The position numbers were made by a program, and so were the translations under genes. A stretch of 51,376 nt of DNA, from contig JACDGP010000026.1 in assembly GCA_013821605.1 (NCBI GenBank), positions 1 through 51,376 on the forward strand, given 5' to 3'. This stretch comes from Herpetosiphonaceae bacterium (lineage in GTDB: Bacteria; Chloroflexota; Chloroflexia; Chloroflexales; Kallotenuaceae). Below are positions 1 to 51,376 of the stretch, in pieces. Numbering within the stretch: the first letter of the stretch is position 1; every line of letters begins with the position of its first letter. A model generated the notes under the pieces. The model was not told where the DNA came from. It ran no database searches and worked only from the letters and a program-made list of their open reading frames with translations.

Positions 1-47
1 CTTTCGGGCAACGCATACAGGTCCCCTTTCGTCGCGCACGTTCCAGT

Positions 48-233
48 TCACCCCCTAGTGTAGCATGTGGTCCTGCACGCGGGTATTGCCCGAACGTACG
101 CTACCCTTGCCCTGACGGTTAAAAAAGCCGCCGGTCCGCCCGGAGTAACGTGGATGGCGGCAAACGCGGCCAGCGCCAACCCTGCCAGCGTTACACATCC
201 CTGAACGACCCGTTTCAGGACAAAAAGTACCAT
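48..233 (-). pseudogene. Remnant of DppB/OppB-type ABC permease (N-terminus only)
   Basis: The first ~35 codons read like the N-terminal membrane segment of a dipeptide/oligopeptide ABC permease: a basic start (VLKRVVQG), one hydrophobic helix, then the typical HVTPGGPAA motif. After that the similarity stops, the residues become Arg/Cys-rich, and the frame closes at codon 62, whereas the family is about 310-340 residues long. A run of six T on the coding strand (A6 near 120-126) lies close to the break, so a frameshift is possible, but the other frames also close and do not restore a permease that I can recognise. It starts 32 bases after the stop of the substrate-binding protein gene, the usual order for such operons. 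I see nothing identifiable in bases 1-47. A rearrangement or an assembly edge are alternatives. Confidence 0.55.
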
Positions 234-265
234 GGTCTTAGCTTAACTACAGATGCGATCCGTGG

Positions 266-1897
266 CTACTTTTTAATCTCCCACTGCCAGAGGTTCCAAA
301 AGAAGTTGACCGGGTGATTTTGCGGTCCGACCAATGGCAGATTCACCGCATGGAGTTCGTTTTCACTGTACAGCCAGAGTCGGGTGACATCCTTTGAAAG
401 GATTACCTGCTCGTCCAAATATAGCTTTTTACGCGCTGCCTGATCGTTGATTGCAAGGGCAGCTTTTCCCATCTGGTCCACCTGGGGATTGCTGTAGCCG
501 TAGAAATTACCGGTCTTATTCAGGCCATCCTGGTCAGGGTCGTAGACCGGGTTCCACACCCGGCTCAATGCATCAAAGTCCCCTTTACTCCGCCGGGAAT
601 TAAAGACACCAGCTTCCACCGGGCCAACGATCATCGTTACCCCAATGTCCTTTAACTCCTGTTGGGCCACGGTCAGGACTTGTTGTAACGTGGCATCAAA
701 AGCATTAATCATCACCGTGAATTTCAAAGGTTTGCCATTTTTAGCTAGGATACCGTCCGGGCCAGGCGTGTAACCAGCTGCTGCTAACATTTTTTTCGCT
801 TGAGCCGGGTCATAGGGATGTTTTGGAACATTGGGATTATAGGCCCAGGATGCTGGGGCAGCATTTGAATCAATGACGACGCCATGGCCCTGGAGGACTT
901 TATCGACAATCCCTTGGCGGTCAATGCCAGTGAGTAAGGCTTCGCGGACATTCCGGTCCGCAAAAAACTCCAGCTTGTAATTGGGGGCAATATCAAAGAA
1001 ACGCGGGGACGGGTTCTCGTATACCTTCGTGCCCGGGATGGCTTTCACCGGCTCTAAGTCACGTGCGCCAATCAGCGCATAGTTTATTTCGCCGCTTTTA
1101 AGCTGGGTTAAAATGACGTTCTGGTTGGGGAGCACTTTAAAAATGATTCGACCAATTTGGGGAACACCCTGGAAGTAGTCGGTATTTGCTTCTAGGACCA
1201 AAGCGCTGCCTTGCTGCCATGAGACGAATTTGTAGGGACCACTGCCCATCGGTTTCCGGTTAAATTCAGCTTTCGTCAGGTCTTGCCCTTTGAGGAGTTT
1301 GCTGGGAACAATCCCGCGTGACCCACCCTGGGCCAGAAAAAGCGGGCTCAGCGCCTTCAAGGTAATCTTGACCGTTTGTGCATCGACGACCACGACCGTA
1401 TCGACCGGTTCCACGCCTTCAATACTGCTCCCAGTCTTGTCATTCATCATTGCATCGAAGGTAAACTTAACATCATCGGCAGTAACCGGCGAACCATCCC
1501 ACCACTTCGCTTTGGGATTGAGCTTGAAGGTATAGACCTTTCCATCAGGACTAATATCCCAACTTGCGGCCAGTTTGGGGTGGATCGTGCTATCGGGCAT
1601 AAACTGGATCAAGCTATCGAACATCATGGTCTGGGGTACGTGTTCGGGAAAATGGTGAGACAGGTCAATGAGTGGGCTGAGGTTGCCCGGCTCCTCTAAA
1701 CTCCCAATGATAAATTGTCCAGAAGGTTGGGTGCTGGCTGTACTAGCCACAGTTGCACCAACCGCTTGCGTCGTTGCGCCGGCGGGAGAAGCGCTAGGTG
1801 CCGTGATTGGGTTAGAAGCCGAGTTGCTTGATGCCCCGCACGCCGTGATCAGCAACGCGAGGACGAATAGGCCGACGAATCGATGACAGCACTTCAT
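266..1897 (-). CDS. ABC transporter substrate-binding lipoprotein, family 5 (peptide type)
   Basis: Extracytoplasmic solute receptor of the DppA/OppA (SBP_bac_5) family, 543 residues, the usual family length. It has a lipoprotein signal peptide with lipobox LITAC and the modified Cys at residue 20, then a Ser/Ala/Thr-rich linker to about residue 60. The family signature WWDGSPVTADDVKFTF follows the first lobe. It should be anchored to the outer face of the membrane and hand peptides or another oligomeric ligand to a permease. The permease gene directly downstream is broken, so within this window the system looks incomplete. It is transcribed from a near-consensus promoter at 2043-2071, with a leader of about 140 bases. 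The real substrate cannot be read from sequence; members bind peptides, nickel, glycosides or opines. Confidence 0.9.
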   Translation of the reverse strand: MKCCHRFVGLFVLALLITACGASSNSASNPITAPSASPAGATTQAVGATVASTASTQPSGQFIIGSLEEPGNLSPLIDLSHHFPEHVPQTMMFDSLIQFMPDSTIHPKLAASWDISPDGKVYTFKLNPKAKWWDGSPVTADDVKFTFDAMMNDKTGSSIEGVEPVDTVVVVDAQTVKITLKALSPLFLAQGGSRGIVPSKLLKGQDLTKAEFNRKPMGSGPYKFVSWQQGSALVLEANTDYFQGVPQIGRIIFKVLPNQNVILTQLKSGEINYALIGARDLEPVKAIPGTKVYENPSPRFFDIAPNYKLEFFADRNVREALLTGIDRQGIVDKVLQGHGVVIDSNAAPASWAYNPNVPKHPYDPAQAKKMLAAAGYTPGPDGILAKNGKPLKFTVMINAFDATLQQVLTVAQQELKDIGVTMIVGPVEAGVFNSRRSKGDFDALSRVWNPVYDPDQDGLNKTGNFYGYSNPQVDQMGKAALAINDQAARKKLYLDEQVILSKDVTRLWLYSENELHAVNLPLVGPQNHPVNFFWNLWQWEIKK

Positions 1898-2019
1898 GGA
1901 ATTCTCCTTTTAGTCCACTTTTGCTGCTCGACGCGGGCCATCAGCCATGCAGGTAGTGCAGGGGGCGCTGGTGGTCGCCGCAGCCAGGATCATTAACCGT
2001 CATGGAGCTTCGAGCAATT

Positions 2020-2046
2020 TATCGCTATTGCGATATTTCGCAATAG
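2020..2046. promoter_or_regulatory. Overlapping double palindrome, probable repressor operator
   Basis: Two nested perfect inverted repeats share an arm: TATCGC-TATT-GCGATA (2020-2035) and CTATTGCGA-TATT-TCGCAATAG (2025-2046). They cover the -10 box and start site of the minus-strand promoter of the ABC binding-protein gene. The sequence is AT-rich at the core and shows no T-run, so a DNA operator is more likely than a terminator. The cognate regulator is not in the window; dimeric IclR, GntR or MarR-type repressors use sites of this kind. Confidence 0.65.
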
Positions 2047-2071
2047 TAAGTGGTCTGTGGCAGATTGTCAA
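2043..2071 (-). promoter_or_regulatory. Sigma-70-type promoter of the ABC substrate-binding gene
   Basis: Read on the minus strand: TTGACA (2071-2066), 17-base spacer, TACTAT (2048-2043). The -10 box overlaps one arm of the palindrome at 2020-2046, and the predicted start site (about 2036) lies inside it, an arrangement typical of a repressed promoter. Confidence 0.7.
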
Positions 2072-2219
2072 GCGGTGGGAACTATGACAGAGAGCAGTCT
2101 ACATGTCTTCTCCGTTGTATATCTGTGGGCACAGAGTATGCTCCATTGTTTATATACTTGACGCATAGTGGGCAGCGAAGCAGGATGAGATTCCGGTCGT
2201 GGCGGCTTATGGAGGGCTT

Positions 2220-2450
2220 ATGCGGTTGATCAAGATTGGCGACACATTTATTAATCTCGATTTGGTAACCGAAATTCAAACAGATGAGCGTACAGTTTTT
2301 GTAACATTTGCAGCACCTATGGGAACCAACACGACCCAACATGCCCGCTTTGATGGGGAAGAAGCGGTAGCGTTGCTTGAATGGTTGGACTCGAATGCAA
2401 CACACGTAGCTGGTCCGGGGGTTGCCGGTGAGCCTCGTCCACGCTCGTAA
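2220..2450 (+). CDS. Small conserved-looking protein, unknown function
   Basis: Encodes 76 residues from an ATG preceded by GGAGG (2211-2215) at 4 bases; an in-frame GTG at 2199 is upstream but has no ribosome site. The product is soluble, begins MRLIKIGDTFINLDLVTEI and reads as a compact beta-rich fold (alternating hydrophobics, then a helix around FDGEEAVALLEWLDSN) with a Gly/Pro-rich tail. The pattern 'a parameter must be on by default with a local value' of small Chloroflexota proteins beginning (M)xxIKIGxxxINLxxV is familiar to me, but I cannot assign a role. No signal peptide or metal motif. It lies 47 bases before a secreted protein gene in the same direction. Confidence 0.6.
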   Translation: MRLIKIGDTFINLDLVTEIQTDERTVFVTFAAPMGTNTTQHARFDGEEAVALLEWLDSNATHVAGPGVAGEPRPRS

Positions 2451-2497
2451 GTAAGAGCGATTTGCGTGATGCCACCCATGTTTCGCCTAGGAGTCCC

Positions 2498-3484
2498 ATG
2501 ATGCGTCGACCCTTGTTGATTGCAGTGCTTCTGCTCTTGGTGTTGAGCCCTGCTGGTTATGCCCATGCCCAAACTGCGCTTTGCTTCACAGAAACTCAGC
2601 AATGCCTTAGCGGTCCGTTCCGAAGCTATTGGGAACGCAATGGCGGTCTCGGCGTCTTTGGCTTGCCCCTCAGCCCGGTACAGGCCGAGGTCAACGCAGA
2701 TACGGGACGCACCTACTTAACGCTCTGGCTCGAACGAGCCCGGCTTGAACTACATCCAGAGTTGCAACCACCTTATGATGTGCTCCAGGGCCGGCTTGGT
2801 GCCGATATGCGTATCCGCGGAGCAGCGGCAGGCCCGACGGATCACGAACCCGGCCCGCAAAAAGGCTGCTTGTGGTTTGGACAGACGGGTCACAACGTTT
2901 GTGACCAACAAGCAGGTGTAGGGTTCATGAGCTATTGGCAGTCACATGGTCTGAGCGACCAGCGGCTCAATGGCTATGATCGAAGTCTTGCTCTCTTCGG
3001 CCTACCTCTCACCGCACCGCAAACAATGACGAATAGTAGCGGTGATACCGTCCAGACACAGTGGTTCGAGCGGGCGCGTTTCGAATGGCATCCTGCTGAG
3101 CCAACAGCTTCAAAAGTGTTGTTAGGACGACTTGGTAGTGAGGTGTTCAAGCTGGAGGCTACGACGCCGCATGCTACCTCCGGCATCACCGGTATTATGA
3201 CGATTGGGCCAACGTGTCCAGTCACGCGCCCCGGTCAGGCCTGTGCTGATCGCCCCTTTCAAGCCATCGTTGCTGCGGAGGATGCGCTCACCAAGCAGCC
3301 GATCATGGAGACCAGCAGTGGCCAGGACGGGCATTTCGTACTGGGACTGCCGCCAGGCACCTATACTCTACTGCCACACACAGCGCAAGCCGCTACCTAT
3401 CCGCGGGCTGCTCCGCTAACCGTTGTGGTGCCGGCTAATCAGTTTGTCGACGTGACCATCCGCTTCGATAGTGGTATCCGTTAG
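2498..3484 (+). CDS. Secreted protein with two YW/FGLPL repeats and a carboxypeptidase-regulatory-like domain
   Basis: 328 residues from the first of two tandem ATGs, with AGGAG (2489-2493) 4 bases upstream; an upstream in-frame TTG (2462) lacks a ribosome site. A signal peptide (MRRPLLIAVLLLLVL... AHAQ) directs export. Two related modules follow, each with C..GxF..YW...GGL..FGLPL ... WFERARxExHPE ... LGRLG: roughly residues 35-110 and 125-220. This repeat type is frequent in extracellular proteins of Chloroflexota. The last 100 residues (GITGIMTIGPTCPV... GHFVLGLPPGTYTLLP) look like a carboxypeptidase regulatory-like or transthyretin-like beta sandwich. A structural or ligand-binding role outside the cell is likely; no catalytic motif is visible. 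Confidence 0.8.
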   Translation: MMRRPLLIAVLLLLVLSPAGYAHAQTALCFTETQQCLSGPFRSYWERNGGLGVFGLPLSPVQAEVNADTGRTYLTLWLERARLELHPELQPPYDVLQGRLGADMRIRGAAAGPTDHEPGPQKGCLWFGQTGHNVCDQQAGVGFMSYWQSHGLSDQRLNGYDRSLALFGLPLTAPQTMTNSSGDTVQTQWFERARFEWHPAEPTASKVLLGRLGSEVFKLEATTPHATSGITGIMTIGPTCPVTRPGQACADRPFQAIVAAEDALTKQPIMETSSGQDGHFVLGLPPGTYTLLPHTAQAATYPRAAPLTVVVPANQFVDVTIRFDSGIR

Positions 3485-3508
3485 CACGCTTCAAGAAGAG
3501 CAATAGTG

Positions 3509-3549
3509 CTGCATAGCAGATGGTGCACCCGGCACCGCCTGCTATGCAG
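3509..3549. terminator. Stem-loop between convergent genes
   Basis: Perfect 11-base inverted repeat CTGCATAGCAG (3509-3519) / CTGCTATGCAG (3539-3549) with a further GGTGC/GCACC pairing nested in the loop. It sits at the junction of two convergent genes and reaches into the last codons of the minus-strand one. No long T-run on either side, so termination efficiency is uncertain. Confidence 0.55.
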
Positions 3550-3907
3550 GGCCATGCGGATGAAAGGGTTCTCCGCGTGGCTCGGGACGGAGATCGGGCT
3601 GGGTTGAGTCTTGGATAATCTCATGGATTTCGAGCTTGCTCGGTCCACTAAAGACATCCTTAGGCAGTGTCCCCGATACGGCATGGCCTTTACGAAACTC
3701 GTCCGACTGCACCCAGGCCTCGAATTCGGCGCGCGATTGCCAAAAGGTCAGGATGATATACGGATCACTCGGGTTAACCGGTCGTAAGACCTGGTTGGAG
3801 ATAAAGCCTGGCATGCGGTCTACCAGGCCAGCGCGCCGCTGAAAGGTATCTTCAAACAGATCAGCATGATCTGGATTGACATAAATTCGGTTAGCTACAG
3901 CCAGCAT
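3542..3907 (-). CDS. ABM-domain monooxygenase (IsdG/HmoB-like)
   Basis: 121 residues; ATG preceded by AAGGAG. The N-terminal ~95 residues match the antibiotic biosynthesis monooxygenase fold: an opening strand (VANRIYVNPDHADLFEDTF), a GFIS..VLRP core and the diagnostic YIILTFWQSRAEFEAWVQSDEF helix. Members are dimeric ferredoxin-like proteins that oxidise quinol-like substrates or degrade haem (HmoB, IsdG). The Asn/Trp positions in this type are consistent with the haem-degrading subgroup, but no haem-uptake gene is nearby, so the substrate is open. The last 25 residues are a Pro/Arg-rich tail outside the domain. Monocistronic, convergent with the preceding secreted protein gene. Confidence 0.75.
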   Translation of the reverse strand: MLAVANRIYVNPDHADLFEDTFQRRAGLVDRMPGFISNQVLRPVNPSDPYIILTFWQSRAEFEAWVQSDEFRKGHAVSGTLPKDVFSGPSKLEIHEIIQDSTQPDLRPEPRGEPFHPHGPA

Positions 3908-4033
3908 CCTTAACTCCTTGGTTTCGCATCAATCACAGCGGCCATAATGCAGGATCTTGTGTCGGTGATTGCTCTGTGACTACAAACTGCTTCCTTACGC
4001 CGCAACTATAGCATTGATTTGTTGTTGCAGCGT

Positions 4034-6382
4034 TCACTTCCGCAGCCAAGCTTTCACATCGTGATCCAGTTGATCGAGATCACGTCCGAAGAATTTTTGC
4101 ACCATCCCTGGCGTGATTTTGGTGCTGAAGTCGGCCATCGCGCTGTCGATGACGGATGAGCCGCCAAAGGTCGGCATTTTATCACGCACTTCAGCGGCCG
4201 GGACTGCCGCATACGAGCGGTAAAATGCGAGCATCTTGTCTTCGCCGAAGGTTTGCACGAGGTAGGCGACCGTCTCACCGGAGAAGGCGTATTCATAGCC
4301 GGTCGTCGTCCCGATAACGTCATGCTCGCCCAAAGATGTAGCGGCGGTCAGCTTGGTCAAGGAAAGATCGGTGAAGGTAGGATCGCTTAGCAGCCGCTCG
4401 CGTGTCGACGGCTTATCGCCTTCGGAATAATAGACTGCTGCTCCCTCAACCAGCCAGGGTGGCGTGAAGGGCCGCGTGTCCCGCGCCAGCACTAGATGCA
4501 CCAACTCATGCGTGATCGTCACCCGCCGATCATTGGTCGTATGCTGCTGCTCTGAGTTGGCGAAGGCGGCGCCGTTAACATAAAAGGCGCGACTGAGTGT
4601 CGTAATTGTGTCGCCACTGATTTCGTAGCGCGATAGTGCGACACCAAGATAACGGCTCGCTCCCTTGCCGGTTAGCTGAGCAAAATCGCTTTCACTCCCG
4701 GCAAAATACGCGACGTAGCGCTGTTCCAACGGTAATTTGCGCGCTTGTAGATCGGCGTAGGCAGCCTCGGTCTCCTTTTCTAACGTCGGCAAAATGCTCT
4801 GTGAGACGGGACGGGCCATGATCAAGAAGTGGGCTGTGGGACGCACAATCACATCGTCCAAGTCCCAGAACGGTGGATTGTCAGAGCTCGTCACGGCTGT
4901 GACTTGCCACTGGTCGCCAACCCGTGCAAAGCTATACAGCAGTTCGTTCTTGAAGACGTTGTCGGCAGCCATCCCCCGCAAGGTGTATACGACCTCAACG
5001 GGCACCCGGTCAAGTTTACCTGTAGCGGCGCCAGTCAAGGTTGCGTTGGGAGCAAGCGCAAGCGTATAGGTGACTAACGGTACTTGTTTGATCCGCGCCG
5101 CGATCTTGCGCTGTTCGGTTTGAAGTGGTCCGGCAAAGCTCATAGCGTAGCTATCGGCATCACCTCCTTGCAGCGCCTGCGCTTGATTGTTGAGCAGTTG
5201 TTGTAATTGGGCAAAGGCCATTTCCTCCGGTCCTGCAGTTGGTTTAGGCACGGCAGTGCCACCCTGAGGTGATGTAATCTGAGCCCCAGCGAGCCCTTGC
5301 CGGTCGAAGTGCAGCGACAGGGCGGTATATTCAGGAAAGGTAAAGCGCAGATCGGCGATGGCCTGCGGCTTTGGGAAGCTGATCGTACCGGTATATACCT
5401 GGCCGGGCTGCCAGCCGCCCGGTGGTGCGATCTTGTCTTTCAGCGAGGTGCTCACAGCACTGGGCTCGTATTGCGCATCTTCCGCATCCAGCAGGCGCGC
5501 ATCGCTGCCCTTGGGTCCGACGATCAAATCGTAGCCTTGCCGTGCTATGTTGGCAAAGCCCACGGTGAAGATCAGCCGGTCGCCGGTGGCTTGGAGGGCT
5601 TGCATGCGCAGTTCGATGTTGCTCAATTGCTCGCGCGTGCTGTACAGTGTTTGAGTGAGTGGGTAGGTGCCAGCGGCCAATGTAATGAGCGCGCTATCCG
5701 GCAGCGGTGTGTCAAGGTGGAAGGCAAGCGGTGGATAGCCCGGGAACTGCAGGCTATAGGTAGCTGCACCATTGGGCCGTGGAAAGGTGAGATCGCCCAC
5801 ATTCGCGCCGCCCGGCTGCCAACCACCCTGTGGTGCGATCCCCGTCCGCAGGCTTGAGCTTACGCCGGTCGGATGGTACTCGCCGCCAGCGGCATCATCC
5901 AAGCGCGCGTCCTGCCCATTGGCACCACCAAACAGATCATAGCCTTTATCGGATGTATTCTCAAACCCGACCCGCAAGACGAGATCAGTGCCGCTGATCG
6001 TCGCAGTGTGCAAAACCAATGCAATTGGTTTAAGTGCGTCCTGTGTTCCCGTTGCACGCTGTTCAATGCGAAAGCGGCGACCGCTGCTAGCTGGAACCAG
6101 TTGTGACGCTGAGGTCGGTGTTATGCTCGGTGTCAGCGCAGGTTGAGACGTTGCGACTGTTGGTGATGCCGTGAGCGTAGGATGAGCGGTCCGGGTCTCG
6201 CTGGGGCTCGACGTTCCAGCTGTCGTCGGCGTATTGATCGGCGTTGGGCTGGCTAGGGCCGCTTGGTTAGCTGCTGGCGATGGCGACGGTAAAGGCTCGG
6301 TTGTTACCAAGCTGGACGGGTTGCAGCCCGCAACTATGAGCGCTATGGCCAAAAGGAGCAATGATCGCTTCAAAAAATGCAT
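4034..6382 (-). CDS. Large lipoprotein with two Ig-like repeats and a peptidase MA-type metalloprotease domain
   Basis: 782 residues from the ATG at 6382, chosen because the lipobox signal (IALIVAGC, Cys about residue 19) begins there and a longer frame would run into the upstream gene. A Ser/Thr/Pro-rich spacer follows. Two repeats of about 110 residues then show the same framework (GYDL..G..G.DARL.DA....Y.P..VS.SL...IAP.GGWQPG), resembling DUF4352-like beta sandwiches. After a middle NTF2-like region comes a gluzincin site: HELVHL at residues 625-630 with the third ligand in PPWLVEGAAVYYS, as in the Peptidase_MA families. It is expected to be a surface zinc peptidase, substrate unknown. Lies 79 bases downstream of an MFS exporter in the same direction. 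Confidence 0.8.
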   Translation of the reverse strand: MHFLKRSLLLLAIALIVAGCNPSSLVTTEPLPSPSPAANQAALASPTPINTPTTAGTSSPSETRTAHPTLTASPTVATSQPALTPSITPTSASQLVPASSGRRFRIEQRATGTQDALKPIALVLHTATISGTDLVLRVGFENTSDKGYDLFGGANGQDARLDDAAGGEYHPTGVSSSLRTGIAPQGGWQPGGANVGDLTFPRPNGAATYSLQFPGYPPLAFHLDTPLPDSALITLAAGTYPLTQTLYSTREQLSNIELRMQALQATGDRLIFTVGFANIARQGYDLIVGPKGSDARLLDAEDAQYEPSAVSTSLKDKIAPPGGWQPGQVYTGTISFPKPQAIADLRFTFPEYTALSLHFDRQGLAGAQITSPQGGTAVPKPTAGPEEMAFAQLQQLLNNQAQALQGGDADSYAMSFAGPLQTEQRKIAARIKQVPLVTYTLALAPNATLTGAATGKLDRVPVEVVYTLRGMAADNVFKNELLYSFARVGDQWQVTAVTSSDNPPFWDLDDVIVRPTAHFLIMARPVSQSILPTLEKETEAAYADLQARKLPLEQRYVAYFAGSESDFAQLTGKGASRYLGVALSRYEISGDTITTLSRAFYVNGAAFANSEQQHTTNDRRVTITHELVHLVLARDTRPFTPPWLVEGAAVYYSEGDKPSTRERLLSDPTFTDLSLTKLTAATSLGEHDVIGTTTGYEYAFSGETVAYLVQTFGEDKMLAFYRSYAAVPAAEVRDKMPTFGGSSVIDSAMADFSTKITPGMVQKFFGRDLDQLDHDVKAWLRK

Positions 6383-6461
6383 ATGTGCTTGTCCATGATC
6401 TAGGCGGGATAGTAGTACATATCTGGGCTTGCCTGCCGCAACGTTCATGCCAGGAGCACAC

Positions 6462-7775
6462 CTAACCCCCCTCAACTTCCAGGGGATGACGACGCTGGAA
6501 CCATGTTCCAGCGATCGCTCCCAAGGTACATAGACCGGCACAAATCGACAGTGTATTTTCTACGCCGACGCGCGCCGATAATACACCAATGATCAGTGCT
6601 CCCAGGGGCGTGCTACCCGCGAACAGCAACATATATAAGCCCATCACCCGCCCACGCATGTCATCACGAACGTTGAGTTGCAAGAGGGTGTTGGCTGCCG
6701 TGGCAAATGTAATACCGCAGAAGCCCAGTACGACCAACAAGGCTCCAGTCAGCATAAAGTTGTGCGAGCGGGCCACGGCGAGCAGCAATACGCTAAAGGC
6801 TGCCGAGGCGATGAGCAGGCGACGTGTGGTTGGCCGTCCTAGGTAAGCGGTCATAATCGCTGCTACGAGGGAGCCAACGCCCATTAGGGCCAACAACGTA
6901 CCAAAGCCTCCCGAGTCGGTCTTAAGCACAAAGTCTGCGATTAGCGGTAGCGAGATGCTGAAGTTATACCCAAACGTACCGATCGCTGCCATCACGACCA
7001 TCACCAACAAAACCGATGGCGTACGCCAGCTGTAGACGAGACCATCATGCAGTTGCCCTAGCACATTGCCACGTTCTGAACGTCGTGCGGGGTACATCTC
7101 GGCCGGTTTCATAAAGACAAGCGCGCCGATCCCGGCCAGGAAGCTGGCGGCATTAAAGAACAGTGCGGGGGCGGCGCCAAAGAATGCCATCGAATAGCCA
7201 CCGACGGCGGGACCGACGATACGAGCGGCATTGAATAACATGGAGTTAAGTGCAACCGCATTACTTAACGTCTCGCGATCAACCAGCTCTACGGCGAAGG
7301 ATTGGCGTGCCGGGTTATCAAAAGCGTTAACCAGGCCGGTGCAAAAGGCCAAGACATAGATATGCCACAGTTGAATCAAGTGTGTCGCCACGAGTAGCCC
7401 GAAGATCGCGGCAGTCGTCATGGCTACCACCTGCGTCCCGATCAACAAACGCCGCTTCGGTAGCTTATCGGCGATGACTCCGCCGAACAACGACAGCACT
7501 GTGATCGGCAAGAATTGCAAGGTGGTAACGATGCCCAGCGCCTGTGGACTGTGGCTTAGCTGGAGTACAAGCCAGCTCTGGACGGTCGTTTGCATCCAGG
7601 TCCCGATCAATGAGACTAATTGGCCCCACCAATATAGGCGGTAATTGCGGATGTGCAGGGCAGCAAAACCCCGGCCTATGCTTAAAGCGAAGCCCCGCCG
7701 CTCTACGGGGGCGGGGACTGCCGGTGGTGCTGCAATAGATGATTTAATCCCTCGTGCCATCACATCACTTTTCAC
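6462..7775 (-). CDS. MFS exporter (EntS/MFS_3 type)
   Basis: 437 residues with about 12 hydrophobic segments starting at ALHIRNYRLYWWGQL, the typical first helix of the EntS-like MFS_3 group. The conserved loop 2-3 motif GGVIADKLPKRRLL and the DNPARQSFAVELV segment between helices 4 and 5 are characteristic. Proton-driven export of small molecules (siderophores, macrolides, drugs) is the family role. The chosen start is a GTG with GGAG 4 bases upstream; an ATG at 7760 is an alternative. It is divergent from an MBL-fold hydrolase gene, with repeated TATTGT/ACAATA elements between them, and may be co-transcribed with the metallopeptidase lipoprotein gene that follows. Confidence 0.88.
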   Translation of the reverse strand: MKSDVMARGIKSSIAAPPAVPAPVERRGFALSIGRGFAALHIRNYRLYWWGQLVSLIGTWMQTTVQSWLVLQLSHSPQALGIVTTLQFLPITVLSLFGGVIADKLPKRRLLIGTQVVAMTTAAIFGLLVATHLIQLWHIYVLAFCTGLVNAFDNPARQSFAVELVDRETLSNAVALNSMLFNAARIVGPAVGGYSMAFFGAAPALFFNAASFLAGIGALVFMKPAEMYPARRSERGNVLGQLHDGLVYSWRTPSVLLVMVVMAAIGTFGYNFSISLPLIADFVLKTDSGGFGTLLALMGVGSLVAAIMTAYLGRPTTRRLLIASAAFSVLLLAVARSHNFMLTGALLVVLGFCGITFATAANTLLQLNVRDDMRGRVMGLYMLLFAGSTPLGALIIGVLSARVGVENTLSICAGLCTLGAIAGTWFQRRHPLEVEGG

Positions 7776-7818
7776 TACGCTCCGAGCTTCAGCATAATCG
7801 ATGCCGAGCCATAACCTT

Positions 7819-7848
7819 TATTGTATCTCACAATACTCGCATTATTGT
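7819..7848. promoter_or_regulatory. Candidate operator in divergent MFS/MBL intergenic region
   Basis: TATTGT (7819-7824), its reverse complement ACAATA (7830-7835) and TATTGT again (7843-7848) lie about 11-13 bases apart, near one helical turn. The first pair is a 6-5-6 inverted repeat. A weak promoter toward the MBL gene, TTGTAT-16-TATTGT, overlaps them. The spacing fits cooperative binding of a dimeric regulator, which is inference. Confidence 0.4.
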
Positions 7849-7901
7849 CTGCACACTTATTGCTCCATACCTTTGGAGAACGCTGATATGTGGAGCAGAC
7901 G

Positions 7902-8597
7902 ATGGAAATTTTGCCGAATATTCACCAGATCGACGGTGGCGGGGTTAATGCCTACCTGATCTATGAACCGGGCGGTTTAACGCTAATCGACACCGCCTAT
8001 ATCGGGACGGTCGATAAAATCTTGTCCCTGATTCGGGCGCTGGGCCGCGAGCCGACCGATGTGAAGCATATTCTGTTGACACACCGGCATCCCGATCATG
8101 TTGGTGGTGCCGCGAATCTTCGCCAGGTGACGCATGCGAAGGTCTGGGCACCGCAGCCTGATGCCAAAGCAATTAGTGAGGATCCGAGTGCTACATTTCC
8201 AGTGGCGCCGCTCGGCACAATGATGCGGCTTGTTGGCGGCAAAAGCTCGACGCCGTTGCCATGTGCGGTCGACGAAACGCTGCTGGATGGGACAATGCTA
8301 CCGGTCCTTGGTGGCCTCAAGGTCGTCTGGACACCCGGTCACACGCATGGCCACTGCTCGCTGTATCACCCTGAGCAACAGATCCTCTTCGCGGGCGATG
8401 CCGTGATGACGTTTGGGGGTAAGGTGCGGCCGACCTTTCCCTTCCTCTGTGACAGCTATGAGGAGTCGTGCCGTTCGATTCGTGATCATCTCGCGCCGAT
8501 ACCTACCAAGCATGTGCTGGCCGGCCATGGCAAGCCACTCCAAAAAGATGTCCCGCAGCATTTCGAACGCTTGGCTCGCCGGTTCGCGGGTATGTAA
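7902..8597 (+). CDS. MBL-fold metallohydrolase (glyoxalase II-like)
   Basis: 231 residues from ATG 7902, chosen because GGAG lies 6 bases upstream; a GTG at 7890 is possible. The metallo-beta-lactamase signature HRHPDHVGG (HxHxDH) is complete, followed by the second-shell histidines TPGHTHGHCSLY, the bridging Asp in LFAGDAVM and the last His in LAGHGKPL. This is a binuclear zinc/iron hydrolase of the glyoxalase II-like group; typical substrates are thioesters, lactones or phosphodiesters. Cytosolic, with no extra domain. Next to a divergent MFS exporter, which hints at a detoxification pair (modify/export), though this rests only on position. Confidence 0.88.
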   Translation: MEILPNIHQIDGGGVNAYLIYEPGGLTLIDTAYIGTVDKILSLIRALGREPTDVKHILLTHRHPDHVGGAANLRQVTHAKVWAPQPDAKAISEDPSATFPVAPLGTMMRLVGGKSSTPLPCAVDETLLDGTMLPVLGGLKVVWTPGHTHGHCSLYHPEQQILFAGDAVMTFGGKVRPTFPFLCDSYEESCRSIRDHLAPIPTKHVLAGHGKPLQKDVPQHFERLARRFAGM

Positions 8598-8632
8598 CGG
8601 TGCGGGCGACGGAGTGCTCGGCGTGGCTCAGG

Positions 8633-9073
8633 CTATGCACCGCGCTCCGTCCGCTTTTCGGCCGACAGGCGGATAACGCGTTCTGTCTCTGACCACAAAT
8701 TGTACTGAGCAAGATCTGCTAGGGTGGTCCAAGCTAAGTCACTTGACTCATCGTTAGGGCGACCTTCTCCTGTGATCCACTCGGCCAGCAGATCAATCAA
8801 GACATAGTGGTACTGGACTCGCCTCTCTTCGTCACGTGTTATCAAATCAATGGTTGCGACGATTTCGCCCACGGCAACTGCGCAGGCCGTCTCCTCCATG
8901 ACCTCACGTGCGACACCTTGCTGCAAGGTCTCGCCCACCTCAAGCATGCCACCGGGCAAGCTCCACTCCCCCTGTTTAGGCGGCCGGTTACGCCTAACTA
9001 ATAAAACGCGATCCTCGCGCCAAACCAGTGCCCCCACGCCCACTAGTGGATGCTTTGGATACTCACGGTCCAC
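8633..9073 (-). CDS. Nudix hydrolase
   Basis: 146 residues. The start is taken as GTG 9073, which has AGGAG 8 bases upstream; an earlier in-frame TTG (9094) sits on top of that ribosome site. The Nudix box is present as GGMLEVGETLQQGVAREVME with the EE of the REVMEET segment; the usual final Gly is Ala. The YPKHPLVGVGALVWREDRVLLVRR N-terminus is that of ADP-ribose pyrophosphatase/NudF-like and MutT-like members. It hydrolyses a nucleoside diphosphate linked to X; which one is not predictable. Convergent with the MBL hydrolase gene and divergent from a membrane protein gene. Confidence 0.9.
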   Translation of the reverse strand: MDREYPKHPLVGVGALVWREDRVLLVRRNRPPKQGEWSLPGGMLEVGETLQQGVAREVMEETACAVAVGEIVATIDLITRDEERRVQYHYVLIDLLAEWITGEGRPNDESSDLAWTTLADLAQYNLWSETERVIRLSAEKRTERGA

Positions 9074-9138
9074 GATGTTAACTCCTGTAGACAAGCACTA
9101 CGGTTGCTCCGTATAGGATACAGTATCATTTAGCACGT

Positions 9139-9168
9139 TTGACGCTCGCATTAGGCCACTGGTATAAT
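9139..9168 (+). promoter_or_regulatory. Near-consensus sigma-70 promoter
   Basis: TTGACG (9139-9144), 18-base spacer, TATAAT (9163-9168). It fixes the start of the following membrane protein at 9205, since any earlier start would lie inside the promoter. Confidence 0.75.
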
Positions 9169-9204
9169 CGTGTCACGACCGCTTGCTGGGAGGCGACACA
9201 CTCG

Positions 9205-9780
9205 ATGTTCGATATACAGAATCTGCTACAGGATGGCCAAGGCTTTGGAGGCAGAAGTTGGGTAGCGATGGCGATCTGGGTGATCGGGTTGATCGCCGGT
9301 GTTTACTTTTATCAGGGTTGGCGTGAAGCGAATCCGCTTCGTGCCCGTTTTTTCCAACGTACGGGTCTCGGCTTGGCCATTATCAGCGCGGTCGGCCTCG
9401 TGGTGTTAGCACTGCGGGCGTTTGGGGTGCCGGTGTTGAGTAAGCCAATCTGGGGCTATCTTGTATTTCTCGCAACCCTGGGCTACCTTGCTTGGGCAGC
9501 GTATTTTTTGACACAACGCTTACCAGCCCTGGTAGCGACAAGCCGGGATGCGGCACGGCGTCAGCCAACGCAGCGTGCTGGTGCGCGAAGCTATGGTGGC
9601 GGCGGGAAGCAGGCGCAGGCGGGGGCACGGACCTACGCTGCGGCGAACGCGAAGCAGGCGGGAGCCCGAACCTACACTGCGGATGGGCCAGCCGATGGTC
9701 AGCCTGCTGCTCCGGCACGTCCGGTGGCAACAACCAATCGCCGGGGAGCGCGGCGCGACAAAAAGCGTAAGGGTCGCTAG
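9205..9780 (+). CDS. Membrane protein with basic GARxY-repeat tail, unknown function
   Basis: 191 residues from ATG 9205. Three hydrophobic helices (about residues 20-40, 55-75 and 80-105) are followed by a hydrophilic C-terminal tail of some 80 residues. The tail contains three copies of a GAR(S/T)Y motif separated by Gly/Gln/Ala stretches, and ends in a strongly basic RRGARRDKKRKGR. The DNA shows the corresponding imperfect repeats near 9570-9690. Tails of this kind often contact nucleic acid or the ribosome, but nothing here proves it. The function is not recognised. It is transcribed from the promoter at 9139-9168 and ends before an intrinsic terminator-like element. Confidence 0.75.
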   Translation: MFDIQNLLQDGQGFGGRSWVAMAIWVIGLIAGVYFYQGWREANPLRARFFQRTGLGLAIISAVGLVVLALRAFGVPVLSKPIWGYLVFLATLGYLAWAAYFLTQRLPALVATSRDAARRQPTQRAGARSYGGGGKQAQAGARTYAAANAKQAGARTYTADGPADGQPAAPARPVATTNRRGARRDKKRKGR

Positions 9781-9803
9781 CCTGTCTGCTGCACTGTGGT
9801 CAC

Positions 9804-9838
9804 GAGCCCGCTCCTTCAGAAGCACGGGGCTTTTTTTA
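9804..9838 (+). terminator. Probable intrinsic terminator
   Basis: AGCCC (9805-9809) pairs with GGGCT (9827-9831), followed directly by a run of seven T (9831-9837). The stem is short (5-6 bp) and the loop long, but the T-run on the transcript side and the position 25 bases after the stop codon support termination. Confidence 0.55.
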
Positions 9839-9873
9839 TCTTACCTGCTACACGGTCTTGCTGTGGTGAATTG

Positions 9874-10617
9874 ATGATCTATAGCGATTATGCTGCGGTT
9901 TATGATCAGACGGGGCAAATCCGTCATTCGATCTTGACCGCTAATTACCTGCCTGACCTGCTGCGCCGTCACTCAGTCGATGGCCGACGTTTGTTGGATC
10001 TGGCCTGTGGCACGGGTACTTTCGCGATTATCCAAGCCGAAGCTGCCTGGCAAGTGATTGGGCTGGATCGCTCGCCGGCGATGCTGGCTGTGGCGGAACG
10101 CAAAGCGGCACGGGCCGGTGTGGCAGTAGAGTGGATCGAAGGCGACCTGCGAGCGGTTATGTTGCCTGCACCGGTCGACCTTGCCACCTGCTGGTATGAT
10201 AGCCTCAACTATCTGCTCCGTGAGGAGGAAGTAGAGCTGGCCTTCCGGTCAATCTATGCTGCTTTGGCTCCCAATGGTTTGCTCTGCTGTGATGTAGCGA
10301 CCGAGTACTTTTTACGCAATTACTGGTCGGGCGTCGAAGTGTACGAGGACGCCGATTATATCCAGGTGATGCAAAGTGCGTATGATGGTAATGATTGTTC
10401 GACGTTGGTCCTGACCGGCTGGCACCGGCGCTCGGTCGACCACTGGGAACGCTTTCGAGAAGTGCACGTTGAGCGCGGTTATCCACGTTCCTTTTGGCTT
10501 GAAAGTCTGCTTGTGGCCGGCTTTGTGGTCGAAGGCTGCTATGACTGCTTCACACTGCAAGCGCCGAATGAGCGGAGCTTACGGCTCTGCTGGGTCGCCC
10601 GCAAGCCCGCCAGATGA
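9874..10617 (+). CDS. SAM-dependent methyltransferase (class I)
   Basis: 247 residues from ATG 9874; an upstream frame would cross the terminator. Motif I LLDLACGTGTFAI binds SAM, motif II is VIGLDRSPAMLAVAERKA, and the post-motif WIEGDLRAV gives the adenine contact. The LATCWYDSLNYLL segment is characteristic of the Methyltransf_25/CcbJ-like group in which D-S-L-N-Y-L follows strand 4. It transfers a methyl group to an unknown small molecule; no neighbour reveals the acceptor. No strong ribosome site precedes the ATG. It is upstream of coaX, 60 bases apart, in the same direction, but that does not imply a shared pathway. Confidence 0.85.
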   Translation: MIYSDYAAVYDQTGQIRHSILTANYLPDLLRRHSVDGRRLLDLACGTGTFAIIQAEAAWQVIGLDRSPAMLAVAERKAARAGVAVEWIEGDLRAVMLPAPVDLATCWYDSLNYLLREEEVELAFRSIYAALAPNGLLCCDVATEYFLRNYWSGVEVYEDADYIQVMQSAYDGNDCSTLVLTGWHRRSVDHWERFREVHVERGYPRSFWLESLLVAGFVVEGCYDCFTLQAPNERSLRLCWVARKPAR

Positions 10618-10677
10618 TCACTGCGAAGCACGCGTGCCTGACCACCGGCAGCAGCCCGAATGATCGGTGGAGGGATT

Positions 10678-11457
10678 ATGCTACTGGCATTCGACATCGG
10701 TAATACCAATATTAAGCTCGGCTTGTATGACGGCGAGCACCTTGCCGCGTACTGGCGGATATCGACCGAACGTCACAAGCTTACCGATGAATATGCGGTC
10801 ATTGTGTTGAATCTGCTCCGGCAGCGCAACATCACCCTTGACCAGATTAATGGCTGCGCAATCTCGTGCGTTGTGCCACCGCTATCCAGTGTATTTCTGG
10901 ATCTGGCACGTACCTACCTGGCGGTTGAGCCGGTGGTGCTTGGTCCGGGTGTCAAAACCGGTATGCGCTTGCTGATTGATACACCACGAGAACTTGGCGC
11001 CGACCGGGTAGCCAATTCATTTGCCGCGTTCCGGCGGTACGGCGGCCCGACGATCGCGATTGCCTTCGGTACGGCGACCGCTTTCGATGTTGTTTCGGCC
11101 GAAGGCGATTATATTGGTGGTGCGATTGCACCGGGTGTGGGGATTGCTTCGGAGGCACTCTTCCGGGCTGCTGCAAAACTGTATCAAGTCGAGCTCGTCA
11201 AGCCGCCGCACGTGATCGGCAAAAACACTGTCCATTATATGCAATCTGGGATTGTGTTGGGCTATACCGGCCTAGTCGAGGGTCTCGTGACACGCATGTG
11301 GAAAGAGTTAGGTGCGCGTGCGACAGTCGTCGCCACCGGTGGTATGGCCGAAGTGATCGCTGAAGTGATCGCCGGTGAAACCCATGTGATCGATCATATT
11401 GTGCCGTATCTGACGCTGGAAGGGCTGCGGCTGATCTATGAGCTGAACGCCGCATAA
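10678..11457 (+). CDS. coaX: Type III pantothenate kinase
   Basis: 259 residues from ATG 10678 with GGAGG 4 bases upstream. It is the acetate/sugar kinase-like CoaX, which phosphorylates pantothenate with ATP in the first step of CoA synthesis; unlike CoaA it is not inhibited by CoA and often needs a monovalent cation. Visible motifs: FDIGNTNIKLGLYD (phosphate 1), the GADRVANSFAA segment, FGTATAFDVV, GGAIAPGVGIASEALF and VVATGGMAE (adenosine). It is followed 80 bases later by coaBC, which performs the next two reactions, although coaBC has its own promoter. Length and motifs are complete. Confidence 0.95.
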   Translation: MLLAFDIGNTNIKLGLYDGEHLAAYWRISTERHKLTDEYAVIVLNLLRQRNITLDQINGCAISCVVPPLSSVFLDLARTYLAVEPVVLGPGVKTGMRLLIDTPRELGADRVANSFAAFRRYGGPTIAIAFGTATAFDVVSAEGDYIGGAIAPGVGIASEALFRAAAKLYQVELVKPPHVIGKNTVHYMQSGIVLGYTGLVEGLVTRMWKELGARATVVATGGMAEVIAEVIAGETHVIDHIVPYLTLEGLRLIYELNAA

Positions 11458-11480
11458 GCAGTGCTGTGGCCGCTCCTTTT

Positions 11481-11509
11481 TTGACGATCTGGGGCTCGAC
11501 TGCTACAAT
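11481..11509 (+). promoter_or_regulatory. Promoter of coaBC
   Basis: TTGACG (11481-11486), 17-base spacer, TACAAT (11504-11509) preceded by TGC, making an extended -10. Start codon 28 bases further on. Confidence 0.7.
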
Positions 11510-11537
11510 GCGGGCTTGAGAGGGAACCAGATCCTAG

Positions 11538-12773
11538 GTGGACATTGTAGCGGGTAAACGAATTCTCCTGGGGGTAAGCGGGAGCGTGGCCTGCTACAAG
11601 TTGGTGGATGTAGCACGCCAATGGACGCAAGCCGGGGCGTTGGTCGACGTTGTGATGACCAAGGAAGCGACGAACTTCGTCGCTCCTTTGTTGTTCCATA
11701 GCCTGACCTATCGCCCGGTCTACACGGAGATGTGGACGACGCTCGAAAATGCGGCGGCCCATGTGGCGCTTGGTGCCGAAGCCGACGTGGTGGTGATCGC
11801 TCCGGCCACGGCGCAGACGATCGCGCGCATCGTGGGCGGTTTTTGCGATGACCTGCTCACGAGTGCCGTGCTTGCGACAACTGCCCCTTTGTGTCTGGCT
11901 CCGGCTATGAATGTGAACATGTATAATAATGTTGCGACCCAGGCCAATCTGGCCACCTTGAGCGAACGAGATTGGACGATCTTGGAGCCGGATGACGGCT
12001 TGCTGGCGTCGGGCTTGCTGGGCAAAGGTCGTCTGCCAGCGGGCGAGGCGATCAATGGTATGGTGCGGGCCGTCCTCGGCCGGCACTATGGCCGCATGGC
12101 CGGACGGCGCGTGGTGGTGACAGCCGGTGGTACGCACGAGCCGCTCGATCCGGTGCGCTTCATTGGTAACCGCTCCTCGGGTCAGATGGGCTACGCGCTG
12201 GCGTCTGTTGCACGGGATGAAGGCGCAACCGTCACGTTGATCAGTGGGCCGGTCGGCCTCCCATCGTTACATGGTGTGCGCATGGAGTATGTCGAAACTG
12301 CGGCTGAAATGTACGATGCTGTACATCGTGCGGTCGGCAACGCGGATCTGCTGTGTATGGCTGCAGCTGTGGCTGACTATCGCCCGGCCCAACAATCAAG
12401 CCAAAAAATAAAAAAGAATGCTGCGCAACGTGAGCTCGTACTCGAGCCCACCATTGATATTCTGGCCTCGCTTAGTGAGTTCAAGCACTGCATCAAAGTC
12501 GGCTTCGCCGCTGAAACCGAGCATCTGCTGGCGGCGGCGACCGATAAGCTGCAGCGCAAGCAGCTTGATCTGATCGTTGCTAACGACGCCGTAAGTAGTA
12601 TTGGGAGAGCCACGAGTGCTGTTACTTTGATCGACCGCTTCGGCGTGGCACAAAGCTTGCCGTCTCAACATAAAGCGATGGTTGCGACCGCAATCCTTGA
12701 CGCTGTACTCGAACGGTGGCCAAATCAGGTTGGGCGTATTATCAACAAGAGGAAGGATGAAGCTACCGGATGA
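11538..12773 (+). CDS. coaBC: Bifunctional phosphopantothenoylcysteine synthase/decarboxylase
   Basis: 411 residues, GTG start (11538) with a weak AGG upstream. N-terminal flavoprotein CoaC (residues about 5-180): LLGVSGSVACYKLVDVAR binds FMN, AAAHVALG holds the catalytic His, and APAMNVNMYNN and LLGKGRLP shape the cysteine site. C-terminal CoaB (about 185-400): VVVTAGGTHEPLDPVRF, GNRSSGQMGYALA and MAAAVADYRP are diagnostic. It joins cysteine to 4'-phosphopantothenate (CTP-dependent in bacteria) and decarboxylates the product to 4'-phosphopantetheine. It overlaps the next gene by ATGA, so the HEAT/SH3 protein is translationally coupled to it. Confidence 0.95.
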   Translation: MDIVAGKRILLGVSGSVACYKLVDVARQWTQAGALVDVVMTKEATNFVAPLLFHSLTYRPVYTEMWTTLENAAAHVALGAEADVVVIAPATAQTIARIVGGFCDDLLTSAVLATTAPLCLAPAMNVNMYNNVATQANLATLSERDWTILEPDDGLLASGLLGKGRLPAGEAINGMVRAVLGRHYGRMAGRRVVVTAGGTHEPLDPVRFIGNRSSGQMGYALASVARDEGATVTLISGPVGLPSLHGVRMEYVETAAEMYDAVHRAVGNADLLCMAAAVADYRPAQQSSQKIKKNAAQRELVLEPTIDILASLSEFKHCIKVGFAAETEHLLAAATDKLQRKQLDLIVANDAVSSIGRATSAVTLIDRFGVAQSLPSQHKAMVATAILDAVLERWPNQVGRIINKRKDEATG

Positions 12774-13768
12774 GTACTAACGCCTCAGATGCTCCGGGCA
12801 ACGAACAAGTATCCCGCCGTTCTGCTCGTAGCGAGCCGACGCCCCCGCGCATCAGCGACGATCGCATCCGTGAACTCATAACTGCTCTTGGCGATTCCAA
12901 CCATCCCTTACATGCGAGTGCGATTAATGAGTTGGTAGCCATTGGTCAGCCAGCGGTTGGCCCTTTAACTGCTGCCCTGGCACCCGATCGACCGTGGTTG
13001 ACCTCTTATCGCGCAGCCGAAGCCTTAGCCCAAATCGGTGATGGCGCAGCGAGTGGCGCCCTGATGGGTGCCCTACGTCATCCGAACAGCAATGTGCGGT
13101 GGAGTGCCGTTCGTGCATTAGCAGAGGTCGGCGACACGCGAACGCTGTGGGCCTTGCGGCGCGTCGCGCACGAGGACCGCGGTAAAACCAGTTGGGGTGA
13201 ATCGGTTGCGGATACCGCTCAGTCGGCCCTTGATCGTTTGCAGTCTCGTTCGGCCTTGCTACGTTTTAGTGAGCCCGTTAAAACGGCGGTCGTCCTGGTG
13301 CTGGCTTTGCTGGGCTTGCTGCTTGCCACAAATCGCGTCCAAGCTGTGCTAGGCGAGCTGCGGCGAGATGTGCCAGCACCCGTGGTTGCCGCAGGTTCTA
13401 ATGCAACCGCTACGAACGCAGCAGCAGATGAGACCCCAACCAGTGTAGCCGATACTGTAGCTATCACCCCAACGGTAACCACGACCGCTACGACGACGAA
13501 TCAATTGATCGGTAAGGTCACGCAGGGAGGTCGTGTTCGTAGCGGGCCGGGGGTGAGCTTCCCACAAATTGGCAATGTCGCTGTCGGCGATCAGCTTGTG
13601 TTTAGCTCGTCCGATCCAGGCGGCAATTGGTATCGCGTGCGGCTCGGTTCCGAGCATGATCCGAACTCGATCATCAACGGCACCGGTGAAGGCTGGGTTA
13701 GCGCGTTGCTGATTGGAACTGGCAAGCCAGCTGAACCTGTGCCAACTGAAAAGCCAATTCGGCGCTAG
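12770..13768 (+). CDS. HEAT-repeat, single-pass membrane protein with C-terminal SH3-like domain
   Basis: 332 residues; start ATG overlaps the coaBC stop (ATGA). Residues about 30-155 form HEAT/PBS-lyase-type repeats (LVAIGQPAVGPLTAAL..., ALAQIGDGAASGALMGAL, ALAEVGDTRTLWALRRVA). One membrane helix follows (TAVVLVLALLGLLLATN, near 170-188), then a Thr/Ala-rich linker. A bacterial SH3 domain ends the protein (GRVRSGPGVSFPQIGNVAVG ... GNWYRVR ... EGWVSALLI). The topology would put HEAT repeats inside and SH3 outside. A sensing or scaffold role at the envelope is inference. Its coupling to coaBC is odd, as no CoA-related function is known for such proteins. Confidence 0.85.
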   Translation: MSTNASDAPGNEQVSRRSARSEPTPPRISDDRIRELITALGDSNHPLHASAINELVAIGQPAVGPLTAALAPDRPWLTSYRAAEALAQIGDGAASGALMGALRHPNSNVRWSAVRALAEVGDTRTLWALRRVAHEDRGKTSWGESVADTAQSALDRLQSRSALLRFSEPVKTAVVLVLALLGLLLATNRVQAVLGELRRDVPAPVVAAGSNATATNAAADETPTSVADTVAITPTVTTTATTTNQLIGKVTQGGRVRSGPGVSFPQIGNVAVGDQLVFSSSDPGGNWYRVRLGSEHDPNSIINGTGEGWVSALLIGTGKPAEPVPTEKPIRR

Positions 13769-13786
13769 CCCCACCAAGTAGACGCG

Positions 13787-14191
13787 ATGACTCCCTCACA
13801 GGCCCCCACCTCTAGGGATGCGCTCGTACTCGTCGTTGATGATGATGATGCCTTGCGGTCCATCGTGAAACGCGCCCTGGAAGGGGTGCAAGTAGCGGTC
13901 GTTACCAGTAAGGGTGCCGTCGAAGCCCTCGATGTCATTGCAACACGTCCTATCAAGGTCGTGCTCACCGATATTACGATGCCAGACATGGATGGCTGGC
14001 AGTTGTGCTCGTTAGTACATGCCAGGTATCCCGAGCTCATCTTGGGGATTATGACGGGCTGGGGTGGCAGCGAACCATTGCGCCTCGTGGCACATGGCGT
14101 TAGCTTTGTGGTTCCCAAGCCATTTAATGTGCATGAACTACAGGCGCAGGTACTCGCCCTGCTTAAGCCGACCGAACCTCTGGTCAGCTAG
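13787..14191 (+). CDS. Stand-alone response regulator receiver protein
   Basis: 134 residues with one CheY-like receiver domain and no output domain. Acidic pocket VVDDDDA, phospho-acceptor Asp in VLTDITMPDMDGW, the Thr of IMTGWGG and the Lys of VVPKPF are all present, so phosphorylation should work. It begins 18 bases after the HEAT/SH3 gene and probably belongs to the same transcript. No kinase lies next to it; partners must be elsewhere. The ATG has no clear ribosome site, which suggests translation by read-in from the previous gene. Single-domain receivers act by protein contact, for example as phosphorelay intermediates. Confidence 0.88.
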   Translation: MTPSQAPTSRDALVLVVDDDDALRSIVKRALEGVQVAVVTSKGAVEALDVIATRPIKVVLTDITMPDMDGWQLCSLVHARYPELILGIMTGWGGSEPLRLVAHGVSFVVPKPFNVHELQAQVLALLKPTEPLVS

Positions 14192-14211
14192 CCCTGCATC
14201 CCTGGCTGCCA

Positions 14212-15057
14212 CTACATCGGCATCGACATTTCCATCCAGCTCCGTAACCAGGCGAGCAGGCCGAGCTCGCAAGCCGTGAGCAGCAAGGCTATTGTCGCTG
14301 GACGAGCCAGTTGGGGCAGGCGGCGTAGGCGATTTTCGAAGCCACTCACCATGGCGACCACAAAAACGTTGGTTGTGAAGAGCACCCCCACGATGCCGAG
14401 CACGCTAAAGATAGCCAGTGGATAATACAAGGCCGACGGTCCGGTCCAGATCAAGCCAAAGAGCAGCGTATCGGCGAGTAGTGCGCCGGCATACTCATGC
14501 CATCCGCCCAGCACGCGCTGTTCGGTACGAACATTTGCCCGTAATGACAGGTTGAACAACAAGAGGAGAAAGACGGCCATGCTGGTGCCCATCAGGAGCC
14601 CAGTGATGAGCCGCAGGATATTATGGGGCGTATAGAGGTTGTGGTTGCCCATATCCAGCAAGAGCGAGTTAGTGCCGTCAATGGCCATTGCGATAACGCC
14701 CCCTGCCAACAGCATTACTAGCGGCAATCGGGGCATGCGACCGGCTCGACTACGACCAAGGGCGAGTAAGTAGAGCAGGCTGCCCAGGAACCCGGCATAA
14801 ATGCCGGTGTTCCGGGCGCATAGTGGCATCTGGAGTGGACCGACATATAAGAAGTGGGCCTGTGCACAGACGCCCTGCACAACAAGGTGGAGGCGGGCCG
14901 CCAGTGTACTGCCCGGCAAGAACCAGACCCCGCTGATCAAGGTCAGGGCTAGACCAGCAAAGGCCCACTGCCACGGTCGCTCGCGCCGTTGGGCCGTGGT
15001 GATAGTCCGTGCATGTACCTGTTGGCGGGCTTGTTCCAGAATATCCTGCGTATTCAT
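14212..15057 (-). CDS. DUF2085 multi-pass membrane protein
   Basis: 281 residues from ATG 15057, which overlaps the stop of the upstream glutaredoxin-like gene by ATGA. The DUF2085 signature is clear: Cys-rich GVCAQAHFLYVGPLQMPLCARNTGIYAGF, where family members have C(H/A)..............PLCARCTGIY. About seven to eight membrane helices fill the rest. The function of DUF2085 is not established; the conserved Cys pair suggests metal or disulfide chemistry, and here one Cys of the usual CARC is Asn (CARN). Coupling with a CxxC thioredoxin-fold protein supports a redox-linked role, as an inference. The long ORF extension upstream of 15057 is discarded. Confidence 0.8.
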   Translation of the reverse strand: MNTQDILEQARQQVHARTITTAQRRERPWQWAFAGLALTLISGVWFLPGSTLAARLHLVVQGVCAQAHFLYVGPLQMPLCARNTGIYAGFLGSLLYLLALGRSRAGRMPRLPLVMLLAGGVIAMAIDGTNSLLLDMGNHNLYTPHNILRLITGLLMGTSMAVFLLLLFNLSLRANVRTEQRVLGGWHEYAGALLADTLLFGLIWTGPSALYYPLAIFSVLGIVGVLFTTNVFVVAMVSGFENRLRRLPQLARPATIALLLTACELGLLAWLRSWMEMSMPM

Positions 15058-15326
15058 ATTGTTTCCATGGCATGGCCTCGCGCTGCGCGTGCAATGGTCG
15101 CCGCTAGGCGCGTCGGGTTGATCGGTGCTCGCAACTCCGTGCCCGTGATCGCAACCACCGGTATTTGTGACCATAGTCGGGCGAAGAGCGCAGGATCGCT
15201 CGTAATATCTATCGTGGTGACGGTAAAAGCAAATTCCTGCCGCAGATCGTCTAGCTCATCTGCGACCTCTTCGCATAGGTGACAGCCCGGACGCGTATAG
15301 AAGGTGACATTGAATGGTTGAAGCAT
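15054..15326 (-). CDS. Glutaredoxin-like (DUF836) protein
   Basis: 90 residues. Thioredoxin fold with active-site CHLC in TFYTRPGCHLCEEVADEL, a strand TTIDITSDPALFARL and the cis-Pro segment QIPVVAITG, then GTELRAPINPTRL. This is the short glutaredoxin-like DUF836 family. It has an extended -10 promoter only 6 bases before the ATG, so the message is probably leaderless. It is followed by the DUF2085 membrane protein with a 4-base overlap. Start 15326 chosen because the domain starts there and longer frames cross the promoter. Likely reduces a disulfide or carries one; partner unproved. Confidence 0.82.
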   Translation of the reverse strand: MLQPFNVTFYTRPGCHLCEEVADELDDLRQEFAFTVTTIDITSDPALFARLWSQIPVVAITGTELRAPINPTRLAATIARAARGHAMETI

Positions 15327-15332
15327 GCGTGC

Positions 15333-15341
15333 AGTATAGCA
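15333..15341 (-). promoter_or_regulatory. Extended -10 promoter, probably leaderless mRNA
   Basis: On the minus strand TGC-TATACT ends 6 bases before the ATG at 15326, placing the transcription start at or next to the start codon. No clear -35. Confidence 0.5.
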
Positions 15342-15402
15342 CAGCGGCTGCTTGGGATAGGTCCCGGCGTGCTTGATACGCTGAGGGTAGCCCAACGCAG
15401 TA

Positions 15403-15411
15403 TGCTACAAT
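15403..15411 (+). promoter_or_regulatory. Extended -10 promoter of the his operon
   Basis: TGC-TACAAT ends 8 bases before the ATG at 15420, so the leader would be 1-3 bases. It is divergent from, and 62 bases away from, the glutaredoxin promoter. No good -35; TTGATA (15373-15378) is too far away. Confidence 0.5.
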
Positions 15412-15419
15412 GGGCGGCG

Positions 15420-16859
15420 ATGATTGAACGCTCGCCTTGGCAGCCGGTCCGTGGCACGCGCGACGTATTGCCGCTTGAACAAGCACAGCTCGCCGCCATT
15501 GGGAGCCTGCTTGACGATATGCTCAACGGTTGGGGCTATCAAGCGATCGATCTGCCCTTGCTGGAGCAGCGGGAGCTATATTTCCGCAAAGCCGGCGAAG
15601 AATTAGCCGGCAAGCTGTATGACTTCGTTCATCATGGTCGCGCTCTGGCGTTGCGCCCAGAATGGACCGCCTCAGTGCTCAGGGCCTACCTGCGCGCACT
15701 GCAGACTGAACCACTACCGGTCCGCCTGCGCTATGCCGGTCCCGTCTTTCGGTACGAGCGACCACAACGTGGTACCTACCGCCAATTTACACAAGTGGGG
15801 GTGGAGTTGATCGGCGGGATGACGCCGCAGGCTGACGCAGAAGTGCTGGCTTTAGCGTGTGGCGGCCTTAATCAGGCCGGTGTGACAGATTGGCAGGTTG
15901 TGATCGGGCATGTCGGGGTTGCCCGTTCGTTGTTGGCGGGCTTGGGATTGGCCGAGCGCACTGTCAGCCGTTTGTTATGGAGTCTGGAACGCTTACGGCG
16001 TGAGGGGACAGCGGGCTTACGCGCTGAATTGCTGCCGAGTGGTGAGGATCTGTTTGATCTCGGCCCGATGGAACTGCTTAATGACGAGCAGTTGCAAGCG
16101 CTCTTGCTTACGATGCTACGGGCCGTCGGAGTACCGATCAATAACAGCACGCGAACGCCCGAGACGATTGTGGCACGGCTGGTACGCAAGCTGCGGCGGA
16201 ATGAAACCCAGGGTGCGTTGGAGCGGGCGCTCGATCTGCTGTTACGCCTGGCAGCCGCGCGCGGTACGCCTGCCGCCGCTTTAGCAAGCGCAGCCGAACT
16301 CTTGCGGGCCGAAGGCCTTTCGTCCGCTCCACTCGGGGAACTCGAAGCCATTTTAGCGGATCTGGTAGCCGGGGGTATTCCACCTGAGCGTCTCACCATC
16401 GATCTGGGTATGAGCCGGGGCCTGCACTACTATACTGGCATGATTTTTGAGATTGCCGGGGCAGACGGGCTGCAATTATGTGGTGGTGGTCGCTATGATG
16501 AGTTGCTGACGGCACTGGGGAGTAACGGTAGTGTACCAGCGGTCGGCTTCGCATACGGTTTGGAGCGGGTGGCGGCTGCGGCTAGACCCCGAAGCGTACC
16601 GGCAGCGCCACTGCTCCTTGTGATGACCGAGGAGCAGCTGTTTGGCGAGGCACTGCATGTGGCGGAGCAGCTTCGTGACCGGGGGTATGTCGCGCAGTTG
16701 GATGTGCGCCGCCGCTCCTTGCAGGCCAACCTGCGGGATGCCACAAAACGCGGGGCCCACGCGGTGGTTGAGGTCGCAGGGGACGGCGAGGTGATCTGGC
16801 ATGATCCGCACGAAGGACCGCGACGTGGTCCACTCGCCGTGGTTGTGCCGGTGCTATGA
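15420..16859 (+). CDS. Histidyl-tRNA synthetase-like protein (HisZ or HisRS paralogue)
   Basis: 479 residues from ATG 15420. Class II synthetase core of the HisRS family: PVRGTRDVLP start, RPEWTASVLRAY (residues 79-90), motif 2 FRYERPQRGTYRQFTQVGVE, SRGLHYYTG (from R333) and CGGGRYDELL..LG..... PAVGFAYGLERV. A C-terminal anticodon-binding-like domain is present, which most HisZ lack. The His-binding signatures deviate from true HisRS: RPEGT is RPEWT and RGLDYY is RGLHYY. It overlaps hisG by ATGA, the position of a HisZ regulatory subunit, yet HisG here is the long form that does not need HisZ. I leave HisZ versus an aminoacylating HisRS open. Confidence 0.8.
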   Translation: MIERSPWQPVRGTRDVLPLEQAQLAAIGSLLDDMLNGWGYQAIDLPLLEQRELYFRKAGEELAGKLYDFVHHGRALALRPEWTASVLRAYLRALQTEPLPVRLRYAGPVFRYERPQRGTYRQFTQVGVELIGGMTPQADAEVLALACGGLNQAGVTDWQVVIGHVGVARSLLAGLGLAERTVSRLLWSLERLRREGTAGLRAELLPSGEDLFDLGPMELLNDEQLQALLLTMLRAVGVPINNSTRTPETIVARLVRKLRRNETQGALERALDLLLRLAAARGTPAAALASAAELLRAEGLSSAPLGELEAILADLVAGGIPPERLTIDLGMSRGLHYYTGMIFEIAGADGLQLCGGGRYDELLTALGSNGSVPAVGFAYGLERVAAAARPRSVPAAPLLLVMTEEQLFGEALHVAEQLRDRGYVAQLDVRRRSLQANLRDATKRGAHAVVEVAGDGEVIWHDPHEGPRRGPLAVVVPVL

Positions 16860-17881
16860 CCGCGATGCTACGTTTTGCTTTGCCTTCCAAAGGCACACTC
16901 TATGATCCCACGTTGCAGTTGCTGGAGCGCTGTGGGCTGCGCGTCTCGCGGCCCAACCTGAAACAGTATACTGCCCGCATCGCGACCCTGCCGGCCGCCG
17001 AGGTCTTGTTTCACCGCCCATCCGATATCGTCGCGAAGGTGGCCACGGGCGATGTTGATCTGGGCATCACAGGGCTTGATTTGGTGCGCGAAGAAGCCGG
17101 GGATGACGCGAATCTCGTGGTCATTGAGCCCGACCTGGGCTTTGCGCGCGCCGACCTAGTGTTGGCCGTGCCCGAGGCCTGGGTTGATGTGCAGGGTTGG
17201 CTAGATGTTGCCGATCTGGCGGCCGAGTTCGCAGCCGGTGGACGACAGCTGCGCATCGCGACCAAGTATGCCAACCTCGTGAGGGCCTTTTTTTACGGTC
17301 GCGGTGTGTATTCTTTTACCTTGATCGCCTCGCAGGGCGCGACCGAAGGTGCGCCGGGTCTGGGCTATGCCGATATGATCGCCGACATTACGGAGACTGG
17401 CACAGCCTTGCGCGAAAACCGGCTGAAGATCGTGCCGGGCAGCACCATCCTCCGATCACAGGCCTGCTTGATTGGTAGTCGCCGCTCACTCCTGCTGGAC
17501 ACCGATAAGCGCGTGACCATCCGCGTGATTTTGGAACTGCTAGAGGCTCAGCGACGGGCCGTGGGCCTGCAGCATATTATTGCCAATGTCCCCGGTACTG
17601 ATGCTGCGGCCGTTGCGTCTGCTGTCACGGCGCATGCAGCGCTCAGTGGTCTGCAAGGTCCAACGCTCGCGCCGGTCTTTTCGAGCGGGGCAAGGCCCGA
17701 GGAGCTGGATTGGTTTTCAGTTTCGGTCGTCGTGCCAACAGATCGTATTCTCGCCGCTGTGGATCATCTGCGCACCATCGGCAGCACTGGCATCGTGGTC
17801 TTGCCGGTCCACTATGCGTTTGCCGACCAATCAGAGACCTTTACCCGGCTGCTTGAGACTTTGGAAACGGACAACTTATGA
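16856..17881 (+). CDS. hisG: ATP phosphoribosyltransferase, long form
   Basis: 341 residues; first enzyme of histidine synthesis, joining ATP and PRPP. The catalytic bilobal part shows [23 protein letters not shown], the [13 protein letters not shown] loop, [19 protein letters not shown] and the [21 protein letters not shown] and [15 protein letters not shown] segments that bind PRPP. About 85 further residues ([11 protein letters not shown] ... [31 protein letters not shown]) match the C-terminal HisG regulatory domain for histidine feedback. Long-form HisG is hexameric and independent of HisZ. Overlaps of 4 bases on both sides (ATGA) tie it to the HisRS-like gene and hisD. A T7 run near 17288 is part of the frame. 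Confidence 0.93.
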
Positions 17882-19218
17882 CCATTGCGATCTTCCATGA
17901 TCTGGCCGAGGCGCAACGGACGGTCCTGCGGCGCAAACGTTTTGACGAGATGAGCGTTGCGCCCGCGTTGCAAGCCAGTTTGGATCAACAGTGGGGTACG
18001 GGCACGACCCCACAGGCGGCCGTGGACCGGATTATTGCCACCGTGCGCGAAGGTGGTGACGCGGCCCTGCATGAATTGAGCCGCAGTATCGAAGGCGTTG
18101 ACCTTGCGGAATTGGAGGTCTCGCCCGCCGATATTGCGGCTGCGTATGTGGAGCTTGCGCCTGAGCTTGTAGTGGCCCTACGGTCGGCTGCGACTGAGAT
18201 CGAACGTTTTCATCGCAAGCAAACTCGGCAGAGCTGGATCGATTGGACCGACGAAGGTGCGCTTGGCCAAATCGTCATGCCCTTGGAGCGCGTCGGGGTA
18301 TACGCGCCGGGCGGAACAGCGCCGCTCCCTTCCTCCTTGCTGATGGCCGCTATCCCGGCCCGCGTCGCAGGCGTTCGTGAGATCGTGGTGTGCTCCCCGC
18401 CGCAGCGTGCAACCGGACAGGTCTCGCCGCTGGTGTTGGTGGCCGCCGACATTACCGGCGTGCAGAGCGTGTATAAGCTCGGCGGTGCCCAAGCGATAGC
18501 GGCGCTGGCTTATGGCACCGAGAGCGTACGTGCTGTGGACAAGATCGTGGGGCCAGGTAACCTGTTTGTTGTGTTGGCGAAGCGGGCGGTATATGGCATT
18601 GTTGACATCGAGGCGTTGCCTGGCCCAACCGAGACGCTCGTGATTGCCGATGCGCATGCCAATCCACGCTATGCGGCGGCCGATCTGCTTGCTCAGGCCG
18701 AACATGATACACTCGCCTCCGCTATCATGCTGACGACCTCGGCTGCGGTTGCGCAGGCCGTACAGGCAGAGGTCGGACGGCAACTTGAAGAACTGGCACG
18801 GGCCGAGGTCGCGGCGCAGGCACTGGAGCGACAGGGTGGTATTGTAGTGGTGCCGAGCGTAGAAGATGCGATCCGTTTGGCGAACGATTATGCGCCCGAG
18901 CATTTATGTTTGCTGGTCGATAACCCCTGGCAGTATGTCGGAGCAATCCGTCATGCCGGTGGCATCTTCTTGGGTGAGCGTTCCTTCGAGGTCCTGGGTG
19001 ATTATATTGCCGGCCCGAGTCACATCATGCCGACCGGTGGCACGGCCCGTTACGCTTCGCCCGTCAATGTCGACGACTTTCGCAAGATCATCTCGCTGAT
19101 CAGCGTTAATGATCGGGCCCTGCGGCGAATTGGTCCTGCTGCCGCACGCCTAGCGACCGCTGAGGGTTTGACCGGCCATGCTCAAGCTGTGCAGCTGCGG
19201 CTCGATGATCTGGCATAG
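17878..19218 (+). CDS. hisD: Histidinol dehydrogenase
   Basis: 446 residues, normal family length. It performs the last two steps of histidine synthesis (L-histidinol to L-histidine, two NAD+, zinc). Seen: [59 protein letters not shown], the QAEHD segment, the NDYAPEHL catalytic Glu/His and [16 protein letters not shown] near the end. Its ATG overlaps the hisG stop. Only these two committed his enzymes occur in the window, so the rest of the pathway must be elsewhere; pairing of hisG and hisD alone is common in bacteria with dispersed his genes. Confidence 0.97.
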
Positions 19219-19296
19219 GAGAAGCGGTGAGCGAGAGGCTGTTGGCTTCTGGCACCACTGTTGCTGTGAGGGAATCCATTATCAAGGAGTTGCAGC

Positions 19297-19872
19297 ATGG
19301 ATGACTCACAACACGCCAACCGTATGAACCCCCAATCGGCTATGGGCTCGATTGATGATCCAGGCACAGATCTACCGCTACCGCGCCGTCCGGCCAATGC
19401 AGCAACCCCTGATGCAGTGAGCGGCTCGACGGCACTTTCACCTGACCGTGACGCTTTTCTCCACGTGATGAGCGACTATGGTCATTTTTCCTCGTTGGGG
19501 GAGACCGAGCGCTGGGCTAAAGGTGTCTTCGATGCCCTCCGCCATCATGCCCTGGAGCAAGATGAGACAATCATGACCGAGCTCAACGGCGTCGTCAAAG
19601 TTGGCGAAGCGCCGGAGACGCAGGTCCGGGAAATGATGTGGGGCGGCAATTTCGTTGAGCGCATGGTTGAAATGGTGAGCTACCTCCAGACGTGGACGAA
19701 GCAGGGGTTTTACGCCAAGGTCGCCCAGGAAGCGGGGTCGCGAGAGGGCGATGCGTTGGTTGAGGCCGCAGTATGTGGCTTCTTCCATGCGTTGAAGGAA
19801 CAACTGGGAGCCGATGCAGACCGGAGCGTACCGAACTTAGGTGAGCTTCAAGCTGACTGGGAAAGTGCATAG
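19297..19872 (+). CDS. DUF2267-like protein
   Basis: 191 residues; ATG with AAGGAG 7 bases upstream. After a polar 50-residue N-terminus, two similar helical halves follow: FLHVMSDYGHFSSLGETERWAKGVFDAL and FYAKVAQEAGSREGDALVEAAVCGFFHAL...LGELQADWE. The pattern F..V...G..........V...L..L resembles the DUF2267 duplication found in many soil bacteria. Function unknown. No membrane segment or signal peptide. It shares a transcript with the small charged protein that begins 9 bases later; both have excellent ribosome sites, suggesting substantial expression. Confidence 0.65.
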   Translation: MDDSQHANRMNPQSAMGSIDDPGTDLPLPRRPANAATPDAVSGSTALSPDRDAFLHVMSDYGHFSSLGETERWAKGVFDALRHHALEQDETIMTELNGVVKVGEAPETQVREMMWGGNFVERMVEMVSYLQTWTKQGFYAKVAQEAGSREGDALVEAAVCGFFHALKEQLGADADRSVPNLGELQADWESA

Positions 19873-19881
19873 GAGGGTGTC

Positions 19882-20079
19882 ATGAACGAGCGTCCGATTA
19901 GAGGCGAAGGCATCGCAAACGAGCAGGATTATATCGAGGAGCGGCTTGAGGACGCCGGCGATGTCAAAGATTATGCCCGCGCCGGCCAACAACTCAAGCA
20001 GGAAGAACAGGAGATCGAACGGTTGGAAAGCCAAATTGAGACGAAGCCGGGGAACACAAACACGCGCAACAATCCCTAA
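19882..20079 (+). CDS. Small charged helical protein, unknown
   Basis: 65 residues with a strong AGGAGG site. The composition is extreme: Glu/Gln/Arg-rich with the stretch QQLKQEEQEIERLESQIE forming a likely amphipathic coiled coil, and a disordered NTNTRNNP end. It follows the DUF2267-like gene by 9 bases and is followed by a clear stem-loop. Such small hydrophilic proteins are often stress-induced or partner subunits of their neighbour; I cannot assign a function. Confidence 0.65.
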   Translation: MNERPIRGEGIANEQDYIEERLEDAGDVKDYARAGQQLKQEEQEIERLESQIETKPGNTNTRNNP

Positions 20080-20087
20080 TATACGTA

Positions 20088-20110
20088 GGGCTGCTCATCA
20101 TGAGCAGTCC
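20088..20110 (+). terminator. Stem-loop terminator
   Basis: GGGCTGCTCA / TGAGCAGTCC with a 3-base TCA loop: 10 paired positions including one G-T, followed by the pyrimidine-rich TCTTCT. It lies 8 bases after the stop codon of the small charged protein. Confidence 0.65.
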
Positions 20111-20185
20111 TCTTCTGTAGCACGTTACTCCGCATGACCTGATACGTGTGCTACCATGACTGCCCTGAACTAAGGAAGGATTGGT

Positions 20186-21466
20186 ATGCATATTCCACCA
20201 GCGACCCAGCGGCGGGTGGTTATTATCGGCGCAGGCTTTGGTGGGCAGGAAGTAGCCAAGCATTTGGCCGGTGCACCGGTCGATATCCTGCTGCTTGATC
20301 GCAACAACTATTACGGCTTTTGGCCTTTGCTCTACCAGGTTGCTACTGCTGGCTTGGAGCCGCAAGAGATTGCTCTGCCCACACGCGCCCTGTTGCGAGG
20401 AATTCCTAACATTCAGTTCCGCGTAGCTCAGGTTGAGCGCGTCGATTTCGACCGGCGCGTCGTTGCGACGGATCAAGGGGATTTCCCCTATGATGAAGTA
20501 GTCATATCGGCCGGCACTGCGACCAATTTTTTTGGCTTACCGGAGATTGAGGCGCAAAGCTTTGATCTCAAAGACGTACCGGCTGCAGTAGCGCTCCGTA
20601 ATCATCTGATCACGTGCTTCGAACGAGCGGTGGGAACCGACGATGTAGCCGAACGGCAGCGTCTCTTGTGCTTCGTGGTTGTCGGCGGCGGGCCGACCGG
20701 CGTTGAGCTCGCAGGAGCGATTACTGAACTAACTCGGCACGTCATGCCCAAGGACTATCCGGCGTTGGACTTCGCGCAGGTGCAGATTCACTTGCTGGAA
20801 GCCACGAACCGGCTGCTGGCAGCTTTCCCTGACCGTTTAGGACGTAAGGCCCAACGCACACTTACCAGCATGGGGGTGAATGTACAGCTAGGAGTGTCCG
20901 TAACGGGCTACCAGGATAGCTGTTTACGGTTCGAAGATGGCAACCAGCTATCCACGGCAACGGTGATCTGGGCGGCGGGGGTCAAAGCAGCTGCTTTAGC
21001 GACGACACTGCCCGTAACGCGGCAGCGCGGTGATCGTATCCCGGTCACACCCGAGTTGCAGCTGGCGGACCGACCCGAGGTTTGGGTGCTAGGCGATATG
21101 GCTTATCTGGAAGGCCCCGATGGTAAGCCCTACCCGCAGCTCGCAACAGTCGCGATGCAACAAGGCCGTCTTGTTGCTCGCAATCTCGTGCGCAAGCTGC
21201 GTGGCAAGCCGCTCGAACCCTTTCACTACTTCGACAAAGGCATGATGGCTACTATCGGCCGGCGTCGTGCAGTCGCACGGATCTGGAATATGAACTGGAG
21301 CGGTACGATTGCCTGGTGGCTGTGGTTAGGCGTCCACATTCTATATCTGGCGGGCTTCCGGAACCGCGTGCTGGTGCTGATCAACTGGGCGTATAGTTAC
21401 TTAACGTATGATCGGGGTGCGCGGGCCGTCTTTGCGACAACGCAACGAGCGGATGATACATTGTAG
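20186..21466 (+). CDS. ndh: Type II NADH:quinone oxidoreductase
   Basis: 426 residues; ATG with AAGGA upstream. FAD-binding VVIIGAGFGGQEVAKHL at the N-terminus, second Rossmann NADH site FVVVGGGPTGVELAGAI, then the flavin GD motif VWVLGDMAYLEG and the quinone-site residues PQLATVAMQQG. The C-terminal GTIAWWLWLGVHILYLAGFRNRVLVLI segment is the usual amphipathic membrane anchor. The enzyme passes electrons from NADH to quinone without pumping protons, at the inner face of the membrane. Single gene, with a possible extended -10 element (TGC-TACCAT, 20149-20157) upstream. Convergent with the next gene, with only 2 bases between them. Confidence 0.95.
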   Translation: MHIPPATQRRVVIIGAGFGGQEVAKHLAGAPVDILLLDRNNYYGFWPLLYQVATAGLEPQEIALPTRALLRGIPNIQFRVAQVERVDFDRRVVATDQGDFPYDEVVISAGTATNFFGLPEIEAQSFDLKDVPAAVALRNHLITCFERAVGTDDVAERQRLLCFVVVGGGPTGVELAGAITELTRHVMPKDYPALDFAQVQIHLLEATNRLLAAFPDRLGRKAQRTLTSMGVNVQLGVSVTGYQDSCLRFEDGNQLSTATVIWAAGVKAAALATTLPVTRQRGDRIPVTPELQLADRPEVWVLGDMAYLEGPDGKPYPQLATVAMQQGRLVARNLVRKLRGKPLEPFHYFDKGMMATIGRRRAVARIWNMNWSGTIAWWLWLGVHILYLAGFRNRVLVLINWAYSYLTYDRGARAVFATTQRADDTL

Positions 21467-21468
21467 AA

Positions 21469-22470
21469 TCAATACCATTCCATACCAGCTTTGCTCAGCC
21501 GCCTGAGCCGATGAAGTTGATGAACGTTAAAAAGTTCTGTCTCCGGCCGATCTGGCGGCCAGAAGACAATTGCGCGGACCGTGTAGGCAAGTGCATAGAG
21601 CCAGAGTCGACGATCAAGATCCGGCGACTCAAACAGCTGCGGGTAGTCCTCCTGAAGCCATTGGATGACGGGCGGGATCTCATGTCCTTGCAGGGTACGT
21701 GCATCTTCGAGCATGCGGATCAATGAAACCAGCTCCAAGTCGCGTGGGCCTTTTCTCGCCCATTCGAAATCCAGCAGCGCCTTGATTTGGCCATCATGAA
21801 CGATCATATTCACGAAGACCGCGTCGCCGTGAACGACATGCAGCCAAGACGTCGCGAAGGGGTCGGCCGAAGCGAGCTCGCGTACCCGGTTAGCGATGCT
21901 GGCTATGACGGCCGCATCGACGTGTTCTAAGCCCTTGGCTGCTTCGACTAACGCCAGAAGCCTCGGTACGGGTAAGGGGATTATGTCGGCATCTACGATC
22001 GCTTCGATGCCATGAGGAGTGACCCTCGCGTGATCTGTCAGGAGAAGGTCAACATCTGCCGGCGGCGACCATGCGTGCAGAGCGGCGAGTATGGAAGCAA
22101 ACTGCGCGATGACATCGCGGAGCACTGCCGGCGGCAGGTCAAGCCAGACGTCGCTTAGAACCTCGCCTGCGACTCGCTCGTGCAGCGTCCAGGTAAGGTC
22201 CTCGTAGCTGCCGAAGTCCATGAGTGAGGCATGCGGAATGCTCGGCGGGAGGGCGGCGACGAGGTGTGCCTCCCGAATGAAGCGTGCCCGGTCTCCGCGC
22301 CAACACACGCGTAGCACAGCATCACCGATCAGCCAGGCGTCATTCGAGTTGCTTTCCATAAAGAGCGGGTCTGACCGAAAGGTAATGGGAAGCGTCGGCT
22401 GCAAGCGGAGGAGACGAGCGTATGCCGCCTCGCGGCTCCACAGTGGCACTGAGTCGTCTTGCACGTTCAT
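21469..22470 (-). CDS. APH-family phosphotransferase
   Basis: 333 residues from ATG 22470. Aminoglycoside phosphotransferase/choline kinase fold: N-lobe strand AWLIGDAVLRVCWRG, catalytic loop HVVHGDAVFVNMIV (HGDxxxxN) and the metal-binding LLDFEWARKGPRDLEL (DFE/DxxxA type). The Asp and Asn of the catalytic site are intact. Such kinases phosphorylate aminoglycosides, homoserine, choline or sugars; the substrate here is unknown and there is no resistance context. An earlier ATG (22521) is possible but adds low-complexity residues. Divergent from a GNAT gene, with TATACT-like elements between. Confidence 0.82.
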   Translation of the reverse strand: MNVQDDSVPLWSREAAYARLLRLQPTLPITFRSDPLFMESNSNDAWLIGDAVLRVCWRGDRARFIREAHLVAALPPSIPHASLMDFGSYEDLTWTLHERVAGEVLSDVWLDLPPAVLRDVIAQFASILAALHAWSPPADVDLLLTDHARVTPHGIEAIVDADIIPLPVPRLLALVEAAKGLEHVDAAVIASIANRVRELASADPFATSWLHVVHGDAVFVNMIVHDGQIKALLDFEWARKGPRDLELVSLIRMLEDARTLQGHEIPPVIQWLQEDYPQLFESPDLDRRLWLYALAYTVRAIVFWPPDRPETELFNVHQLHRLRRLSKAGMEWY

Positions 22471-22592
22471 CCATCCCCAAGCATTTTTTCTGTGTTCCAA
22501 TACCCCTGATTTCCTGCTCATGCATACTATACTGTATCTGCTGCCGACCATTGGAATAACGCACATAGACGAGCGAAGGGGGTTTCTTCACC

Positions 22593-23363
22593 ATGGATAC
22601 TCGAGTTCAGGCTTACATGCGCGTTGGAGCGAGCCACGGTCGAGCAACAGAACGCATCGGTCCGTTCCTCGCAACCTTCACTGCGCATACGGATAATCCG
22701 TATCTGAATTATGCGCTCCCTGACGATGGAGCTACACCCTCGGATGAGGATGTAGCTGCCTTGATCGTGGCCTTTGCAGCGAGGTCGCGTCGCCCACGCC
22801 TCGAATATGTCTCACGCTTGGCTCCTGCTGTCGAGCCTCGATTGCTGGCTGCTGGCTTTATGGTGGAGGATCAACTGCCACTCATGATCTGCGAACGGGG
22901 TGAAGAACGAGCAGTTGCCTCGCCAGCGGGTATTGACATAGGCCTGCCTACAACTGATGCAGACCTTTTTGGGATGATCGCCGCCCAGAATGAGGCATTT
23001 GGTGGCGCTCCACCCGCTGCAGATGACGTTGAGCGGTTGCGTGCCAGTATTGAGGCCGGGCAGATCGCTGTGCTGGCGCGGGTCGTGGCGACGGGGGAAG
23101 TAGTCGGCGGGGGGGTGTGCATCGCGCCTGCGGACGGTATCAGCGAGATTGCAGGTATCGGCGTGCGTGGATCGTTCCGTCGACGAGGCATTGCCGGCGC
23201 CCTTACTGCCCGATTGGTGGATGAGGCCTTTGCGGTTGGCGTCCAAACAGTCTTCCTGACACCTGGAAACGAAGCGGCCGGCCGAGTCTACCTGCGTGCC
23301 GGCTTTGCTACGGCTGGGGAGATCCTGCACATTTCCAAGCCGCCATGTGCCCTAGAGCGATGA
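22593..23363 (+). CDS. GNAT-family N-acetyltransferase
   Basis: 256 residues. The acetyl-CoA binding signature GIGVRGSFRRRGIAGALTARLVDEA (R/Q-x-x-G-x-A type) lies near residues 190-215, followed by the VFLTPGNEAAGRVYLRAGF motif B. The N-terminal half (LATFTAHTDNPYLNYALPDD...) is a diverged GNAT-like region, so the protein may contain two tandem folds. It acetylates an amine of unknown identity. It is divergent from the APH-type kinase; a pair of modifying enzymes back to back could serve detoxification, but that is speculation. The ribosome site (GGGGG) lies 12-13 bases upstream, on the long side. Confidence 0.85.
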   Translation: MDTRVQAYMRVGASHGRATERIGPFLATFTAHTDNPYLNYALPDDGATPSDEDVAALIVAFAARSRRPRLEYVSRLAPAVEPRLLAAGFMVEDQLPLMICERGEERAVASPAGIDIGLPTTDADLFGMIAAQNEAFGGAPPAADDVERLRASIEAGQIAVLARVVATGEVVGGGVCIAPADGISEIAGIGVRGSFRRRGIAGALTARLVDEAFAVGVQTVFLTPGNEAAGRVYLRAGFATAGEILHISKPPCALER

Positions 23364-23389
23364 ACCGCCCGCAATAATGACAAGTGAAG

Positions 23390-23407
23390 CGGCGTGATTC
23401 CACGCCG
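23390..23407. other. Hairpin immediately upstream of esterase ribosome site
   Basis: Perfect 7-base stem CGGCGTG-ATTC-CACGCCG, ending 3 bases before AGGAG of the next gene. It could end transcription of the GNAT gene weakly or affect initiation of the esterase gene; there is no T-run. Confidence 0.45.
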
Positions 23408-23421
23408 ATGAGGAGAATATC

Positions 23422-24462
23422 GTGTCGAACCTGATGCAACGCCCTGAAAGATCACTGACCACTGTCCCAGTTCGCCGGCGTGCCCTGACAATTGGCGGTG
23501 CCATCGTGGGCGCGAGTGCTCTCGCCGTCGCTGCGGTGTATCGCTACTTTGCGTATGCGCCCTCACCCGTGCAACCCACGTTCAACGCGGAGGTTGTGAA
23601 GGACCGCATTACCATTGATGGCCGTGAACGGACCTACACCGCCATCATCCCCCGTGCGCTCCCCGCCGGGGCACCGCTGCTCTTCGTCTTTCATGGCTCG
23701 CTCCAGGATGCCGACGGGATGCGTGTGGCGACCGGCTACGGCTTCGATACGCTCGCCGAGCAGGAGCGCTTCATCGTCATCTACCCCAATGGGTACAAGG
23801 GCAACTGGCACGACTGCCGGACCGCCGCCGACTACCCAGCGCGGACCGAGAATATCGACGACAACGGGTTGGTCCTGGGCCTCATCGCACGTTTCCACGA
23901 TGCCTACGGGATTGATCGGGCCCGCGTCTTCGCCGCCGGATACTCGAACGGTGGCCAGTTGGTGTTCCGCTTCGCGGCGGAGATGCCCGAGCGGTTCGCG
24001 GGCTTGGCCGCCATCGCCGCGACCCAGCCAACCCCGGATAACTTCGAATGCGACGCCTCTGGACGCCCAGTTCCTATGTTGCTCATGAGCGGCACGCGCG
24101 ATCCGATCGCGCCGTACAACGGTGGGGTGATCAGCTTATTCGGCTTCAAGCCGCGCGGTACAGCCCTCTCCGCACTGGAGACGGCGCGTCACTTCGCCCA
24201 GATCAACAGTATCACCGCGCCGCCGACAACCAGTGCCCTTGACCATCGCGAGACATCCGGCGACACCAGGGTGACGCTCACGACGTATGCCGAGGACAAC
24301 AAGGACCCCGTGATCGTATACACGATTATGAACGGGGGCCACGTCGTACCAAATCCGATCTACAGTGCCCCGCGACTCGTCGGACGGACGACCCACGACG
24401 TCGACGCGCCCCGTGCCATCTGGACGTTCTTCGCGGGACTGCCGCCGCGCCCGCAACGTTAA
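23422..24462 (+). CDS. PHB depolymerase/feruloyl esterase-like hydrolase
   Basis: 346 residues from a GTG with AGGAG (23411-23415) 6 bases upstream. An N-terminal twin-Arg-like VRRRALTIGGAIVGASALAV segment is a signal anchor. The alpha/beta hydrolase of the LpqC/PHB depolymerase family follows: FVFHGSLQDADG (oxyanion region), the nucleophile elbow AAGYSNGGQL (Ser), Asp in LMSGTRDPIAPYNGG and His in NGGHVVP. Expected to hydrolyse polyester or ester substrates outside the cytoplasm. Codon use is visibly more G/C-ended than the neighbouring genes, which may reflect transfer, though I could not quantify it. Confidence 0.85.
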   Translation: MSNLMQRPERSLTTVPVRRRALTIGGAIVGASALAVAAVYRYFAYAPSPVQPTFNAEVVKDRITIDGRERTYTAIIPRALPAGAPLLFVFHGSLQDADGMRVATGYGFDTLAEQERFIVIYPNGYKGNWHDCRTAADYPARTENIDDNGLVLGLIARFHDAYGIDRARVFAAGYSNGGQLVFRFAAEMPERFAGLAAIAATQPTPDNFECDASGRPVPMLLMSGTRDPIAPYNGGVISLFGFKPRGTALSALETARHFAQINSITAPPTTSALDHRETSGDTRVTLTTYAEDNKDPVIVYTIMNGGHVVPNPIYSAPRLVGRTTHDVDAPRAIWTFFAGLPPRPQR

Positions 24463-24538
24463 GCTATATGGTTGCGATGCCCGTCGCATTTTAAGGCCGC
24501 GAGAGTCACACTTATCTATCCTCGGGACGTCTCGCTGG

Positions 24539-24560
24539 GCACGAAAGTACGGTACTGTGC
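24539..24560. other. Weak stem-loop in convergent intergenic region
   Basis: GCAC..AGTAC-G-GTACT-GTGC with a 3-base bulge, between the esterase gene and the convergent CPBP gene. The tight loop makes this a poor terminator. The intergenic region (24463-24589) shows nothing else. Confidence 0.3.
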
Positions 24561-24589
24561 TCCCTGTGTAATGGAAGGATGACGATGTT

Positions 24590-25270
24590 TCAGAGACGGA
24601 AAACGACAGCTGACAGAAAGTCGTTCAAGCTGTGCACCACAATCGCACTCCACAGCGATTTAGAATAACGGACGACAATTGCCATCACGATGCCGAAGAT
24701 GAAAATGGTCACGACGCTCTCGGCTCTCAACAGATGAAGCGCAATCCACCCAGGTAGATGAATGCCAACAAACAGCAGCGCTGTGATTAGGCTAGCAACC
24801 CAGAACGGGCAAAAATTCTGGAGTTGCTGCAGGATAAACCCGCGATAGGGAATTTCTTCGATAACCCCAATCAACAGCGAGGTGCTGAGTAGATCATTCC
24901 AGGTAATAGCATGCAAGCTCATATGCGGTAGGCCGAACCGAAGCAGCGAGCCGAGGATGTTGATGCTCGTGAGCGCCAGGCCAATCAGCACGCCGCGCTG
25001 CCAGTGATGCTGGAGGTTCAGATAGGCAATGGGATTGACGTGCTCCACATACCGCAGGTACCAAAAGACCGGCAGCACCCAAATGAGCAAGCGCAAGCTG
25101 ATATTGACCAGTGCATAGGCAAGCGTCGCTGGACCGATCATCTGGAGGCGGGGGTAGACGAGATAGACCCAGCCGGTCCAAACGGCATAAAAAACAAGCA
25201 GATAGGCGATAAACGGGACTACCCGATGCCGTGCTGCTCCCGTGCGATGAAAGGATGGAGTTGGTTGCAC
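24590..25270 (-). CDS. CPBP-family intramembrane metalloprotease
   Basis: 226 residues from GTG 25270, whose G is the last base of the upstream gene's TAG; longer frames would run deep into that gene. About seven membrane helices. The CPBP (Rce1/CAAX-like) motifs are complete: EEIPYRGFIL (Glu-Glu...Arg), FVGIHLPGW (His) and IVVHSLNDFL (His...Asn). These glutamate-type intramembrane proteases process or protect small peptides, prenylated proteins or bacteriocins. Last gene of a four-gene minus-strand run (PfpI, MBL, glycosyltransferase, CPBP); the functional link to its neighbours is unclear. Confidence 0.82.
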   Translation of the reverse strand: MQPTPSFHRTGAARHRVVPFIAYLLVFYAVWTGWVYLVYPRLQMIGPATLAYALVNISLRLLIWVLPVFWYLRYVEHVNPIAYLNLQHHWQRGVLIGLALTSINILGSLLRFGLPHMSLHAITWNDLLSTSLLIGVIEEIPYRGFILQQLQNFCPFWVASLITALLFVGIHLPGWIALHLLRAESVVTIFIFGIVMAIVVRYSKSLWSAIVVHSLNDFLSAVVFRL

Positions 25271-26379
25271 TACTGTCTGACCCGCCGGTAGATCGCCATG
25301 GTCTCCTCGGCAGCTTGCTGCCAGGTGAAACGTTGTGCCTGCGCGAATCCGCGCGCTCGTAAGTCGTTGCGCAGAGCCTCGTCTTGCCACACACGGCTTA
25401 GCACGTCGGCCCATGCCTCGACATCAAGGGGCGGTACGAGTAGTCCGGCATCGCCAACAACCTCAGGTAGGGCTGAGGTATCGGCTGCCACTACTGGTGC
25501 GCCGCATTGCATGGCTTCGAGGATGGGCAAGCCAAAGCCACTATAGAGTTCGGGATTGACATAAAAGCGGCAGGCGTTATACAGCCAGATCAGGTCGTGT
25601 TGATCGACCGAGCCGATGAAGTACACGTAGTCCCCAAGCTTTTGGTCGCGCACCTGGGCTATGATGGGCTCATCGAGCCAGCCACGGGGCCCAGCGACGA
25701 CCAGTTTGGGTAGTGCTGCCGGTAGGCGGTCACGGCTGCGGGCCAGGGCATGCAGCAAGGTCGGAAGGTTTTTGCGAGGTTCGAGCGTGCCGACGAACAA
25801 CGCGAAGCTGCCGGCATACAGTATGTGACCGTTAAAGGTTTTAGCATTGGGCGCAAGCTCTAGCGGTTCGAATCGTGATGCAGCTGCCTCGTAGACGACG
25901 TCGATGCGTTCCGGCGGCACGTCTAGCAGTTCCGTCAAATCGCGCTTGGTACTTTCGGAAACGGCAATGATCGCGTCGGCGCGCCGGGTTGCCGCACCGA
26001 TCTGACCATAGAAGCGTCGCGCCGCAGCATCAAGAATCGCCGGATAGCGCATAAAGGCAAGATCGTGAACCGTGATGACGAGCGGCTTACGGAGGTGCAA
26101 CGGTGGAATAAAGTCAGGTGAGTGTACCACATCGGCTCGCATCAGGAGTAACTCTAGCGGCAGACTCCATTGCTCCCAGTGATTATGCGGCGGTGTCCAC
26201 AGGTAGCGATGGACCAGGTTGGAACCGAGGGCAATGGGCTTCTGCTGCTTGCGGTGCGCAAGGACAGTGAAGGTATCGTGGGGTGCGACCGGCGATAAGG
26301 CTTGCAGTAATTGTTGCGTGTATTGGGCGATACCACCGACACGGTAGGCGAGCAGGCGGGCATCGACGGCAACGTTCAT
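25270..26379 (-). CDS. GT4-family glycosyltransferase
   Basis: 369 residues from ATG 26379 (a TTG just before it is less likely). GT-B fold: N-terminal VGGIAQYTQQLLQAL, VTVHDLAFMRYP, then the nucleotide-sugar-binding C-lobe with FVGTLEPRKNLPTLL, FIGSVDQHDLIWLYNACRFYVNPELYSGFGLPILEAM and the EX7E motif around this segment. It is a retaining glycosyltransferase of the mannosyl/glucosyl type, likely acting on lipid-linked or cell-surface glycans at the inner membrane face. It lies 5 bases downstream of an MBL gene and overlaps the CPBP start. Confidence 0.9.
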   Translation of the reverse strand: MNVAVDARLLAYRVGGIAQYTQQLLQALSPVAPHDTFTVLAHRKQQKPIALGSNLVHRYLWTPPHNHWEQWSLPLELLLMRADVVHSPDFIPPLHLRKPLVITVHDLAFMRYPAILDAAARRFYGQIGAATRRADAIIAVSESTKRDLTELLDVPPERIDVVYEAAASRFEPLELAPNAKTFNGHILYAGSFALFVGTLEPRKNLPTLLHALARSRDRLPAALPKLVVAGPRGWLDEPIIAQVRDQKLGDYVYFIGSVDQHDLIWLYNACRFYVNPELYSGFGLPILEAMQCGAPVVAADTSALPEVVGDAGLLVPPLDVEAWADVLSRVWQDEALRNDLRARGFAQAQRFTWQQAAEETMAIYRRVRQ

Positions 26380-26384
26380 CAAGA

Positions 26385-27170
26385 TCAGTCGTCGGCAAGC
26401 TCGACAACTTGTCCATCGTAGCCTAGTTGAATATGTGGTGGCAGCTGGGCATTGACCGTCGCGTGGTCGAAGTCGTGGGTCATATGCACGAAGAGGGCCT
26501 GGCGCGGTTGCAACTCCTCGACCACGGCGACGGCTTCATCCACCGTAAAGTGCAGCGGATGGTCGGTGAAGCGCAAGGCATTGATGATCAACAGATCGAG
26601 GCCATGTAGCTGTTGCATCGTTGCCGGCGGCAATGTTTTGCCGTCAGTGATATAGCCACAACGGCCGAAACGATAGCCGGTGATCGGATTGGGCCCGTGG
26701 TTAACGGTAAAAGGGATGATGTCGAGATCATTGACCCGAAATGGGCCATTGAGCACATGTGTCGCTAGCGATGGGCGCGTCGATAGTGACGGCGCTGGAT
26801 CGAAAGCATAATCGAATTGGTGCCGCACCCGCGCGATGGTTGCTGCATCACCATAGATTGGCAGGGGACCCCTGCGACGAGCGGCAATCCGGCTATGCAT
26901 GGTAAAGGGTCGTAAGTCGTCGATTCCGCCAACATGATCGGCATGGCCATGGGTCAGTAGAACGGCATCCAGATAGGTGACATGGTGCCGCAGGACCTGC
27001 ATACGCATATCGGGGCCGGCATCGATCAATATCGTTGTACCGCGTGCTTCCAATAGGGCTGCTGTGCGGGTACGCCGGTTCCGTGGATCAGGTGAGGTAC
27101 AAACGGTACAGTCGCAGCCAATGACGGGTACGCCCATTGATGTGCCGGTGCCAAGCAACGTTAAGCGCAT
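26385..27170 (-). CDS. MBL-fold phosphodiesterase, PhnP-like
   Basis: 261 residues. The N-terminal LTLLGTGTSMGVPVIGCDCTVC has the Cys cluster typical of PhnP-like MBL proteins (a structural zinc knuckle with SPDPRNRRTR), then LIDAGPDMRMQ and LLTHGHADHVGG (HxHxDH), YITDGKTLP (Asp ligand) and FVHMTHDFDH at the end. PhnP cleaves cyclic phosphodiesters such as 5-phosphoribosyl 1,2-cyclic phosphate; since there is no phosphonate operon, a general nucleotide-phosphodiesterase role is more probable. The start was taken at ATG 27170 (M..LTLLG is the canonical N-terminus); GTG 27188 would overlap the upstream gene. Confidence 0.85.
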   Translation of the reverse strand: MRLTLLGTGTSMGVPVIGCDCTVCTSPDPRNRRTRTAALLEARGTTILIDAGPDMRMQVLRHHVTYLDAVLLTHGHADHVGGIDDLRPFTMHSRIAARRRGPLPIYGDAATIARVRHQFDYAFDPAPSLSTRPSLATHVLNGPFRVNDLDIIPFTVNHGPNPITGYRFGRCGYITDGKTLPPATMQQLHGLDLLIINALRFTDHPLHFTVDEAVAVVEELQPRQALFVHMTHDFDHATVNAQLPPHIQLGYDGQVVELADD

Positions 27171-27178
27171 CGTAGCGG

Positions 27179-27781
27179 CTAGCTCCACGATCCTTCGAGG
27201 CGTCTAGCCTCTTGCCGCCGAACCTCAGGGCCGAACCAGCGCTGCAGCAGATACAGGGCCAGATCAATGCCAGAACTAATACCGCCGGCCGTGATGATCG
27301 ATCCCTCATCAACGACCTTCTCCTCAACCAGTTCGATGGCCGGAAACTCGGCGCGGAATAGCTCCCTACGCTGGTGATGAGTGGTAGCCCGGTGGCCATC
27401 AAGCAGACCGGCCCGCGCCAGTAGGAAGGAGCCGGTGCAGACCGAAGCGACAATCTCGGATTGGCGTTGCTGTTCGCGAATGAAACGTAACAGCGTCTCC
27501 TGGTTGCCGCTGCCCCGTGCACCTGGACCGCCCGGTACAATCAACGCATCGAGTGCTGGACAGAGCTCCAAGCGTATTTCGGGCTTGACTCGCACGCCAC
27601 CGTAGCACTGCACCTCGGGCTGCTGTGCCACGGTGATGACCTGGCAGCAATAATCTCCGGCGGTATCTTTGGCGCCTGCCAGCACTTCATAGGGTCCGGC
27701 CCAGTCAAGCACCTCAACATCCGGGAAGAGCAAAATGGCTACGCGTGGGCGGTGCGGTACGAGCGTTGGTGTCTGCTGCAT
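27179..27781 (-). CDS. DJ-1/PfpI-family protein (isonitrile hydratase-like)
   Basis: 200 residues, one GATase1-like domain: VAILLFPDVEVLDWAGPYEVL at the N-terminus, ALIVPGGPGARG, the nucleophile elbow VASVCTGSFLLARAGLL with Cys, THHQRRELF, and ITAGGISSGIDLAL. This arrangement is that of the isonitrile hydratase and AraC-type (FtrA) N-terminal subgroup rather than of the protease PfpI. There is no HTH domain behind it, so it should be an enzyme, for example hydrating isonitriles or acting on glyoxals. First gene of the minus-strand run; ends 8 bases before the start of the MBL gene. Confidence 0.85.
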   Translation of the reverse strand: MQQTPTLVPHRPRVAILLFPDVEVLDWAGPYEVLAGAKDTAGDYCCQVITVAQQPEVQCYGGVRVKPEIRLELCPALDALIVPGGPGARGSGNQETLLRFIREQQRQSEIVASVCTGSFLLARAGLLDGHRATTHHQRRELFRAEFPAIELVEEKVVDEGSIITAGGISSGIDLALYLLQRWFGPEVRRQEARRLEGSWS

Positions 27782-27811
27782 CCTTCCATACTACCATATT
27801 CAACGCGCTGC

Positions 27812-27840
27812 TTGCCGATCCCGGCACCCTCTGGTATGCT
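27812..27840 (+). promoter_or_regulatory. Probable promoter of the GT2/flippase pair
   Basis: TTGCCG (27812-27817), 17-base spacer, TATGCT (27835-27840) preceded by TGG (extended -10). Start codon follows 40 bases later. Confidence 0.5.
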
Positions 27841-27880
27841 CTCCTGAACTCGGTCGACTCGCGACCCTTTCGGAAAAACA

Positions 27881-28804
27881 ATGTATGATCTCCATGTAGC
27901 GGACGACGTACACGTCGCTTCGCTCCACCAGTGGCCGTTTACGGTCACGATTGCGATGCCGGCCTACAACGAGGCGCAAGGCATCGCCTCGGTCATTGAG
28001 CATATTCAAGCGGTCTGTCCCCAGGCTGAAATCTTGGTCATTAACGACGCCTCAACCGATGATACGGCTGCAGTCGCGACCGCAGCCGGTGCGCGGGTGA
28101 TCAGCCAACCCTATAACAAAGGGAATGGTGCTGCCGTTAAGACTGCTATCCGCAATGCGACCGGCGAAGTGATCATGATCATCGACGCCGACGGCCAGCA
28201 TGATCCCGCCGATATTCCACGACTGCTTGAACATATGACTGAGTACGATATGGTCGTCGGTGAGCGGCACCGTGACTCGCATGCTTCGGCCTTTCGCATG
28301 TTCGGTAATTGGCTGTTGGCACGCTTTGCCTCGTATGTGGTGAGCCGGCCGCTGGCCGATCTCACCTGTGGGTTTCGGGCGATGCGGGCGGATGTGATTC
28401 GTGAGTTCGTTCACCTGCTGCCCAACGGCTATTCCTGGCCCACGACCTCGCTTATGTCGTTCGCGAAAGCCGGCTACTCGGTCAAATTTGTGCCTATCGC
28501 GGCGCTACGACGCACCGGTGGCCGGAGCCGGCAGAAGCTGCTCCAGAATGGCGTGAAGTTCGTCATGATTATCCTTAAAATCGTGATGCTCTTTTCGCCC
28601 TTACGGATTGTCTTTCCGGTTGGCTTACTGCTATGGGGATTGAGCATCGCCTCATATTTGTGGGGTGCAGTGGCCAGTGGTCGCTGGCTGCATATCCCGG
28701 CTTCAACGGTCATGTTCTTTGTCGGCGCGATTGTGGTGTGGATGTTCGGCTTGTTGGCCGAACAAATCGTCGCACTCGGACTCGGCGGCAGACGCGAGCG
28801 ATGA
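27881..28804 (+). CDS. GT2-family glycosyltransferase (DPM/DpgS-like)
   Basis: 307 residues. GT-A fold: VTIAMPAYNEAQGIASVIEHI, VINDASTDDTAAVA, then VIMIIDADGQHDPADI (DxD) and the acceptor-site region DLTCGFRAMRADVI. Two C-terminal membrane helices (IVFPVGLLLWGLSIASYLWG, and a second one ending VVWMFGLLAEQ) make it membrane-bound. Such enzymes transfer a sugar from UDP or GDP to polyprenyl phosphate or glycolipids. It overlaps by ATGA the AglD/UPF0104-like membrane protein, a common pairing in which the second gene is thought to serve lipid-linked sugar translocation or attachment. Confidence 0.9.
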   Translation: MYDLHVADDVHVASLHQWPFTVTIAMPAYNEAQGIASVIEHIQAVCPQAEILVINDASTDDTAAVATAAGARVISQPYNKGNGAAVKTAIRNATGEVIMIIDADGQHDPADIPRLLEHMTEYDMVVGERHRDSHASAFRMFGNWLLARFASYVVSRPLADLTCGFRAMRADVIREFVHLLPNGYSWPTTSLMSFAKAGYSVKFVPIAALRRTGGRSRQKLLQNGVKFVMIILKIVMLFSPLRIVFPVGLLLWGLSIASYLWGAVASGRWLHIPASTVMFFVGAIVVWMFGLLAEQIVALGLGGRRER

Positions 28805-29781
28805 GTCGTCTGCGACCTGTGTTGCGCTGGTTCCTGAACCTGCTTGGCCCGGCCATCCTGATCTATGTGCTGGCCAAAACCGACTTGCGCGCCTTGTGGC
28901 AGGCCTTGCTCGGGACCAATCTGTGGCTTTTTGGCTTGTCTTGTCTGTTGGTCGTTCCCTTCCTTGTGCTCAAAGGGTGGCGCTGGCTGCTGATCCTGCG
29001 CGCCTGGAAGATGCCCATCCCATTGAGTGAAGCCACGGCCCTATACAGCATCGGCATCTTCCTGGGCGTGGTCACACCGGGCCAGACCGGTGACGCGGTG
29101 AAGGCCTGGTATATGCGGCGACGTGGCTATCCCCTTAGTGCCGGCCTCGCCAGCGTCGTCGTTGACCGGCTGTTCGATCTGCTGATCATGGGTGCTTTGG
29201 CGGCCTCAGGGCTCTACTTCTTTTGGGATGTGCTGCCTGGCGGCAAGCTGCTGAATGTGGTCGTAGTGGTCGGCGTCTTGAGTGTGGTGATCCTCGGCCT
29301 CCTCATCGCCGGTTCGCGCCGTATACGAGCGTTGCTGTGGGGTAGGATGCTGTTGCCGATTATACCAGCGACGCTCCGCGAGCGACTGCGCGGCACAACG
29401 GGGCTGCACCTGGCACCCCGGCAGTTGGTGGTGATTGGTCTGGTCTCGGCTTTGGGCCTCGGGCTGACGTTTTTTCGTACGTATCTGTTATTCCTAGCGC
29501 TCGACCGTCCCGTGCCGATTGGTCCGTTCGTCGCGCTGATCGCGATCATCGCGCTGGTCGGCACGCTATCGCCGGGGGGCGTGGGGACGCGGGATGCTGC
29601 CATGATCGTTGGTTTAGCCGCCATCCGGCATGTATCGACCCAGACCATCAGCCCCGTAGCATTATCACTCTCAGCGCTGCTCCTGCTGCTTAATATTCTG
29701 AATGTGATCGTTGGCTTCTTGTTCTCGCTCCGCTATCCGATTAACACGGCTCTGGCCCAAAAGAGTGCCGAGCCGGTATAA
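28801..29781 (+). CDS. UPF0104/AglD-type flippase-like membrane protein
   Basis: 326 residues from ATG 28801, overlapping the GT2 stop by 4 bases; the longer frame upstream is an artefact. Seven to eight membrane helices with the family marks GWRWLLILRAW, YSIGIFLGVVTPGQTGDAVKAWYMRR, GLASVVVDRLFDLLIM and GTLSPGGVGTRDAAMIV. The family comprises AglD and the membrane part of lysyl-phosphatidylglycerol synthetases. Together with the GT2 gene it probably serves synthesis or translocation of a polyprenyl- or glycerol-linked glycan. No LPG-synthase catalytic domain follows, so aminoacylation is excluded. Confidence 0.88.
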   Translation: MSRLRPVLRWFLNLLGPAILIYVLAKTDLRALWQALLGTNLWLFGLSCLLVVPFLVLKGWRWLLILRAWKMPIPLSEATALYSIGIFLGVVTPGQTGDAVKAWYMRRRGYPLSAGLASVVVDRLFDLLIMGALAASGLYFFWDVLPGGKLLNVVVVVGVLSVVILGLLIAGSRRIRALLWGRMLLPIIPATLRERLRGTTGLHLAPRQLVVIGLVSALGLGLTFFRTYLLFLALDRPVPIGPFVALIAIIALVGTLSPGGVGTRDAAMIVGLAAIRHVSTQTISPVALSLSALLLLLNILNVIVGFLFSLRYPINTALAQKSAEPV

Positions 29782-29795
29782 GGGGGTCGCCACAC

Positions 29796-30554
29796 ATGGA
29801 TATGCAAAGCACACTCGCTGCACTCGGTGTCGATGACGATCTGCTCACCGCAGCCGAACGAACAGCCCTTGACCGTGACGGCTTTCTGCCGCTGCCGGGT
29901 ATCCTGAGCATGGCCCAAGTCGAAGCGTTCCGAGCACGCCTCGACGAGTTGCTTGCCGTGGAGGGCGACGCCGCCGGCAAGGAAGTTCATCAAGAGGTGG
30001 GCACGCAACGGTTGAGCGATTTGGTCAACAAGGGCGCGTTGTTCGAGGTCTGCTTCACGCAGCCGCGCGTGCTGGCGGCCATTGCGTATGTCCTCAAGCA
30101 GCCGTTCAAGTTGTCATCGCTCAATGCACGCTTCGCCTTGCCCGGTCAAGGGTTGCAAGCGTTACATGTCGATTGGAAGGGGCCGGTCGCAGCCGACGAC
30201 TTTTTTGTTTGCAACTCGATCTGGCTTTTGGATGACTTCACCGAGTCGAACGGCGCCACGCGCGTGGTCCCCGGCAGCCACCTTAGTGCGCAAGTACCCA
30301 AGGATGTGATGACCGACCCGAGTGCCCCACACCCTGCGGAAGCCAAGCTGATTGCGCCGTCAGGCACCGTGGTCATCTTTAACTCACATACATGGCACGG
30401 CGGCACATTGAACAGCAGCAGCAAGCCGCGCCGGGCGCTGCACTCTTATTTCTGCCGGCGCGATCAACCGCAGCAACTCGATCAACAAGCCTATATTAAA
30501 CCCGATACATACGCGCGGCTCACCCCGGCAGCACGCTATGTCCTGGATGTTTGA
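29796..30554 (+). CDS. Phytanoyl-CoA dioxygenase family (Fe/2-oxoglutarate) oxygenase
   Basis: 252 residues. The non-haem iron triad is seen as H-x-D in LQALHVDWKG and the distal His in HTWHGGTLN, with the 2-oxoglutarate-binding Arg in SKPRRALHSYF. The start of the protein, TALDRDGFLPLPGILSMAQVEAF, is the typical PhyH opening. It hydroxylates an unknown small molecule or lipid. It follows the flippase-like gene by 14 bases and may be the third gene of that unit, perhaps modifying the glycolipid; this is a guess from position. Convergent with a sugar isomerase gene. Confidence 0.85.
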   Translation: MDMQSTLAALGVDDDLLTAAERTALDRDGFLPLPGILSMAQVEAFRARLDELLAVEGDAAGKEVHQEVGTQRLSDLVNKGALFEVCFTQPRVLAAIAYVLKQPFKLSSLNARFALPGQGLQALHVDWKGPVAADDFFVCNSIWLLDDFTESNGATRVVPGSHLSAQVPKDVMTDPSAPHPAEAKLIAPSGTVVIFNSHTWHGGTLNSSSKPRRALHSYFCRRDQPQQLDQQAYIKPDTYARLTPAARYVLDV

Positions 30555-30572
30555 AACGTTGTCCGGCTTGCA

Positions 30573-31475
30573 CTAGATGCCGAGGCTGCGCAGGTAGGCG
30601 CGGCTGATTGTGGCACTTTCGAGGGCAGTCGGTTTCTGGGTTACATCGGTCTCGGCGATGAACCAGCCGGCGAAGCCTGCTTCCCGCAGGATTGTGATGA
30701 TCGCCGCAAGATCGACGCAGCCTTCACCGAGCTCGACAAAAATGCCGTTGTCGGAGAAGGTGCCGTAGTCCCAACCGGCGGCACGACCGCGCTCGCGCAC
30801 TGTGGCGTCGATATCTTTGAGGTGGATCGTCTTGATCCGGGACGCGTGCTTGCGGCAGAAGGCCACCGGATCCGCCCCGGCCCAGGCGAGATGGCCCGTA
30901 TCCGGCCCTAGGAAAACGACGGCGGGATCACACAGGGCGAGCAAGCGAGTAATCTCCTCCTCGGTCTCGATCACGGTGCCCACATGATTATGAAAGCAGC
31001 TGCGAACGCCCGCTTGTAAGGTGAGTGCCGCAAAGTGATTGAGCGTGTGGGCGAATTGCTGGTACTCATCATCGCTGAGACCGTCGTTGAGGCCAACGTG
31101 TCCCGCCAGTTCCCTGCGCGTCTTGCCGCTACGCGCCACATAGTCGAAGCCGCCGGGCGCGACGTAGAGCTCTGTGCAGCCGACCTCGCGCGCGAAGGTG
31201 GCATGGCGGCGCGCCTCCTCTAGCAAGTCTACCTGACGCTCGGGCTTCCAGAAGCCGGCACCGAGGTAGCCGGGTGCCGGGAGCAGCCCATAGTGTGCAT
31301 AGAGCGCTTGCAGTTCGGCGGCAGTCCGTCCTTCCTGGGGGCTGGCTGGGGCACCTTGATAGCCGGCTTGTGCGATCTCGGCCAGCACCTGCTCCTCGGG
31401 AACCTGCCACTGGGCACCTTCCGGCGTGAACTTGATCCACGTGATTTGGCCACATCCGACAGCAATATTGGTCAT
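30573..31475 (-). CDS. Sugar phosphate isomerase/epimerase (IolE-like TIM barrel)
   Basis: 300 residues from ATG 31475, with AGGAGG 10 bases upstream. AP-endonuclease-2-like TIM barrel: VGCGQITWIKF start, ELYVAPGGFDYVARSG, SCFHNHVGTVIETEEE (His-x-His metal ligands), VFLGPDTGHLAWAG (Asp...His), TIHLKDID (His/Asp) and a C-terminal WFIAETDVTQKP (Glu). These give the divalent metal site of the family. The length and the WxxxA-type opening resemble IolE (2-keto-myo-inositol dehydratase), but no other inositol genes are here, so the substrate is open. Confidence 0.85.
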   Translation of the reverse strand: MTNIAVGCGQITWIKFTPEGAQWQVPEEQVLAEIAQAGYQGAPASPQEGRTAAELQALYAHYGLLPAPGYLGAGFWKPERQVDLLEEARRHATFAREVGCTELYVAPGGFDYVARSGKTRRELAGHVGLNDGLSDDEYQQFAHTLNHFAALTLQAGVRSCFHNHVGTVIETEEEITRLLALCDPAVVFLGPDTGHLAWAGADPVAFCRKHASRIKTIHLKDIDATVRERGRAAGWDYGTFSDNGIFVELGEGCVDLAAIITILREAGFAGWFIAETDVTQKPTALESATISRAYLRSLGI

Positions 31476-31599
31476 GGTGGTATGGACCTCCTCGAAGCCT
31501 GGGGCCTCATGGCTGGCAACGGAAATTGAGGATAGCACCTGTGTCAGGCGCGAGCAAGCTCAGCTACACCGTTCATTACTATACGGATTTATAATGACC

Positions 31600-31660
31600 A
31601 CGATATGGGTTATTAATCTATAATCCGATGCTATATACTGATAAGCATCAATGCTAATAT
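31600..31660 (+). promoter_or_regulatory. AT-rich promoter region of fic, with repeats
   Basis: A -10 candidate TATACT (31634-31639) and a TATAAT-like element (about 31618-31623) occur in an unusually AT-rich stretch. AGCAT-CA-ATGCT (31644-31655) is a perfect short palindrome just downstream of the -10, and CGGATTTATA...TATAATCCG is an imperfect inverted repeat further up. Autoregulation through the Fic HTH is possible but untested. Confidence 0.4.
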
Positions 31661-31672
31661 GCAGGGAATGCG

Positions 31673-32650
31673 ATGCCCCCCTCAATTCTACGCCTTGATC
31701 CCCGGCTTGAGCGCCGCCTAACGGCAAAGAAGGCGCAGCTCGATCAGTATCGTCCGCTGCCACCCGACACCGTCGCGCGCTTGAACGCCGACTTGCGGGT
31801 CTTTCTCACCTACCACAGTAATGCGCTGGAAGGCAATACCCTCACGCTCCAGGAAACCCAGATTGCGATTGAATATGGCATGACTACGCATGGTCACCCG
31901 CTGCGGGAATTCCTCGAAGCAACGAACCATGCCGAAGCGTATACTCTGGTTACCACGCTCGCGACGGAGCGCGTGCCGATCACACGAGAGACGATCCTGT
32001 CGCTACACAGCCTGGTCATGAGTAAAATCCTCGACACGGCTGGCCAGTTTCGTCGCGTGCCAGTCTACATTCGTGGCTCGAACATGACACCACCGCCGGT
32101 CGATCAGGTTGAAGCCTTGATGCAAGAGTGGGTAACATGGCTTGACGGCGACGGCCAACGCTATCATCCAGTCGTGCGTGCTGCCATTGCGCACCACGGC
32201 TTCGAAGCGGTCCATCCGTTCACGGACGGCAATGGTCGCGTCGGTCGGCTTTTGCTCAACCTGACACTGATGCGGGTGGGCTATCCTCCAGCGCTCGTCT
32301 TGCGTGACCGGCGGGTTAGCTACCTTGAGGCACTGAATCGGGCGAATACCGGCAACTACGCACCGCTCGCCAACCTCCTTGGGCAGGCAGTGGAGGCTGG
32401 TCTCGACCGCTACTTGGAAGCGTGTGTAGTCCCGGCAATGCTGGGCCTCGTACCGTTGCATGAGCTGGCACAGGCCACGGGCTATAGTGTCGATTACCTC
32501 GGGTGGTTAATTCGCAAAGGGCGTCTTGCTGCACGGAAGCAGGATGGACGCTGGCACAGCTCGCTGGAGGCAATCAAGCGCTATCAACATGAAGTAGCGG
32601 TGGGTCTTGCCAAACGAGGACGGCCAAAAAAGGTGAGGCCGGAGGACTAA
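31673..32650 (+). CDS. Fic-domain protein (adenylyltransferase), self-inhibited type
   Basis: 325 residues. The Fic active-site motif HPFTDGNGRVGR begins at His181. The inhibitory motif (S/T)xxxE(G/N) is present near the N-terminus as SNALEG (Ser49-Gly54), so this is the class with the regulatory helix in the N-terminal part. A C-terminal winged-helix/HTH region (LAQATGYSVDYLGWLIRKGRLAARKQDGRW) could bind DNA or a partner. Fic enzymes move AMP from ATP to Ser/Thr/Tyr of target proteins. An AT-rich promoter region (31600-31672) precedes it. Its stop codon overlaps the HIT gene (TAATG), and GGAGG for the HIT gene lies inside the Fic end. Confidence 0.9.
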   Translation: MPPSILRLDPRLERRLTAKKAQLDQYRPLPPDTVARLNADLRVFLTYHSNALEGNTLTLQETQIAIEYGMTTHGHPLREFLEATNHAEAYTLVTTLATERVPITRETILSLHSLVMSKILDTAGQFRRVPVYIRGSNMTPPPVDQVEALMQEWVTWLDGDGQRYHPVVRAAIAHHGFEAVHPFTDGNGRVGRLLLNLTLMRVGYPPALVLRDRRVSYLEALNRANTGNYAPLANLLGQAVEAGLDRYLEACVVPAMLGLVPLHELAQATGYSVDYLGWLIRKGRLAARKQDGRWHSSLEAIKRYQHEVAVGLAKRGRPKKVRPED

Positions 32651-33057
32651 TGCTCGGTGCCAGCATGTGCCCCTTCTGTGACCCGCTGGTTTGGCAGCGT
32701 GAGTCAGTCGGTATCGACAACGAACTCTGCTTGTTTATCAGCCGGCCGGCACTGATTCTGCCCGGGTCAGGCATAATTATTACCCGTCGTCACTGCCCAA
32801 CGCTCTTTGAGATGACGTCTGAGGAGTGGCAAGCAAGCTACGACGTCCTTCAGCGGGTGCAGGCGTACCTAGATGCCTTGTTCCACCCCGCAGGCTACAA
32901 CATCGGCTGGAATGTTGGTGCGATTGGGGGGCAAGAAGTGTTTCATGTCCATATGCATGTGATTCCCCGCTTCGCTGATGAGCCGCTGGCCGGAAAAGGG
33001 ATTCGCTACTGGCTGAAACAAGAAGCGAACCGGCGACCAGATGCTGGCCAGGAGTGA
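32650..33057 (+). CDS. HIT-family hydrolase
   Basis: 135 residues. The histidine triad HVHMHVIPR is present with HxHxH spacing, and the opening MCPFCDPLVWQRE has a zinc-type Cys pair typical of prokaryotic HIT proteins. HIT enzymes hydrolyse nucleotide-phosphoryl bonds (Ap4A, AMP-NH2, adenylated molecules). Translation starts at the ATG that overlaps the Fic stop (TAATG), with GGAGG 4 bases upstream, so synthesis is coupled to Fic. It may remove AMP or break down adenylated products of Fic, which is inference. Convergent with an APH-family gene, with 32 bases between. Confidence 0.92.
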   Translation: MLGASMCPFCDPLVWQRESVGIDNELCLFISRPALILPGSGIIITRRHCPTLFEMTSEEWQASYDVLQRVQAYLDALFHPAGYNIGWNVGAIGGQEVFHVHMHVIPRFADEPLAGKGIRYWLKQEANRRPDAGQE

Positions 33058-33089
33058 ACGATAACCTGGTGGAGATCGCACTGCAACCC

Positions 33090-34127
33090 TCACGCAACTT
33101 CCTGCATGACTACATCCACGAGCTGCTGTTCGTGCCGATCGAGCCAGTGGACTAGGTTTTGTAGGTTGTCGAGAGCTTTGGGGAGGCGTGTGATGTCGCC
33201 GCTTGTTCTCGTGCGCCCGAGCCACCACAAAAAAGGAATAGCCGTGCGGAGCCGCATCAGGTGAGGCAGTGCTAGCACTTCTGCCTCCGTCATCCGTATG
33301 AATTGCCTGTAACCCCGGCAGAAGTGACGTGCGAGATCCCAAGGTTCCGGATTGTGCCAAACCTGCGTGGTCATCCGCAAGCCCATCGCCACATCAAGGG
33401 CGCGTGGTGCAACGGTGGCAAACTCGAAGTCTAACACAGCGCTGAGCCGTCCGGCATCAACGAGCACATTGGCTGGCGAAACGTCGTTATGACAGACCTG
33501 TTGTGGCAGCAGCGCGTAGCTGCCATCGACAAACGCCTGTAACTGCGTCGCTTCGGCCCGCCACCATGCCAGGGTCTCGGCTAATGCATCAGGGAAACCG
33601 GCCTGCGCCGGTGTGAGCGTGAAGGGGTTGCGGTCCACGGGTGGAAAGTGGAAAAGGTCACTGAACAGATTGCGGCCCGGTCGGGGCAGACGAGGATAGG
33701 GCTGCAAGACCGCCTGCAATTCACCTACAGCCTTGCCCAGCAGTTTGGCATGAGCCAGCGTCGTGGGGTGCTGTTGCATAGCGGGTTGCCGAAACTCGGG
33801 GCAGACGCCTGGCAGCAGGTGCGTCAGTGCCATCCAGCCATGTGGTCCCTGCTGTAAGAGTGTCGCGTCGCGGGCCGGCAGTGGCACGGGGACAGCAAAG
33901 GAGAGCCCAGTGTTGGCCAGCCAGATCAACAACCGGTGCTCGTAGTGGATAGAGTCGAGGTCGGTGGAGCTCGTGTAGGTTTTCGCGACGAAATCCCCGG
34001 CATCCGTGTGGACGCCAACGACTTCATTGTTCAGACTCGCCTCTCCAAGCGCGAACAATTCAACCGGTGGTTCGAGGTGATACGCTGCAAGGGGCAGCGA
34101 CGCAGCGTGATTGAACGGCAGAGGCAT
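33090..34127 (-). CDS. APH/homoserine-kinase-like phosphotransferase
   Basis: 345 residues from ATG 34127 (AAGGA upstream). Kinase-like fold: GDFVAKTYTSS (nucleotide-binding Lys), the LPQQVCHNDVSPANVLVDAG catalytic loop (H-N-D....N) and AVLDFEFATVAPRALDVAMGL (DFE magnesium site). The loop reads CHNDV instead of HGD, as in the homoserine kinase/methylthioribose kinase-like branch. Small-molecule substrate unknown. It follows the HAD-hydrolase gene by 65 bases on the same strand; a kinase and phosphatase-like hydrolase pair is suggestive of a common small-molecule pathway. Confidence 0.82.
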   Translation of the reverse strand: MPLPFNHAASLPLAAYHLEPPVELFALGEASLNNEVVGVHTDAGDFVAKTYTSSTDLDSIHYEHRLLIWLANTGLSFAVPVPLPARDATLLQQGPHGWMALTHLLPGVCPEFRQPAMQQHPTTLAHAKLLGKAVGELQAVLQPYPRLPRPGRNLFSDLFHFPPVDRNPFTLTPAQAGFPDALAETLAWWRAEATQLQAFVDGSYALLPQQVCHNDVSPANVLVDAGRLSAVLDFEFATVAPRALDVAMGLRMTTQVWHNPEPWDLARHFCRGYRQFIRMTEAEVLALPHLMRLRTAIPFLWWLGRTRTSGDITRLPKALDNLQNLVHWLDRHEQQLVDVVMQEVA

Positions 34128-34192
34128 GCTCACATTCCTTCCAAGAATCGAACTGGGCTCAGGTGTGCATGTGGAGCAGACGTCATCGTGCC

Positions 34193-34942
34193 TCACGACA
34201 TCCGTTCGAGCCAACCTGGAAGCTCAGCCAAACTGCCGATGCGCGCTATATGCACGTCCGGGTCGGTCTCTGGGTCGATGAGCAGTGTTTGTGTACCCGC
34301 TTGCGCAGCCCACATGAGCGATGCCGCATTGTCATCGACCACCAATGCTTCGCCCGGTGCAACCCCAGCGTCGGCCAATAGGCGCGTGTAGAACGTTGGT
34401 CCTAACTGCCTATTGGCCGACGTTGGCTTGAAGGTCTCAATGAGGTCCGGCCCATAGAGCCGGTCAAAACACTCCCGTACTCCCATGGCCGTGAGGTAGC
34501 CAGTGAGGTCAAGTGAGGATTCACCGGATGCGGTGTGAAGCGTGTAGCCCGCGCGATGGAGGTCACGAATGGCAGCGACAGCGCCTGGGTAGGCTGCCTG
34601 AACGCGGCACGTGACCCAAGCGTTGGCACGGCGCGTCAAATGGAGGCTTTCGTCCTCAGCCGGTGCACTGACACCAATGTACGCGCACATGTTGTGTAGC
34701 CAGTCGATCTGCATCGTACGCTCAAACGTGACATAATCAGGTGCAGCCAGAAGCCGTGCAGACCAAGCATCCTGCTCAAACATCTGCGTTGCAATAACTC
34801 GATTAGCGTCGGCCCAGGCCATAGGGGTCGCGCCGAGTATGGGCGCGAGGAACGCACCAACAAGCTGCTGCCACTGTGGGCCGCGCCGGCTGTTATCGTT
34901 CATTACACCACCATCGTCAAGAAAAATGACGGGCTTTGACAC
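34193..34942 (-). CDS. HAD-superfamily hydrolase with in-frame insertion
   Basis: 249 residues. HAD motif I is FLDDGGVMND (nucleophile Asp; position +2 is Gly rather than the usual acid/base Asp), motif II Ser in TLHTASGESSLDL, motif III Lys in FKPTSANRQ and motif IV ALVVDDN. The gap between motif III and the following FYTRLLADAGV helix is about seven residues longer than usual (KP...FY normally has three residues). The extra DNA is part of a 15-base perfect inverted repeat (see findings), so the insertion may be a templated replication error. Catalysis may be lost or altered, but all other motifs are intact. Divergent from an SDR gene. Confidence 0.8.
   Translation of the reverse strand: MSKPVIFLDDGGVMNDNSRRGPQWQQLVGAFLAPILGATPMAWADANRVIATQMFEQDAWSARLLAAPDYVTFERTMQIDWLHNMCAYIGVSAPAEDESLHLTRRANAWVTCRVQAAYPGAVAAIRDLHRAGYTLHTASGESSLDLTGYLTAMGVRECFDRLYGPDLIETFKPTSANRQLGPTFYTRLLADAGVAPGEALVVDDNAASLMWAAQAGTQTLLIDPETDPDVHIARIGSLAELPGWLERMS
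34369..34422. repeat. Inverted repeat inside HAD gene, 15-bp arms
   Basis: CGTCGGCCAATAGGC (34369-34383) and its exact reverse complement (34408-34422) flank a 24-base spacer. The pairing extends by three more bases (34365-34367 with 34424-34426) after one G-T pair. Read on the coding strand, CCAACGT occurs as a 27-base-spaced direct repeat bracketing the inserted codons. Confidence 0.85.
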
Positions 34943-34998
34943 ACAATATTCCTTTCGCTGAAGTTAGTATCATCATCGCGCTGCCATAGGTGGCCATT

Positions 34999-35018
34999 TG
35001 TTATAATCGTGCGATTAT
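34999..35018 (+). promoter_or_regulatory. Extended -10 promoter overlapped by palindrome (SDR gene)
   Basis: TGT-TATAAT (34999-35007) is an extended -10. The perfect palindrome ATAATCG-TG-CGATTAT (35003-35018) covers it and the start site, fitting an operator for a repressor. Confidence 0.55.
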
Positions 35019-35049
35019 TCTGCCTTTTGAAGCCACCTTGGAGCTGCAT

Positions 35050-35859
35050 ATGGACCTGACACAAGTATATCAAGGGATTCGACCACGCTATGCCGAACTT
35101 CGTGACCAGGTTGCGGTCGTCACTGGATCGGGGCGCGGGATCGGCAAAGGAATTGCCCTCCGCTTGGCTCGCGAAGGCATGCGCGTGGTGATTAACAGCA
35201 ACATTCCAGAAGATGTCCAAACGACGGTCGATGAGCTAACACAGCTAGGTGCCCACGTTCTCGGCATTTCCAGCGACCTCAGCCAAACCGAGGGCGTGCA
35301 ACAACTTATTGATGGGACGGTCGAGGCGTGGGGAACTGTTGACCTCCTTGTTAACAACGCTGCCGACCTGCGCCGCAAACACTTCTTCGACATGGATGAA
35401 GAGTTGCTGGACTACGAGTTGAACCTGAACATCAAAGGGCCATACTTGTGTGCCCTTCGTGCAGCCGAACTCATGCGCCGCCAGGGTCATGGCAATATCG
35501 TCAACATCAGCTCAGTTGGTGGCGATCGCGCCCATTGGCATGGCCTTCCTTATGACGTAACCAAAGGGGCCATCGATTCGATGACCCGTGCGATGGCGTT
35601 GGAGTTGGCCGATGTTGGTATTCGCGTCAACGCGGTTGCACCTGGGGCAATCTACACGCGTGGTTGGGAACAACCCGTTGGTGAAAAAGTCGCGGAATTT
35701 GTGCGGCGCATTCCGATCCAACGCTTTGGCCTGCCGACCGATATTGCTGCCATGATCGCCTTTCTTGCATCCGACGACGCCAGCTACATTACCGGCCAGG
35801 TCATCTATGTCGATGGTGGCCTGACCAGCCAACTCGGTTCACGAGATGCGCCACAATGA
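35050..35859 (+). CDS. Short-chain dehydrogenase/reductase
   Basis: 269 residues from ATG 35050. Classical SDR: cofactor loop VVTGSGRGIGKGIA (TGxxxGIG), VDLLVNNAADL, catalytic Ser in IVNISSVGG, YDVTKGAI (YxxxK), VNAVAPGAIYTRG and a closing IYVDGGLTSQ. INSNIPEDV after strand 2 gives no acidic residue, so NADP may be preferred. It oxidises or reduces a hydroxyl/keto group, FabG-like in shape, substrate unknown. Preceded by a palindrome-covered promoter. Convergent with the lipoprotein gene, with 9 bases between. Confidence 0.92.
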   Translation: MDLTQVYQGIRPRYAELRDQVAVVTGSGRGIGKGIALRLAREGMRVVINSNIPEDVQTTVDELTQLGAHVLGISSDLSQTEGVQQLIDGTVEAWGTVDLLVNNAADLRRKHFFDMDEELLDYELNLNIKGPYLCALRAAELMRRQGHGNIVNISSVGGDRAHWHGLPYDVTKGAIDSMTRAMALELADVGIRVNAVAPGAIYTRGWEQPVGEKVAEFVRRIPIQRFGLPTDIAAMIAFLASDDASYITGQVIYVDGGLTSQLGSRDAPQ

Positions 35860-35868
35860 CACGCTGCA

Positions 35869-36363
35869 TTACTTACGTGTATTGAGCCGCCAGATATAGC
35901 TGATGTTGCCGGAAGCGGTAGGGCCGTTGAATGTGATCACCACCAGCAGAATCTGATCGCCGGTCGCATTGATGGGAACGAGCGTGAAGGTAGTGACATC
36001 CTGATCTGGTATTTGGTGCGCGGCAAGATTGAGACCTTGTGGATCGTAGGGCATGTTCGGCCACGGCCCTACACGTGCTGCGAATGTGCTCACGTAGGTT
36101 CCAATAACAACGACGGGCGCTATGCTTGCCGGCAGGCTGAGTGTAGTCAGGTCATCCAGGAGTGGAGGGGGATCCGGATCCGCGTGTGCTTCCACTATGA
36201 TGTCGGCTGTCGTTGGTCTATATGTCACGCCGGTAACATGGACGAACGAGCGCCATATGGTCAGCGGTGATGTGGTTGTGACCGTGACCGCTGTGGGGAT
36301 ACGTGGACCGCAGGCAGTTGCCAGGAGCAACAACAGGAGCCAGCAGCGAAAGCTCTGTCGCAT
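35869..36363 (-). CDS. Lipoprotein of unknown function
   Basis: 164 residues with a lipoprotein signal peptide (RCWLLLLLLATACG; lipobox LATAC, Cys18). The mature part is beta-rich with the pattern VVVIGTYVSTFAARVGPWP...TTFTLVPINATGDQILLVVITFNG, consistent with one Ig-like sandwich. No catalytic motif. It is divergent from the Zur-like regulator gene; there is no evidence that it takes part in zinc uptake. Confidence 0.7.
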   Translation of the reverse strand: MRQSFRCWLLLLLLATACGPRIPTAVTVTTTSPLTIWRSFVHVTGVTYRPTTADIIVEAHADPDPPPLLDDLTTLSLPASIAPVVVIGTYVSTFAARVGPWPNMPYDPQGLNLAAHQIPDQDVTTFTLVPINATGDQILLVVITFNGPTASGNISYIWRLNTRK

Positions 36364-36505
36364 TCATCATCCCCTTAAATGCGTAAATGTCCCAAGCATA
36401 CTTCGTGTCCTTGCCCACCGGTTTCTCAAGTGGATGGTCACGCCTATCGAAGAGACGATGTTCGCTGTCCACTAGTTCCAGCGAACGTCGTCGTCTAATC
36501 CTGTC

Positions 36506-36534
36506 TTGACACCATGCGCACATATAGGTACATT
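36506..36534 (+). promoter_or_regulatory. Near-consensus promoter of the zur-znu operon
   Basis: TTGACA (36506-36511), 17-base spacer, TACATT (36529-36534), with the predicted start near 36541. Confidence 0.75.
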
Positions 36535-36538
36535 GTAA

Positions 36539-36556
36539 TTGCAACTCTTTGCAACT
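36539..36556. promoter_or_regulatory. Candidate Zur/Fur operator at the start site
   Basis: TTGCAA-CTCT-TTGCAA (36539-36554) covers the start site of the operon promoter. Each half is itself palindromic, and TTGCAACT is also repeated directly (36539-36546, 36549-36556). Position and symmetry suit autorepression by the encoded Fur-family protein. Confidence 0.6.
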
Positions 36557-36588
36557 AGGGAAATGTTTCATTGAACAACGGAGCATAC

Positions 36589-37035
36589 ATGCCGGACCTT
36601 GAAGAACTACAAGGGCTCCGCGACCAGGGGTTTCGCCTGACTTATCAGCGGCGCCTGATCCTGGAGTGTATCAAAACTCAGACCCATCATGTGAGCGTCG
36701 ACGAGATCTACGCGGATGTCTCACAGCGCTGCCCGGAGATGAACATCGCCACGGTTTACCGGAGTGTGCAATGGCTGCAGAGTGTCGGCTTACTCCGTAA
36801 GTTCAATCTGGGCAAAGAGCCGCTGTTGTACGAGTACGCGGGCTCCCCGATTCATCACCATTTGATCTGTACAACCTGCGGCCATGAGCAGGCCATTGAC
36901 GATCATGTGATGGTCGTCTTGCGCGCGCATGTGCTCGAGCATTATGGCTTTCAGAGCGCGCCAGAGCATCTCGCTATTTTTGGGCAATGTGTCCATTGTC
37001 TCGTAGCGACAGCACCTGCCGCTGTCGCGGTATGA
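36589..37035 (+). CDS. zur: Fur-family metalloregulator, probably Zur
   Basis: 148 residues from ATG 36589 with GGAG 5 bases upstream. Winged-helix N-terminal part (GFRLTYQRRLILECI, VSVDEIYADV, NIATVYRSVQWLQSVGLL), then the Fur metal region: HHHLICTTCGHEQAID with CxxC and a C-terminal CVHC, together a structural zinc site. Regulatory site residues (His-His-His, Asp/Glu) are present. Because the following genes encode a zinc-type ABC importer, Zur is more likely than Fur or PerR. A palindrome at its promoter suggests autorepression when zinc is bound. First gene of a 3.5-kb operon. Confidence 0.9.
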   Translation: MPDLEELQGLRDQGFRLTYQRRLILECIKTQTHHVSVDEIYADVSQRCPEMNIATVYRSVQWLQSVGLLRKFNLGKEPLLYEYAGSPIHHHLICTTCGHEQAIDDHVMVVLRAHVLEHYGFQSAPEHLAIFGQCVHCLVATAPAAVAV

Positions 37036-37061
37036 AGCACCAACAGAAGGAGACCCGTTCC

Positions 37062-38297
37062 ATGCATCAACGTCAGTCACGGTTGGTTCCCTCGCGTCTC
37101 GCCGCTGCCCTTACGACTCTGCTCCTCGTGAGCATGCTGGCCGCCTGCGGGAGCACCACTGCAACAAATTCCTCATCCAGCACCGCACAGGCGGCGACTG
37201 GGGCCACGATGATAGCGGCGACCGCTGCTCCGACCATGAGTACTGCCACCACTGCCGCGACCATGATGGCGGTGGACACAACCACCAGTGGCGCAACGAT
37301 GGCTGCGACCATGAGCGCTGCAACGAGTGCCGCGACCATGATGGCGGCGACGGACACGGCCACGAGCGGCGCAATGATGGCTGCAACCAGCGCATCGACC
37401 GGCAAGAAAATCAAGGTCGTCACAACCGTGGCACCCCTGACCAATATCGTTCGGAACGTCGGCGGCGATCGCATTGATCTGCATGGCATTATTCCAGATG
37501 GCACCGACTCGCATACCTTTGAGCCGGCACCCTCCGATGCCCAGGTGCTGGCCGCTGCGGACCTAATCCTCGTCAACGGTTTGCACCTCGAGTCGCCGAC
37601 CGAAAAGATGGCCAACGCGAACAAACAACCCAACGTCGAGATGGTGCGCTTCGGCGATAACACCATCACGCAGAATGATTGGATCTTTGACTTCTCCTTC
37701 CCCAAGGACAAGGGCGACCCCAATCCGCATCTCTGGATGAATGTCCAATATGCGATGCACTATGCCGAAGTCGCACGCGATGCGTTGATCAAAACGGATC
37801 CCGCGAACAAGGATTACTATACCCAGAATGCTACGACCTTCCTGGCGAAGCTCAAGCAACTCGACGACGGTATCGCCACATCGGTGCAGACCATTCCTGC
37901 AGGTCAGCGCAAGCTGGTGACCTACCACGACTCATGGGCGTATTTCGCTCGACGCTATGGGATGACCGTGATCGGCGCGATCCAGCCTTCTGATTTTGCC
38001 GAGCCGAGCCCCAAAGACGTCGCCAGCATGGTTGACCAGCTGAAGGCTGAGCACGTGCCGGCGCTCTTCGGCTCCGAAGTCTTTCCCAGCAAGGTGCTGG
38101 ATGAGATCGGCAAGGAAGCCGGTGTGAAGTACATCGACACGCTCCGCGACGATGATCCTCCTGGCAAAGCAGGCGACCCGAACCATACCTATATCGGGAT
38201 GATCCTGTCGGATATGCAGGCGATGATCCCGGCGTTGGGCGGCAACATCGATGCGCTGAAGAGTCTTGACCCCGCTGACTCATACGCCAAGAACTGA
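37062..38297 (+). CDS. znuA: ZnuA-like metal-binding lipoprotein with Met-rich repeat linker
   Basis: 411 residues from ATG 37062 (AAGGAG upstream). Lipobox LAAC (Cys29). Residues about 41-113 form a low-complexity Ala/Thr/Ser linker containing ten Met (mostly ATM/MM) encoded by a 75-base tandem repeat. From residue 115 the cluster A-I (TroA/ZnuA) fold follows: KVVTTVAPLTNIV, ligand His151 in SHTFEPAP, His223 in NPHLWMNV, His289 in VTYHDSWAYFARRYG. A third His rather than Glu favours zinc over manganese. An Asp-rich segment (YIDTLRDDD) completes it. It delivers metal to ZnuBC. ZnuA proteins usually carry a His-rich loop; here that element is replaced by Met residues. Confidence 0.9.
   Translation: MHQRQSRLVPSRLAAALTTLLLVSMLAACGSTTATNSSSSTAQAATGATMIAATAAPTMSTATTAATMMAVDTTTSGATMAATMSAATSAATMMAATDTATSGAMMAATSASTGKKIKVVTTVAPLTNIVRNVGGDRIDLHGIIPDGTDSHTFEPAPSDAQVLAAADLILVNGLHLESPTEKMANANKQPNVEMVRFGDNTITQNDWIFDFSFPKDKGDPNPHLWMNVQYAMHYAEVARDALIKTDPANKDYYTQNATTFLAKLKQLDDGIATSVQTIPAGQRKLVTYHDSWAYFARRYGMTVIGAIQPSDFAEPSPKDVASMVDQLKAEHVPALFGSEVFPSKVLDEIGKEAGVKYIDTLRDDDPPGKAGDPNHTYIGMILSDMQAMIPALGGNIDALKSLDPADSYAKN
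37254..37403 (+). repeat. 75-base tandem repeat encoding Met/Ala/Thr linker
   Basis: GCCGCGACCATGATGGCGG recurs at 37254 and 37329, 75 bases (25 codons) apart, and the intervening sequence matches imperfectly (AATMMA..T..TSGA.MAAT). A partial third copy lies upstream. Confidence 0.75.
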
Positions 38298-38340
38298 TGG
38301 GATCGAGACGTTGCGCTCCGTTCCGCCGTTATGAGGATCC

Positions 38341-39228
38341 ATGGAACCGCTGATTAGCTTCAACCACATGACCTGTGGGTACGACGACCAAGCCGTGCTG
38401 GAGGATATTACGCTCCAAATTATGCCCGGCCAATTTGTGGGCCTGGTCGGACCCAGCGGCTCCGGCAAGACGACCCTCCTTAGGACCCTGATGGGCATGG
38501 TGACGCCGGCCGCTGGGAGCGTCGAGGTGTTAGGACAGCGCGTGCAGGGCCGCGCGCCCGCTCGTATCGGCTACGTGCCCCAGTTGGAAACAGTCGATTG
38601 GAATTTTCCGGTCACGGTGGAAGAGGTGGTCCTGATGGGTCGCACGATGCGCTCTGGGATCTGGCCCTGGCCCAACCGCGAAACGCGCGCCCAGATGGCA
38701 ACCATTCTCGACCAGCTCGGCATTGGAGCGTTGGCCAAGCGTCATATCCGCATGCTGTCTGGTGGTCAACAGCAGCGTGTCTTCCTCGCACGGGCGTTGC
38801 TCAGCGACCCGAAGCTACTGCTGCTAGACGAGCCGACGAGCAATGTGGACATCCGGACGCGTGACGAAATCCTCCATCTGCTGGCCGATATTAACCGTGA
38901 CGGCATTGCGGTCGTGCTGACGACACACGAGCTCAACTCGGTCGCCACGCATCTGCCGTGGGTCATCTGTTTGAACCGCGCTGTGATTGCCCAGGGCCGG
39001 CCGAACCATATTTTCACGACGGAGGTGCTGAGCCGGACCTTCAACGCTGAAATGATGGTGATCAAGCAGGGCGATCTGCTGCTCGTCGCCGACCGGCCGC
39101 ATGGCTTTGCGGACCTGGCCGCCAGCAACGCGGGCCTGGAGGATATTATCGCCGACGCGCGACCGGGCACGCGCAAGAGTCACACGCAGACTCACCTACC
39201 GTCCGAGCCGTATCACACCCATCAGTGA
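38341..39228 (+). CDS. znuC: Zinc/manganese ABC transporter ATPase
   Basis: 295 residues. ABC ATPase: Walker A GPSGSGKTT, Q-loop PQLETVDW, signature LSGGQQQRVFLARALL, Walker B LLLLDEPTSNVD, H-loop TTHELNSV. Longer than E. coli ZnuC (about 250) by a C-terminal extension that ends in a His-containing tail (SHTQTHLPSEPYHTHQ), possibly metal-binding. It powers import together with the permease encoded 7 bases later. Starts 43 bases after znuA. Confidence 0.93.
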   Translation: MEPLISFNHMTCGYDDQAVLEDITLQIMPGQFVGLVGPSGSGKTTLLRTLMGMVTPAAGSVEVLGQRVQGRAPARIGYVPQLETVDWNFPVTVEEVVLMGRTMRSGIWPWPNRETRAQMATILDQLGIGALAKRHIRMLSGGQQQRVFLARALLSDPKLLLLDEPTSNVDIRTRDEILHLLADINRDGIAVVLTTHELNSVATHLPWVICLNRAVIAQGRPNHIFTTEVLSRTFNAEMMVIKQGDLLLVADRPHGFADLAASNAGLEDIIADARPGTRKSHTQTHLPSEPYHTHQ

Positions 39229-39235
39229 GAGAATT

Positions 39236-40120
39236 ATGATCGATCTTGTACGTCCCTGGCATTATGCATTCTTTGTCCACGGCATTATTGCTGCGACACT
39301 GGTCGGCGGCCTATGTGGTCTGATCGGTGCTTACGTGGTCTTGCGCCACATGAGCTACATTGGCCACGGTCTGTCCCATGCCATTTTTGGTGGTGCGGTC
39401 GTCAGCTATTTGCTGCAGTGGAACTTCTACATCGGTGCCGGCCTGTATGGTTTCCTGGCGGCGCTGCTGATCAACGCGACGGCGCGCAAACGCCAGATCG
39501 GAGCCGATGCGGCGATCGGCGTCATTACGACCGCCTCCTTCGCCTTCGGCGTGGCGCTGATCAGCCGCGTCCGGCACTTTACGACGAACTTCGAGGCGGC
39601 GCTGTTCGGCAATATTCTCGGCGTGACGACAACCGACCTGTGGGTGATCGCCGGCGTCTCGGCGTTGACGGTGATAGCGCTCTTTTTTTCCTACAAGCAA
39701 ATGCTGTTCACGACCTTCGATCCGGAGGTCGCACCGACCTATGGGGTGCCGACGCAGAAGATGGAAACGCTGTTTGCCCTGATCCTCGCATCGGCGCTGA
39801 TCGCCTCGATGCAGGTGATGGGCGTCACGCTGATCGCGGCAGCACTGGTGATCCCGGCAGTCATTGGCCGCCTGCTGACCGATCGTTTCTCCAAGTTGCT
39901 GCTGCTGACGACGACGATCGGCGCGCTCTGCGGGCTGACCGGCATGTACACCAGCTTCTATATTGATGTCGCCTCAGGCGCGACGATTGTGCTCACGGCC
40001 GCGGCTGTCTTCGCCGTCGTGATTACCATCACGCTGGTGCAGCAGCGCCGGCATGGTCTCAAGGCCGGCCTGGGGAAACAGGCAGTCCTGGTCCAGTCAA
40101 ACGACTCCCATCTTTTCTGA
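39236..40120 (+). CDS. znuB: Zinc/manganese ABC transporter permease
   Basis: 294 residues from ATG 39236; the longer frame overlaps znuC. ABC-3 family: eight or so membrane helices with MSYIGHGLSHAIFGGAVVSY, IGADAAIGVITTASFAFGVAL and the coupling segment FEAALFGNILGVTTTDLW, MQVMGVTLIAAALVIPAVIGRLLTDRF. It forms the channel of the ZnuABC importer. End of the zur-znuABC operon; the convergent kinase gene begins 100 bases further on. Confidence 0.93.
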   Translation: MIDLVRPWHYAFFVHGIIAATLVGGLCGLIGAYVVLRHMSYIGHGLSHAIFGGAVVSYLLQWNFYIGAGLYGFLAALLINATARKRQIGADAAIGVITTASFAFGVALISRVRHFTTNFEAALFGNILGVTTTDLWVIAGVSALTVIALFFSYKQMLFTTFDPEVAPTYGVPTQKMETLFALILASALIASMQVMGVTLIAAALVIPAVIGRLLTDRFSKLLLLTTTIGALCGLTGMYTSFYIDVASGATIVLTAAAVFAVVITITLVQQRRHGLKAGLGKQAVLVQSNDSHLF

Positions 40121-40221
40121 TACAGCCGGAAGCGGCGAGTGAGCAAGGACTGGTGCCGGTAAGAGGTGAGACAACGAATCGCACGGCGATATCAGGCGCG
40201 TGTGGGCGCTTGAGGCAGAGG

Positions 40222-41301
40222 TTACTCAGTTCGCCGCACGTGTCGCGAACTGAGTGGGTCGCCGCGCTTCGGCCCATCCCAAGCGCTCGTCGGCTCTTTA
40301 CCACCGCCCATACGAAAGACGTAGTGCTCGGGTTGGGCGAGAAACAGTTCGCGGCAGGCCGGCGTACAGAAGCGGTAGAGTGCACCGCCGTACTCGGCGC
40401 TGATGGCCTCCGGCCCGACCACCATTCCACAGATCGGGTCGCGACCGTCGACGCCAGGGTACGGGATGTGCATGCGGATCGCCGTGCCCTGCCCGGGCTC
40501 GCTCTCCAAGCTGACCTCCCCACCAACCAATGCTGCCCGTTCCCGCATGCCTACTAGACCCCAGCCGGCTCCCACTGGACCCCCGTTGTCCGGCAGCCGA
40601 AAGCCCTGCCCATCATCGGCGATTGTGACCACGAGCGCGTCATGTGTGTACTGGAAACGCAACCAGACATGGGAGGCCCTGGCATGGCGGCGGATGTTGC
40701 TCCAACCCTCCTGGATGATGCGAAATACGGCCAGTTCGCTCTGGAGGTCAAGACGCCGCACTGTCCCCTCCACGATGATTGACACCTCGATCCCGTTATC
40801 ACCGTCTTGTTGAAGGAGCAGCTCCACGGCCGGCAGCAAACCAAGCTCTTCCAGAGCAGGTGGTCGTAGGTCGGCGATCAGCGCACGCAGAGCTTGAACC
40901 GTAGACGTAATCTCGGAACGGAGGGTGATCAATCGTTCCTCTGCCAGCGCTGCATCCCGTGTGAGTGCGCGCTGGACCCGATCAACACCCTGAGCAAGCG
41001 CGATCAGCCGTTGCACAGTGTCGTCGTGCAGCTCACGAGCCAGTCGGCCACGTTCTGTCTCTTGGGCCGTGGTAAGAGCGCCAATATAGGCATGCATGCC
41101 GCTCTGCGCCTGCTCAACATGGGCACCCATTACGTCCAACGCGCGGCGCAAATCCTCAATGTCGTCTGAGCCGCCGACCGGCTGTCCAAGCATGCTGAAG
41201 TCTCCGCGGGTCATCGCCTCGGCGCGGCGCTGCAGTTCGCGTACAGGCTGCCGCTGCGGAGCCCGCCGTTGCCATCTCCGTCGTCGTGTCGCTTGCTCCA
41301 T
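40222..41301 (-). CDS. Cytosolic NarL-type histidine kinase with C-terminal YHS domain
   Basis: 359 residues; GGAGGGAGG 5 bases before the ATG. Arg-rich N-terminus, then a HAMP-like region (about residues 19-63) but no membrane helix, HisKA_3 with phospho-acceptor His92 in ELHDDTVQRLI, an HATPase domain (N-box near Asn202, G1 DDGQGF at 229-234, GLVGMRER) and a YHS domain at 288-328 (DPICGM, YRFCTPAC; Cys291, Cys312, Cys316). YHS domains bind copper or related metals in CopA-type ATPases, so metal binding may control the kinase. The response regulator is directly upstream in the same operon, and copper genes lie divergently. Metal identity is inference. Confidence 0.88.
   Translation of the reverse strand: MEQATRRRRWQRRAPQRQPVRELQRRAEAMTRGDFSMLGQPVGGSDDIEDLRRALDVMGAHVEQAQSGMHAYIGALTTAQETERGRLARELHDDTVQRLIALAQGVDRVQRALTRDAALAEERLITLRSEITSTVQALRALIADLRPPALEELGLLPAVELLLQQDGDNGIEVSIIVEGTVRRLDLQSELAVFRIIQEGWSNIRRHARASHVWLRFQYTHDALVVTIADDGQGFRLPDNGGPVGAGWGLVGMRERAALVGGEVSLESEPGQGTAIRMHIPYPGVDGRDPICGMVVGPEAISAEYGGALYRFCTPACRELFLAQPEHYVFRMGGGKEPTSAWDGPKRGDPLSSRHVRRTE
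40225..40254. terminator. Stem-loop at convergent znuB/kinase junction
   Basis: Perfect 10-base stem CTCAGTTCGC / GCGAACTGAG with a 10-base loop, located in the last codons of the kinase gene and about 100 bases after znuB. No T-run. Confidence 0.5.
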
Positions 41302-41315
41302 ACAGACCTCCCTCC

Positions 41316-41954
41316 TTAGCCGCGCAACTGGATCAGGCCGCGCTGCAAGGCAACCGTCACAGCCTCTGTCCGCGATGCAACAGCAAGCTTGGCGTACGTG
41401 TTGGCAAGGTGATTTTGCACCGTCCGGTCGCTGATCACCAGCTCGACCCCAATTTGTTTGTTGGTGAGGCCGCGTGCAGCCAGGTGGAGGACTGCAAGCT
41501 CTCGATCGGTCAGTGGCTCAGCCGTGGACGGGGATTGGGACGCACGCGCGGCAATTCTTGCCGCGACGCTTGGATCCAGGGTCGACCGACCCATAGCGGT
41601 CGCCCGGACTGCACGCACCACCTCACGCGACTCGGCGGTCTTAAGCACATAGCCGGTGACGCCAGCATCCAGCAGACCAAAGATGTACGGATCCTCATCA
41701 TAGGCGGTGAGTGCCATGACGCGGACCTCGGGCACGAGGCTACGGATGCGCCTTGTCGCCTCAATGCCGGAGAGTCCAGGCATCGCAATATCCATCACTA
41801 CCACATCCGGTCGCAGCACGACCGCCTGGTCCACGGCCTGAAGCCCATCACTCACCTCACCAACGACGGTGATGTCGGGCTCTTCCTCCAGAAACTCTCG
41901 GACCCCTTTGCGGACAACGGCATGATCGTCGGCTAACAATACTCGAATTGCCAT
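41316..41954 (-). CDS. NarL/FixJ-type response regulator
   Basis: 212 residues from ATG 41954 (AAGG 4 bases upstream). Receiver with DD pocket (LLADDHAVVRKG), phospho-acceptor Asp in VVVMDIAMPGLSG, Thr/Lys in ALTAYD and YVLKTAES; LuxR-type HTH (LTDRELAVLHLAARGLTNKQIGVELVISDRTVQNHLANTYAKL). First gene of the operon, followed 14 bases later by the YHS-kinase gene. Divergent from copZ-copA; probably regulates that block. Confidence 0.93.
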   Translation of the reverse strand: MAIRVLLADDHAVVRKGVREFLEEEPDITVVGEVSDGLQAVDQAVVLRPDVVVMDIAMPGLSGIEATRRIRSLVPEVRVMALTAYDEDPYIFGLLDAGVTGYVLKTAESREVVRAVRATAMGRSTLDPSVAARIAARASQSPSTAEPLTDRELAVLHLAARGLTNKQIGVELVISDRTVQNHLANTYAKLAVASRTEAVTVALQRGLIQLRG

Positions 41955-41976
41955 ACTACCTTCTGTGTTTGGCATT

Positions 41977-42044
41977 GTACCAGCACGCGAACTAGGCCAT
42001 TCGGCGCATTGTGCCGGTCATGAGCGCGCGGTATCGTACCAACA
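41977..42044. promoter_or_regulatory. Repeated GTACCA(G/A)CA elements in divergent regulator/copZ region
   Basis: GTACCAGCA (41977-41985) and GTACCAACA (42036-42044) are direct repeats 59 bases apart. The second overlaps GGTA-TCG-TACC (42030-42040), a short palindrome. They could be sites for the response regulator. I could not identify a convincing -35/-10 pair for copZ. Confidence 0.35.
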
Positions 42045-42068
42045 GAATACATTTATGGAGGTTCACCC

Positions 42069-42284
42069 ATGACCACACAACAGTTTACCGTTCCCGGCGT
42101 TTCGTGCCAGCACTGCGTCAACGCCATTACCAGCGAGGTCTCCGGCCTCGCGGGCGTGCAGTCCGTCAAGGTCGATCTTGGGAGCAAGCAGGTACGCGTA
42201 GAAGCAGATGGACGGACGTCAACCGACGCCATCGTGCATGCGATCAATGAAGCCGGCTATGACGAGGTTACGGTCCTCAATTAA
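42069..42284 (+). CDS. copZ: Copper chaperone, single HMA domain
   Basis: 71 residues, one HMA fold: FTVPGVSCQHCVNAITSEV with the CxxC copper site, ending AINEAGYDEV. The ribosome site GGAGG is 7 bases upstream. It should carry Cu(I) to the CopA ATPase encoded 55 bases downstream. Small acidic protein, normal length. Confidence 0.93.
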   Translation: MTTQQFTVPGVSCQHCVNAITSEVSGLAGVQSVKVDLGSKQVRVEADGRTSTDAIVHAINEAGYDEVTVLN

Positions 42285-42339
42285 TCGGTAGGCAGATACA
42301 GACGACGGGTTCATGCCGGAAATATCAACAAGCGAGTAA

Positions 42340-44868
42340 ATGATGGCAACCAAACAATTAACCTTACCGGTGACCGGCATGACCTGCGCCTCTTGCGCTG
42401 GACGAATCGAGCGTGGGCTCAAGAAGCTGCCCGGTGTCGCCGGTGCTCAAGTCAATCTGGCGACCGAACAGGCGACCGTGGAGTACGATCCGCAGCAGGT
42501 GCAGCCCCACGATCTGATCACGAAGGTCGAGCAAACGGGCTATGGCGTCATCACCGACCGGCTCGAGTTCCCCGTCACCGGCATGACTTGCGCGTCGTGC
42601 CAGAGCCGCATTGAAAAGGCGCTACGCAAGGTTGAGGGCGTCGTCAGAGCCAACGTCAACCTCGCAACGGAACGGGCCGTTGTCGAGTATGCACCGGGTG
42701 TAGCGGGCTGGTCAACGCTCAAGGCCGCAGTTGAAAGCGCGGGCTATGGTGTGATCGAACCGAGTACAGACGAGCTTGGCGAGCAGGAAGATGGCGAGGC
42801 GACGGCACGCCGTGCCGAGGTGGCCGACAAGTGGCGCCAGCTCATGGTCGCCGTTGCCTTCGGCCTCCCGCTCTTTATCCTCGCGATGGGCCGAGACCTC
42901 GGCTTTATCCATCCTTGGTTGATGGGCGGTGCTCAGCTGACGAGCGGAATGGTGGCAATGACCAGGCCAGCGCGGGAGGACCTGCTGAACTGGCTGTTCC
43001 TGCTGCTGGCGACACCGGTGCAGTTTTTTTCCGGGCGCGACTTTTACGTCAACGCGTGGAAAGCGCTGCGCCATGGCACCGCCAACATGGATACGCTGAT
43101 CGCACTTGGCTCGTCGGCAGCCTATATCTACAGCCTTGCGGTGCTACTGCTGGGTTGGTCCGGCCATGTGTACTTCGAGACGGCCGCCGTCATTATCGCC
43201 TTGATCCTGCTGGGGCGCTTTCTGGAGGCGCGAGCCAAGAGCCAGACGAGCGCCGCAATCAAGAGTTTGATCGGCTTACAGGCGAAAACCGCGCGTGTTC
43301 TGCGTGGTGGAGTTGAAACCGACGTGCCCATCGCCTCGGTCCGGACGGGCGACATTGTGATCGTTCGACCCGGTGAGAAGGTGCCGGTCGATGGTGTCAT
43401 CACGAGTGGCCAATCGACGCTTGACGAAAGTATGCTGACCGGCGAAAGCATGCCGGTCGAGAAACGGGGAGGTGACCCGGTTGTCGGTGCGACGATCAAT
43501 CGCTCCGGGGCCTTCCAGTTCCGGGCAACCCGCGTCGGCAAGGAAACGGCGCTCGGGCAGATCATCCGACTGGTGCAAGAAGCCCAGGGCTCGAAGGCCC
43601 CCGTACAGCTCCTGGTTGATCGCATCGCTGCGGTCTTCGTGCCCGTGGTGATCGGCATCGCGCTGCTGACCTTCGTGGTCTGGTACCTCGCGACGCGCAA
43701 CTTTACTCAGGCGATGATCTTCGCCGTCGCCGTCTTAGTCATCGCCTGCCCCTGCGCGCTGGGACTGGCCACGCCGACGGCGATCATGGTCGGCACCGGC
43801 ACGGGTGCTGAGCACGGTATCCTGATCAAGAATGCCGAAGCGCTGGAACGCGCCAGTAGCCTGACGACAGTCGTTTTCGACAAGACCGGCACAATCACGG
43901 AGGGCCAGCCTGCGGTCACCGACCTCGTGAGCACAAGCAGTGACGATGACCTCCTCCGATTGGCAGCGAGCGTGGAGCGCAACTCTGAACATCCTTTAGG
44001 CGAGGCGATTGTGCGGGCGGCGCAAGCGCGCCAATTAACACTGGCGCAGCCCAATGGCTTCGAGGCACTGGCCGGCCATGGGGTGCGTGGCGACGTTGAT
44101 GATCGTCATGTCCTGATCGGCTCCCCACGACTGATGCAGGATCGTGGCATCGTGCTTGGCGCGCTGGAAGGCGACATCGCACGCCTCCAGGGTGAAGCGA
44201 AAACGGTCGTGGTCGTGGCGGTCGATGACCTAGCGTTGGGGCTGATCGGGATTGCCGATCCCGTGAAGGCCACATCGGCGGCGGCTATCACCGAGTTGAA
44301 GCGCATGGGGCTGCGCGTGGTGATGCTGACGGGCGATAACCGCCGTACTGCCGAGGTCATTGGCCAACGCGTTGGGCTTGGGTCCGAGGAGGTCCTGGCC
44401 GAGGTGCTACCGGAGACGAAGGCGGCCGAAGTCCGGCGCCTTCAAAGCACCGGGCAGGTCGTGGCAATGGTCGGTGATGGCATCAACGATGCGCCAGCAC
44501 TGGCTGCAGCCGACATTGGCATCGCGATGGGTACCGGCACCGACGTGGCGATGGAGACGGCGAGTGTCACACTCTTGCGCGGCGACCTCCGCTCTGTTGC
44601 AGAGGCGATTGCGCTCTCGAAGCGCACAATGCGCACGATCCGCTGGAATCTATTCTGGGCCTTCATCTACAACGTGATCGGGATTCCAATTGCGGCTGGC
44701 CTGTTCTATCCCCTGACCGGCCTGCAACTCTCACCGATGATTGCCGCCGGCGCGATGGCCTTTTCGTCGGTCTTTGTGGTCACCAATTCGCTCCGCTTAC
44801 GTCGGAGCCAACTGGAAGTACCACAGGCGGCGGATCCACAGCCCGCGCTCAAGGCTCAGGGTATTTAA
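42340..44868 (+). CDS. copA: Cu(I)-exporting P1B-1 ATPase with two HMA domains
   Basis: 842 residues. Two N-terminal HMA domains, each with GMTCASC (about residues 5-70 and 77-143). The transport motif in TM6 is CPC (Cys470-Pro-Cys472) in [12 protein letters not shown], the phosphorylation site DKTGT (Asp514), the SEHPLGEA nucleotide site, and [22 protein letters not shown]7 has N......YN (NLFWAFIYN) and TM8 MAFSS, all typical of Cu+ P1B-1 pumps. It expels Cu(I) from the cytoplasm; CopZ is the likely donor. It is followed 10 bases later by a cupredoxin lipoprotein that may accept the exported copper. The start is the first of two ATGs. Confidence 0.96.
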
Positions 44869-44878
44869 GGAGGAAGGT

Positions 44879-45307
44879 ATGTGCAAACGAGTACTACAGA
44901 ACATGATCGGGATGCTGTTGCTCGTCCTGGTCAGTAGCTGTGGCGCGACTGGAGCATCTACGCAGTCGGTAGGGTCCAAAGCGGACGTCCAAATACGGCT
45001 TGCGGACTTCAGCATTGCATCATCGCGGACGACTCTCACACCGGGCGTACCGTATCACCTGGTGGTGACGAATGCGGGAACGACAGTGCATGAGTTAATG
45101 CTGATGCCGCCGATGGCCATGGGCAGTATGCCGATGGATCAAATGGATAAGCTGGCAATCGTCGCGATCAGCAACGTGGCCCCCGGCACAACCAAGACGC
45201 TGGACGTGACCATTCCGTCCTCCGCGACGACCGGCCCGTTAGAGTTTTCATGCCACCTGCCGGGCCATTACGAGGCCGGCATGAAGCTGGCGGTGAGCGT
45301 CCAGTAG
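44879..45307 (+). CDS. Cupredoxin-like lipoprotein
   Basis: 142 residues with a lipoprotein signal (LLVLVSSC, Cys about 21) and AAGGAGG at the start. Plastocyanin/azurin-like fold: VVTNAGTTVHELML with the first His, and FSCHLPGHYEAGMKL with the Cys, His and Met of a type 1 copper site. A Met-rich segment (MLMPPMAMGSMPMDQMD) could hold additional Cu(I). It sits outside the membrane and may receive copper from CopA or protect the envelope. Between the two ATPase genes, in the same direction. Confidence 0.9.
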   Translation: MCKRVLQNMIGMLLLVLVSSCGATGASTQSVGSKADVQIRLADFSIASSRTTLTPGVPYHLVVTNAGTTVHELMLMPPMAMGSMPMDQMDKLAIVAISNVAPGTTKTLDVTIPSSATTGPLEFSCHLPGHYEAGMKLAVSVQ

Positions 45308-45325
45308 CAACAGGGACTTTCGCAA

Positions 45326-47488
45326 ATGGAACATGATCATCGAGCCCATGAGCTACCGCTGGTAGCTACCTCTACTGCCTCCATGCCGATGGAGCCTACA
45401 GACCATGCCGGGATGAAGCACGACATGACCGGCGACCAGGGTGGGCACGGGGGGATGAAGCACGACATGTCTGATCCAGGGATGGCGGCAGCGATGGAAC
45501 GTGACATACGGACCAGGTTCTTCATCGCGCTGTTCCTGACCATCCCGACGGTGCTGTACTCGCCCCTTGGTGTGCGACTGCTAGGGATGGCCTTGCCCAC
45601 CTTTGGACTGGGCGCGAACCTGATCATGCTCGTCTTCTCGACGCCAGTGATCTGGTACTGTGGCTGGATGTTCATCGCGGGTGCCTATCATGCGCTTCGC
45701 CTAAGGCAGTTGGACATGAGCGTGCTGATCGCGACCGGCGTGCTCGCGGCCTACCTCTTCAGTCTCTTGATCACCGCGCTGGGCGGGGACACCTTCTATG
45801 ATGCGGCGGCGATGCTCGTCACGTTCGTGCTTTTCGGCCACTGGATGGAGATGCGCTCGCGTAAGGGCACGAACGACGCGCTGCGCGCACTCTTCGACCT
45901 CGTGCCACCGCAGGCGACCGTCATTCGCGCCGGTCAGGAGTTGACGATCCCCAGCGCTGAGGTGGTGGTTGACGATATGGTGCTCCTCCGTCCCGGTGAC
46001 AAAGTGCCCGTCGACGGTGCGGTCGTCACGGGTGAAACCAGCATCGACGAAGCGCTAGTAACGGGCGAGAGTGCACCGGTCACCAAGCGACCGGGCGACC
46101 CGGTCATTGCGGGCTCGATTAACCGCAGTGGCAGCATCCGCTTCCGTGCGACGCGCGTGGGTGCCGATACGACACTGGCCCAGATCGTCGATCTAGTGCG
46201 GCGGGCCCAAAGCTCGAAGGCGCCCGGCCAGCGGCTGGCCGACAGCGCAGCGCAGTATCTGGTGATCCTAGCGGTTGGCGCGGGTATTCTGACCTTTCTC
46301 GTATGGTTCTTCGTCGGTCGCGTACCGGCGATCACCGCGCTGACCTTTGCGATCTCGGCCGTAGTGATCGCCTGCCCCGATGCGCTGGGGCTCGCGACGC
46401 CAACGGCGGTTGCGGTAGGTACGGGCATCGGTGCGCGCTACAACATCCTGATCAAGGACGCGGCGACGCTCGAAAATATCTCGCGTATCACGGCGATCGT
46501 GCTCGATAAGACTGGGACGCTGACCGAAGGCAAACCCGCTCTGACGGATGTCGTTGCCGGTGGCGCTGTGGATCAAGTGGAGTTGCTCCGCCTTGTGGCT
46601 TCTGCGGAACGTGGCTCGGAGCATCCGCTGGCTGAGGCAATCGTCGCCGGTGCCCAAGAACGGGGCATCCCGCTGGCTGAGGCTACGACCTTCGACTCGG
46701 TTGCCGGTCATGGCATCCTGGCGACTGTAGATGGTCGTAGCATGCTGGTCGGCAATCGCGCACTCATGCGTGATCGCGACATGATGCTTGGGCCACTTGC
46801 AGCGGCAGCAGCGGAACTCGCACAGGCTGGGAAGACGCCGATGTTCGTGGCAGTGGATGGCCAGATAGCCGGCCTCGTGGCAGTGGCCGACCGCATCAAA
46901 CCGAGCGCGAAACAGGCGCTTGCCGAATTCAAACGTTTGGGCATTGAGGCCGTGATGATCACCGGCGACAACGAGCGAACCGCTCAAGCAGTCGCCCACG
47001 AGCTAGGGATCGACCGTGTCTTTGCCGAAGTCTTACCCGCCGACAAAGCCCGCCACGTGCAGGAACTGCAGCGTGAAGGCAAGCGCGTGGCGATGGTAGG
47101 TGATGGCGTCAACGATGCCCCAGCCCTCGCGCAGGCCGACATTGGCATCGCCATTGGGGCTGGGACGGATGTGGCAATAGAGACCGCGAACGTGGTGCTG
47201 ATGAAGAGCGATCCGCTAGACATCATCCGCGCACTTGTGCTTTCGAAGGCGACCGTGCGCAAAATGAAGCAGAACTTGGCCTGGGCCTCGGTCTACAACA
47301 TCTTGGCGATCCCGGTGGCGGCCGGCGTGTTCTACCCATCCTTCGGCATCGCGCTAGCACCGGAGTGGTCGGCGCTGCTGATGTCACTGTCATCGATCAT
47401 CGTCGCCGTCAACGCCGTGCTACTGAAGCGCGTGGAGCGCGTGCTGCGGGTGATGCCCGGCGCTGGCAGTGGAGCAGCCGCGCGGTAA
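45326..47488 (+). CDS. CopB-like P1B-type ATPase with CPD transport motif
   Basis: 720 residues. No HMA domain; instead a His/Met-rich N-terminus (seven His in the first 46 residues, e.g. DHAGMKHDM and GGHGGMKHDM), as in CopB pumps. Catalytic motifs DKTGT (Asp394), SEHPLAEA and GDGVNDAPALAQADIGIAIG are intact. The TM6 metal motif reads ACPDALGLATP (Cys350-Pro-Asp352), where CopB has CPH and CopA has CPC. TM7 (NLAWASVYN) and TM8 (MSLSS) resemble Cu+ types. One base change (GAT versus CAT) separates CPD from CPH. Ion specificity cannot be called with confidence; copper or silver is likely from context. Last gene of the copper operon. Confidence 0.9.
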   Translation: MEHDHRAHELPLVATSTASMPMEPTDHAGMKHDMTGDQGGHGGMKHDMSDPGMAAAMERDIRTRFFIALFLTIPTVLYSPLGVRLLGMALPTFGLGANLIMLVFSTPVIWYCGWMFIAGAYHALRLRQLDMSVLIATGVLAAYLFSLLITALGGDTFYDAAAMLVTFVLFGHWMEMRSRKGTNDALRALFDLVPPQATVIRAGQELTIPSAEVVVDDMVLLRPGDKVPVDGAVVTGETSIDEALVTGESAPVTKRPGDPVIAGSINRSGSIRFRATRVGADTTLAQIVDLVRRAQSSKAPGQRLADSAAQYLVILAVGAGILTFLVWFFVGRVPAITALTFAISAVVIACPDALGLATPTAVAVGTGIGARYNILIKDAATLENISRITAIVLDKTGTLTEGKPALTDVVAGGAVDQVELLRLVASAERGSEHPLAEAIVAGAQERGIPLAEATTFDSVAGHGILATVDGRSMLVGNRALMRDRDMMLGPLAAAAAELAQAGKTPMFVAVDGQIAGLVAVADRIKPSAKQALAEFKRLGIEAVMITGDNERTAQAVAHELGIDRVFAEVLPADKARHVQELQREGKRVAMVGDGVNDAPALAQADIGIAIGAGTDVAIETANVVLMKSDPLDIIRALVLSKATVRKMKQNLAWASVYNILAIPVAAGVFYPSFGIALAPEWSALLMSLSSIIVAVNAVLLKRVERVLRVMPGAGSGAAAR

Positions 47489-47508
47489 GCGCGCACACGT
47501 ATCAAGAC

Positions 47509-48561
47509 TTAGGCTTCGACGGTGCCGCCGGTCAACTCTTCGATGGCCTGAGCCAGTGCGCGGAGCTGTTTGAGCAAGAGGCGCAACTTAAAGGCGGCAC
47601 CTTCGTCCTGCGTAGCCCATTTTTTGAGATCGCCCTCGTGATAGGCGCGCGACAAGCGCTCGGCCTCATCAACCATCTGATCCAGCGATTTAATGCGGAA
47701 GACGCGGCTCTTGGTTTTTGCTGCCTCCTCGGTCTCGAAGGCCGCAAAAGCACGATCCCGCTCGGCTTGCGCTTGATCGTCGGTATCGGCCTCATCGTCC
47801 CACAAATCGGCATCATCCGTTTCAGCTTTGGGCGCGGCACCGCCTTTATGGACCGCGTCGTTAACCACTTCGTGCGCCGGGGTTGTGCGTAGCTCCACAC
47901 CATTGGCCAGTGCCTGTAGCGCTGTATCAACGTTCAAGTTGGGATTGGCGGCAAAATAGTTGGCGAGTTGCGACACCTCGCCTGCTGACAGATCCTCGTC
48001 GGCTACCAGCCGGGCCAGTTCGACCTGGGTTTTTGCGCTGTTGATGCGGCGCAGGTGCTGGGCCTGCGTAACGGTGAGTTCACCGGCCCGCAGTAGTTCG
48101 TGGACTTCCGGTGGCAGATCGAGCAGCCCCAGATAGCGGCGCACTGTCCTGGCCGCGGCGCCCACAGCTTGCCCGATGCGCTCGTCAAGCTCACCTTCGG
48201 GCAGTTTACCGTCCTGTGCCACTATTTGGTCGCGCAGCCGCTTATAGGCCCGCGCTTTTTCGAGGTCATTCAAGTCTTGGCGCTGCACGTTCTCGATCAA
48301 TTGTTGCGTGAGCAAGTCGGGATCATCGCCGTCGAGGACGATACATGGCACCTTTTCCAGGCCGAGCTGTGCGACTGCTCGCTGGCGGCGCCCGCCATAG
48401 ATCACGCGGTAGCGGTCGCCGCTGAGTCGTACCACACCCAGTGGTTGTAACAAGCCCTGCTGCTTGATCGTTGCCGCCAGACCCGCGATGTCGCCGGCAT
48501 CTTCGCGTACCCCCTCCGGGTCAAGCTCAAGTTGCTCGGGACTGAGATATAACAGTTGCAT
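47509..48561 (-). CDS. parB: ParB/Spo0J-like DNA-binding protein
   Basis: 350 residues from ATG 48561 with AAGGA upstream. N-terminal ParB domain (PLGVVRLSGDRYRVIYGGRRQRAVAQLG, the GxRRxxA nucleotide-binding box; LIENVQRQDLNDLEKARAYKRL), HTH region (LDERIGQAVGAAARTVRRYLGLLDLPPEV), then an acidic linker (AETDDADLWDDEADTDD) and a helical C-terminus. No parA lies next to it, so it is an orphan. It follows mutL by 15 bases in one operon. It could serve chromosome segregation or nucleoid occlusion. Confidence 0.88.
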   Translation of the reverse strand: MQLLYLSPEQLELDPEGVREDAGDIAGLAATIKQQGLLQPLGVVRLSGDRYRVIYGGRRQRAVAQLGLEKVPCIVLDGDDPDLLTQQLIENVQRQDLNDLEKARAYKRLRDQIVAQDGKLPEGELDERIGQAVGAAARTVRRYLGLLDLPPEVHELLRAGELTVTQAQHLRRINSAKTQVELARLVADEDLSAGEVSQLANYFAANPNLNVDTALQALANGVELRTTPAHEVVNDAVHKGGAAPKAETDDADLWDDEADTDDQAQAERDRAFAAFETEEAAKTKSRVFRIKSLDQMVDEAERLSRAYHEGDLKKWATQDEGAAFKLRLLLKQLRALAQAIEELTGGTVEA

Positions 48562-48576
48562 ATGGTTCCTTATCAA

Positions 48577-50523
48577 CTAGCCCTTGCGGCCAAATTGCCG
48601 ATCGAGCTGGGACTGCGACAGCAACAATGCAGTTGGTCGCCCATGGGGACACGAGCGCGGAAAGGCACAACGCTCAAGCTGTTGCAGCAGCTGGCGCATT
48701 TCTTCGTGTGATAGCGTCTGTCCGGCCCGAATCGCCGAGTGGCAGGCTACCGTTGTGAGTACTTTTTCACGCCAATCCTCGGGCGTCGAGCCATTGCCAG
48801 AGTTTAAGTGTTCGGCCATTTCTTGCAAGGCCGGGCCGATTTCGGCTTCAAGTAAACCCGCCGGCACACCGGTGACGGTCAACTCGCTTCCGGCTTGCTC
48901 AAGGACGAACCCCCATTGGAGCAGATCGTCCGTGTGGCCTAGCAACAGGGTCGCTACCGCCGGCGGCAACGCTGGACGAACCGGCAGCAGCAGATGCTGT
49001 TGATCCAGTGGTTGCTGTCCGGGACCACCCATCAGCCGCTCATAGACCACGCGCTCATGGGCCGCATGTTGGTCAATGAGGTACATGCCGTCGGGGGCCT
49101 CGGCCACGACATAGGTTTCGGCCACCTGCCCAACTACTCGTAGCGGCGGCAAACTGGTCGGCCCGCGATTCGCCGCTAGGTCCGCTGGTGATGTCAGCCC
49201 CAGTGATACCTGCTGTGGTCGTGGGATCGGTGGACGAGCAGCCAGTGTGAAGTCGGCGACTGGCGGCGCTGCAGCCCTGTCACTGGATCCATTAGCCCGC
49301 ACCGGCGGCGGTGCAACTGGGCTGCTCGCCGGTGCCTCATCGTCGTCCCCATCATCTTCGTCCAGCCATGGTGTCGCGGGTGGTGCGTCCTGCTTCGCAC
49401 TCCAGCTCGGTGGTTGCACCGGCTCTGGCGCGCGACTTGGCGGGGCAGGCCGTAGCTCAATGCGGCGTTGCAGCGTATCACCATTCGCCGGCGGAGCCCC
49501 CAAGCTGAGCGGCTGAATTTCGATCTGATCCGCCAGCGCAGCACGCACGGCTCGCCCGATCAAAGCAAAGACTTGCGGCTCGTGCAAAAACTTCACTTCA
49601 CTTTTGGTCGGATGCACATTCACGTCGACCGCCCCGGGATCAACCTCGATATTCAGCACCGCCAACGGGTGGCGGCCCTTCATCAGCAAGGTGTGATAGG
49701 CCTCTTCGATCACAAAGGCCAGTTGGCCACGCGCCTGGATCCAGCGCCGGTTCACAAACAGATGCAGTGACGAGCGCGCCGAACGGTGCAGCGATGGCTG
49801 CGAGACATAGCCGGTGATGCGCGTCGCTTGCTCGCCTTCGCCGGCCGCATCTTCGACCGGCAGCAGCTGCTTGGCGACATCCAGCCCATACAATTCGATC
49901 AGTGCATCAAGCAGTTGACCGTTGCCCGGTGTTTGCAAGCTCAAGCGCCCGTCGATCAATAGCGTCCAGCGAATGTGAGGATAGGCCAATGCGTAATGGC
50001 CCACAATCGCGCTGATTTGTGCCGCTTCGCTCGCATCCGAGCGCAGGAACTTGAGCCGCACGGGTGCATTATAAAACAGATTGCGGACCACAAAGCTCGT
50101 CCCAGGCGTGCCCCCAGAGCGCGAGCGGCCCTGGATCTCGCCACCGGCAATCCGCAACTCGACGCCCGTATCGGCACTTGCGATGCGACTCGTACAAACA
50201 ACCTGTGCGACTGCGGCAATCGACGGCAGTGCTTCGCCGCGAAAACCCAGCGTATGAATATCAAACAAATCGTCGGCAGTTTGGAGCTTGCTGGTTGCAT
50301 GGCGATGAAAGGCTAATTCAACCTCATCGGGCGCGATGCCCAGGCCATTATCAACGACCCGGATCTCCCGGCGGCCACCCTCGCGAATTTCGACCCGAAT
50401 CTCGCCCGCCTGCGCATCAATCGCGTTTTCGATCAGCTCCTTAACGATCGAATAGGGCCGCTCGACAACCTCGCCGGCTGCGATCTGGCCCGCAACATAT
50501 GAGTCTAGTACCCGGATCGGCAT
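48577..50523 (-). CDS. mutL: DNA mismatch repair protein MutL
   Basis: 648 residues from ATG 50523; the N-terminal extension of a longer frame is discarded since MPIRVLDSYVAGQIAAGEVVERP is the canonical start. GHKL ATPase motifs: ELIENAIDA, VVDNGLGI, TLGFRGEALPSI. A Pro/Ala-rich linker (about residues 340-450) leads to the C-terminal dimerisation domain with the endonuclease motif DQHAAHERVVYE and the CPHGRP near the end. Therefore this is the nicking type of MutL, which acts with MutS in hosts without MutH. It has an extended -10 promoter upstream. Confidence 0.96.
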   Translation of the reverse strand: MPIRVLDSYVAGQIAAGEVVERPYSIVKELIENAIDAQAGEIRVEIREGGRREIRVVDNGLGIAPDEVELAFHRHATSKLQTADDLFDIHTLGFRGEALPSIAAVAQVVCTSRIASADTGVELRIAGGEIQGRSRSGGTPGTSFVVRNLFYNAPVRLKFLRSDASEAAQISAIVGHYALAYPHIRWTLLIDGRLSLQTPGNGQLLDALIELYGLDVAKQLLPVEDAAGEGEQATRITGYVSQPSLHRSARSSLHLFVNRRWIQARGQLAFVIEEAYHTLLMKGRHPLAVLNIEVDPGAVDVNVHPTKSEVKFLHEPQVFALIGRAVRAALADQIEIQPLSLGAPPANGDTLQRRIELRPAPPSRAPEPVQPPSWSAKQDAPPATPWLDEDDGDDDEAPASSPVAPPPVRANGSSDRAAAPPVADFTLAARPPIPRPQQVSLGLTSPADLAANRGPTSLPPLRVVGQVAETYVVAEAPDGMYLIDQHAAHERVVYERLMGGPGQQPLDQQHLLLPVRPALPPAVATLLLGHTDDLLQWGFVLEQAGSELTVTGVPAGLLEAEIGPALQEMAEHLNSGNGSTPEDWREKVLTTVACHSAIRAGQTLSHEEMRQLLQQLERCAFPRSCPHGRPTALLLSQSQLDRQFGRKG

Positions 50524-50563
50524 ACCCTCTTCCCCTGTGCCTTTACTCGAACATTTGCGCGTA

Positions 50564-50572
50564 ATTATAGCA
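50564..50572 (-). promoter_or_regulatory. Extended -10 promoter of mutL-parB
   Basis: On the minus strand TGC-TATAAT (50572-50564); a weak -35 (GCGACA, 50592-50587) lies at a 17-base spacing. Start codon 40 bases further on. The region 50573-50705 holds nothing else I can name. Confidence 0.6.
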
Positions 50573-50705
50573 GAAGGGTCAGAAGCTGTCGCCTCATGGT
50601 CATTTTCTGTCATGGCTTTTGCGTCTACCGAAATATCCTGGTCAGATGGAGGGGCAGGGCTTGCTCCTGCCCGGTTGAGTGCAAAGACGGATACGCAAGA
50701 TGCTG

Positions 50706-51203
50706 TTAGCGCCTTTTTGGAAGAAAGCTCGGTAGACCACATGCGGCGCCGATCATGAAAATGCCCACGTCCGCATAAATCGGACCGAGATGCCCCAGCG
50801 TGTCGAGGCCATACGGGTAATGCATTGGCAGCGCGACGCCCACAGCCAGGACCGCGCTCCCGACTGCTCCCCAGAACGCCCAGCCATAACCACGCCGTAC
50901 GCCGCCCAGCCCTAGCACGATGAGCGCGAGGCCCAGCCCCATGATGAAGCCCGAAAGCGCGACCTGGACGTGACTAAGATAATGATAGACCCCGGGAAAC
51001 GTCGCCTGCAGGCGTGCTGCTGTCACGCCGACTTGCGCAGGGCCGATCCCGATCTCGAGCAGCGACGTGAAGTTCCGGATCAGGAATAGGCCTCCATAGC
51101 CGATCAGACCTGCCCCCGCTACTGCCATCAGCCGTCCACTCCACGAGCGCTGCCGCACCTCCGACTCGAGCTTCGAAATGGTGATCGATTGTGCCGTTGC
51201 CAT
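50706..51203 (-). CDS. Four-helix membrane protein, unknown function
   Basis: 165 residues with four hydrophobic helices (about residues 25-43, 80-100, 108-126 and 140-158) and a short basic C-terminus. The ATG has AAGGGG upstream. Conserved-looking polar spots within helices include HYLSHVQVALSG and PMHYPYGLDTLGHLGP, where several His and Tyr might coordinate metal or haem; this is only a visual impression. No recognised family. Transcribed in the same direction as mutL but separated by about 180 bases. Confidence 0.7.
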   Translation of the reverse strand: MATAQSITISKLESEVRQRSWSGRLMAVAGAGLIGYGGLFLIRNFTSLLEIGIGPAQVGVTAARLQATFPGVYHYLSHVQVALSGFIMGLGLALIVLGLGGVRRGYGWAFWGAVGSAVLAVGVALPMHYPYGLDTLGHLGPIYADVGIFMIGAACGLPSFLPKRR

Positions 51204-51322
51204 TGCCGTACCCCTTTCTTGCGCCAGCGAATGTGCCGGTCGATGACATCAGTTTACGGCGGCAGCGTGGCTAACACATCACGCGATCTGCGTATCCTGG
51301 CTGCGTATTCCTTGGTGCGGGC

Positions 51323-51346
51323 GCACTACGCACTTCTGCGTAGTGC
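51323..51346. other. Perfect 10-base stem-loop at window end
   Basis: GCACTACGCA-CTTC-TGCGTAGTGC, a 10-base perfect stem with a 4-base loop, about 120 bases upstream of the membrane protein start. The motif CTGCGTA also occurs directly repeated at 51288, 51301 and 51336. It may be an operator region or a terminator of a gene beyond the edge. No T-run follows on the plus strand. Confidence 0.5.
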
Positions 51347-51376
51347 TGCCGGCGCTTATCTGGCGAGGCCGTGCGT

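Follow-up and report, generated by a model that had tools for sequence, protein, structure and literature searches.

A soluble histidine kinase with a C-terminal YHS domain in Chloroflexales, a candidate cytosolic copper sensor

The known readers of cytosolic copper in bacteria are one-component regulators such as CsoR, CueR and CopY, and copper two-component systems read the periplasm, through membrane kinases of the CusS, PcoS and CopS kind that work with OmpR-type partners. Histidine kinases of the DesK, NarX and LiaS-VraS type are membrane-bound or carry other sensors, and the HDxxxQ motif of these HisKA_3 kinases serves phosphatase activity. Copper can also be read by YHS/TRASH domains: an adenylyl cyclase of Mycobacterium phlei, which has a C-terminal YHS domain attached through a linker of 8 residues, is activated by 1-10 uM Cu2+ and is unresponsive to Zn, Fe, Cr, Co and Ni, and its catalytic domain alone has no Cu activation (PMC4626032). 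In the archaeon Pyrococcus furiosus, the TRASH-containing regulator CopR is encoded divergently from copA (PMC7830388).

Here, we describe a locus within a 51,376-nucleotide stretch of Chloroflexales DNA (the window), in which a histidine kinase ends in a YHS domain and lies beside a copper efflux operon. An earlier note on this DNA had presented the YHS domain as one known from P1B ATPases; the domain itself is real, but copper-sensing YHS/TRASH domains were already known beyond these ATPases (PMC4626032, PMC7830388).

The kinase and its genomic surroundings

The features of the locus are collected in Table 1. The HisKA_3, HATPase_c and YHS (PF04945) matches of the kinase exceed the Pfam cut-offs of 24, 26.4 and 30.3 bits, respectively, and the phosphoacceptor histidine, the N box and the G boxes are all present, which bears out the description of the protein as a NarL-type kinase with a C-terminal YHS domain. 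The HAMP-like stretch that had also been described is present in all orthologues, but its score of 21.0 bits stays under the Pfam cut-off of 25 bits, and the protein does not count as a HAMP-containing kinase.

Table 1. Features of the YHS kinase locus, with positions in the window
Feature	Position	Strand	Basis
Soluble histidine kinase with C-terminal YHS, 359 aa	40222..41301	-	ORF and Shine-Dalgarno, Pfam
HAMP-like N-terminal stretch, residues 18-63	41113..41250	-	Pfam HAMP 21.0 bits, under cut-off 25
HisKA_3 dimerisation/phosphoacceptor domain, residues 83-150; His92, H-D-x-x-x-Q (92-97)	40852..41055	-	Pfam 50.6 bits
HATPase_c ATP-binding domain, residues 189-281	40459..40737	-	Pfam 46.5 bits; Foldseek to VraS 4gt8, DesK 3ehg
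YHS domain, residues 288-328; putative metal ligands D288, C291, C312, C316	40318..40440	-	Pfam 36.6 bits
NarL/LuxR-type response regulator (Response_reg and GerE)	41316..41954	-	Pfam 93.4 and 69.8 bits; mechanical ORF reaches 41975
Conserved promoter motif TAGGCCATTCGGCGCAT, proposed response-regulator operator	41993..42009	+	Sole exact match in genome; kept in fusion genomes
-35-like TTGTGC, 17 bp from -10	42009..42014	+	Sequence; TTGT kept in the family's copZ promoters
-10-like TATCGT, 39 bp downstream of motif start	42032..42037	+	Sequence; spacing kept
copZ, copper chaperone (HMA domain)	42069..42284	+	Pfam HMA 58.8 bits; NCBIfam TIGR00003 65.5, cut-off 62
copA, Cu+ P1B-1-type ATPase, two HMA domains	42340..44868	+	TIGR01511 648.9 bits, cut-off 397
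Cupredoxin-like lipoprotein	44879..45307	+	Copper-bind 16.3 bits, under cut-off; sequence
Second Cu-ATPase (copB), His/Met-rich N-terminus, CPD in TM6, P1B-3-like	45326..47488	+	TIGR01511 585.1 bits; CPD motif

The kinase is soluble, as had been claimed. Its Kyte-Doolittle mean over 19 residues reaches a maximum of 0.98, and 0.19 in the N-terminal part, values too low for a membrane helix, and hydropathy likewise gave no helix in ten orthologues (11 family proteins in all). The two membrane helices and periplasmic sensor domain of the CusS type were accordingly found in none of these 11 proteins. Since the ATG at 41301 follows the regulator stop directly, after 14 bp, and is preceded by the strong Shine-Dalgarno sequence AAGGAGGGAGG, it is unlikely that an N-terminal membrane domain is missing from the gene model.

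The YHS domain, the only one in the 5.9-Mb genome, begins about seven residues past the last strand of the ATP-binding domain and holds one Asp and three Cys as its putative ligand set, with the C-x20-C-x3-C spacing of YHS/TRASH domains; the numbering of the three cysteines in the earlier note is correct. The full-length AlphaFold model of the kinase is weak (pLDDT 67) and was taken for the core fold only, and a model of the ATP-binding and YHS domains together reached a pLDDT of 82 and a pTM of 0.67. In the latter, the ATP-binding domain is DesK/VraS-like (Foldseek: 4gt8, 3ehg), and a beta hairpin and two helices come after it. Sequence comparison of the YHS part with solved structures points, at weak E-values, to segments of phenol and toluene monooxygenases as its closest relatives. 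Past the YHS domain, the window kinase continues for about 28 residues at its C-terminus (window 40222-40306), a tail that is missing from the orthologues.

The kinase and the LuxR/NarL-type regulator share one operon, divergent from copZ, copA, the weakly matching cupredoxin gene and copB, so that both statements of the earlier note on gene arrangement stand. For the regulator, the start at 41954 given there is better supported than the mechanical ORF start at 41975, because the orthologues open with MAIRV or MSIRV and GAAGGT precedes this ATG. In the second Cu-ATPase, CPD replaces the CPH or CPC of TM6, a variant that also occurs beside the YHS kinase at another locus (L090); for three ATPases of rhizobia, CPD has been described as an atypical P1B-3 subtype (PMC5552934). 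The kinase gene is followed directly downstream by genes for a regulator of the Fur family and an ABC transporter operon of Znu/Mnt type (36571-40120), the solute-binding protein of which has a long low-complexity stretch rich in Ala, Thr and Met.

CsoR (PF02583) was found in 75 of the 82 genomes of the order, and five of the seven genomes without it come from the family of the window. Within that family, five of six genomes, including the window genome, are without CsoR and all six have the kinase-YHS fusion; outside it, fusion and CsoR coexist. Control of copZA by CsoR in the window genome was rejected for want of a PF02583 match. The copZA genes here are therefore without CsoR, and the sole regulator beside them is the partner of the YHS kinase.

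Distribution of the fusion and of a shared promoter motif

The occurrence of the architecture was surveyed with a family profile covering the last 81 positions, from the G2 box to the YHS domain, in 158 genomes of the class. Kinase-YHS fusions were found in 13 genomes, all of them Chloroflexales: 13 full-length fusions in 12 genomes and one fusion at a contig end (G422). The full-length fusions had E-values of 4e-46 to 2e-42, and G422 aside, the next matches, to YHS or kinase alone, began at 2e-12. Every one of the six genomes in the window's family carries it, as do three genomes of the next family and four of a third. Within Chloroflexales the distribution is patchy, and in one genus one species has the fusion and others do not. 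Among 400 genomes drawn from the phylum Chloroflexota, fusions were again confined to Chloroflexales members.

A wider scan of 84,980 species genomes with near-exact peptide patterns, which divergent fusions would escape, gave nine fusion loci, all of Chloroflexales type, including Kouleothrix aurantiaca (LJCR01000034.1) and Chloroflexales MAGs; outside Chloroflexales the scan, which is shallow beyond Chloroflexota, turned up none. Most of the remaining YHS matches that were inspected belong to P-type ATPases, efflux subunits, permeases and unrelated proteins, and one locus was without a YHS frame. A tblastn search of plasmids gave no fusion. YHS ORFs of about 340 aa elsewhere in the phylum (L032-L051), considered as further fusions, were rejected as none matched the kinase; they represent a frequent, separate YHS architecture of Chloroflexota. 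One locus in another phylum (L106) resembles a permease with a C-terminal YHS domain.

In the 13 full-length orthologues, R-D-P-x-C-x-M and R-F-C-x-x-A-C of the YHS domain are invariant (D288, P289, C291, M293, F311, C312, A315 and C316), which places the fusion beyond chance. Equally invariant are the catalytic residues His92, Asp93, Gln97, Asn202, Asp229/Gly231 and those of the G boxes. An orthologue of the regulator (65-76% identity) adjoins the kinase at the other fusion loci wherever the contig reaches, and a Cu-ATPase lies within about 5 kb at six of 13 fusion loci. Within the window's family, no genome but that of the window has the kinase-regulator pair next to copA.

In fusion genomes, the upstream regions of copZ and copA have in common a 17-bp motif, TAGGYNATNYRGCGSRT, which starts 38-39 bp before a TAnnnT -10 box. 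Its sole exact copy in the 5.9-Mb window genome lies between the regulator and copZ, and exact matches occur at most copA/copZ loci of fusion genomes. The motif was spotted by eye on the very promoters that make up the greater part of the positive set, and the independent part of the test consists of genome-wide scans, held-out sites and fusion-free genomes. When the 158 genomes were scanned, the composite of motif and -10 box was found at copper genes (copZ/copA) in 10 of the 13 fusion genomes; the same pattern occurred in seven of 145 fusion-free genomes, in no case at copper genes and always in coding sequence or at unrelated genes. At 30 copA loci from 30 fusion-free Chloroflexales genomes the motif was absent, the best candidates within 700 bp having at least three mismatches. 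The reversed pattern gave four matches in 158 genomes, and a chance origin was rejected on this count and on the nature of the fusion-free matches. Fisher tests gave p = 4e-8 for the copA set and p = 1e-13 for the 158 class genomes, values that are uncorrected for relatedness and, the genomes being related, overstate independence.

Three sites outside the derivation of the motif were found at copZ or copA (G429:C890, G422:C1147 and G414:C225). The CsoR-linked copA genes of the fusion genomes G400 and G429 have no motif promoter, nor has the copA on G412:C6. G400 and G401 belong to one genus; the former, with the fusion, has a degenerate site, and the latter, without the fusion, has none. The fusion genome G428 likewise has only degenerate sites, and G420 has the fusion, yet no close copA relative and no motif at copper genes. 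All motif targets in fusion genomes with a proper -10 box and in non-coding sequence are at copper clusters, bar one weak site in G412. Lying upstream of the -35 region, the motif would be in the place for an activator, unlike MerR-type operators, which sit between -35 and -10. Autoregulation of the regulator is unsupported, as most regulator upstream regions are without the motif.

A third motif site in G309 precedes a frame in a copper cluster (L226:103-664, G309:C22) that by eye is DUF305-like. The frames of this cluster resemble, again as read by eye, a DUF326-like four-helix protein of the copper-binding kind and a protein like DUF305; a wider copper regulon is possible. The motif and -10 box also occur with the same spacing before an EamA-like permease gene in G442, G443 and G444 (L240-L242), fusion-free genomes of another order, and these conserved sites are probably unrelated to the YHS kinase system.

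A proposed copper response and competing explanations

The tie of kinase and regulator to one promoter signal before copper-export genes across 158 genomes makes it most likely that the kinase senses intracellular copper and switches on export. We put the probability of a cytosolic copper-sensing two-component system, leading from the YHS kinase through the NarL-type regulator and the motif to activation of copZA, at roughly 0.7. The kinase would be soluble and dimeric, and of the DesK/NarX (HisKA_3) type. Copper in the cytosol, probably as Cu(I) and either free or from CopZ, may bind D288, C291, C312 and C316 of the YHS domain and tip the balance of kinase and phosphatase activity in favour of phosphorylating the neighbouring regulator; the sequence by itself points to no particular metal. 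Once phosphorylated, the regulator would bind TAGGYNATNYRGCGSRT, immediately 5' of the -35 region, and activate copZ-copA(-cupredoxin-copB), in place of CsoR in this lineage. The cytoplasmic metal-sensing two-component system envisaged in the earlier note thus gains support from the co-occurrence of motif and kinase, the absence of CsoR and the paralogue control, with metal binding and its effect on the kinase as putative elements. We also lean, slightly, towards the view that a Chloroflexales lineage has swapped CsoR for such a soluble system, in which a kinase with a C-terminal YHS domain reads cytosolic copper and a dedicated operator lies upstream of copZA.

The copper genes could be regulated via the motif and the YHS domain nevertheless read zinc, silver, gold, mercury or thiol oxidation, or copper only as a complex with CopZ. 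The metals of YHS/TRASH domains do vary, with Cd in L24e and none seen in toluene-4-hydroxylase (PMC4626032), and the Znu-type ABC operon with its Fur-family regulator directly flanks the other side of the kinase; however, no Znu-type genes were seen beside the orthologues, the motif targets keep to copper clusters apart from the weak G412 site, and the M. phlei YHS domain answered Cu alone and not Zn, Fe, Co, Ni or Cr (PMC4626032). We regard such a different input as unlikely. A structural role of the YHS domain, as zinc knuckle or docking surface, with the true sensing left to the HAMP-like N-terminus or to the redox or energy state, seems to us very improbable: every orthologue found keeps the fusion and the N-terminus has neither a membrane helix nor a recognised sensor domain, even though all orthologues keep the HAMP-like stretch and some YHS-like domains are metal-free in crystals (PMC4626032).

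A further explanation concerns the link between regulator and operator, where motif and kinase are tied by genome co-occurrence and binding by the regulator is predicted. Across three families, and even within one genus (G400 vs G401), the motif goes with the fusion, its only exact site in the window genome falls in the regulator-copZ intergenic region, CsoR is absent from that genome, and the position upstream of -35 departs from that of MerR-type operators between -35 and -10. These points argue against a different, co-inherited transcription factor binding the motif, with the kinase-regulator pair in control of other targets and lying near copper genes as a by-product. This explanation is distinctly unlikely in our judgement, albeit in keeping with the predicted nature of the binding and with the pair and copZA being unlinked in the other genomes of the window's family. 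Under the preferred reading of a copper-sensing kinase, the unlinked pair in the family, G420 without a target and the degenerate G400 and G428 sites leave room for other inputs or targets.

Comparison with known systems

The component parts are of known kinds, and the combination of YHS domain and kinase, together with its target signal, appears undescribed. No paper naming both a YHS domain and a histidine kinase was found in the searched literature, the thin coverage of which in subscription journals makes this weak evidence of novelty. If the proposed function is true, a soluble kinase reading cytosolic copper would be a new input route and the YHS/TRASH copper-sensing module would gain a second signalling output. 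The sensor would be joined straight to the ATP-binding domain, a position in which any influence on catalysis is measurable, and the predicted operator opens the claim to direct testing.

The kinase is neither of the CusS type nor a regulator of the CsoR/CueR type. With CsoR and CueR it would share cytosolic copper sensing and control of copZA, but these are one-component regulators and not a kinase-regulator pair, and CsoR (PF02583) is absent here. Two-component control of copper genes would liken the system to CusS, PcoS and CopS, which are membrane kinases for periplasmic copper with OmpR-type partners, whereas the present kinase is soluble and has a NarL-type partner. The core fold (DesK 3gig, VraS 4gt8), the HDxxxQ motif and the NarL-type partner are those of the HisKA_3 kinases DesK, NarX and LiaS-VraS, which are membrane-bound or carry other sensors and none of which was found with a YHS domain. 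Archaeal CopR would resemble the system in its TRASH/YHS-type copper sensor and in the cytosolic control of a divergent copper ATPase gene; it is a one-component DNA-binding protein (HTH and C-terminal TRASH), and here sensing and DNA binding would be split between kinase and regulator. The M. phlei class IIIc adenylyl cyclase (Linder 2015, PMC4626032) yields cAMP, has no known target operon and belongs to a group to which the kinase is unrelated; like the kinase, it is a cytosolic signalling enzyme with a single C-terminal YHS domain on a short linker, and the proposed ligands of this copper-switched enzyme, one Asp and three Cys, recur as the putative ligand set of the kinase.
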